DNA of 34,962 bases from Gammaproteobacteria bacterium (GTDB taxonomy: Bacteria; Pseudomonadota; Gammaproteobacteria; Eutrophobiales; Eutrophobiaceae), in the NCBI GenBank assembly GCA_030829955.1, contig JAURNY010000023.1:1-34962 (forward strand), read 5' to 3'. Shown piece by piece: positions 1 to 34,962 of the stretch (position 1 is the first letter of the stretch; every line of letters begins with the position of its first letter). Made by a program: the position numbers and the translations under genes. Under the pieces are notes generated by a model. It was not told where the DNA came from and did not search any database. It worked only from the letters and a program-made list of their open reading frames with translations.

Positions 1-30
1 ATGCAAACTGGCCGTACTCTGAATAATTAA
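1..30 (+). CDS. C-terminal end of an upstream gene (partial)
   Basis: The first 27 bases read as nine codons ending in TGRTLNN, followed by TAA at 28-30. A strong terminator begins 13 bases later, which supports this as the true end of a plus-strand gene that starts outside the window. Too little is present to identify the product. Confidence 0.4.
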   Translation: MQTGRTLNN

Positions 31-43
31 TTACCAAATGTTA

Positions 44-75
44 AACGGGCGGATCAATAATCTGCCCGTTTTTTA
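44..75 (+). terminator. Rho-independent terminator of the upstream gene
   Basis: A 10-bp stem (AACGGGCGGA pairing with TCTGCCCGTT, one G-T pair) closes a 7-base loop at 54-60 and runs into a T-tract at 69-74. It lies just after the stop codon at 28-30. Confidence 0.85.
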
Positions 76-277
76 TTGTCTGTATAAAGCAATAATCAAA
101 GTACAAATTGCAGTTCATTTAATTTCTTCTTATTGAATTAAACCGTTTCTTCCAATAATCGTTTGATAATTTCCTCACTGTGTATCGCCTGCTTGTCGAT
201 GATCTAAAAAGCTGGTTAGTATTTATTGCTTATTGCATGCCAATAACTCAAATCATTGTCTATCATAATTTAATGGT

Positions 278-538
278 TTAAATCGAACTCCTTAACTTTT
301 CATCGATATTACTTCTGACTTTTTCTTGACTAAACTTTGGAGTATGTATACCAATCACCTGTAGCGCTTTGTCATGATATTTTTTCAAGATTATTCATCA
401 GCGAAACGATCGATAACAATTCCAGTAATCAAACGTCCAGAAATCGAGCAATAAGACTTTCCCATTTATGTCATCCGGCATAAATGGTTCAGTGTTAATT
501 CAGCTTTCAGGTTGAACATGATGAAACTTTGCTGTAGT
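278..538 (-). pseudogene. Decayed thioredoxin-like (NHL-repeat/redoxin family) gene fragment
   Basis: Read on the minus strand in one frame, this stretch gives INTEPFMPDDINGKVLLLDF, then WTF...NC, then LKKYHDKALQVIGIHTPKF and SQEKVRSNIDEKL. This matches the thioredoxin-like domain of NHL-repeat redoxin proteins, which typically read [35 protein letters not shown]. The frame is broken by a TGA at 500-502, where the family has Trp, by two TGA codons at 395-400, and by TAA at 278-280. The first Cys of the CxxC is also lost (DYWNC). A further minus-strand stretch at 138-206 (KQAIHSEEI, then IKRLLEETV and stop) could be the remains of the C-terminal end in another frame. The family match is from memory of its motifs; the broken frame is seen directly. 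Confidence 0.65.
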
Positions 539-729
539 TCAGGGTATTAAGTGACCCCGGCATAGTTGGTGTTAGGGTTTTTATCATGATTGCTGAGAAC
601 ATAATTTTTATAAATAAATTGATATATATTTCATATCATTTCTATTTTTAATAAAATGCTTTATTAGAAATTTAATTATTACTTCGCATAGAGTCTTGAA
701 TAGTTATAGACATTTTAATTGTTAAAGAT
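539..729. other. AT-rich spacer with no visible gene
   Basis: No convincing coding frame is present on either strand. The sequence from about 600 to 690 is very AT-rich. It probably carries the promoter of the following carbonic anhydrase gene, but I could not pick out a convincing -35/-10 pair. Confidence 0.4.
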
Positions 730-1257
730 ATGACCATTAGAAGGTTTCAGGATAAAACGCCAATCATAGATGACAGTGCTTATATTGATGATACTGCATT
801 GGTTATTGGTGACGTTGAAATTGGTGCAAATAGTTCGGTATGGCCAATGACGGTCATACGTGGCGATGTGCATTCAATCAGGATTGGTGAACGAACTAAT
901 ATTCAGGATGCATCTGTTTGTCATGTGACACATGACGGCGATTTTTCCCCTGGCGGTTTTCCTTTAACTGTGGGTAATAATGTGACTGTTGGTCATAGGG
1001 TTTTATTGCATGCCTGTACAGTGGGCGATGATTGCCTAATTGGTATGGCAGCAACCATCATGGATGGTGCAGTAATAGAAGATAATGTGATTGTTGGTGC
1101 TGGAAGTCTTGTGCCTACAGGAAAAAGACTGGAGTCCGGTTATTTATACGTTGGTAGTCCGGTTAAGCGTGTAAGAGAATTGAATGACAAAGAATTGGCC
1201 TTTCTAAAATATTCCGCGGAGCATTATTCAAAACTCAAAGATCTGCACAAAGACTGA
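730..1257 (+). CDS. Gamma-class carbonic anhydrase family protein (YrdA-like)
   Basis: A 175-residue left-handed beta-helix protein of the YrdA/CaiE/PaaY group, probably cytoplasmic and trimeric. Hexapeptide repeats run through most of the chain (ALVIGDVEIG, NVTVGHR, NVIVGAG). The usual metal-ligand histidines are visible: H65/H68 in CHVTHD, H89 in GHR and H94 in LLHAC. The VWPMTVIRGD segment near 37-46 is a family hallmark. Length equals that of typical YrdA proteins. Many family members bind zinc, but carbonic anhydrase activity is shown for only some, so the reaction (CO2 hydration) is inferred. The start is ATG with only a weak ribosome site (GTTAAAG). It stands alone before speE, 86 bases away. 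Confidence 0.9.
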   Translation: MTIRRFQDKTPIIDDSAYIDDTALVIGDVEIGANSSVWPMTVIRGDVHSIRIGERTNIQDASVCHVTHDGDFSPGGFPLTVGNNVTVGHRVLLHACTVGDDCLIGMAATIMDGAVIEDNVIVGAGSLVPTGKRLESGYLYVGSPVKRVRELNDKELAFLKYSAEHYSKLKDLHKD

Positions 1258-1343
1258 TTATCCTATGGTAAAGATGGTCGAACCTCTAACATTTATTCGT
1301 TATTATTCCGCACTTTTGAAGCGATTCAGCAGCGAGGATAAGT

Positions 1344-2195
1344 ATGACTATTGATGAAAACTGGTATTCAGAGGCAGCCAGAGGTTTTGGAATGTCTCTA
1401 GAGATCAGTGAAAAACTGCATGAGGAACAGTCTCCTTATCAGAAGATTGAGATTTATCAAACCAAGACATTTGGTCGTTTGATGACGCTGGATGGTTTAA
1501 CTATGGTCACTGATAGGGACAATTTCGTTTATCACGAGATGATGTCGCATCCTGTTTTGTTCAATCACCCGAATCCTAAAGATGTTGCAATCGTTGGTGG
1601 TGGAGACTGTGGTACATTACGGGAAGTGTTAAAACACGGTTCTGTAAAGTCAGCGATTCAAATTGAACTTGATGAATGTGTGACCAGAGTAGCGGAAGAG
1701 TTTTTTCCGGAACTTTGCGAAAGTAATAGCGATCCTCGTGCAACATTATTATTTGAGGACGCGATTGCTTGGATGCAAAATGCAAAACCTAAATCGCTGG
1801 ATATTATTATTCTGGATACAACTGATCCTGTTGGTCAGGCTAAGCGGCTTTTCTCTGAAGCCTTTTATACTGATTGTTTAAACGCCTTGAGAGAGGGCGG
1901 TATGGTCGTTGCACAAAGTGAATCGCCCATGTTTGATAAAGAATTGATTAGTGATATTCATAGTGAATTGAATAAGGCCGGATTTGCCGAGATACAGACA
2001 ATTCATTTTCCACAAATTACTTATCCATCGGGCTGGTGGTCAGCAACCATGGCAAGACGGGACCAGAAGTTTGGTGATTTTCGTGAGCAATCAGTTATTC
2101 GCAAACCGTTTGCGACGAAATATTACAATGCTGATATTCATCGGGCCTGTAGCGCCTTACCACAGTTTTTGCTCGATGCGCTGGACGCAAATTAA
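1344..2195 (+). CDS. speE: Spermidine synthase (polyamine aminopropyltransferase)
   Basis: Transfers an aminopropyl group from decarboxylated S-adenosylmethionine to putrescine, giving spermidine, in the cytoplasm. The 283 residues match the family length. The N-terminal part carries LMTLDGLTMVTDRD and FVYHEMMSHP, the aminopropyl-donor and putrescine site region. The nucleotide-binding glycine loop is GGGDCG at 85-90, where many homologues have GGGDGG. The acidic catalytic segment LDTTDPVG at 157-164 is intact (D158, D161). The ATG at 1344 follows a good AGGA ribosome site at about 1335. No speD is visible nearby, so the decarboxylated-SAM source must lie elsewhere. Confidence 0.95.
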   Translation: MTIDENWYSEAARGFGMSLEISEKLHEEQSPYQKIEIYQTKTFGRLMTLDGLTMVTDRDNFVYHEMMSHPVLFNHPNPKDVAIVGGGDCGTLREVLKHGSVKSAIQIELDECVTRVAEEFFPELCESNSDPRATLLFEDAIAWMQNAKPKSLDIIILDTTDPVGQAKRLFSEAFYTDCLNALREGGMVVAQSESPMFDKELISDIHSELNKAGFAEIQTIHFPQITYPSGWWSATMARRDQKFGDFREQSVIRKPFATKYYNADIHRACSALPQFLLDALDAN

Positions 2196-2241
2196 GCAAA
2201 TGATGCTTTGATTTCATACAACAGACGCTAAACTGAATGAC

Positions 2242-4134
2242 ATGAGAGCTTTAGAGCAACAATTTGATGTGATTATTGTTGGTGGTGGCCATGCCGGTAC
2301 CGAGGCTGCCATGGCGTCTGCGCGTATGGGAGTGCGAACATTATTACTGACGCACAGTGTTGATACGCTAGGACAAATGTCATGCAATCCGGCGATTGGT
2401 GGTATTGGTAAGGGCCATCTTGTCAAAGAAGTAGATGCTATGGGTGGTTTGATGGCGGTCGCTGCTGATCATAGTGGTATTCAATATCGTATACTGAATT
2501 CAAGAAAAGGACCTGCGGTTCGCGCAACGCGTGCTCAGATAGATCGCATGCTTTATAAGCAATATGTTCGTCCTGCCATGGAAAATCAGGACAATCTTTT
2601 CATCTTCCAACAAGCTGTCGATGATCTTATTGTTGAAGGTGAACAGGTAAGAGGTGTCATCACGCAAGCTGGATTAAAATTTCTCGCATCAACGGTTGTT
2701 TTAACCGTCGGCACATTTCTCGGTGGTAAGATTCATATCGGTGACAAGCAACATGCTGGTGGTCGTGCTGGTGATCCACCTTCTATTGCATTAGCTGATC
2801 GTTTACGTGAATTACCGTTTACTGTTGGTAGATTAAAAACTGGAACACCGCCACGTATTGATGGCAAGACAATCGACTATTCTCAATTACAGGTTCAGTC
2901 CGGCGATGATCCCATACCTATATTTTCATATTTAGGTAATGTTGGGCAACACCCAGAACAAATTTCATGTCATATTACTTACACTAATGAGAAGACACAT
3001 GACATTATTCGTGCGGGTCTGGATCGCTCACCGATGTTTAATGGCAATATTGAAGGCACTGGTCCTCGCTATTGTCCTTCCGTTGAAGATAAGATTGTTC
3101 GTTTTGCGGACAAAACCTCGCATCAGATATTCGTTGAACCTGAAGGTTTAAATACCACCGAGGTCTATCCCAATGGTATTTCTACTTCACTACCATACGA
3201 CGTGCAATATGATTTGGTACGCTCAATAAATGGCTTCGAAAATGCACACATCACCCGTCCGGGTTATGCCATCGAATATGATTTTTTTGATCCGCGTGAA
3301 CTATCACCCTGGTTAGAAACCCGCTTTATACAAGGGCTATTTTTTGCTGGCCAAATTAATGGCACAACAGGTTATGAAGAAGCGGCAGCACAGGGTTTGT
3401 TGGCTGGACTCAATGCAGCACTTCGAGTTCAGGACAAGGAATCCTGGTTTCCAAGACGCGATCAGGCTTATCTGGGCGTATTGGTCGATGACTTGATTAC
3501 CATGGGCACGACTGAACCCTATCGTATGTTTACCAGTCGTGCTGAATATCGTTTGATGCTACGCGAAGACAATGCAGACTTGCGCTTAACCGAGAAGGCG
3601 CGTGAACTGGGATTGATTGATGATTTACGTTGGCAAGCCTTTAATGAAAAGCGTGAAGCAATAGCAAAGCAAACTGAACAACTGGAAAATCTTTGCGTGG
3701 GCTCAAGAGCATTACCACAGGAAAAAGTTGAAGCAACGTTAGGTTGTGAGATTAAGAAAGATCAAAACCTGTTACAGATTTTGAAACGACCTGATTTTAG
3801 TTGTAAGGATATCGCGCGATTAATTGGTGATGAGTTTGAAATTAATCCAGCTGTGATCGAGCAGGTTGAAATTCAGGCTAAATATGCAGGTTATATTCAG
3901 CGACAGGAAGAGGAGATTGCCCGCAATCGTCGACATGAAGAAACAGCCTTACCTGATAATATTAATTATGCTGATGTGCGCGGTTTGTCGACTGAAGTGG
4001 TGGAGAAACTGAATAAACATCGCCCGATCAATCTCGGACAGGCTGCGCGTATTCAGGGAATCACTCCCGCCGCAATTTCATTGTTGCGCGTACATATGAA
4101 AAAGCAGTCTTTGCTATTACAGCAAAGTGCCTGA
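2242..4134 (+). CDS. mnmG: tRNA uridine-5-carboxymethylaminomethyl modification enzyme MnmG (GidA)
   Basis: FAD-dependent subunit which, with MnmE, installs the cmnm5 group at wobble uridine 34 of several tRNAs. The 630-residue chain begins with the FAD fold ([15 protein letters not shown], residues 9-23), followed by the signature [20 protein letters not shown] and [14 protein letters not shown]-like segments. A second FAD contact, [13 protein letters not shown], lies near residue 375, and the C-terminal helical MnmE/tRNA-binding domain is complete. The ATG at 2242 has a poor ribosome site but gives the canonical N-terminus. Its stop overlaps the GTG start of rsmG by eight bases, so the two are probably translationally coupled, as in the usual gidA-gidB pair. 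Confidence 0.97.
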
Positions 4135-4759
4135 TTCATCTTTTCTAAAAAACCTGCTTGAGCAGGGGTTAGGTTTTTATCAACTTAATGCCCATCTTGA
4201 ACAGTCGACAATATTGCTCGCCTATGTGGAATTATTAGAGAAATGGAATCGCACCTATAACCTGACGGCGATCAAAGACAAGCAAGAGATGGTCTATCGG
4301 CATATCTTAGATTCATTATCGATTCATCAATATATAGCAGGTGAAAATTGTCTGGATGTTGGTAGTGGCGCAGGTCTCCCTGGCCTGGTGTTGTCAATTG
4401 TACAACCGGATAAACATTGGACATTGCTTGATAGTAATTCCAAACGAACGCGATTTCTCAGACACGTTAAAGCGCATCTTGATTTACACAATGTAGAGGT
4501 AGTGCAACAACGAATAGATGAATATCAACCGGAAAAACTCTATTCAACGATTACATGTCGTGCATTTAGTTCGATGAATGACTTTGTCGAGCAGTCCGGT
4601 CATTGTCTGGAGAAATCTGGTCTAATGTTGGCAATGAAGGCGCATCTTAAAGTGGCCGAGTGGGAAGCAGTAAAAAGTAAAGTTGCTGATATAGAACGTA
4701 TTTATCTGGCGACAATGGATGATGAAAAGACACGTTGTTTAGTAAAAATATCACTTTGA
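4127..4759 (+). CDS. rsmG: 16S rRNA (guanine-527-N7)-methyltransferase RsmG (GidB)
   Basis: Methylates G527 of 16S rRNA using S-adenosylmethionine. The 210-residue protein has the family N-terminal segment [14 protein letters not shown], then the SAM-binding loop [12 protein letters not shown] at about 75-86, [12 protein letters not shown], and CRAFSS. GTG is the start codon and lies within the last codons of mnmG, so the two form one transcription unit. No terminator is obvious after the stop; the next gene, parA, starts 117 bases downstream. Confidence 0.95.
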
Positions 4760-4825
4760 TTCATTTATTTATCATTGAATGCCGCGTTTTATTTAAAAAT
4801 ACTATTGTTTTCATGATGACAAACT

Positions 4826-4853
4826 GCCCGTGAACTGTGGATAATAGTCGGGC
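4826..4853. promoter_or_regulatory. Perfect DnaA box within a short inverted repeat upstream of parA
   Basis: TGTGGATAA at 4836-4844 is an exact complement of the DnaA consensus TTATCCACA. It sits between GCCCG (4826-4830) and CGGGC (4849-4853), which could pair as a 5-bp stem. It is the only perfect box I found in the window, so this is a possible DnaA-responsive control site for parAB rather than a full replication origin. Confidence 0.5.
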
Positions 4854-4876
4854 CTATATTTTTTCGAGTATTAGTT

Positions 4877-5650
4877 GTGTCAAAAATAATTGCGATAGCC
4901 AATCAAAAAGGTGGTGTAGGTAAAACAACCACTGGCGTAAATCTGGCAGCATCCCTTGCAGCAACAAAACGTAAGGTGCTACTTGTCGATCTCGATCCAC
5001 AGGGTAATGCGACCATGGCTAGTGGTGTTGATAAACATGAGCTCGACTATTCCAGTTACGATTTGTTGATTAATGACAAGACGGCTGAAGAGGTTATCGT
5101 TCGCTCCGAAGAGGGACGTTATGATTTGTTGCCTACTAATGCTGATTTAACAGGCGCAGAGGTTTCGCTACTAGATGAGATGGCGCGTGAGATACGTTTG
5201 AAAACTGCGCTTGAGCCGGTAAAAAATAATTATGATTTTATTTTTATCGATTGCCCACCATCATTAAATATGTTGACCGTAAATGGTTTAGTGGCAGCAG
5301 ATTCAATCATGATACCTATGCAGTGCGAATATTATGCCCTGGAAGGGTTGACTGCCTTGCTGGAAACAATTGATAAGATTCGTAAGTTTCTTAATCCGGA
5401 TTTAAAAATAGAAGGTCTGTTACGAACCATGTATGACCCGCGTAACAATCTGGCAACGCAGGTTTCGGCACAGTTACTAGATCATTTTGGCGACAAGGTA
5501 TATCGAACAATCATTCCTCGTAATGTGCGACTGGCTGAGGCGCCTAGCCATGGTTTGGCAGCGATTGCATATGACAAATCTTCTACAGGCGCATTGGCTT
5601 ATTTAGCATTAGCTGGTGAAATGTTAAGAAAAGAAGGGTTGGCAGCCTAG
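4877..5650 (+). CDS. parA: Chromosome-partitioning ATPase ParA (Soj)
   Basis: ATPase of the ParABS system that segregates replicated origins. The 257-residue chain starts directly with the deviant Walker A motif KGGVGKTT at 11-18 with both signature lysines. DLDPQGNAT follows at about 38-46 and the Walker B segment FIFIDCPPSLN near 121-131. Its short N-terminus, without a DNA-binding extension, marks it as chromosomal Soj type. GTG at 4877 is the likely start, preceded by only a weak ribosome site. parB follows 28 bases later. I found no clear parS palindrome in the window. Confidence 0.95.
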   Translation: MSKIIAIANQKGGVGKTTTGVNLAASLAATKRKVLLVDLDPQGNATMASGVDKHELDYSSYDLLINDKTAEEVIVRSEEGRYDLLPTNADLTGAEVSLLDEMAREIRLKTALEPVKNNYDFIFIDCPPSLNMLTVNGLVAADSIMIPMQCEYYALEGLTALLETIDKIRKFLNPDLKIEGLLRTMYDPRNNLATQVSAQLLDHFGDKVYRTIIPRNVRLAEAPSHGLAAIAYDKSSTGALAYLALAGEMLRKEGLAA

Positions 5651-5678
5651 TTATTTAATTTATAGGAACACAATATCA

Positions 5679-6545
5679 ATGACAGCAAAAAAACGTGGAT
5701 TAGGCAAAGGTCTCGACGCTTTGCTGGGCAATCGCTCTGAAGAGGCATCCGCAACAAAACAGGATTCACTAAATAGCTTACCCGTCGATTTGATTCAACG
5801 CGGTGAGTATCAGCCCAGAAAGGAATTCAATCAGGAAGCGTTGGAAGAATTAGCGAGTTCAATCAAGGCTCAGGGAGTTGTGCAGCCGATTGTCGTTAGA
5901 AAAATTAAGGACAACAAATATGAGATCATAGCTGGTGAGCGTCGTTGGCGGGCTGCACAGCTCGCTGGTCTACATGTAGTGCCGGTGGTGATAAAGGATG
6001 TCACTGATCAGACGGCAATGTGTCTCGCTTTAATTGAGAATATCCAGCGTCAGGATTTGAATCCACTGGAAGAAGCCGGTGCGTTATCCCGCTTGATCGA
6101 AGAATTTAAAATGACTCACGAGGCGGTCGCTGAGAGTGTCGGACGGTCTCGTTCTGCAGTGTCGAATTTACTTCGGCTTTTGGAATTGAGTAGTGAAGTA
6201 AAGAATATGCTGTTGGAAGGCAAACTGGAAATGGGGCATGCTCGCGCTATTTTGCCTCTATCAGCTACAAATCAGGCAGAATTGGCTAAGACCATTGTTA
6301 AACATAGGTTGTCAGTGCGAGAGACTGAGGCAAGAGTAAAACAATTACAAAACAATCAAACCAATAAAAAAGATAAAGCGATTCCAAAAAAGGATGCCAA
6401 TATTGCCAGTCTTGAGACACAGTTATCTGAAAAACTGGGGGCCAAAGTCGATATAAAACATAACAGTAAGGGTAAGGGTGAATTAAAAATTCATTACCAT
6501 TCAGCCGACGAATTGGATGGAATATTGAAATATTTTCAAAAATGA
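5679..6545 (+). CDS. parB: Chromosome-partitioning protein ParB (Spo0J), CTP-dependent parS-binding clamp
   Basis: Binds parS sites near the origin, spreads as a CTP-gated clamp and activates ParA. The 288 residues begin with the typical basic tail (KKRGLGKGLDALLG). The ParB/sulfiredoxin domain covers about 34-125, with the CTP-binding motif GERRWRAAQ at 86-94 and ENIQRQDLNP at 120-129. The helix-turn-helix region lies at about 145-168, followed by a lysine-rich linker and a C-terminal dimerisation domain. The ATG follows an AGGA site in TATAGGAACAC. It forms an operon with parA; the atp operon promoter starts 13 bases after its stop codon. Confidence 0.95.
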   Translation: MTAKKRGLGKGLDALLGNRSEEASATKQDSLNSLPVDLIQRGEYQPRKEFNQEALEELASSIKAQGVVQPIVVRKIKDNKYEIIAGERRWRAAQLAGLHVVPVVIKDVTDQTAMCLALIENIQRQDLNPLEEAGALSRLIEEFKMTHEAVAESVGRSRSAVSNLLRLLELSSEVKNMLLEGKLEMGHARAILPLSATNQAELAKTIVKHRLSVRETEARVKQLQNNQTNKKDKAIPKKDANIASLETQLSEKLGAKVDIKHNSKGKGELKIHYHSADELDGILKYFQK

Positions 6546-6558
6546 TGCACCGCAGCGA

Positions 6559-6587
6559 TTGATCAATTTGTCTTAGCTATTTATACT
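6559..6587 (+). promoter_or_regulatory. Probable sigma-70 promoter of the atp operon
   Basis: TTGATC (6559-6564) and TATACT (6582-6587) are separated by exactly 17 bases. Transcription would begin near 6594. A small hairpin (TCCCC, loop ACGAA, GGGGA, about 6593-6607) lies at the start of the leader before atpI. Confidence 0.55.
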
Positions 6588-6688
6588 TGCCGTCCCCACG
6601 AAGGGGATGAGATGAAAATTTCCGCGATTTTTGACTGGCACATTTGTATTTTGTCATTACAATATGTCGCGCTTTAGGGGCTGGGCGA

Positions 6689-7075
6689 TTGCGAGGAGAA
6701 GAAAAATTATTACAACATCGCACAGTTGCTTACAGGATGTTAAGCATTGAAGCAGCAGTAGTAATACTAATTGGTCTGCTTTTTTTTATGCTTGCTAATG
6801 TTGATTACGCCTATTCCGTATTTTTAGGCGGCATGGCATTTATAGTGCCAAACCTGATATTTACTTTCGTGTCTTTGAGAACATCATCAGGTTCATCAGG
6901 AAGTGCCTTGGCATGGTTTTACATTGGTGAAGCAATCAAAATTGTTTTCACAATTTTAATATTTACAGTATCAATACTTTTAATTTCGTCATTAAACATT
7001 GGTTTGATGTTTGTGACTTACGGCTTGATTTTGTTGATTAATTTAACTGGTCTGGCCTTATTAATGAATAAATAA
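6689..7075 (+). CDS. atpI: ATP synthase subunit I
   Basis: Small membrane protein at the head of the atp operon; it is thought to help assembly of the c-ring and is not part of the mature enzyme. Four hydrophobic segments are visible, beginning with LSIEAAVVILIGLLF and YSVFLGGMAFIVPNLIF, the second being a family hallmark. The open frame extends back to TTG 6644, but I chose TTG 6689, which follows AGGGG at 6676-6680 and gives a 128-residue protein close to the usual length. An internal ATG at 6737 would remove the conserved N-terminal basic segment. The product family is clear; the start is not. Confidence 0.75.
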   Translation: MRGEEKLLQHRTVAYRMLSIEAAVVILIGLLFFMLANVDYAYSVFLGGMAFIVPNLIFTFVSLRTSSGSSGSALAWFYIGEAIKIVFTILIFTVSILLISSLNIGLMFVTYGLILLINLTGLALLMNK

Positions 7076-7996
<921 letters not shown>

Positions 7997-8016
7997 TTTT
8001 TTTTATAAATAGTTAG

Positions 8017-8301
<285 letters not shown>

Positions 8302-8338
8302 TCATAAATTGTTATCCAAGATAAAAAAGGTGATTTAA

Positions 8339-8809
8339 GTGAATTTTAATGCAACCTTAATTGGGCAACTTGTTACGTTTGCCATCTTTGTCTGGTTCAC
8401 GATGAAGTTTGTTTGGCCATTGTTGCTAAAACAAATGGAAGAGCGTGAAGCGCGAATAGCTGATGGTCTTGCCGCTGCTGAAGAAGGTCAGAAAAAACTG
8501 GCTCAGGCCCAGCAGGATTCAGTTGATGAAATCAATAAAGGCAAGGAAAAAGCGGCAACTATTATTTCTCAAGCGCAAAAGCGTGGTGATGAAATAGTTG
8601 AAGAAGCGAAAGAATCAGCAAAACGCGAAAGCGAACGTATTAAAGAACAAGCCTTTAGTGAAATAGAGCAGGAAAAAGAGAAAGCTCGTCAGGATTTGAG
8701 AAACCAAGTAGCAACATTGGCTGTTGCCGGTGCTCAGCAAATTCTTATGCGAGAAGTTGATCAAAATGCTCATAACGAAGTGCTGTCCAAGATCAGTCAA
8801 CAACTGTAA
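8339..8809 (+). CDS. atpF: F0F1 ATP synthase subunit b
   Basis: Peripheral-stalk subunit that holds F1 against rotation. The 156 residues start with one membrane helix ([20 protein letters not shown]) and continue as a long charged coiled coil rich in Glu, Lys, Ala and Gln. Length equals E. coli AtpF. The start codon is GTG, preceded by an AAGGTGA ribosome site. atpH follows 17 bases later. Confidence 0.96.
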
Positions 8810-8826
8810 TTAACCGGAATTAATCA

Positions 8827-9360
8827 ATGTTAGAAAAAGCAACGATTGCAAGACCTTATGCTGAAGCCGCTTTCTCACAAGCATTAGAGGAAGGTAAGTT
8901 AGCGGAATGGTCTGCATTTTTGGCTACGCTTAGAGCAGCGGTAGAAGTCAAAGAAATGCGACAGGTTATCTACAGTCCGAAAGTGACTGAAAAACAGTTG
9001 GCAGATTTCGTCATTGAAATTTGCGGTGAATTATCAACAACGCAGAAAAACTTCGTCAACATTCTGATTGATGCAGAGCGTATTATTTTCGCTTCTGATA
9101 TTTCAAAACAGTTTGAGCAGAGTAAAGCTGCAGCAGAAGGTCTCAGCGAAGTTGAGGTGATCAGTGCATATGCATTGAATGAACAGCAACTGAATGATAT
9201 CTCTGCATCCATTGCTAAACGCATTGGCAAGCAGGTTGAAATCAAACCCGGTGAAGACAGGGATTTGATTGGTGGCGTCGTGATTCGTGTTGGTGATGCT
9301 GTGATTGATGCTTCAATCAAAGGCCGTTTGAAAGAATTAAACAACATTTTTGCGCAATAG
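8827..9360 (+). CDS. atpH: F0F1 ATP synthase subunit delta
   Basis: Connects the top of the F1 head to the b-subunit stalk. The 177-residue protein begins with the family signature TIARPYAEAAFSQA (residues 6-19). It ends with the conserved GGVVIRVGDAVIDASIKGRL segment that packs against subunit b. It is flanked by atpF and atpA with short gaps, and the ribosome site is weak, which suggests coupling to upstream translation. Confidence 0.96.
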   Translation: MLEKATIARPYAEAAFSQALEEGKLAEWSAFLATLRAAVEVKEMRQVIYSPKVTEKQLADFVIEICGELSTTQKNFVNILIDAERIIFASDISKQFEQSKAAAEGLSEVEVISAYALNEQQLNDISASIAKRIGKQVEIKPGEDRDLIGGVVIRVGDAVIDASIKGRLKELNNIFAQ

Positions 9361-9382
9361 TTATTAAATAGAGGAAAGACTT

Positions 9383-10924
9383 ATGTCTATCAGTGCAACT
9401 GAAATTAGTGATCTGATTAAAAAGAAAATCCAGTCTATGGATCTTGATACTGAAGCTCGTACCGAAGGTACGGTTGTCAGTTTGGCTGATGGTGTAGCCC
9501 GAATCCATGGTTTAAGTGATGTTATGCAGGGTGAGATGATTGAATTTCCCGGTAACACCTACGGTCTGGCGTTGAACCTTGAAAGAGATTCAGTTGGTGC
9601 CGTTATTCTGGGTAGTTATGAACACATCTCTGAGGGCGATGTCGTCAAGTGTACAAAGCGTATTCTTGAAGTGCCTGTGGGGGAAGGTCTGTTGGGTCGC
9701 GTTGTTGACTCACTGGGTAACCCTATTGATGGCAAAGGCGATATCGATGCCAAAGGTAGTTCTCCGATTGAAAAAATTGCGCCAGGCGTTATTGCACGTA
9801 AATCTGTTGCACAGCCTGTACAAACTGGTTTGAAATCTATTGACTCCATGGTGCCTGTTGGTCGTGGTCAACGTGAGTTAATCATTGGTGACCGTCAGAC
9901 AGGTAAAACTGCTGTAGCGATTGATACCATCATTAATCAGAAAGGCACGGGAGTTAAATGTGTTTATGTCGCGATTGGTCAGAAGGCATCTTCTATCAAC
10001 GTGGTAATTCGTAAACTTGAAGAACATGGCGCACTTGACCACACCATCATTGTTGCAGCGACGGCTTCTGATTCGGCAGCGATGCAATACATTGCACCAT
10101 ACGCTGGTTGTGCAATGGGTGAATATTTCCGTGACCGTGGTGAAGACGCACTGATTGTATATGATGATTTGACCAAACAAGCATGGGCCTATCGTCAGAT
10201 TTCCTTGTTATTGAAACGTCCACCGGGTCGTGAAGCGTATCCAGGTGACGTATTCTATTTACATTCACGTTTATTAGAGCGTGCTGCACGTATTAACGAA
10301 GAATATGTAGAAAAGATTACCAATGGCGAAGTTAAAGGTCAGACAGGCTCATTAACTGCATTGCCAATCATTGAAACTCAGGCGGGTGACGTATCTGCAT
10401 TCGTACCTACCAACGTAATCTCAATTACCGATGGTCAGATCTTCCTTGAATCCGACTTGTTTAACTCCGGTTTCCGTCCTGCTATTAATGCGGGTCTGTC
10501 GGTATCTCGTGTAGGTGGTGCTGCGCAAACCAAGATTATTAAAAAACTGGGTGGTGGTGTACGTTTAGCGCTAGCCCAGTATCGTGAGCTTGCTGCTTTC
10601 GCTCAGTTTGCATCTGATCTGGATGCTGCGACACGTAAACAGTTGGAACGTGGTCAACGCGTAATGGAACTGATGAAACAGAAACAATATTCACCTCTTT
10701 CCGTAGCTGAAATGGGAGTGAGTTTATATGCGGTTGAAAACGGATTTATTGATTCTGTCGAATTAGACAAAGTTGGTGCTTTCGAAGATGCATTACATGA
10801 CTATATGAATAGTGAGCAGTCAGCATTAATGAGCAAAATCGGTGATGACGGTAATTACAGCGATGAGATTGAAGCTGACTTGAAATCTGCCATTGAAAAA
10901 TTCATGGAAACCGGTAGCTGGTAA
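9383..10924 (+). CDS. atpA: F0F1 ATP synthase subunit alpha
   Basis: Non-catalytic nucleotide-binding subunit of the F1 hexamer. The 513 residues match E. coli AtpA in length. The Walker A motif GDRQTGKT lies at 169-176, and [21 protein letters not shown] gives the Walker B region. The C-terminal helical domain is complete. A good ribosome site (AGAGGAAAG) precedes the ATG. Confidence 0.98.
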
Positions 10925-10966
10925 AGTTCATTTATAAAGATTAACAGGTAAAGAGTAGATACAGAT

Positions 10967-11830
10967 ATGGCAGGCGCTAAAGAAATACGTGGCAAAATAG
11001 CCAGTGTTAAAAATACGCAAAAGATCACCAAGGCAATGGAAATGGTGGCAGCTAGTAAAATGCGTAAAGCACAGGATCGTATGTTAGCTGCAAGACCATA
11101 TGCGGATAAGATCCGAAATGTTATCTCTCATTTGGCGCATGCGAATCCCGAGTATCAACATCCATATGTTGTTGCGCGTGATGAGGTCAAAACTGTTGGT
11201 GTGATAGTAGTATCAACTGATCGTGGTCTGTGTGGTGGTTTAAATGCCAATCTATTCAGAAAAATACTGCGCCAGTTTAACGCCTGGCAAGCAGAAGGTA
11301 AGCAGGTTCAACTTTGTGTAATTGGTTCCAAGGCTGCAGGTTTCTTCGGGTCGATTGGCGCAAAGATAAATGCACAGGCAACACAAATTGGTGACCAGCC
11401 TAGTCTGGAACAATTACTCGGCACCATTATGGTTATGCTGAACAGTTTCAAAGATGGCGATGTTGATGAAGTACATATTGTGTCTAACAAGTTTGAAAAC
11501 TCCATGACTCAAACGCCTGAACTGCTACAACTGATTCCAACCAAACCAGCTGAAACTGATGGCTATGAACATCATTGGGATTATTTGTATGAACCTGATG
11601 CTGAAGAAGTGCTGGACCATTTATTGACTCGATATATTGAGTCTCAGGTTTATACCAGTGTGGTTGAAAATATTGCCTGTGAAATGGCTGCAAGAATGGT
11701 AGCTATGAAAAGTGCATCTGATAATGCCGGTAAATTGATAGACGAACTCGAATTGATTTACAACAAGGCTCGTCAGGCTGCAATTACACAAGAATTATCA
11801 GAAATCGTTGCGGGTGCCGCAGCGGTTTAA
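10967..11830 (+). CDS. atpG: F0F1 ATP synthase subunit gamma
   Basis: Central rotor shaft inside F1. The 287-residue chain opens with the conserved N-terminal helix ([20 protein letters not shown]) and has the [11 protein letters not shown] segment near residue 80. It closes with the C-terminal helix ending [14 protein letters not shown]. These two terminal helices form the coiled shaft. It lies 42 bases after atpA and 56 bases before atpD. Confidence 0.97.
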
Positions 11831-11868
11831 TAACTGTATTTGTTTAATTTTAAATTGTAAGAAAGTAA

Positions 11869-13290
<1,422 letters not shown>

Positions 13291-13307
13291 TTAGGATTGA
13301 ATAGATT

Positions 13308-13736
13308 ATGACTGATTCAATACATGTCGATATCGTAAGTGCGGAATGCGAAATTTATTCTGGTGAAGCAGAAATGGTATTCGCTCCTGCTGAGATGGGA
13401 GAAGTCGGTATTGCCCCCGGACATGCACCTCTGGTGACCAAAATGGGGCCAGGTGAAGTTCGAGTTAAAGACAGGGATGGTAATGAGTCTGCTTTTTATG
13501 TTTCCGGTGGTATGTTGGAAGTACAGCCAAAAGTCGTAACTGTTTTATCTGATACTGCTCAGCGTGCTGAAGATTTAGATGAGGCAGCGATTATGAAAGC
13601 CAAGGAAGAGGCTGAGAACGCTTTTCATGATAAGTCAGATTCGACGATTGACTATGCCAAGGCCAGAGCGCAGTTGGCAGAAACAGCAGCTCAGTTACAA
13701 ACCTTACAACGCTTACGTAAACGTAAAGGTCGATAA
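13308..13736 (+). CDS. atpC: F0F1 ATP synthase subunit epsilon
   Basis: Rotor subunit that contacts the c-ring and can inhibit ATP hydrolysis. The 142 residues comprise the N-terminal beta-sandwich (VDIVSAECEIYSGEAEMV to about residue 88, including APGHAPLVT) and a C-terminal pair of helices rich in Ala, Glu and Lys. It is the last gene of the operon, 17 bases after atpD and just before a strong terminator. Confidence 0.96.
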   Translation: MTDSIHVDIVSAECEIYSGEAEMVFAPAEMGEVGIAPGHAPLVTKMGPGEVRVKDRDGNESAFYVSGGMLEVQPKVVTVLSDTAQRAEDLDEAAIMKAKEEAENAFHDKSDSTIDYAKARAQLAETAAQLQTLQRLRKRKGR

Positions 13737-13744
13737 ACTAATAC

Positions 13745-13773
13745 AAAATCCCGCTAACTAGCGGGTTTTTTTT
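13745..13773 (+). terminator. Terminator of the atp operon
   Basis: CCCGCT (13750-13755) pairs with AGCGGG (13760-13765) around a 4-base loop. It is flanked by AAAA upstream and eight T residues downstream (13766-13773). It closes the atp operon before glmU. Confidence 0.92.
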
Positions 13774-13826
13774 ATTTAAGTTCGCTCCTACTTATTTAGG
13801 CTGATGTTATCGTTTAATATATAGTC

Positions 13827-15188
13827 ATGACATTAAGTATTGTTATTCTCGCAGCAGGAAAGGGCAAACGCATGTATTCCGATTTGCCAAAAGTTCTGCA
13901 TTGTCTCGCTGGTAAATCCCTGCTGGAACATGTTTTTGATACCGCCAGTAGTTTGCCTTATCGTGAAATTCACGTCGTTTATGGTCACGGTGGTGAACAG
14001 GTAAAGGAGCAGTTAGCAGAGCTCGATGTGAACTGGGTATTGCAGGATCAACAATTAGGTACGGCACATGCCGTGCAACAGGCCTTGCCTTTGGTTCCCG
14101 ATAAAGATGATGTTCTAATCTTATATGGCGATGTGCCATTGATTACGGATGAAACATTATCCTCACTTGTTCAAGCTGCTCAGGAAAGTGGTTTTGCATT
14201 ATTAACCGCTTATCTGGAAGATCCTCGAGGATACGGCAGAATAATTAGAGATGAGCTTGATAACATAAAACAGATCGTTGAAGAAAAAGATTGTAATGAT
14301 GAACAACGTCGTATCTGTGAAATCAATTCAGGCTTAATGGTAGTCAAGGGATCATTATTAAAAAAATGGATAGTAGCTGTAGAAAACAGCAATCAACAAA
14401 ATGAATATTATCTAACTGATATCGTTGAATTGGCCGTTTTTGAGGATGTTGAAGTGAAATCAGTATTGGCAGATTCATCAATCGAAATACAAGGTATCAA
14501 TAATCGCTCACAACTTGCCGAGGCAGAGCGATATTATCAGCTGATTCAGGCGCATCATTTAATGCAACGGGGTGTGGGTTTATTGGATCCGGCTCGTTTT
14601 GATTTACGCGGCAATCTTGAAGTTGGCACGGATAGTGTTTTTGATATCAATGTCATTATTGAAGGCAGGGTGAAAATTGGTAATAACGTGCAGATTGGTA
14701 GTAATTGTTATATCAAGGATAGTATTATTGCTGATAATGTCACGATACATCCTAATACCCATATTGATAGTGCAGTAATCGGTTCAGGCTGTCGAATTGG
14801 GCCATTTGCGCGATTAAGACCTGATACGACACTGAATAATGATGTTCATATTGGTAATTTTGTCGAGATAAAAAAAGCAGATATCGGTAAAGAGACCAAG
14901 GTGAACCATTTAAGTTACGTTGGTGACAGTCATGTTGGCTCAAAATCAAATATTGGTGCTGGTGTCATTACCTGTAATTACGATGGCGCAAATAAACACC
15001 TGACGACGATTGGTGATAATGTCTTTGTCGGATCTGATGTACAGTTAATTGCGCCGGTAAATGTTAAATCCGGATCGACTATTGCTGCAGGTACAACAAT
15101 ATCAAAAGATGTTTCAGAAAATGCGTTAGCAATTACTCGCATAGAACAACGCGAAATCCAGAATTGGAAGCGACCTAAAAAGAAATAG
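13827..15188 (+). CDS. glmU: Bifunctional UDP-N-acetylglucosamine pyrophosphorylase / glucosamine-1-phosphate acetyltransferase
   Basis: Makes UDP-GlcNAc, the precursor of peptidoglycan and LPS, in two steps. The N-terminal uridyltransferase domain (about 1-230) begins with ILAAGKGKRMYSDLPKVLH and has YGDVPLI near residue 100. From about 250 to the end it is a left-handed beta-helix acetyltransferase of hexapeptide repeats, with the catalytic-region motif EIKKADIGKETKVNHLSYVG and the CoA-site segment NIGAGVITCNYDG. Length (453) matches E. coli (456). Its position directly after atpC is the common gammaproteobacterial arrangement; the terminator at 13745-13773 gives it separate transcription. 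Confidence 0.97.
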   Translation: MTLSIVILAAGKGKRMYSDLPKVLHCLAGKSLLEHVFDTASSLPYREIHVVYGHGGEQVKEQLAELDVNWVLQDQQLGTAHAVQQALPLVPDKDDVLILYGDVPLITDETLSSLVQAAQESGFALLTAYLEDPRGYGRIIRDELDNIKQIVEEKDCNDEQRRICEINSGLMVVKGSLLKKWIVAVENSNQQNEYYLTDIVELAVFEDVEVKSVLADSSIEIQGINNRSQLAEAERYYQLIQAHHLMQRGVGLLDPARFDLRGNLEVGTDSVFDINVIIEGRVKIGNNVQIGSNCYIKDSIIADNVTIHPNTHIDSAVIGSGCRIGPFARLRPDTTLNNDVHIGNFVEIKKADIGKETKVNHLSYVGDSHVGSKSNIGAGVITCNYDGANKHLTTIGDNVFVGSDVQLIAPVNVKSGSTIAAGTTISKDVSENALAITRIEQREIQNWKRPKKK

Positions 15189-15194
15189 AAGTTT

Positions 15195-15986
15195 GTGATG
15201 TTTAGAGTCGGTTATTATCAATTTCGTCTCTTATTTGGCAAGCCTGAACAAAATTGTAAAAAGATCATTACAGTATTAGATAGTGTTGAGTCAGACCTAT
15301 TGGTATTGCCGGAACTTGCCTTATCGGGTTATTACTTTGCAAACAAAGAAGAAGCCCTGCATTTTTCGGAAGATCCCAATAATAGTAAAAATATAGATAG
15401 CATCTGCGAGCTTGCGGCAAAAAAGAATATGCATCTGGTGCTGGGTTTTGTCGAGCGTCAGCAGAATAATTGTTTTAATAGCGCAGCATTAATTGGACCT
15501 AATGGAATTGAACATATTTATCGCAAGATCCATTTATTTAATGAAGAAAAATTTATTTTTGCAGAAGGTGATATTCCTTTTAAGGTAAACACCATAAACG
15601 GTGTTAAATTAGGTTTGATAGTTTGTTTTGATTGGGTATTTCCTGAAACAATTAGAATGCTTGCCATGCAAGGCGCGCAGGTGATTTGTCAGCCAGCAAA
15701 TCTGGTTTTAACTTATTGTCAGCAAACCATGATTGCGCGATCTATTGAGAATAGGGTGTTTATTATTACCTGTAATCGATATGGTCAGGAAATACGACCA
15801 CAAGGGGCATTGAAGTTTACAGGACGTAGCCAAATCGTTGCTCCTGGAGGTAATATTTTACATCGTTCAGCTGCTCAGCGTGAGGCAATATATCTATGTG
15901 ATATTGACCCTAAGGATGCGAACAATAAATTTATAACTAAATATAATCATTTGTTTAATGACCGACGCGTCGAATTTTATAAATAA
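15195..15986 (+). CDS. Carbon-nitrogen hydrolase (nitrilase superfamily)
   Basis: A 263-residue member of the nitrilase/amidase superfamily, which hydrolyses non-peptide C-N bonds. The full Glu-Lys-Cys triad is visible: E40 in VLPELALSGY, K111 in YRKIHLFNEE and C144 in LIVCFDWVFPE. A second structural glutamate lies near E118. There is no signal peptide, so it is cytoplasmic. The substrate cannot be told from the sequence; similar genes are annotated as amidases, omega-amidases or carbamoylputrescine amidases. The start is GTG 15195 or ATG 15198. It follows glmU by six bases and precedes the RraA-like gene by 25, so the three may be co-transcribed. Confidence 0.88.
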   Translation: MMFRVGYYQFRLLFGKPEQNCKKIITVLDSVESDLLVLPELALSGYYFANKEEALHFSEDPNNSKNIDSICELAAKKNMHLVLGFVERQQNNCFNSAALIGPNGIEHIYRKIHLFNEEKFIFAEGDIPFKVNTINGVKLGLIVCFDWVFPETIRMLAMQGAQVICQPANLVLTYCQQTMIARSIENRVFIITCNRYGQEIRPQGALKFTGRSQIVAPGGNILHRSAAQREAIYLCDIDPKDANNKFITKYNHLFNDRRVEFYK

Positions 15987-16011
15987 TTAAATATATGACA
16001 GGAGATCAAAA

Positions 16012-16497
16012 GTGAGTTTTGCTACTGCTGATTTATACGATAAATATGAAGATCAACTCCAGATCGCTACACCAATTTTTAATGATTATGGTGGCAATAT
16101 TCAGTTTTCCGGACCTGCCAGCACGGTAAAAGTTTTTGCTGATAATTCACTAGTGCGGGCGGCGTTGGAAGAAGCTGGTGACGGTAGAGTACTGGTTGTC
16201 GATGGTGGTGGTTCACTGAACTGCGCTTTATTAGGTGATATGTTGGCGGACCTGGGATTTAAGAATGGTTGGGTTGGAGTCATTGTTTATGGTTGTATAC
16301 GTGACTCAGCTGCTATTGCAAATATGAAAATCGGTGTAAAAGCATTGAACACAAACCCAAAAAAAAGTGTCAAACGTGGTGAGGGTCAACGTAATGTATC
16401 AGTCAGTTTTGCAGATGTCACGATTGCTCCGGGTAATTACATTTATGCTGATGTTGATGGGATCGTCATTAGCCAGAATAAACTGGATTTATCATGA
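16012..16497 (+). CDS. rraA: RraA family protein (RNase E activity regulator / aldolase-like fold)
   Basis: The 161 residues equal E. coli RraA in length, and the protein has the family core: STVKVF near 37, VVDGGGSLNCALLGDMLA at 62-79, GVIVYGCIRDS at 89-99, and DVDGIVIS near the C-terminus. E. coli RraA binds RNase E and dampens mRNA decay. Close relatives are HMG/oxaloacetate aldolases that use the Arg-Asp pair seen here at 97-98, so an enzymatic role cannot be excluded. GTG is the start, with a good AGGAG ribosome site. Confidence 0.88.
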   Translation: MSFATADLYDKYEDQLQIATPIFNDYGGNIQFSGPASTVKVFADNSLVRAALEEAGDGRVLVVDGGGSLNCALLGDMLADLGFKNGWVGVIVYGCIRDSAAIANMKIGVKALNTNPKKSVKRGEGQRNVSVSFADVTIAPGNYIYADVDGIVISQNKLDLS

Positions 16498-16512
16498 CAC
16501 GAATTAAATTCA

Positions 16513-17208
16513 GTGGATAAACTAGAACAAATAAAAAAGAAAAAGTTGCATTATCTATTTCTGTTAATAGGTATTTTTTTATCATGTTTGACCGCGCTTG
16601 TTTCTCATAATGGTTTTATCTGGTTTTCTAATATTAAGTGGGCACAGATCGATGTGTTGCACTGGACGGCAATCGCTTTATTGTTAGTTATATCTGTTGT
16701 TCTTCAGCACTTTTATTTATATCTATTGCGTAAAACCTGGTTGTGGTATCTGATAGTAATTGGCATTTCGATCGTATGGATATTCAATAATGGCATTATG
16801 GCTATGAATCGTTTTCAGGATTGGACTATGAATGTAGGTGTTAGTGTGGGTTGGTTATCAATTACTGATTTGATCAGTTGGTTGGTAGGCGCTGTTTATT
16901 TTCCAGTATTAATCGGCATAGGTGCTATCAATGCGATAATTGATGCAAACGCCTCGATGCTTAGTCAGGCCTGTTACTATGCAAAAATGGCCTGGGAAAT
17001 TACAGGCGTGTCTCCGGGAAATATTATTGATTTCGGCAAGAGCCTCATAAGTATTACCTGGGATATGGTGAGTAATTCATTTTTACAGGACATAATGCAG
17101 CAAACCAGCAATGTTGATAGTTTATTCTCGTTTAGTTTTGCCGAGTTATTCAGTGTTCCTGAATGGATAAGTAATCTTGGATATAGTGTCAGTTGTATTT
17201 GTCAATGA
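16513..17208 (+). CDS. Uncharacterised inner-membrane protein
   Basis: I do not recognise this 231-residue protein. It begins with a short lysine-rich stretch (KLEQIKKKKLH). Hydrophobic segments follow at about 14-32, 47-70, 75-95 and 118-142, consistent with four membrane helices and the N-terminus inside. The C-terminal 85 residues are less hydrophobic, rich in Ser, Trp, Asn and Met, and end in CICQ; they may be periplasmic or membrane-associated. GTG 16513 is the first start, 15 bases after rraA, without a clear ribosome site, so a later start is possible. Codon use looks like that of its neighbours. No function is assigned. Confidence 0.6.
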   Translation: MDKLEQIKKKKLHYLFLLIGIFLSCLTALVSHNGFIWFSNIKWAQIDVLHWTAIALLLVISVVLQHFYLYLLRKTWLWYLIVIGISIVWIFNNGIMAMNRFQDWTMNVGVSVGWLSITDLISWLVGAVYFPVLIGIGAINAIIDANASMLSQACYYAKMAWEITGVSPGNIIDFGKSLISITWDMVSNSFLQDIMQQTSNVDSLFSFSFAELFSVPEWISNLGYSVSCICQ

Positions 17209-17234
17209 CAAATTAACTTAAACTATATAAGCAA

Positions 17235-17411
17235 TCAGAAAATACAATGCTTGGTGTAGTCAGCGAGTTCATTAGCTGTCCATTCACCCTTTGATTTTTC
17301 TTTAAGTTGTTCACACCATGCTTCACTGCCAATCTCCGGGGCGCATGCACCTAGTGTCAGCAATGAAAACGCAATCAACATTATATGAATGTATTTGTTT
17401 GTTTTATTCAT
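17235..17411 (-). CDS. Small DUF3012-type lipoprotein
   Basis: A 58-residue protein. Residues 1-23 form a lipoprotein signal: a basic start (MNKTNK), a hydrophobic core and the lipobox LGAC with Cys23 as the lipidated residue. The mature part, GSEAWCEQLKEKSKGEWTAN followed by ELADYTKHCIF, matches the small DUF3012 family with its two conserved cysteines (C33 and C56), which could form a disulfide. The ATG sits nine bases past the hemL stop and has an AAGG ribosome site (TAAGGTTAGAT), so it is the last gene of the thiD-thiE-hemL operon. The role is unknown; a small envelope protein is all that can be said. Confidence 0.8.
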   Translation of the reverse strand: MNKTNKYIHIMLIAFSLLTLGACAPEIGSEAWCEQLKEKSKGEWTANELADYTKHCIF

Positions 17412-17419
17412 ATCTAACC

Positions 17420-18700
17420 TTATTTAAGTTGTTTAAAGACAGTGGATGCAGCAGCAATCGTCTTTTCCAGATCTTCATCAGTATGAGCTGATGAAACAAA
17501 GCCGGCTTCAAAGGCAGATGGAGCAAGATAAATTCCTTCCTGCAACATACCATGAAAAAAGTGTTTAAATTTGTCGATATCGCAATTCATAACGTCTGCA
17601 AATGAATTGATGTGTTGCTTATCGCTAAAGAATAATCCAAACATGCCGCCCATCATATTGCTAGTCATATTTATATTTACTTTGCGAGCGGCATTTAAAA
17701 TACCTGTTACCAGCTTATTGGTTTTGGTTTCTAAAGACTCGAAAAAACCAGGTGCTTCAAGCAGGTTTAATGTCGCAAGTCCGGCTGCCATTGCAACTGG
17801 ATTGCCGGACAATGTACCTGCTTGATATATTGGACCTTCAGGTGCTAATTGATCCATAATTTTAGCCTTCCCACCAAATGCGCCAACCGGCATACCACCA
17901 CCAATAACCTTGCCTAAAGCTGTAATGTCAGGGTTGATGTTATAAATTGACTGAGCGCCACCTAATGCAACACGAAAACCACTCATGACCTCGTCAAACA
18001 ATAATAATGATTCATAGTCATCACAGAGTTTGCGCATGGTTTGTAAAAACTCTTTTGATGCGGGAATACAATTCATATTGCCGGCTACGGGTTCGACAAT
18101 GATACAGGCAATCTCATTACCCATTTCCGAAAAGATTTGCTCGAGTTGTTGGCAGTTATTGTAATCCAGCGTAAGTGTATATTTTGCTAGATCTGCCGGT
18201 ACACCGGGTGAAGTTGGTATACCTAATGTGAGTGCACCAGAGCCAGCTTTTACTAAAAGAGAGTCAGCATGACCATGATAACAACCCTCAAATTTAATAA
18301 TCTTATCTCTACCAGTTACACCCCTAGCTAAGCGAATAGCACTCATTGTAGCCTCAGTGCCTGAACTTACCATACGCACTTTTTCTATAGAAGGTATCAA
18401 TTTACATACCTTATTCGCCATTATTGTTTCGATTTCAGTTGGTGCGCCAAAACTCAAGCCCTGTTCGGCTTTTTCCTGTACGGCTTTGATCACATCAGGG
18501 TGTGCATGACCTAATATCATTGGGCCCCATGAACCAACAAAATCAATATATTCTTTATTGTCGGTATCATAAATATATGCTCCTTTTGCATTTTTAAAGA
18601 ACACTGGTGTGCCAGATACAGATTTAAATGCTCTAACTGGTGAGTTAACTCCGCCCGGGATATGGATTTTTGCGGCATTGAATAGTGATTCGTTCGACAT
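17420..18700 (-). CDS. hemL: Glutamate-1-semialdehyde 2,1-aminomutase
   Basis: PLP enzyme that converts glutamate-1-semialdehyde to 5-aminolevulinate, the first committed tetrapyrrole precursor in the C5 pathway. The 426-residue chain has [15 protein letters not shown] at 14-28, the aminotransferase motifs [15 protein letters not shown] at 112-126 and [11 protein letters not shown] at 233-243, and the PLP lysine K264 in [17 protein letters not shown]. The length is typical. It follows thiE by nine bases and precedes the small lipoprotein by nine. The protoporphyrinogen oxidase gene hemJ lies 1.6 kb away in another operon. Confidence 0.97.
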
Positions 18701-18709
18701 AACTTCTTT

Positions 18710-19321
18710 CTAATAATGTAAAAAAGATTTAAAACGCTGTAGAGTGTTAACTATATCTTCACTACCGTATAAAGCTGTAATGACAGCTAGCATGTCAGCT
18801 CCTGCTTCAACTAATACTTTACCATTGTCTGGTGTAATACCTCCAATAACAACGATCGGTTTATTAATTTTAGGTTTTGCTTGTTCTAACAATGATATAG
18901 ATGCTTTTACAGCGCCAGGTTTTGTTTGCGAAGGATAAAACGCACCGAAGGCAACATAATCAGCTTCATGTGCATTTATCGCGATTTCAAGATCGTTATA
19001 ACAAGATTTGCCGATAATGACACTGCCAAGAAAATCACGCGCCTTGGAAAGCGATTTATCACTTTTTCCTAAATGAACACCATCCGCTTTAATGCGGTGA
19101 GCTAACTCAATATCATCATTAATTATAAATGGTGTGTTGTAAGTTTTACAAAGCTCCTGCAAAGTTAGCACGGTACTTTTTTTTGCAGCATCATTTTTGT
19201 TGCGATATTGAAGCATGGAAATACCTGATTTAAGCATAACTTCTGATCGTTCAATGACTGCTTGATCATCAAGTCGATCAAAATCAGTGATTGCATATAA
19301 ACCTTTTTTACTCATGGTCAT
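18710..19321 (-). CDS. thiE: Thiamine-phosphate synthase
   Basis: Joins HMP-pyrophosphate and the thiazole phosphate to make thiamine phosphate. From the chosen start the protein is 203 residues, a TIM-barrel with QYR at 38-40, INDD at 67-70, GVHLG at 81-85, FYPSQTK at 129-135 and VIGGI at 158-162, all pyrophosphate- or thiazole-binding segments of the family. The frame stays open back to 19372, but the extra residues lie inside thiD. ATG 19321 (or 19315) gives the canonical MSKKGLYAITD start and overlaps the thiD stop, as coupled genes do. Confidence 0.92.
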   Translation of the reverse strand: MTMSKKGLYAITDFDRLDDQAVIERSEVMLKSGISMLQYRNKNDAAKKSTVLTLQELCKTYNTPFIINDDIELAHRIKADGVHLGKSDKSLSKARDFLGSVIIGKSCYNDLEIAINAHEADYVAFGAFYPSQTKPGAVKASISLLEQAKPKINKPIVVIGGITPDNGKVLVEAGADMLAVITALYGSEDIVNTLQRFKSFLHY

Positions 19322-20093
19322 ATTTATAAAAGCGGTTTGGGTGCCATTGTGACCGACCGATGGATTCAGCATTATTTAAACATTGCCAGGTATAGTCCTG
19401 TGCTAATTTTGTCGCATCTTCAATTGTTTCATTCATTGCCAGTTTGGCTGCAATGTGTGAAGCGAGTGTGCATCCTGAGCCATGATAAACGTGTGGTAAT
19501 CGTGGATATTCAAATGTTAATGTTTTGTCAGAAGTGAACAATATATTTTTTACATTTTCTGTTTTTTCATCTGCGCCAGTGATTAATACATTCTTACTAC
19601 CAATCGTTATTAAACGCTCAGCTGCGTCTTCTACTATATCACAGTCACCTAATTGTTTGGCTTCAAAATGATTAGGTGTAATCAGGGTAGCAAAAGGTAA
19701 TAGCGAGGAATAACGTGTATGAATTTCTTTCGCTAAAAAATTATCCCCTGAGCCAGACTTTAATACCGGATCAATGACGATTGGAATCTTAATGCTTGAG
19801 AAAAGTGATGCCAATAAATCGAATTGTTCGATGCTACCAAGCAATCCGGTTTTCACAGCATGAACCGGATAATCATCCATCAATAACGATAACTGTTGTT
19901 GTAGGTTATCGACAGATTGGGGAATGATCTTAATTACCTGTCTTGTATTTTGTGCTGTTAGCGCAGTAACGATTGTCAGTGGACGACAACCTGCTGCCGA
20001 TACTGATTCAATATCTGCCTGAATACCGGCGCCACCAGTTGGATCATGGCCGCCGATTAACAGTATATTCTTTTTACTATTGATATTAGACAT
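19308..20093 (-). CDS. thiD: Hydroxymethylpyrimidine (phospho)kinase
   Basis: Phosphorylates HMP and HMP phosphate to give the pyrimidine half of thiamine. The 261-residue ribokinase-fold protein has the substrate motif HDPTGGAGIQAD at 16-27, DPVLKSGSG in the centre, TPNHFEA, and the anion-hole/catalytic segment HGSGCTLAS near residue 213. It is first in the thiD-thiE-hemL operon and overlaps thiE. No TPP riboswitch is visible in the short gap before it; the 53 bases to the divergent rubredoxin gene hold only a weak promoter-like pair. Confidence 0.93.
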   Translation of the reverse strand: MSNINSKKNILLIGGHDPTGGAGIQADIESVSAAGCRPLTIVTALTAQNTRQVIKIIPQSVDNLQQQLSLLMDDYPVHAVKTGLLGSIEQFDLLASLFSSIKIPIVIDPVLKSGSGDNFLAKEIHTRYSSLLPFATLITPNHFEAKQLGDCDIVEDAAERLITIGSKNVLITGADEKTENVKNILFTSDKTLTFEYPRLPHVYHGSGCTLASHIAAKLAMNETIEDATKLAQDYTWQCLNNAESIGRSQWHPNRFYKYDHE

Positions 20094-20146
20094 TATGGAG
20101 CTATGCTACTTAGCCTTCTCATGAACAACAAGTATCGAGGTTAAAT

Positions 20147-20311
20147 ATGAAGCAGTATATGTGTGTCATCTGTGGTTTTGTCTATGATGAGGAAAAAGGT
20201 CACCCGGATGAGGATATAGCACCCGGTACAAAGTGGGAAGATGTTCCACCAAACTGGATTTGCCCTGATTGTGGTGCACGTAAAGAAGACTTTGAAATGG
20301 TCGAAATCTAG
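20147..20311 (+). CDS. Rubredoxin
   Basis: A 54-residue rubredoxin. Four cysteines bind one iron: CVICG at 6-10 and CPDCG at 39-43, with the conserved aromatic and acidic core (FVYDEEKG, WEDVPPNW). It is a soluble one-electron carrier; partners in related bacteria include alkane hydroxylases and oxygen- or peroxide-reducing enzymes, none of which is in this window. A GAGG ribosome site lies just before the ATG. It is monocistronic, divergent from thiD and convergent with hemJ (only five bases between the stop codons). Confidence 0.95.
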   Translation: MKQYMCVICGFVYDEEKGHPDEDIAPGTKWEDVPPNWICPDCGARKEDFEMVEI

Positions 20312-20316
20312 ATCTC

Positions 20317-20742
20317 TCAAAAAGGTCGAACCACGGCAAGAATCACAATAATAATTAGTAGCATGACTGGTATTTCGTTAAACCAACGATACCAGACATG
20401 GCTATGCCTGTTTCTATCAAATTTGAAGTCCTGCAATAAAAACCAGCAATAAATATGATAGATAACCAGAAAAAATATTAATAAGAGTTTAATGTGAAGC
20501 CATATTTGTCCACTATAAGAGCTCAATCCATTACTGACGATGATGCCTATACCAAAGACCAGTGTCAGGATAGCGCCCGGCGTGGTGATACCGTAAAATA
20601 GTTTTCGTTCCATGATCTTGAAGCGATCATTGCTGATTTGATCTTTACTCATAGCGTGATAGACAAACAAACGTGGTAAATAAAAAATACCTGCGAACCA
20701 GGTTACCATAAAAATAATATGTAAGGCCTTAAACCAGAGCAT
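20317..20742 (-). CDS. hemJ: Protoporphyrinogen IX oxidase, HemJ type
   Basis: Inner-membrane enzyme that oxidises protoporphyrinogen IX to protoporphyrin IX. The 141 residues form four membrane helices. The family signature is at the N-terminus: KALHIIFMVTWFAGIFYLPR with the haem-ligand histidine H8, and a second conserved site, WLHIKLLL, at 81-88. It lies last in a three-gene operon and overlaps the TlpA-like gene by 14 bases. It complements the hemL gene nearby in haem synthesis. Confidence 0.9.
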   Translation of the reverse strand: MLWFKALHIIFMVTWFAGIFYLPRLFVYHAMSKDQISNDRFKIMERKLFYGITTPGAILTLVFGIGIIVSNGLSSYSGQIWLHIKLLLIFFLVIYHIYCWFLLQDFKFDRNRHSHVWYRWFNEIPVMLLIIIVILAVVRPF

Positions 20743-21280
20743 AATTAGATAGAGAGCTTGAAGATGCTATTGTAGTTACAAGTAAAGTCTTAATCTTATC
20801 TTTTAGTTTAGCAAAATCAATCAAACCAACATAACGTTCAATAATATTGCCATGTTCATCAATTAATAATGTTGTTGGTGTGATAGTAATATTGCCAAGC
20901 AGTCTGGCTGCAGATCCATCTACATCTAATGCTATAGAGTATGGCAGATTATTTCGCTTGGAAAAATCAATCACCCGTTTAGGTGGATCATAAGCCATCG
21001 CTACGGCAACGATTTTTAAACCAGAATGATTTAATTCTTCATATAGGGCAATCAAATGAGGTATTTCCTTTATACAGCTTGCACATGTTGTTGCCCAGAA
21101 TACTACCAATGTCGTTTCCCCCATCAAATCATCGCGGTCAATAGTATGGCCGTCAATTGTTTTCAGGTTTAACTCTGTAGGAAAACTGGATGGCATTATG
21201 TTATACATGGTGAAGCGAGTCATCAGTATTCCTGCAACGAAAACAATACATAGCAATATGCCTTTCATGATTTTTTTCAT
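20729..21280 (-). CDS. Membrane-anchored TlpA-family thioredoxin
   Basis: Periplasmic thiol-disulfide oxidoreductase of the TlpA/ResA class. The 183 residues start with an uncleaved or cleavable signal-like helix (MKGILLCIVFVAGILMTRF), followed by an AhpC/redoxin-thioredoxin fold with the active site WATTCASC at 62-69 and the cis-proline segment ITPTTLLIDEHG near residue 137. Relatives reduce apocytochrome c cysteines or copper-site proteins; the substrate here is unknown. It overlaps DUF4126 by one base (TAATG) and hemJ by 14, so all three are translated from one message. Confidence 0.88.
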   Translation of the reverse strand: MKKIMKGILLCIVFVAGILMTRFTMYNIMPSSFPTELNLKTIDGHTIDRDDLMGETTLVVFWATTCASCIKEIPHLIALYEELNHSGLKIVAVAMAYDPPKRVIDFSKRNNLPYSIALDVDGSAARLLGNITITPTTLLIDEHGNIIERYVGLIDFAKLKDKIKTLLVTTIASSSSLSNYALV

Positions 21281-21912
21281 TATTGTGGTGGTCTTAATAC
21301 CGGAGTATCAGGATTTTTATTTCCTTTTATGAAGTCAAGACAACGGATGACAATGCCTTTTAGCACTCTATAAATCTTGGGTAGTAACCAGATCATTAAT
21401 AGAATAAACAGCACTAAAAAGCCGACAAATATCCATGGATGATTAAGTGCTGTCCAAATACCGGTAATAACCAAAATATCTTCGCCCACAGATGCTGTCC
21501 AATTGCTGACTGGTTCGGGTGACGTATTAATGACCGCACGTCCACCGGTTTTTGTTGCATGCGTTGCGGCAGTTAAACTACCTCCGACTAAAAATGCAGC
21601 TAACTCGACAGCCGGAGTTGTTTCACCAATTGCACTCATAGCTAGGACTGCACCGAGCGGGATTCGTATGAAGGTATGTACGCTATCCCAGGCAGTATCG
21701 ACACCAGGGGTTTTGTCAGCAAAGAACTCTACACAATACATCAAGCCTGCTGTGGTCATAACCAGCGGGTCTGTTACGACCAGTAGATCCGGTGGTAGGG
21801 TAATATTGCCCGTTGCCCCTAGATATCCCAGCATAAATACTGCTGCATACAAATTGATACCACTTGCCCAGGCTACACCCATACTTAATGCAATATATTG
21901 GATTGCTTCCAT
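21280..21912 (-). CDS. DUF4126 family membrane protein
   Basis: A 210-residue inner-membrane protein of the DUF4126 family. It has about five hydrophobic segments. The N-terminal stretch GVAWASGINLYAAVFMLGYL and the DSVHTFIRIPLGAVLA and GGSLTAATHATKTGGRAVIN segments are typical of the family. The function is not known. The ATG is preceded by an AAGGG ribosome site. It is the first gene of the operon with the TlpA-like protein and hemJ. Confidence 0.85.
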   Translation of the reverse strand: MEAIQYIALSMGVAWASGINLYAAVFMLGYLGATGNITLPPDLLVVTDPLVMTTAGLMYCVEFFADKTPGVDTAWDSVHTFIRIPLGAVLAMSAIGETTPAVELAAFLVGGSLTAATHATKTGGRAVINTSPEPVSNWTASVGEDILVITGIWTALNHPWIFVGFLVLFILLMIWLLPKIYRVLKGIVIRCLDFIKGNKNPDTPVLRPPQ

Positions 21913-21944
21913 TAGATTTACCCTTTTTTAGTAAATTATTATTA

Positions 21945-21972
21945 AAGATATTAATACTTCTGACACTGGCAA
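21945..21972 (-). promoter_or_regulatory. Probable promoter of the DUF4126-TlpA-hemJ operon
   Basis: On the minus strand TTGCCA (complement of 21967-21972) and TATCTT (complement of 21945-21950) are 16 bases apart. They place the start of transcription about 25 bases before the ATG at 21912. Confidence 0.4.
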
Positions 21973-22018
21973 TGAAGTGTCGTTCTGGATATCGAAAATT
22001 TCTATCGAATTCATATAG

Positions 22019-22047
22019 TTGACTTGCCTCATATCTGCAATTAAGAT
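22019..22047 (+). promoter_or_regulatory. Candidate promoter of the argC leader
   Basis: TTGACT (22019-22024) and TAAGAT (22042-22047) are exactly 17 bases apart. Transcription would begin near 22054, about 120 bases before argC and ahead of the terminator-like hairpin at 22102. Confidence 0.5.
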
Positions 22048-22101
22048 TTGTTGTGGTTTGAAATTTAGTCGATTCCAATTTAACAATAATAATTTTACTT
22101 T

Positions 22102-22123
22102 AAGCGGCATAAGTCGCTTTTTT
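22102..22123 (+). terminator. Terminator-like hairpin in the argC leader
   Basis: AAGCGGC pairs with GTCGCTT (one G-T pair) around the loop ATAA and ends in a run of six T residues. No plus-strand gene precedes it for 1.8 kb, so it would act on a short transcript from the promoter at 22019. This suggests either attenuation of argC or a small RNA of about 70 bases. Confidence 0.5.
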
Positions 22124-22176
22124 ATTTCCCTACCACTACGTATCATTCTTTCATATTGTAAAACCGAGATTGTCAA

Positions 22177-23211
22177 ATGATTAAAGCGGGTATTATCGGC
22201 GCAACAGGCTATACCGGAATGGAGCTGATTCGATTATTAAGCCTTCATCCGGATACCAGTATTTCTGTCGTTACATCTGAAAGTGAAAAGGGTAAACGTT
22301 TTATAGACGTATTCCCTACCTTGCATGATGTCGAACAATTAAAATTTTCTGCACATGATAGCGAAGCGCTATTAAATTGTGATGTTGTCTTTTTTGCTAC
22401 TCCTCACGGAACAGCCATGCATTATGTTCCTCGTCTGCTAGAAGCAGGCTGTCGCATCGTCGATTTATCTGCCGATTTCAGGATTAAAGATGCGACATTG
22501 TGGCAGCAATGGTATGGGGTGGAGCATGCATGTGCGGAGTTTCTTGAACAAGCTATATATGGTTTACCGGAGATAAATAGAGAAAACATTAAAGTGGCTA
22601 ATTTGGTAGCGAATCCCGGTTGTTATCCAACTGCAATTTCGCTTGGTTTAATACCCGCCTTGAAAAATAGTTTAATCGATACGCAAACTATAATCGCTGA
22701 TGCTAAATCAGGTGTAAGTGGCGCTGGCAGAAAGGCGGCTTTGGCAGGGTTGCATGCTGAGGTGTCTGAATCGTTTAAGGCTTATTCTGTTTCAGGACAT
22801 CGACATTTACCCGAGATTACTCAAACCCTGTCTTTATCTGCAGGAGGGGATGTTTCTTTAACATTTGTACCTCATCTGGTGCCGATGAATAGAGGTATTT
22901 TGGCAACTTTATATGTACATTCCTTATTATGTGAAATAGATTTGCATGACGTGTATCAACAGTATTATCAGGATGAGCCTTTTGTTTCTCTAATGCCAAA
23001 AGGTCAATTTCCCGAAACACGTTTTGTTCGTGGTACTAACTTATGTCAGATAGCTATTCAGGACAAAATGCAATCAAGTAATACGATAGTAATTATTTCC
23101 GCCATTGATAATCTTGTAAAAGGAGCGGCAGGGCAGGCCATCCAGAATATGAACCTGATGTTTGGTCTTGCGGAAAATAAAGGATTAATTACGCCTCCAT
23201 TATTGCCATAG
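22177..23211 (+). CDS. argC: N-acetyl-gamma-glutamyl-phosphate reductase
   Basis: Reduces N-acetylglutamyl phosphate to the semialdehyde with NADPH, the third step of arginine synthesis. The 344 residues begin with the dinucleotide fold GIIGATGYTGMELIRLL (5-21) and carry the catalytic Cys149 in VANPGCYPTA, preceded by the LSADFR segment at 97-102. The GHRHLPEI segment and the family C-terminus (AIDNLVKGAAGQAIQNMN) are intact. No other arg genes are nearby; a standalone argC is usual in gammaproteobacteria outside the enterics. Confidence 0.96.
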   Translation: MIKAGIIGATGYTGMELIRLLSLHPDTSISVVTSESEKGKRFIDVFPTLHDVEQLKFSAHDSEALLNCDVVFFATPHGTAMHYVPRLLEAGCRIVDLSADFRIKDATLWQQWYGVEHACAEFLEQAIYGLPEINRENIKVANLVANPGCYPTAISLGLIPALKNSLIDTQTIIADAKSGVSGAGRKAALAGLHAEVSESFKAYSVSGHRHLPEITQTLSLSAGGDVSLTFVPHLVPMNRGILATLYVHSLLCEIDLHDVYQQYYQDEPFVSLMPKGQFPETRFVRGTNLCQIAIQDKMQSSNTIVIISAIDNLVKGAAGQAIQNMNLMFGLAENKGLITPPLLP

Positions 23212-23216
23212 TTTAT

Positions 23217-23930
23217 ATGCCAATACTGGTTGTTAAAAAACATCGCCCACTTGAGTTAGTGCTTTATTGTTCTGTATTGAGTGGCCTAATAGCTTTAGTC
23301 GTCTGGTTTTGGCTTGATACCAATCATTGGGGGGTGATTCGGGGGCAATTATTAAGTAGCAAAAAGACCAAAACCCTCTGGGAGGAAAATAGAAAATTAC
23401 AGGACGACAACCTGGTATTGCAGGATAAAGTATTGATGTTAGAGCGTCTGACACGCCTTGATCATAAAACCACTGTCGAATTACAGCAGGAAATCCGGAA
23501 TTTACAGGATAAATTATATCAATTAAGTGGCGAGCTAGAATTCTATGAGGGCATTATGTCGTCATCGATCAACACTAAGGGATTGAATATACAAGGCTTA
23601 TATGTCGATCGAACGGAAGACCCCAATTTTTTTCGTTATAAACTCATATTAACCAACGTGGGGAAAAGTGATAATCTAATAAAAGTCTCGTTTGATATGT
23701 TGATTGAAGGTATGCATGGTGCTGATTCACAGACTTTGAATCTAGATGATATTGCGCTAGCAACCACACAGACAAATGAGATTATGTTTAATAACTTTGA
23801 AAGAATAGAAGGTAGTTTTGCTTTTCCTGTGGGTTTTAAACCTATCAGGATTGTAGTTAATCTTAGGCAAAAGTTTTCAAACAGCCCTGTTATAAAACGT
23901 ATTTTTGAATGGGCAGATTTGACCGGATAA
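23217..23930 (+). CDS. Single-pass membrane protein with coiled coil (DUF6776-like)
   Basis: A 237-residue protein with one membrane helix at about 13-33 (VLYCSVLSGLIALVVWFWL) and a strong coiled coil at about 50-110 (heptads of Leu with Glu, Gln and Lys). A beta-rich C-terminal domain from about 120 onwards has the segment FFRYKLILTNVGKSD. I match it by context and layout to proteins annotated DUF6776 that sit before bactofilin in Pseudomonas and relatives; this is from memory. It starts six bases after argC and ends ten before the bactofilin gene, so the two may act together in the envelope. Confidence 0.7.
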   Translation: MPILVVKKHRPLELVLYCSVLSGLIALVVWFWLDTNHWGVIRGQLLSSKKTKTLWEENRKLQDDNLVLQDKVLMLERLTRLDHKTTVELQQEIRNLQDKLYQLSGELEFYEGIMSSSINTKGLNIQGLYVDRTEDPNFFRYKLILTNVGKSDNLIKVSFDMLIEGMHGADSQTLNLDDIALATTQTNEIMFNNFERIEGSFAFPVGFKPIRIVVNLRQKFSNSPVIKRIFEWADLTG

Positions 23931-23940
23931 GGAGAGTTTA

Positions 23941-24348
23941 ATGTTTGGAAGTTCCAAAAAGCGCAAAATCAGTCGAATCGATACTTTGGTTGGACAGCAT
24001 ACCGTTATACAAGGCGATGTCAGGTTTAGTGGTGGTTTACATATTGACGGCACTATCAAAGGTAATGTAACTGCAGAAAATGATGGTGTTTCTATGTTGT
24101 CCGTGAGTGATAATGGTACCATTGAAGGTGAGGTTAACGTGCCTCACATAATTTTAAATGGAGTTGTTATTGGCGATGTACATGCAAGTAAACATGTTGA
24201 ATTGTCATCAAAAGCAAGAATAAACGGTAATGTGCACTATAATTTAATTGAAATGGCGATAGGTGCAGAAGTAAATGGAAAGTTAGTGCATGCTATGGAG
24301 CCTATGGATACACCTTTGTCATTAGGTAATGACGAACCCGTTGAATAA
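23941..24348 (+). CDS. Bactofilin
   Basis: Cytoskeletal protein that polymerises without nucleotide into filaments, often at sites of cell-wall work. The 135 residues have a short basic N-terminal tail (SSKKRKISR) and then a central right-handed beta-helix of about 100 residues with the family pattern TVIQGDVRFSGGLHIDGTIK and GTIEGEVNVPHIILNGVVIG. A good AGGAG ribosome site precedes the ATG. The M23 endopeptidase gene 1.5 kb downstream is of interest because bactofilins often scaffold such enzymes. Confidence 0.93.
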   Translation: MFGSSKKRKISRIDTLVGQHTVIQGDVRFSGGLHIDGTIKGNVTAENDGVSMLSVSDNGTIEGEVNVPHIILNGVVIGDVHASKHVELSSKARINGNVHYNLIEMAIGAEVNGKLVHAMEPMDTPLSLGNDEPVE

Positions 24349-24375
24349 TAATATGAACAAACTATCGTAGAATTT

Positions 24376-24732
24376 ATGAGTGAACAAACAGAAACAATAA
24401 CCGAATTTCCTTTAATCTTTAGTCAGGCAGCTGCCAGCAAGGTAAAAGAGTTGATTAAGGAAGAGGGTAACGACGACTTGATGTTGAGAGTATTTGTCTC
24501 AGGCGGAGGATGTTCTGGTTTCCAATACGGCTTTACTTTTGATGAAGCCGTTCAGGATGGCGACACTATTGTTGAAAATGAAGGTGTTAAATTGTTGGTT
24601 GATCCTATGAGTTTTCAATATTTATCCGGTGCGGAGATCGATTATTCAGAGGGCATGCAAGGTGCACAATTTGTGATTCGAAACCCAAATGCATCGACCA
24701 CTTGTGGTTGTGGTTCTTCTTTTTCTGTTTAA
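24376..24732 (+). CDS. erpA: Iron-sulfur cluster insertion protein ErpA
   Basis: A-type carrier that delivers Fe-S clusters to client enzymes. All three cluster-binding cysteines are present: C46 in [11 protein letters not shown], and C110 and C112 in [11 protein letters not shown] at the C-terminus. The 118-residue length is typical. Its stop overlaps the convergent anmK gene by four bases. Confidence 0.96.
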
Positions 24733-25820
24733 GTAGTTGAATATATAGCTCCGGCAAGCAATGGCTTCTCAGAACCGGTAATCCCCGACAAATTAAGCGC
24801 AATATTATTTATCCGACAATAAGCTAGCCATGCAAAAGTGACTGCTTCAACTGCATCAGGGTGTATACCCAGTCGCTCAGTAGTATCCACCTCTATATTG
24901 GGTAAAAGTTCTTTTAGCTTGTTCATCATCGCCGGATTTTTTGCACCACCACCACACACTAACAATGATTGACAATCCTTAAAATTCGCAACACTAGAGG
25001 CGATACTGCTCATGCTAAGTTCCAGCAAGGTCGCTTGAACATCCTCTGGGGGTACGTTAGGAAAGTTATCAAGGCATTGCTTTAACCAATCAAGATTAAA
25101 ATAATCACGTCCTGTACTTTTTGGATAAGGCAAAGCAAAGTACGGATCTTGTGTAAAAGCCCTAAATAAATCCTGATTGATATTGCCTTGTAGAGCCCAG
25201 ATACCATTTTTATCCATTTCAGTTTGATGATGTAAAAAATTCCAGTCATCTAATAATCCATTACCCGGACCGATATCAAAACCGATTACATCTGCAGTTT
25301 TGTCGTTTGATAAAATAGAAATATTGGCGATACCGCCTATATTCAATATAGCGCGATATTGTTTTTCATCCTGAAATTGATAGCGGTGAAAAGCTGGAGC
25401 CAGTGGCGCGCCTTCTCCATTAAAAGCCATATCCATACGTCTAAAGTCAGCAATTGTTGTGATGCCAGTTTCCCTACAAATAATATTTGCATCACCAATC
25501 TGAATAGAGTTTTTCCAGTTTTGCGGGTGATGAAAGATAGTTTGTCCATGACTACCAATCGCTATTATCTCAGTAGCAGATATCCCTGCATGTTCGAGTG
25601 TTTTATTAATGCTATTTGCAAATAACTTTCCCAAAAGATGATCCGTTTCCGCGACTTCCTGAATGGGTGTGTTGGAATTAATGCTTCTTATCTTGCGTTT
25701 TATTTCAACAGAGATAGGTAATTGAGAATAATGTTTTAATGTGGCTTTTCTATCAAAATCTACTATAGCAATGTCTACAGCATCCATGCTGGTGCCAGAC
25801 ATTAAACCAATATAAAACAT
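24729..25820 (-). CDS. anmK: Anhydro-N-acetylmuramic acid kinase
   Basis: Phosphorylates 1,6-anhydroMurNAc from recycled cell-wall fragments, giving MurNAc-6-phosphate. The 363 residues start with the ATP-phosphate loop [14 protein letters not shown] (5-18). They carry the substrate segments [11 protein letters not shown] and NIGGIANIS, and the catalytic-region [13 protein letters not shown]. The second ATP motif [11 protein letters not shown] lies near residue 275. It precedes no other recycling gene; the M23 peptidase lies immediately upstream on the same strand, 25 bases away. Confidence 0.96.
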
Positions 25821-25845
25821 GCTTATATCTTTTCTAATGGAAACG

Positions 25846-27357
25846 TCAGCTGCCTTTTTTATCGCGGGCTGCCAGATTATTTTCCGATATCAGTTCTGGC
25901 TGGGCAGCGATTGAGGAACGACCCGTAATGCGATCAAGCTCTGCTAACATTGGTGAAATATTCTTTACAAAAAGTGGCATATCTTTATTGCTAATTGATT
26001 CGACATGGGGAAGTTCAACTGTTAACGGATTTCTATGTACGCCATTTAACCTGAATTCATAATGCAAGTGCGGCCCTGTTGCGAGGCCACTCATACCAAC
26101 ATAACCGATCGTTTGTCCCTGCTTTACACGCTTGCCAGAGCTCACACCTTTTGCATATTTATGTAAATGTGCATACACCGTACTATATTTGCCACCATGT
26201 TTCAGGATAACTGTTTTACCATAACCGCCTTTGTTACCAGCATGCACTATTGTTCCGTCACCAGTTGCTTTAATTGGTGTACCGGTGGGAGCAGCATAAT
26301 CGACACCCTTGTGAGCGCGAAATTTATTTAGGATCGGATGCTTTCTCTTTAAGTTGAAGTGAGAACTGATGCGAGTGAAGTTGACCGGTGTACGTAGAAA
26401 CGCTTTACGCATTGCATTACCGTTGTCTTCATAATAATCAATACTGCCATCTTGATGTGAGTATCGTATCGCGCGGATACTATCCCCTTTATTATTAAAT
26501 TCTGCTGCCAGAATAGGCCCATCAGAAACTTTTTTACCGTTTTTATATTTCTCTTCATAAATTACCGTGTAACTGTCGCCTTGACGAATATCCAGCGCAA
26601 AGTCGATGTCCCATCCATAAATACCAACCAGCTGCATGATAAGGTTGTCAGAAAGTCCGGCACGTTTCCCTGAAAGAAAAAGTGAATCCGTGATGGTAGC
26701 TTTTGCATGCTTAATGACTGTATCTAATGCATGTTCGATTTGTGTAACAACGAAATTATTATTATTACGAGTAATACTTAGGGAGCTGGTTAGTGAATAT
26801 TCATACTCGAGTGCTTTGATTTGATTGTCTTCAATTTGAAAATGCAGAATTTGTCCAGGCTGAATACTTTTTAATCGTGATACATCTTTTCCGATAGTCA
26901 TGATGCGATACAGTTCATTTGCATGTAAACCTAATCTTGAAAATATTAATGCTAGACTATCGCCTTGTTTGACTGTAACTGATTGCCATTCATAATTTTC
27001 AGTTATTGTTTCTATCGAACTCGTTTCATCAATTTTTAATGCAACACTATCTGAGTTGTTACCAATGTCTTCAAGTATTGGAACTGTAATAAGTTCTATA
27101 TATGTCTGATCCAAAGGCTCGCGTACGACTTCAGCATGAAGAGTTTCTGCCGGTTGACTGGGTTCAAGTCCTGCCACTCCAACATGCTGATCGACGATAA
27201 TTTCGTCATCTATTTGCTTTGTTGATATGAAATAAAGAGAGATGCCTGTGACTAATGTCAGGCTGAAGATAGCAGAAATATAGAGCTGTTTTGCTCGCCT
27301 CTGCTTCGAGACAATTTCTGGCTTATAGTCTTTCTTTATATAAACTCTGTAAGTCAC
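25846..27357 (-). CDS. M23 family metallopeptidase (MepM-like peptidoglycan endopeptidase)
   Basis: A 503-residue envelope enzyme that cuts peptide cross-links in peptidoglycan. A basic cytoplasmic tail precedes one membrane helix at about 25-46. A LysM/OapA-like region lies at about 123-175 (WQSVTVKQGDSLALIFSRLG), then a linker domain, then the LytM catalytic domain at about 340-440. The zinc ligands are visible: H349 and D353 in HKGVDYA, and H432 in GPHLHYEF; H397 in YAHLHK completes the site. It is transcribed with anmK and is divergent from tyrS, the same arrangement as in Pseudomonas. Confidence 0.93.
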   Translation of the reverse strand: MTYRVYIKKDYKPEIVSKQRRAKQLYISAIFSLTLVTGISLYFISTKQIDDEIIVDQHVGVAGLEPSQPAETLHAEVVREPLDQTYIELITVPILEDIGNNSDSVALKIDETSSIETITENYEWQSVTVKQGDSLALIFSRLGLHANELYRIMTIGKDVSRLKSIQPGQILHFQIEDNQIKALEYEYSLTSSLSITRNNNNFVVTQIEHALDTVIKHAKATITDSLFLSGKRAGLSDNLIMQLVGIYGWDIDFALDIRQGDSYTVIYEEKYKNGKKVSDGPILAAEFNNKGDSIRAIRYSHQDGSIDYYEDNGNAMRKAFLRTPVNFTRISSHFNLKRKHPILNKFRAHKGVDYAAPTGTPIKATGDGTIVHAGNKGGYGKTVILKHGGKYSTVYAHLHKYAKGVSSGKRVKQGQTIGYVGMSGLATGPHLHYEFRLNGVHRNPLTVELPHVESISNKDMPLFVKNISPMLAELDRITGRSSIAAQPELISENNLAARDKKGS

Positions 27358-27382
27358 AGTTTATCCTAGGTAAATCGTTTAA

Positions 27383-27411
27383 CAATAGCGTTTGAAAAGG
27401 GGATCGTCAAC
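27383..27411 (-). promoter_or_regulatory. Probable promoter of the M23 peptidase-anmK operon
   Basis: On the minus strand TTGACG (complement of 27406-27411) and TATTGT (complement of 27383-27388) are 17 bases apart. Transcription would start about 20 bases before the ATG at 27357. Confidence 0.5.
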
Positions 27412-27483
27412 AAGGCATTTGCAAACTGCGGATGTTGTCACGACTATGATAAGCTACAAACATTTTGTGCTGGTTGGTTAAAA

Positions 27484-28683
27484 ATGGTTTCAATAGAAGA
27501 GCAAATACAAGAAATTAGTCGTGGCAGTGATGAAATCCTAATCCTGAACGAATTGAAAGACAAACTCAAAACAAACCGTCCCTTAAGAATTAAGGCTGGT
27601 TTTGACCCTACTGCACCTGATCTTCATCTTGGTCACACTGTACTAATTAATAAGTTAAGACAATTTCAGGAACTTGGGCATGAAGTTCTATTTCTGATAG
27701 GTGATTTCACGGGAATGATTGGTGATCCCACAGGTAAGAGTGCAACACGACCACCATTAACTCGAGAAGATGTCGCAGAAAACTCAAAAACCTATCAAAA
27801 TCAAATATTTAAAATACTAGATCCCGATAAAACACAAGTCATGTTTAATTCTAGCTGGATGAGTGAAATGAGTTCCGCTGACTTAATCCAGCTCGCTGCT
27901 AAATATAATGTCGCACGTATGTTAGAACGGGATGATTTTAATAAGCGTTATAAATCAGGTCAGTCTATCGCCATTCACGAATTTTTATACCCTTTAATAC
28001 AAGGTTATGACTCTGTTGCTATGAAGGCCGATGTGGAACTTGGTGGAACCGATCAAAAATTCAATTTACTGGTGGGTCGGGAACTACAAAAGCAGTTAGG
28101 ACAAGCACCGCAGGTGGTATTAACCATGCCTATTTTGGAAGGTTTGGACGGCGTACAAAAAATGTCTAAATCTTTGAATAACTACATTGGCATTGATGAA
28201 CCTGCAAATGAGATGTTTGGCAAGATAATGTCTATCTCTGATGAGTTGATGTGGCGCTATTTTGAACTATTGAGTTTCAGAGCATTAAATGAGATCGAAC
28301 AGTTTAAAAATGAAATTATAGCAGGTGAAAATCCAAGAAATGTAAAGGTGTTGCTGGCAAAAGAGATCATTGCCCGTTTTCATAGTATTAAGTTGGCAGA
28401 ACAAGCGGAGCAGGATTTTATTAATCGATTTAGAAATAATGAAATACCTGACGATATAGAAGAAATTGAACTGCACCTCAATTCTGAAGGCATGCCATTG
28501 GCAAATGTATTAAAAGAGACCAATCTCGTTAGTAGTACATCAGATGCTCATCGAATGGTTAAGCAGGGTGCCGTGAAGATTAATGGTGAAAAGGTAGAAG
28601 ATAGCAAACAGTTATTAATCACTGGTTTTTCTGCAGTTTTACAGGTGGGAAAACGTAAATTTGCAAAAATTGTTATTAGATAA
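27484..28683 (+). CDS. tyrS: Tyrosyl-tRNA synthetase
   Basis: Class I aminoacyl-tRNA synthetase that charges tRNA-Tyr. The 399-residue chain has the HIGH motif as HLGH at 48-51, the tyrosine-site segment GGTDQKFN at 187-194, KMSKS at 226-230, and a C-terminal S4 RNA-binding domain (about 335-399, [20 protein letters not shown]). The sequence belongs to the TyrZ-type group common in Pseudomonas. No clear terminator follows the stop codon. Confidence 0.96.
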
Positions 28684-28866
28684 CTAATTGATTCGTAATA
28701 AAATTTATTTTGCATCAATATTTGTGAACGCCTGTCTAGATCTTAATATAAGTTCATATAAAATATTGATATATATAGATATTTTTTATCATAATATTTT
28801 ATTTTCAGAATTTTCCAGAAATATTTAGTTTTAGCTTGATTACAAAATTGCTATCATTACAGGGTT

Positions 28867-28893
28867 TAGCACAAATTGTTGTATATCGTGCTA
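28867..28893. promoter_or_regulatory. Inverted repeat TAGCAC-N15-GTGCTA upstream of the PQQ dehydrogenase
   Basis: Perfect 6-bp arms (28867-28872 and 28888-28893) are separated by 15 bases. They are followed by an AT-rich stretch with six T residues. It could be an operator, or a weak terminator for tyrS; the long loop makes the terminator reading doubtful. The rest of the 289-base gap 28684-28972 is very AT-rich with no gene. Confidence 0.4.
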
Positions 28894-28916
28894 TGTAATT
28901 TTTTATTAAAAGGCGC

Positions 28917-28962
28917 TGATACTAGATAAAGCGTATCAATTACAATAATTATTCTAGAGGAG
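28917..28962 (+). promoter_or_regulatory. Putative operator, -10 box and ribosome site of the PQQ dehydrogenase
   Basis: TGATAC (28917-28922) and GTATCA (28933-28938) form a perfect inverted repeat with a 10-base spacer. A TACAAT -10-like element (28941-28946) follows with no good -35 box, as expected for an activator-dependent promoter. A strong GAGGAG ribosome site at 28957-28962 precedes the ATG at 28973. Binding of a regulator is inferred. Confidence 0.4.
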
Positions 28963-28972
28963 TATATATTTC

Positions 28973-30715
28973 ATGAAATTACTTTCGTACAGTCGTGATG
29001 CTGCTGTGATTGCATTAGCTGCATCACTAACAGCTCTGCCAGCTACTTCGGCATTTGCTGTTTCTGACAGTGACATTTTAAATGATGCTGAAACTACTAA
29101 TGATGTTGTTAGTTATGGTATGGGTCCACAAGGTCAGCGTTACAGCACCTTGACTCAAATCAATGACAAAAACGTTAACAAATTAGTCCCTGCTTGGACT
29201 TACTCTTTTGGCGGTGAAAAACAACGTGGTCAGGAATCTCAACCACTAGTTTCTAATGGCAAGATTTTTGTAACGGGTTCTTACTCTCGTGCATTCGCAT
29301 TGAATTCACAAACCGGTGAAGAAATCTGGCAATATGACCACCGTTTACCAGAAGGTATTTTGCCTTGCTGTGACGTAATCAACCGTGGTGGTGCACTATA
29401 TGACAACCTGTTCATCTTCGGTACCCTTGATGCGCAAATCGTTGCATTAGATCAAGAAACTGGAGATGTTGTCTGGAAAGAAAAGATCGATGAATTTAAA
29501 GATGGCTATTCTAACTCTGCTGCTCCACTTATCGTGAAAGGTAAAGTGATTACCGGCGTATCAGGTGGTGAGTTCGGTATTATTGGTCGTCTAGAAGCTC
29601 GTGATGCTAAAACCGGTAAAATGGTTTGGGTTCGTCCTACTGTTGAAGGTCACATGGGTACCTTAAATGGTAAAGATAACGGCATTTCTGGTAAAACCAA
29701 TGCATCTTGGCCTGGCGACCTTTGGAAAACCGGCGGCGCTGCTACTTGGAATGGCGCTACTTATGATCCTGAAGTTGACCTGATATTTGTTGGTACAGGT
29801 AACCCTGCTCCTTGGAACGCGCACATGCGCCCAGGTGATAACTTATATTCAACTTCTACCGTTGCTATCGATCCTGATACCGGCAAAATTGCGTGGCACT
29901 ATCAATTTACGCCAAATGATGGTTGGGATTATGATGGTGTTAACGAAACTGTATCTTTCAACAATGGCGGCAAAAAACTTGCTGGTCATGCTGACCGTAA
30001 TGGTTTCTTCTACGTCCTTGATCGTACCAATGGTAAATTGGTTAACGCTTTTCCTTTCGTAAACCAAATTGACTGGGCGAAAGGCGTTGATTTGAAAACT
30101 GGCCGTCCTATCGAAACAGGTGTTCGTCCTGGCGATCCATCTGCATCAACCGATGGTAAAAAAGGTAAACAAATCTTTGTTGCGCCTTCATTCCTTGGTG
30201 GTAAAAACTGGATGCCTATGGCATATAGCCAAGCTACCGGCCTGTTCTATGTTCCTTCAAACGAATGGGGTATGGATCTTTGGAATGAGCCAGTTACCTA
30301 CAAAAAAGGTGCGGCTTACTTAGGTGCTGGTTTTACCATTAAGCCTTTGAATGATGATTACATCGGTGCCCTACGCGCATATGATCCAATTACTGGTAAA
30401 CGAGTCTGGGAAGTTAAAAACAAAGCTCCTCTTTGGGGTGGTGTTTTAGCAACCGCGGGTAATGTCGTATTTACCGGTACTCCTGAAGGCTTTTTAAAAG
30501 CTTTCAATGCTAAAACTGGTGAAGAACTTTGGAAGTTCCAAACCGGTTCTGGCGTTGTTGGTAGCCCAATTACCTGGACTGAAGGTGGCGAACAATATAT
30601 CGCTGTCCCATCAGGTTGGGGTGGTGCTGTTCCACTGTGGGGTGGTGATGTTGCGAAAGCAGTTAAATCACTCAATCAGGGTGGCAGCCTTTGGGCATTC
30701 AAACTCTCTAAATAA
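28973..30715 (+). CDS. Lanthanide-type PQQ-dependent alcohol dehydrogenase (methanol/ethanol family)
   Basis: Periplasmic quinoprotein that oxidises alcohols and passes electrons to a cytochrome c. The 580-residue precursor has a Sec signal ending at AFA (29). It is an eight-bladed propeller with repeated W-motifs such as [16 protein letters not shown] and KIAWHYQF. Active-site residues: the vicinal disulfide C132-C133, metal ligands E200 (SGGEFG) and N277 (GTGNPAPWN), and catalytic D319 in WDYDGVN. The second Asp, D321, is the extra ligand that marks lanthanide enzymes; calcium-type MxaF has Ala and calcium-type ethanol enzymes have Ser there. Overall motifs ([25 protein letters not shown]) resemble the ExaF/PedH ethanol-type branch more than XoxF, so short-chain alcohols or aldehydes are the likely substrates. 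No PQQ synthesis genes are in the window. Confidence 0.9.
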
Positions 30716-30738
30716 CTGTTGTATTAGTTAAAAAAATT

Positions 30739-30772
30739 AAGGCCGGAAGAAACTTTCCGGCCTTCTTTTTTT
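30739..30772 (+). terminator. Strong terminator after the PQQ dehydrogenase
   Basis: AAGGCCGGAA (30739-30748) pairs with TTCCGGCCTT (30755-30764) around a 6-base loop and is followed by TCT and a run of seven T residues. It separates the dehydrogenase from the downstream accessory genes, which therefore get less transcript or have a promoter of their own. Confidence 0.92.
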
Positions 30773-30862
30773 CTAATTTCTTATCGCGCCAATTATGTTC
30801 TCCAGTAGAAACACATCTCTATACCAAGCTAACTCTGTTTTCAGACGCGGTAAGAGGCTTTT

Positions 30863-31321
30863 ATGTTTAAGTTTAGGAATTTTATAATGAATAATTTTGT
30901 TAAATATTTTTTTGCATCATTGTTAATTAATTTATTTTCATCTTTGGCTGTTGCTCATGGTGATGTTCAACCACAGCCAGTTGATACTACTGGTTTGGAA
31001 GATTTGGGTGATGATTGGCTAGCACGTAACCCATACAGCGGAAATGAAACTGCAATAAAAATAGGTTCCTCTGCGTATAATCAAAATTGTGCACGTTGTC
31101 ATGGTCTGGGTGGTATTTCAGGTGGTATTGCACCTGACTTGAGATATCTTGAACATACTGCTGATGGTGACGAATGGTATGTATATCGTGTTAGAAATGG
31201 TGCGGTTAGGAATGGCGTGACCTACATGCCTCATTTTGCAGAATCTGATGGCGGTCCGCTTAGTCAGGAAGCTTTGTGGGCAATTCGCGCATGGTTAGAA
31301 ACGGTAGATACAGAGGAATAA
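30863..31321 (+). CDS. Cytochrome c-550, PedF type
   Basis: Periplasmic single-haem cytochrome, the likely electron acceptor of the adjacent quinoprotein. The 152-residue precursor has a signal sequence ending near residue 31 (SLAVA), so the mature protein begins HGDVQPQPVDTTGLE, a stretch typical of PedF. The haem site is CARCH at 76-80 and the probable axial methionine is M122 in TYMPHF. The C-terminal helix LSQEALWAIRAWLE is as in the family. ATG 30863 is supported by a TAAGAGG ribosome site; ATG 30887 is an alternative. Confidence 0.9.
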   Translation: MFKFRNFIMNNFVKYFFASLLINLFSSLAVAHGDVQPQPVDTTGLEDLGDDWLARNPYSGNETAIKIGSSAYNQNCARCHGLGGISGGIAPDLRYLEHTADGDEWYVYRVRNGAVRNGVTYMPHFAESDGGPLSQEALWAIRAWLETVDTEE

Positions 31322-31340
31322 TTAATAAAGGAGTTTATCT

Positions 31341-32222
31341 GTGATTAGTTTGCGCTATGTAATGTTAGTTATTTTAATTTTTGTTAATACATTAGTTAAT
31401 GCTTCAACTTTAGAAGAGGTACTTGAAAAAAAATACATACAGTTTGCATTTTATGAAAATTTTCCGCCATTCTCTTATGAAGATGAATCAGGAAAAATAG
31501 TAGGTATTGATGTTGATATAGCTCAACTTGTCGCAGACAAATTAGAAGTTAAATTAGGTAAGCGATTACTTGCCGCAGATGAATCAGTCGATGATGATTT
31601 AAGAAATGGTGTCTGGAAAGGCCACTTTACTGCTGGTGGTCCTTCAGACGTTATGATGCATATTCCATATGATCCAGCTTTTGCCAGAGCCAATGATAAG
31701 GTTGCATTTTTACAGCCTTATTTCAAAGAGTTAATTGCGTTCGCTGTAAATACATATAGGATAAAAAACTCGTCCTCATTAGAAGCATTTTTTAATGATC
31801 CTATAGGTGTCGAAACAGCAACGCTTGCCGATGCCTATTTACTTGGAGCACATGGTGGCAAACTTAGAGATAACGTAAAACATTATGTAAACATCGCTGA
31901 AGCTGTAAAAGCGATGGTTGATAATGAAGTTTATGCAGTAATGGCAACCAGAAGTGAAATAGAATTTAATCTTAAAAAATACGATCAGGATTTTTTGGTT
32001 ACCAAGTTACCTACACCGGGATTAACACTTGACGGATGGACATTATGCGCTGCAGTTAAAGCTGATAATGTTAAGTTGGCGAAACGTTTAAATGAAATAT
32101 TTAGTGAATTAAAAGCATCTGGTGATATTGAACGTGTTTTTAAATCATATGGTTTGAATTTTAAAGAAGCATCAGAAAAAGAAATTATCACTCCATATAA
32201 TGCTCAATATGCTATTGAATGA
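31341..32222 (+). CDS. Quinoprotein dehydrogenase-associated solute-binding protein (MoxJ/XoxJ-like)
   Basis: A 293-residue exported protein with the fold of family-3 ABC solute-binding proteins. It has a signal peptide (MLVILIFVNTLVNA, cleavage near 22) and begins with IQFAFYENFPPFSYEDESG and GIDVDIAQLVADKL. The segment GGPSDVMMHIPYDPAF is characteristic of the subgroup found beside PQQ dehydrogenases. No permease or ATPase gene is nearby, so import is unlikely. XoxJ and MxaJ are thought to act on dehydrogenase maturation or activation, and a similar role is inferred. The GTG start has an AAGGAG ribosome site and lies 19 bases after the cytochrome gene. Confidence 0.88.
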   Translation: MISLRYVMLVILIFVNTLVNASTLEEVLEKKYIQFAFYENFPPFSYEDESGKIVGIDVDIAQLVADKLEVKLGKRLLAADESVDDDLRNGVWKGHFTAGGPSDVMMHIPYDPAFARANDKVAFLQPYFKELIAFAVNTYRIKNSSSLEAFFNDPIGVETATLADAYLLGAHGGKLRDNVKHYVNIAEAVKAMVDNEVYAVMATRSEIEFNLKKYDQDFLVTKLPTPGLTLDGWTLCAAVKADNVKLAKRLNEIFSELKASGDIERVFKSYGLNFKEASEKEIITPYNAQYAIE

Positions 32223-32308
32223 ATTCATTATAATTTTTATTAGAATTTTTATTCTTGTTTAATGATTTTGTTATTGCGGCAGAACCTATGAATAATTTGT
32301 TTCCATAA

Positions 32309-33088
32309 TTGATTATTAAAATAATTATGTACTTTAATACTTTTTTTCTTTTTCTATTAGTCTCAATATCTTCTGTAACGTTTGCTGTAGATAAGCAAAC
32401 TGATCCACTGGAATCTCCAAGTTGGGATGTTATGCATTCATTAATTCTTAACGAGGAAGCTTATTTATTTGATAACAGAGTTATAGTCACTGTTCCGGCA
32501 TTTGCAGAAGATGCCTTAAATGTACCTATTTCTGTAAACGTAAAAGATATTAAAGATATAGAAAACATGGTTGTTTTTGCAGATTTAAACCCTATTCAAC
32601 AAGTGCTTAACTATGAGCCTGTCAATGCACAACCAGTGATATCGTTTCGTTTAAAGGTAGAACAATCCACACCAGTGAGAGCAGCAGTAAAAACCAAAGA
32701 TGGTATATGGCATGTTGGCGGTGTTTGGTTGGAAGCTGCTGGAGGTGGGTGTACTGTTTCCAGTAATGGCATGGCCTCCGGCACGTGGCCAACAACATTG
32801 ATGAACGTGTCTTCACGAGTATGGTTTAAAGAAAATATTGATCGTTTTCGTTTTCGTGTAATGCATCCAATGGATACTGGTCTAGCTGATGGCGTACCGG
32901 AATTCTATTTGCAAAATATCAATATTACTGATCAAGCTGGCGTGGTAGTAGCAAAAATCAAAACCTATCAGCCATTAAGTGAGAATCCTGTATTTACAAT
33001 AGATGTAAACAAGGAATTAGAATTACCACTTTTTCTACAAGGCGTAGACAATAATGGTAATCGACTCAAAGCAGAGCTGAAACCTTGA
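32309..33088 (+). CDS. Quinoprotein dehydrogenase-associated SoxYZ-like carrier protein
   Basis: An exported fusion of a SoxY-like and a SoxZ-like domain. The N-terminal signal ends near SSVTFA. The SoxY-like part carries the conserved cysteine in EAAGGGCTVSS (Cys148 counted from TTG 32309), equivalent to the SoxY swinging-arm cysteine. The SoxZ-like half follows, with RFRFRVMHPMDTGLADGVPE and FYLQNINI. In sulfur oxidation SoxYZ carries substrates as thioadducts; here the partner would be the quinoprotein system, and the cargo is not known. TTG 32309 gives a signal with a lysine; ATG 32327 is an alternative start giving 253 residues. Neither has a good ribosome site. It overlaps the next gene by four bases. 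Confidence 0.85.
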   Translation: MIIKIIMYFNTFFLFLLVSISSVTFAVDKQTDPLESPSWDVMHSLILNEEAYLFDNRVIVTVPAFAEDALNVPISVNVKDIKDIENMVVFADLNPIQQVLNYEPVNAQPVISFRLKVEQSTPVRAAVKTKDGIWHVGGVWLEAAGGGCTVSSNGMASGTWPTTLMNVSSRVWFKENIDRFRFRVMHPMDTGLADGVPEFYLQNINITDQAGVVVAKIKTYQPLSENPVFTIDVNKELELPLFLQGVDNNGNRLKAELKP

Positions 33089-34020
33089 TAAAAATTTTCA
33101 CGACTATTTTTTTGTTAATAATTGGTTCGACTGGTTTTGCAATAGCAGATACTGACTATCAACTTCATGCAGAATTAATTGCTAAAAACACCTATGTGTT
33201 TATTGGCAAAAAGGAAGATTTTAGTATGGTAAATGGTGGGAATATTCTTAATACTGCATTTATTGTCACTAATGAAGGAGTTGTATTAATTGATAGCGGG
33301 CCTTCTTATCAATATGCATTACAAGCAAAAGCAGCTATCAATGAAATAACCGATAAACCTGTTATTAAAATATTTATAACGCATTCTCATCCTGATCATT
33401 TTCTAGGTAATCAGGTTTTTCCTGATGCCAGCATTTATGCTCTACCAACAACGATTAGAGAATTAAAAACAAATGCAGAAAGTTTTCTCGATAATGTTTA
33501 TCGTTTAGCTGATTACTGGATGGCTGGTACTGAAGTTAGTATCAATTCAATACTACCATTAAATAGTACGTCAGAATTAATTGGTGAACATTCCTTACGT
33601 TATCTATTTTTGAAAGGGCATACTGCTGCAGATTTGGCCATTCTCGATGAAACAACAGGGGTGCTGTTTACAGGTGATCTTGTATTTCATAACCGAGCAG
33701 CAACAACGCCTCATGCAAATATAGAAGCATGGCTTCTCTCTCTTGATAAATTGGAACAGATTCGATTCAACTTATTAGTACCTGGACATGGCGAAGTTAC
33801 CGGTAATATATCGCCGATTAAACAAACCAGAGAATATTTAACCTGGTTAGATGTAACAATAAAGAGGTCAGTTATGGATGGATTATCCATGAATGAGGTA
33901 ATCAATTTACCAGTTCCTGAACAGTTTCAAAATCTTGCAGTACTAAAATCTGAATTTATGCGTTCAGTAATCCATCGTTATCCCATCTACGAAAAAACAT
34001 TATTTGAACAAATAGAATAG
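33085..34020 (+). CDS. Quinoprotein relay system zinc metallohydrolase (metallo-beta-lactamase fold)
   Basis: A 311-residue exported hydrolase with a signal peptide (IFLLIIGSTGFAIA, cleavage near 21). The zinc motif THSHPDHFLGN supplies H100, H102, D104 and H105. H179 (KGHTAADL), D198 (FTGDLVF) and H235 (PGHGEV) complete a two-zinc site. It belongs to the SoxH-like metallohydrolases that co-occur with SoxYZ-like carriers and PQQ dehydrogenases; the reaction is unproven, perhaps release of a thioester-bound intermediate. TTG 33085 overlaps the preceding TGA as TTGA, so the two are translationally coupled. No terminator is obvious after it. Confidence 0.88.
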   Translation: MIKIFTTIFLLIIGSTGFAIADTDYQLHAELIAKNTYVFIGKKEDFSMVNGGNILNTAFIVTNEGVVLIDSGPSYQYALQAKAAINEITDKPVIKIFITHSHPDHFLGNQVFPDASIYALPTTIRELKTNAESFLDNVYRLADYWMAGTEVSINSILPLNSTSELIGEHSLRYLFLKGHTAADLAILDETTGVLFTGDLVFHNRAATTPHANIEAWLLSLDKLEQIRFNLLVPGHGEVTGNISPIKQTREYLTWLDVTIKRSVMDGLSMNEVINLPVPEQFQNLAVLKSEFMRSVIHRYPIYEKTLFEQIE

Positions 34021-34180
34021 TTTAATCTTATTATTATCTGTAGAACCATAAGATTTGCTTATGAATAATTCTGACGATGAAAAATTAGTGTGAGTCGTTG
34101 AGCGTTATCTAAAAGAAATCTTACTTCGATAACGGGCTTTTGACGGCAAGTAGAGGGTAGGACGGCTATAATAGATACTA

Positions 34181-34293
34181 GTGCATGGAGATGAGAAAGT
34201 ATTGACTTCACTCTTGCAAGCTGATGCAGATGTGCACTTGAAGGAAAAAAACAATAAAAATCTATCGAATTTGCGAGAGAATATGGCTTTTAG
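34181..34293 (+). pseudogene. Decayed ankyrin-repeat fragment
   Basis: From GTG 34181 the frame reads HGDEKVLTSLLQADADVHLK and then EKNNK. The +1 frame continues SIEFAREYGF and stops at TAG 34291-34293. Together this is one ankyrin repeat and the start of the next (consensus GHxEVVxxLLxAGADVNxKDKxGKTALxxAxxxG), broken by a frameshift near 34256. A TATAAT at 34167-34172 lies just upstream. The remaining sequence 34021-34180 and 34294-34420 shows no gene; CGTTATC/GATAACG arms at 34103 and 34128 form a weak inverted repeat. Confidence 0.5.
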
Positions 34294-34425
34294 AATAGCG
34301 AACGCATACTGGTAAATGTTTTGAGTAAAAATAATTTAACAAGCAATAAAAAAAACCGAGAGTAATGTATTTATAATTAATAAAATCAAATACATATACT
34401 AATGTAAAAAAAGTGTAAAGTTTTG

Positions 34426-34453
34426 TTGACCACTACTTTTCGATCTGTATAAT
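34426..34453 (+). promoter_or_regulatory. rRNA operon promoter
   Basis: TTGACC (34426-34431) and a consensus TATAAT (34448-34453) are 16 bases apart, with a GC-rich GCCGC discriminator just after. The A/T-rich tract before the -35 (AAAAAAAGTGTAAAG) would serve as an UP element. Confidence 0.85.
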
Positions 34454-34482
34454 GCCGCTTCCCGGTTGGGGCATACCAACCC

Positions 34483-34495
34483 TGTTCTTTAACAA
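34483..34495 (+). promoter_or_regulatory. boxA antitermination site of the rRNA leader
   Basis: TGTTCTTTAACAA matches the rrn boxA consensus TGCTCTTTAACA, which loads the Nus antitermination factors. GTGTGGGCGCTT follows at about 34514, as in other gammaproteobacterial 16S leaders. A small hairpin, GCTGC-CATAA-GCAGC (34626-34640), lies just before the 16S start. Confidence 0.85.
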
Positions 34496-34650
34496 TTTCT
34501 GATCAAGTAATTTGTGTGGGCGCTTACGTTATAGGCTTGATTCACCAAAAAATTTCGGTGAAAGCTTTAATGTAACGTCTAACAACGTCAATACTATTAA
34601 GCAAGTATTCATCGAGCCAAGATTTGCTGCCATAAGCAGCTAACATGATT

Positions 34651-34962
34651 AAACTGAAGAGTTTGATCCTGGCTCAGATTGAACGCTGGCGGCATGCCTA
34701 ACACATGCAAGTCGAACGGTAACGAAAGAGAGCTTGCTCTCTTGGCGACGAGTGGCGGACGGGTGAGTAATGCTTAGGAATCTGCCCAGTAGCGGGGGAT
34801 AGCTCGGGGAAACTCGAATTAATACCGCATAAGCCCTAAGGGGGAAAGCAGGGGATCTTCGGACCTTGCGCTATTGGATGAGCCCAAGTCAGATTAGCTA
34901 GTTGGTGAGGTAATGGCTCACCAAGGCGACGATCTGTAGCTGGTCTGAGAGGATGATCAGCC
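34651..34962 (+). rRNA. rrs: 16S ribosomal RNA, 5' part (runs off the window)
   Basis: The mature 5' end aligns with E. coli AAATTGAAGAGTTTGATC at 34651. The universal primer-site sequence AGAGTTTGATCCTGGCTCAG at about 34658 and GAACGCTGGCGGC follow directly. About 312 bases are present, up to GAGAGGATGATCAGCC at the window end. Helices typical of Gammaproteobacteria (GGGGGAAAGCAGGGGATCTTCGGACC in two parts) are visible. The genus cannot be fixed from this part without a database. Confidence 0.98.

Follow-up and report, generated by a model that had tools for sequence, protein, structure and literature searches.

The ped locus of Pseudomonas putida KT2440, where pedE and pedH lie alongside, contains the genes of a cytochrome, a solute-binding protein, a SoxYZ-like carrier and an MBL-fold hydrolase in this order (pedF-pedG-PP_2677-PP_2678). 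A 2026 review describes this set as poorly characterised (PMC12997753). Transposon mutants of P. putida in these genes show minimal phenotypes on alcohols without rare earths, and enzyme maturation or PQQ protection are listed as possible roles (PMC12997753). One published proposal is that PQQ or methanol dehydrogenase is shielded against sulfur species (PMC12997753, PMC11237559). A 2024 study of lucinid symbionts gave the name SoxYZ-S2 to the same fusion, found there together with soxH and the gene of a PQQ alcohol dehydrogenase, and the name SoxYZ-S4 to a fusion next to xoxF; these fusions were argued to serve carbon metabolism or a protective role (PMC11237559). That study also cites work in which SoxH can free sulfate from SoxY in Sulfurimonas lacking soxB, and work in which thiosulfate inhibits the use of methanol but not of formate in Hyphomicrobium (both cited in PMC11237559). 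An earlier note on the DNA analysed here stated that these families are known to co-occur with quinoproteins and that no mechanism is established. The former is borne out by two known loci, ped (PP_2675-PP_2678) and SoxYZ-S2/soxH in the lucinid symbionts, and the two papers agree with the latter (PMC12997753, PMC11237559). Many bacteria from the environment and from industry have genes of this kind in their alcohol-oxidation loci, under a "relay" annotation that names no mechanism.

Gene set and layout of the locus

The window, that is, the whole stretch of 34,962 nucleotides that was analysed, contains the following features near its end.

28973..30715, + strand: PQQ-dependent alcohol dehydrogenase of the methanol/ethanol family, PedH/ExaF-like (TIGR03075, 778 bits; CC pair, WDYDG)
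30739..30764, + strand: intrinsic terminator in the quinoprotein/cytochrome interval, 11-bp stem and T run, terminator-like on both strands
30863..31321, + strand: cytochrome c550 PedF with one CARCH haem site (TIGR04494, 195 bits, cut-off 122)
31341..32222, + strand: orphan family-3 solute-binding protein in the PedG position (PF00497; best TIGR01096, 64 bits)
32309..33088, + strand: fused SoxY-SoxZ-like carrier of the S2 clade (TIGR04557 fuse_rel_SoxYZ, 190.5 bits, cut-off 140)
33085..34020, + strand: MBL-fold hydrolase type 1 (TIGR04558 SoxH_rel_PQQ_1, 381 bits, cut-off 300)

The earlier note had placed four genes of exported proteins in tight order behind the quinoprotein. The open reading frames and profiles confirm all four genes and the gaps of 19, 86 and -4 bases between them, and each of the four proteins carries a hydrophobic, signal-peptide-like N-terminus. 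The tight order holds among the four genes; the quinoprotein gene, however, ends 147 bp before the cytochrome start, and a strong terminator lies inside this interval. Thus, the genes from cytochrome to hydrolase probably form their own transcription unit, separate from the quinoprotein. The hydrolase starts with TTG and shares its first 4 bases with the end of the carrier gene, the solute-binding protein starts with GTG behind an upstream AAAGGAG, and the carrier may start at the ATG at 32327 instead of the TTG at 32309.

The assignment of PedF rests on a TIGR04494 score above the cut-off and a single CxxCH. The solute-binding protein reached no NCBIfam family cut-off and did not match the XoxJ/MoxJ profiles TIGR03871/TIGR03870 at E 0.001; a XoxF-linked solute-binding protein elsewhere in the genome scores 257 with a profile of this type. 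Among the ORFs neighbouring the solute-binding protein, no ABC permease or ATPase was found. The dehydrogenase carries the CC pair and the motif PNDGWDYDG, with an extra Asp two residues past the catalytic Asp, and by this WDYD mark it is predicted to be of the lanthanide type. The other three genome matches to the dehydrogenase family above 380 bits all have the lanthanide-type Asp.

In Pseudomonas the same four genes, in the same order, make up the core of the known ped locus (PP_2675-PP_2678; PMC12997753), so the observation of the earlier note is sound but not new. Unlike the ped locus, the window has a single quinoprotein, of the predicted lanthanide type. The ped locus also has a rhodanese gene, PP_2666, whereas no rhodanese partner was found in the window, and none above the cut-off in a profile search of the genome. 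The absence of any other sox gene, which the earlier note had reported, is true of the window, but in the genome, contig C7 carries a separate soxY and soxZ pair, and another SoxH-like hydrolase (TIGR04559, 351 bits) lies on contig C23. This type-2 hydrolase lies amid ORFs that by eye resemble sulfur genes (TSUP, CysB, CysH). The locus of Candidatus Thiodiazotropha and the window both contain MBL type 1 and a PQQ dehydrogenase (PMC11237559), and the S2 proteins of this symbiont fall in the same clade as the window carrier (100/99). In this comparison the window has no soxAXB gene, and soxY and soxZ are seen elsewhere in the genome.

Partnership of the carrier with the hydrolase

The carrier combines SoxY (residues 37-145) and SoxZ (165-256) in one chain according to a profile search. 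Its Cys148 lies in the motif AAGGGCT at the junction of the two parts. Together with the TIGR04557 score and the PQQ dehydrogenase nearby, this places the protein in the fused family and outside canonical SoxY (51 vs 125 bits; cysteine internal, chain fused). The folds of SoxY and SoxZ and the GG-C carrier cysteine are common to both, but canonical SoxY is a separate subunit with a free C-terminal GGCGG arm, while the window carrier has an internal GGGCTV. The predicted model (mean pLDDT 93) has two beta-sandwich domains. In blocks 141-160, around Cys148, the pLDDT falls to about 80, below the rest, which is consistent with a mobile loop. The clear fold matches were SoxY structures (Z about 11); the likeness to antibodies among the Foldseek matches reflects the common beta-sandwich and was set aside. 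The conservation of the carrier cysteine, set beforehand as a test of the earlier proposal, held in 46/46 and then in 65/65 aligned homologues; Gly146, Pro187 and Asp247 are also invariant in the 65. The S2 carriers form a single clade (support 100/99), in which the window carrier falls among relatives from its own genus and family.

The hydrolase belongs to TIGR04558 by both score and ligand set: its predicted di-metal set is complete (H100, H102, D104, H105, H179, D198 and H235), and all seven ligands are invariant in 51 aligned hydrolases. The structure closest to its model (pLDDT 96) is 8d2z, an uncharacterised Burkholderia MBL protein (Z 32), followed by 6uxu, chlorothalonil dehalogenase (Z 29). 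Subclass B1 metallo-beta-lactamases share the fold (Z about 27), but Asp198 stands in place of the B1 ligand Cys221, and the score of 57.9 vs 200 bits leaves the protein outside this subclass.

To follow the pair beyond the window, we used 274 genomes of the same class as the source and 80 loci from named genomes. The named-genome scan was seeded by the hydrolase, its loci are ordered by their similarity to the protein of the window, and Pseudomonas and Rhodocyclales are strongly represented among them. In all 80 named loci the carrier adjoins the hydrolase; a profile found it in 74 and tblastn in 6. TIGR04558 exceeded its cut-off in nine surveyed genomes, with the carrier adjacent in 9/9, and the Fisher test for co-occurrence at genome level gave p about 1e-9; the pairing is therefore not due to chance. 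Both genes lie on the same strand in 83/83 pairs, with a gap of no more than 60 bp in 79 of them. All 83 S2 carriers were paired with MBL type 1 and all 12 S4 carriers with type 2, with no crossed pair. This indicates that the carrier and the hydrolase are specific, paralogue-matched partners. The S4 fusion with MBL type 2 beside XoxF is a parallel carrier-hydrolase pair next to a PQQ dehydrogenase, but both of its proteins fall in clades separate from those of the window, and the S4 motif is GGCSAP. One apparent carrier, in genome G117, was a fusion that groups with the true soxYZ of that genome (GGCGG), and it was not counted for co-occurrence.

Link to PQQ alcohol dehydrogenases

A fused carrier above the cut-off and with an open frame was present in 31/274 surveyed genomes, and 30 of these also hold a PQQ alcohol dehydrogenase, compared with 48/274 overall (p about 2e-26). 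The sole carrier genome without such an enzyme, G200, is 64% complete. At the 80 named loci, the dehydrogenases were lanthanide-type only in 37 cases, of both types in 27, calcium-type only in six, and ten loci had none classified. In the genomes of the calcium-only loci L121, L143, L145, L152 and L153, the other family members, if any, are all heme-fused, and so these five named genomes have the pair with a calcium-type enzyme as their only soluble one. Among the 18 dehydrogenase genomes without a carrier, 11 have the heme-fused kind only, G262 has a heme-fused and an atypical soluble dehydrogenase, and six (G162, G145, G190, G028, G174 and G241) have a soluble lanthanide-type enzyme.

Thus, the module accompanies soluble PQQ alcohol dehydrogenases, mostly of the lanthanide type. 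Given the calcium-only genomes with the pair and the six lanthanide-type genomes without a carrier, the module is neither required by the lanthanide type nor exclusive to it. The strict co-occurrence with lanthanide-type enzymes that the earlier note had suggested surveying did not hold. Since related enzymes work without the module, its distribution is that of an accessory rather than an essential function.

Zinc-site variant and candidate roles of the pair

In one family, genome G107 and five further genera have hydrolases in which H100N, H105Y and D198G occur together (NxHxDY ... GGLVF ... PSHG). The six variant proteins share 47-67% mutual identity and form one clade (100/99). That the same three substitutions are kept across this divergence points to a working protein rather than to decay. 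The GGGC motif is kept in the carriers beside five of the six variant hydrolases, and the sixth carrier is cut by a contig end. Di-zinc hydrolysis therefore cannot be universal, since the variant has lost three of the seven ligands while the neighbouring carriers keep their cysteine. In this lineage, either hydrolysis would be dispensable or the chemistry would have changed, and some residual metal binding is possible. The earlier note had proposed that the carrier cysteine captures a reactive product, such as an aldehyde, and that the hydrolase releases it. The complete di-metal set in the window fits such a release, but it cannot be general given the family that lacks three ligands, and the interpretation is thus partly supported.

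Our preferred reading, held tentatively, is that of an accessory module of the soluble PQQ alcohol dehydrogenase in which the adduct is a sulfur species rather than an aldehyde. PedF would accept the electrons of the quinoprotein, as published for Pseudomonas and as its family membership suggests here, and the solute-binding protein would be a PedG/XoxJ-like helper. By homology with SoxYZ, the carrier would act as a single-chain SoxYZ that takes a covalent adduct on Cys148 in the mobile junction loop, and the adjacent MBL protein would be its dedicated partner, the di-zinc site of which would normally free the thiol by hydrolysis of the adduct. The adduct would be at the sulfane or sulfonate level and would be cleared from the periplasm around the quinoprotein, and this removal would protect or repair PQQ or the vicinal cysteine pair. 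In favour of a sulfur adduct are the descent of both proteins, the published activity of SoxH on SoxY, the published effect of thiosulfate on methanol use in Hyphomicrobium, the sulfur-gene-like surroundings of the type-2 hydrolase in this genome, and a PQQ_CXXCW/rhodanese-like gene in 22/80 named loci; such a gene is also seen in annotated alphaproteobacterial plasmid loci. In favour of a carbon adduct are the linkage to the dehydrogenase and the many hosts of the carrier clade (Pseudomonas) for which thiosulfate oxidation is not known. No carrier adduct is reported in the literature that we found. Against the sulfur reading also stand the carbon-metabolism argument for the fusions (PMC11237559), the minimal P. 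putida phenotypes without rare earths (PMC12997753), the lack of a rhodanese partner above the cut-off in the genome, and hydrolysis that is not general, one clade having lost three zinc ligands.

Lanthanide-type enzymes oxidise both alcohols and aldehydes. In an aldehyde relay, Cys148 would take up the aldehyde as a hemithioacetal, which the quinoprotein would then convert to a thioester by oxidation, and the MBL protein would release the acid, so that no free aldehyde leaks. This agrees with the invariant cysteine, with the strict tie of the carrier to PQQ dehydrogenases instead of sox genes, and with the glyoxalase-II-like ligand set, which has Asp where B1 beta-lactamases have Cys. However, soluble quinoproteins occur without a carrier in six surveyed genomes and likewise in P. 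aeruginosa (PMC12997753), and the loss of three zinc ligands in six genera does not suit the last step. Moreover, Pseudomonas loci often hold, in the pedI position, an ORF of about 506 aa that resembles an aldehyde dehydrogenase; this implies that free aldehyde reaches the cytoplasm. We consider this handling of aldehyde unlikely, and protection or repair through a sulfur adduct somewhat likelier. Another proposal, made in PMC12997753 and in keeping with the position of the pair near pedF, pedG and pqq genes, is maturation, in which carrier, hydrolase and rhodanese would help to make the vicinal disulfide of the dehydrogenase, or to insert PQQ or the lanthanide there or keep it stable. Here, of the 18 dehydrogenase genomes that lack a carrier, 11 contain heme-fused quinohaemoproteins with the CC pair, and six more contain soluble lanthanide-type enzymes with it. 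Disulfide formation as such thus needs no carrier and was set aside as the sole role. Maturation as a whole seems unlikely.

A further idea is that the MBL protein serves mainly to dock onto the carrier or to regulate it, and that zinc hydrolysis is dispensable. The three substitutions are fixed over six genera beside carriers with an intact cysteine, where readable, and the variant genomes contain no other type-1 and no over-cut-off type-2 hydrolase. On the other hand, the seven ligands are invariant not only in the 51 aligned hydrolases but also in the 44 other rows of the variant-clade alignment, the remaining H102, D104, H179 and H235 may hold one metal, and the NxHxD motif resembles that of mono-zinc B2 enzymes. 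Docking or regulation as the main function is distinctly improbable. A broader version, in which the pair handles a thiol adduct in the service of the PQQ dehydrogenase and its conserved function is either docking or an undescribed mono-metal chemistry, with hydrolysis inessential, is possible but doubtful. The relay question has now become testable, with paralogue-matched partners, an invariant cysteine and a lanthanide linkage that is strong but not obligatory, and the natural variants with a broken zinc site are a ready comparison for whether hydrolysis matters.

No plasmid-borne zinc-site variant was seen among the 15 matches listed. An apparent hydrolase fusion of 1974 aa in G362 was an artefact of a run of N, and a seeming loss of the motif at locus L145 was resolved on inspection, all ligands and the cysteine being present.

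Further PQQ dehydrogenases of the genome

Two more contigs of the genome to which the window belongs carry genes of this kind.

Contig C14, L070:9530-12984: XoxF5-like gene, then a pseudoazurin-like cupredoxin, then a XoxJ-type protein
Contig C21, L071:2823-14325: two additional PQQ dehydrogenases, both with the WDYD motif that marks the lanthanide type

The cupredoxin lies 3' of the XoxF5-like gene, in the position usually occupied by the xoxG cytochrome, and scores 82 bits with TIGR02375, which is below the cut-off. It may serve a lanthanide methanol dehydrogenase as a copper-based electron acceptor. On C21, 2-oxoacid/acetoin-dehydrogenase-like genes sit between the two dehydrogenases, and a further MBL protein is encoded downstream.

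Sox-type genes outside the window

Contig C7, L069:5207-5973: soxY and soxZ as separate genes (TIGR04488 126.5 and TIGR04490 113 bits)
Contig C23, L093:5305-6246: type-2 SoxH-like hydrolase (TIGR04559, 351 bits)

The C7 SoxY terminates in AGGCG, and the pair is flanked by a BepA-type-protease-like ORF on one side and a CPBP-protease-like gene on the other. No carrier adjoins the type-2 hydrolase at its C23 locus, where the neighbours are, by appearance, TSUP-, CysB- and CysH-like ORFs.

Carrier and hydrolase in other genomes

On the conjugative plasmid pBSY17_2 of Sphingobium sp. RAC03 (L196), we found a rhodanese, the carrier and the type-1 hydrolase adjoined by a Tn3 transposase, with no dehydrogenase inside 7 kb. 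These three genes may be mobile as one unit.

In one TIGR04558 clade, three of the seven di-zinc ligands are substituted (H100N, H105Y and D198G, window hydrolase numbering).

Loci of the variant hydrolase: L053, L245-L249 (genomes G107, G287, G301, G296, G294, G291)

The cysteine is intact in the adjoining carriers wherever these could be read.

End of the window

Window 34654-34962: 16S rRNA gene, start only, identified by eye

The contig, and with it the window, ends within the beginning of this gene.
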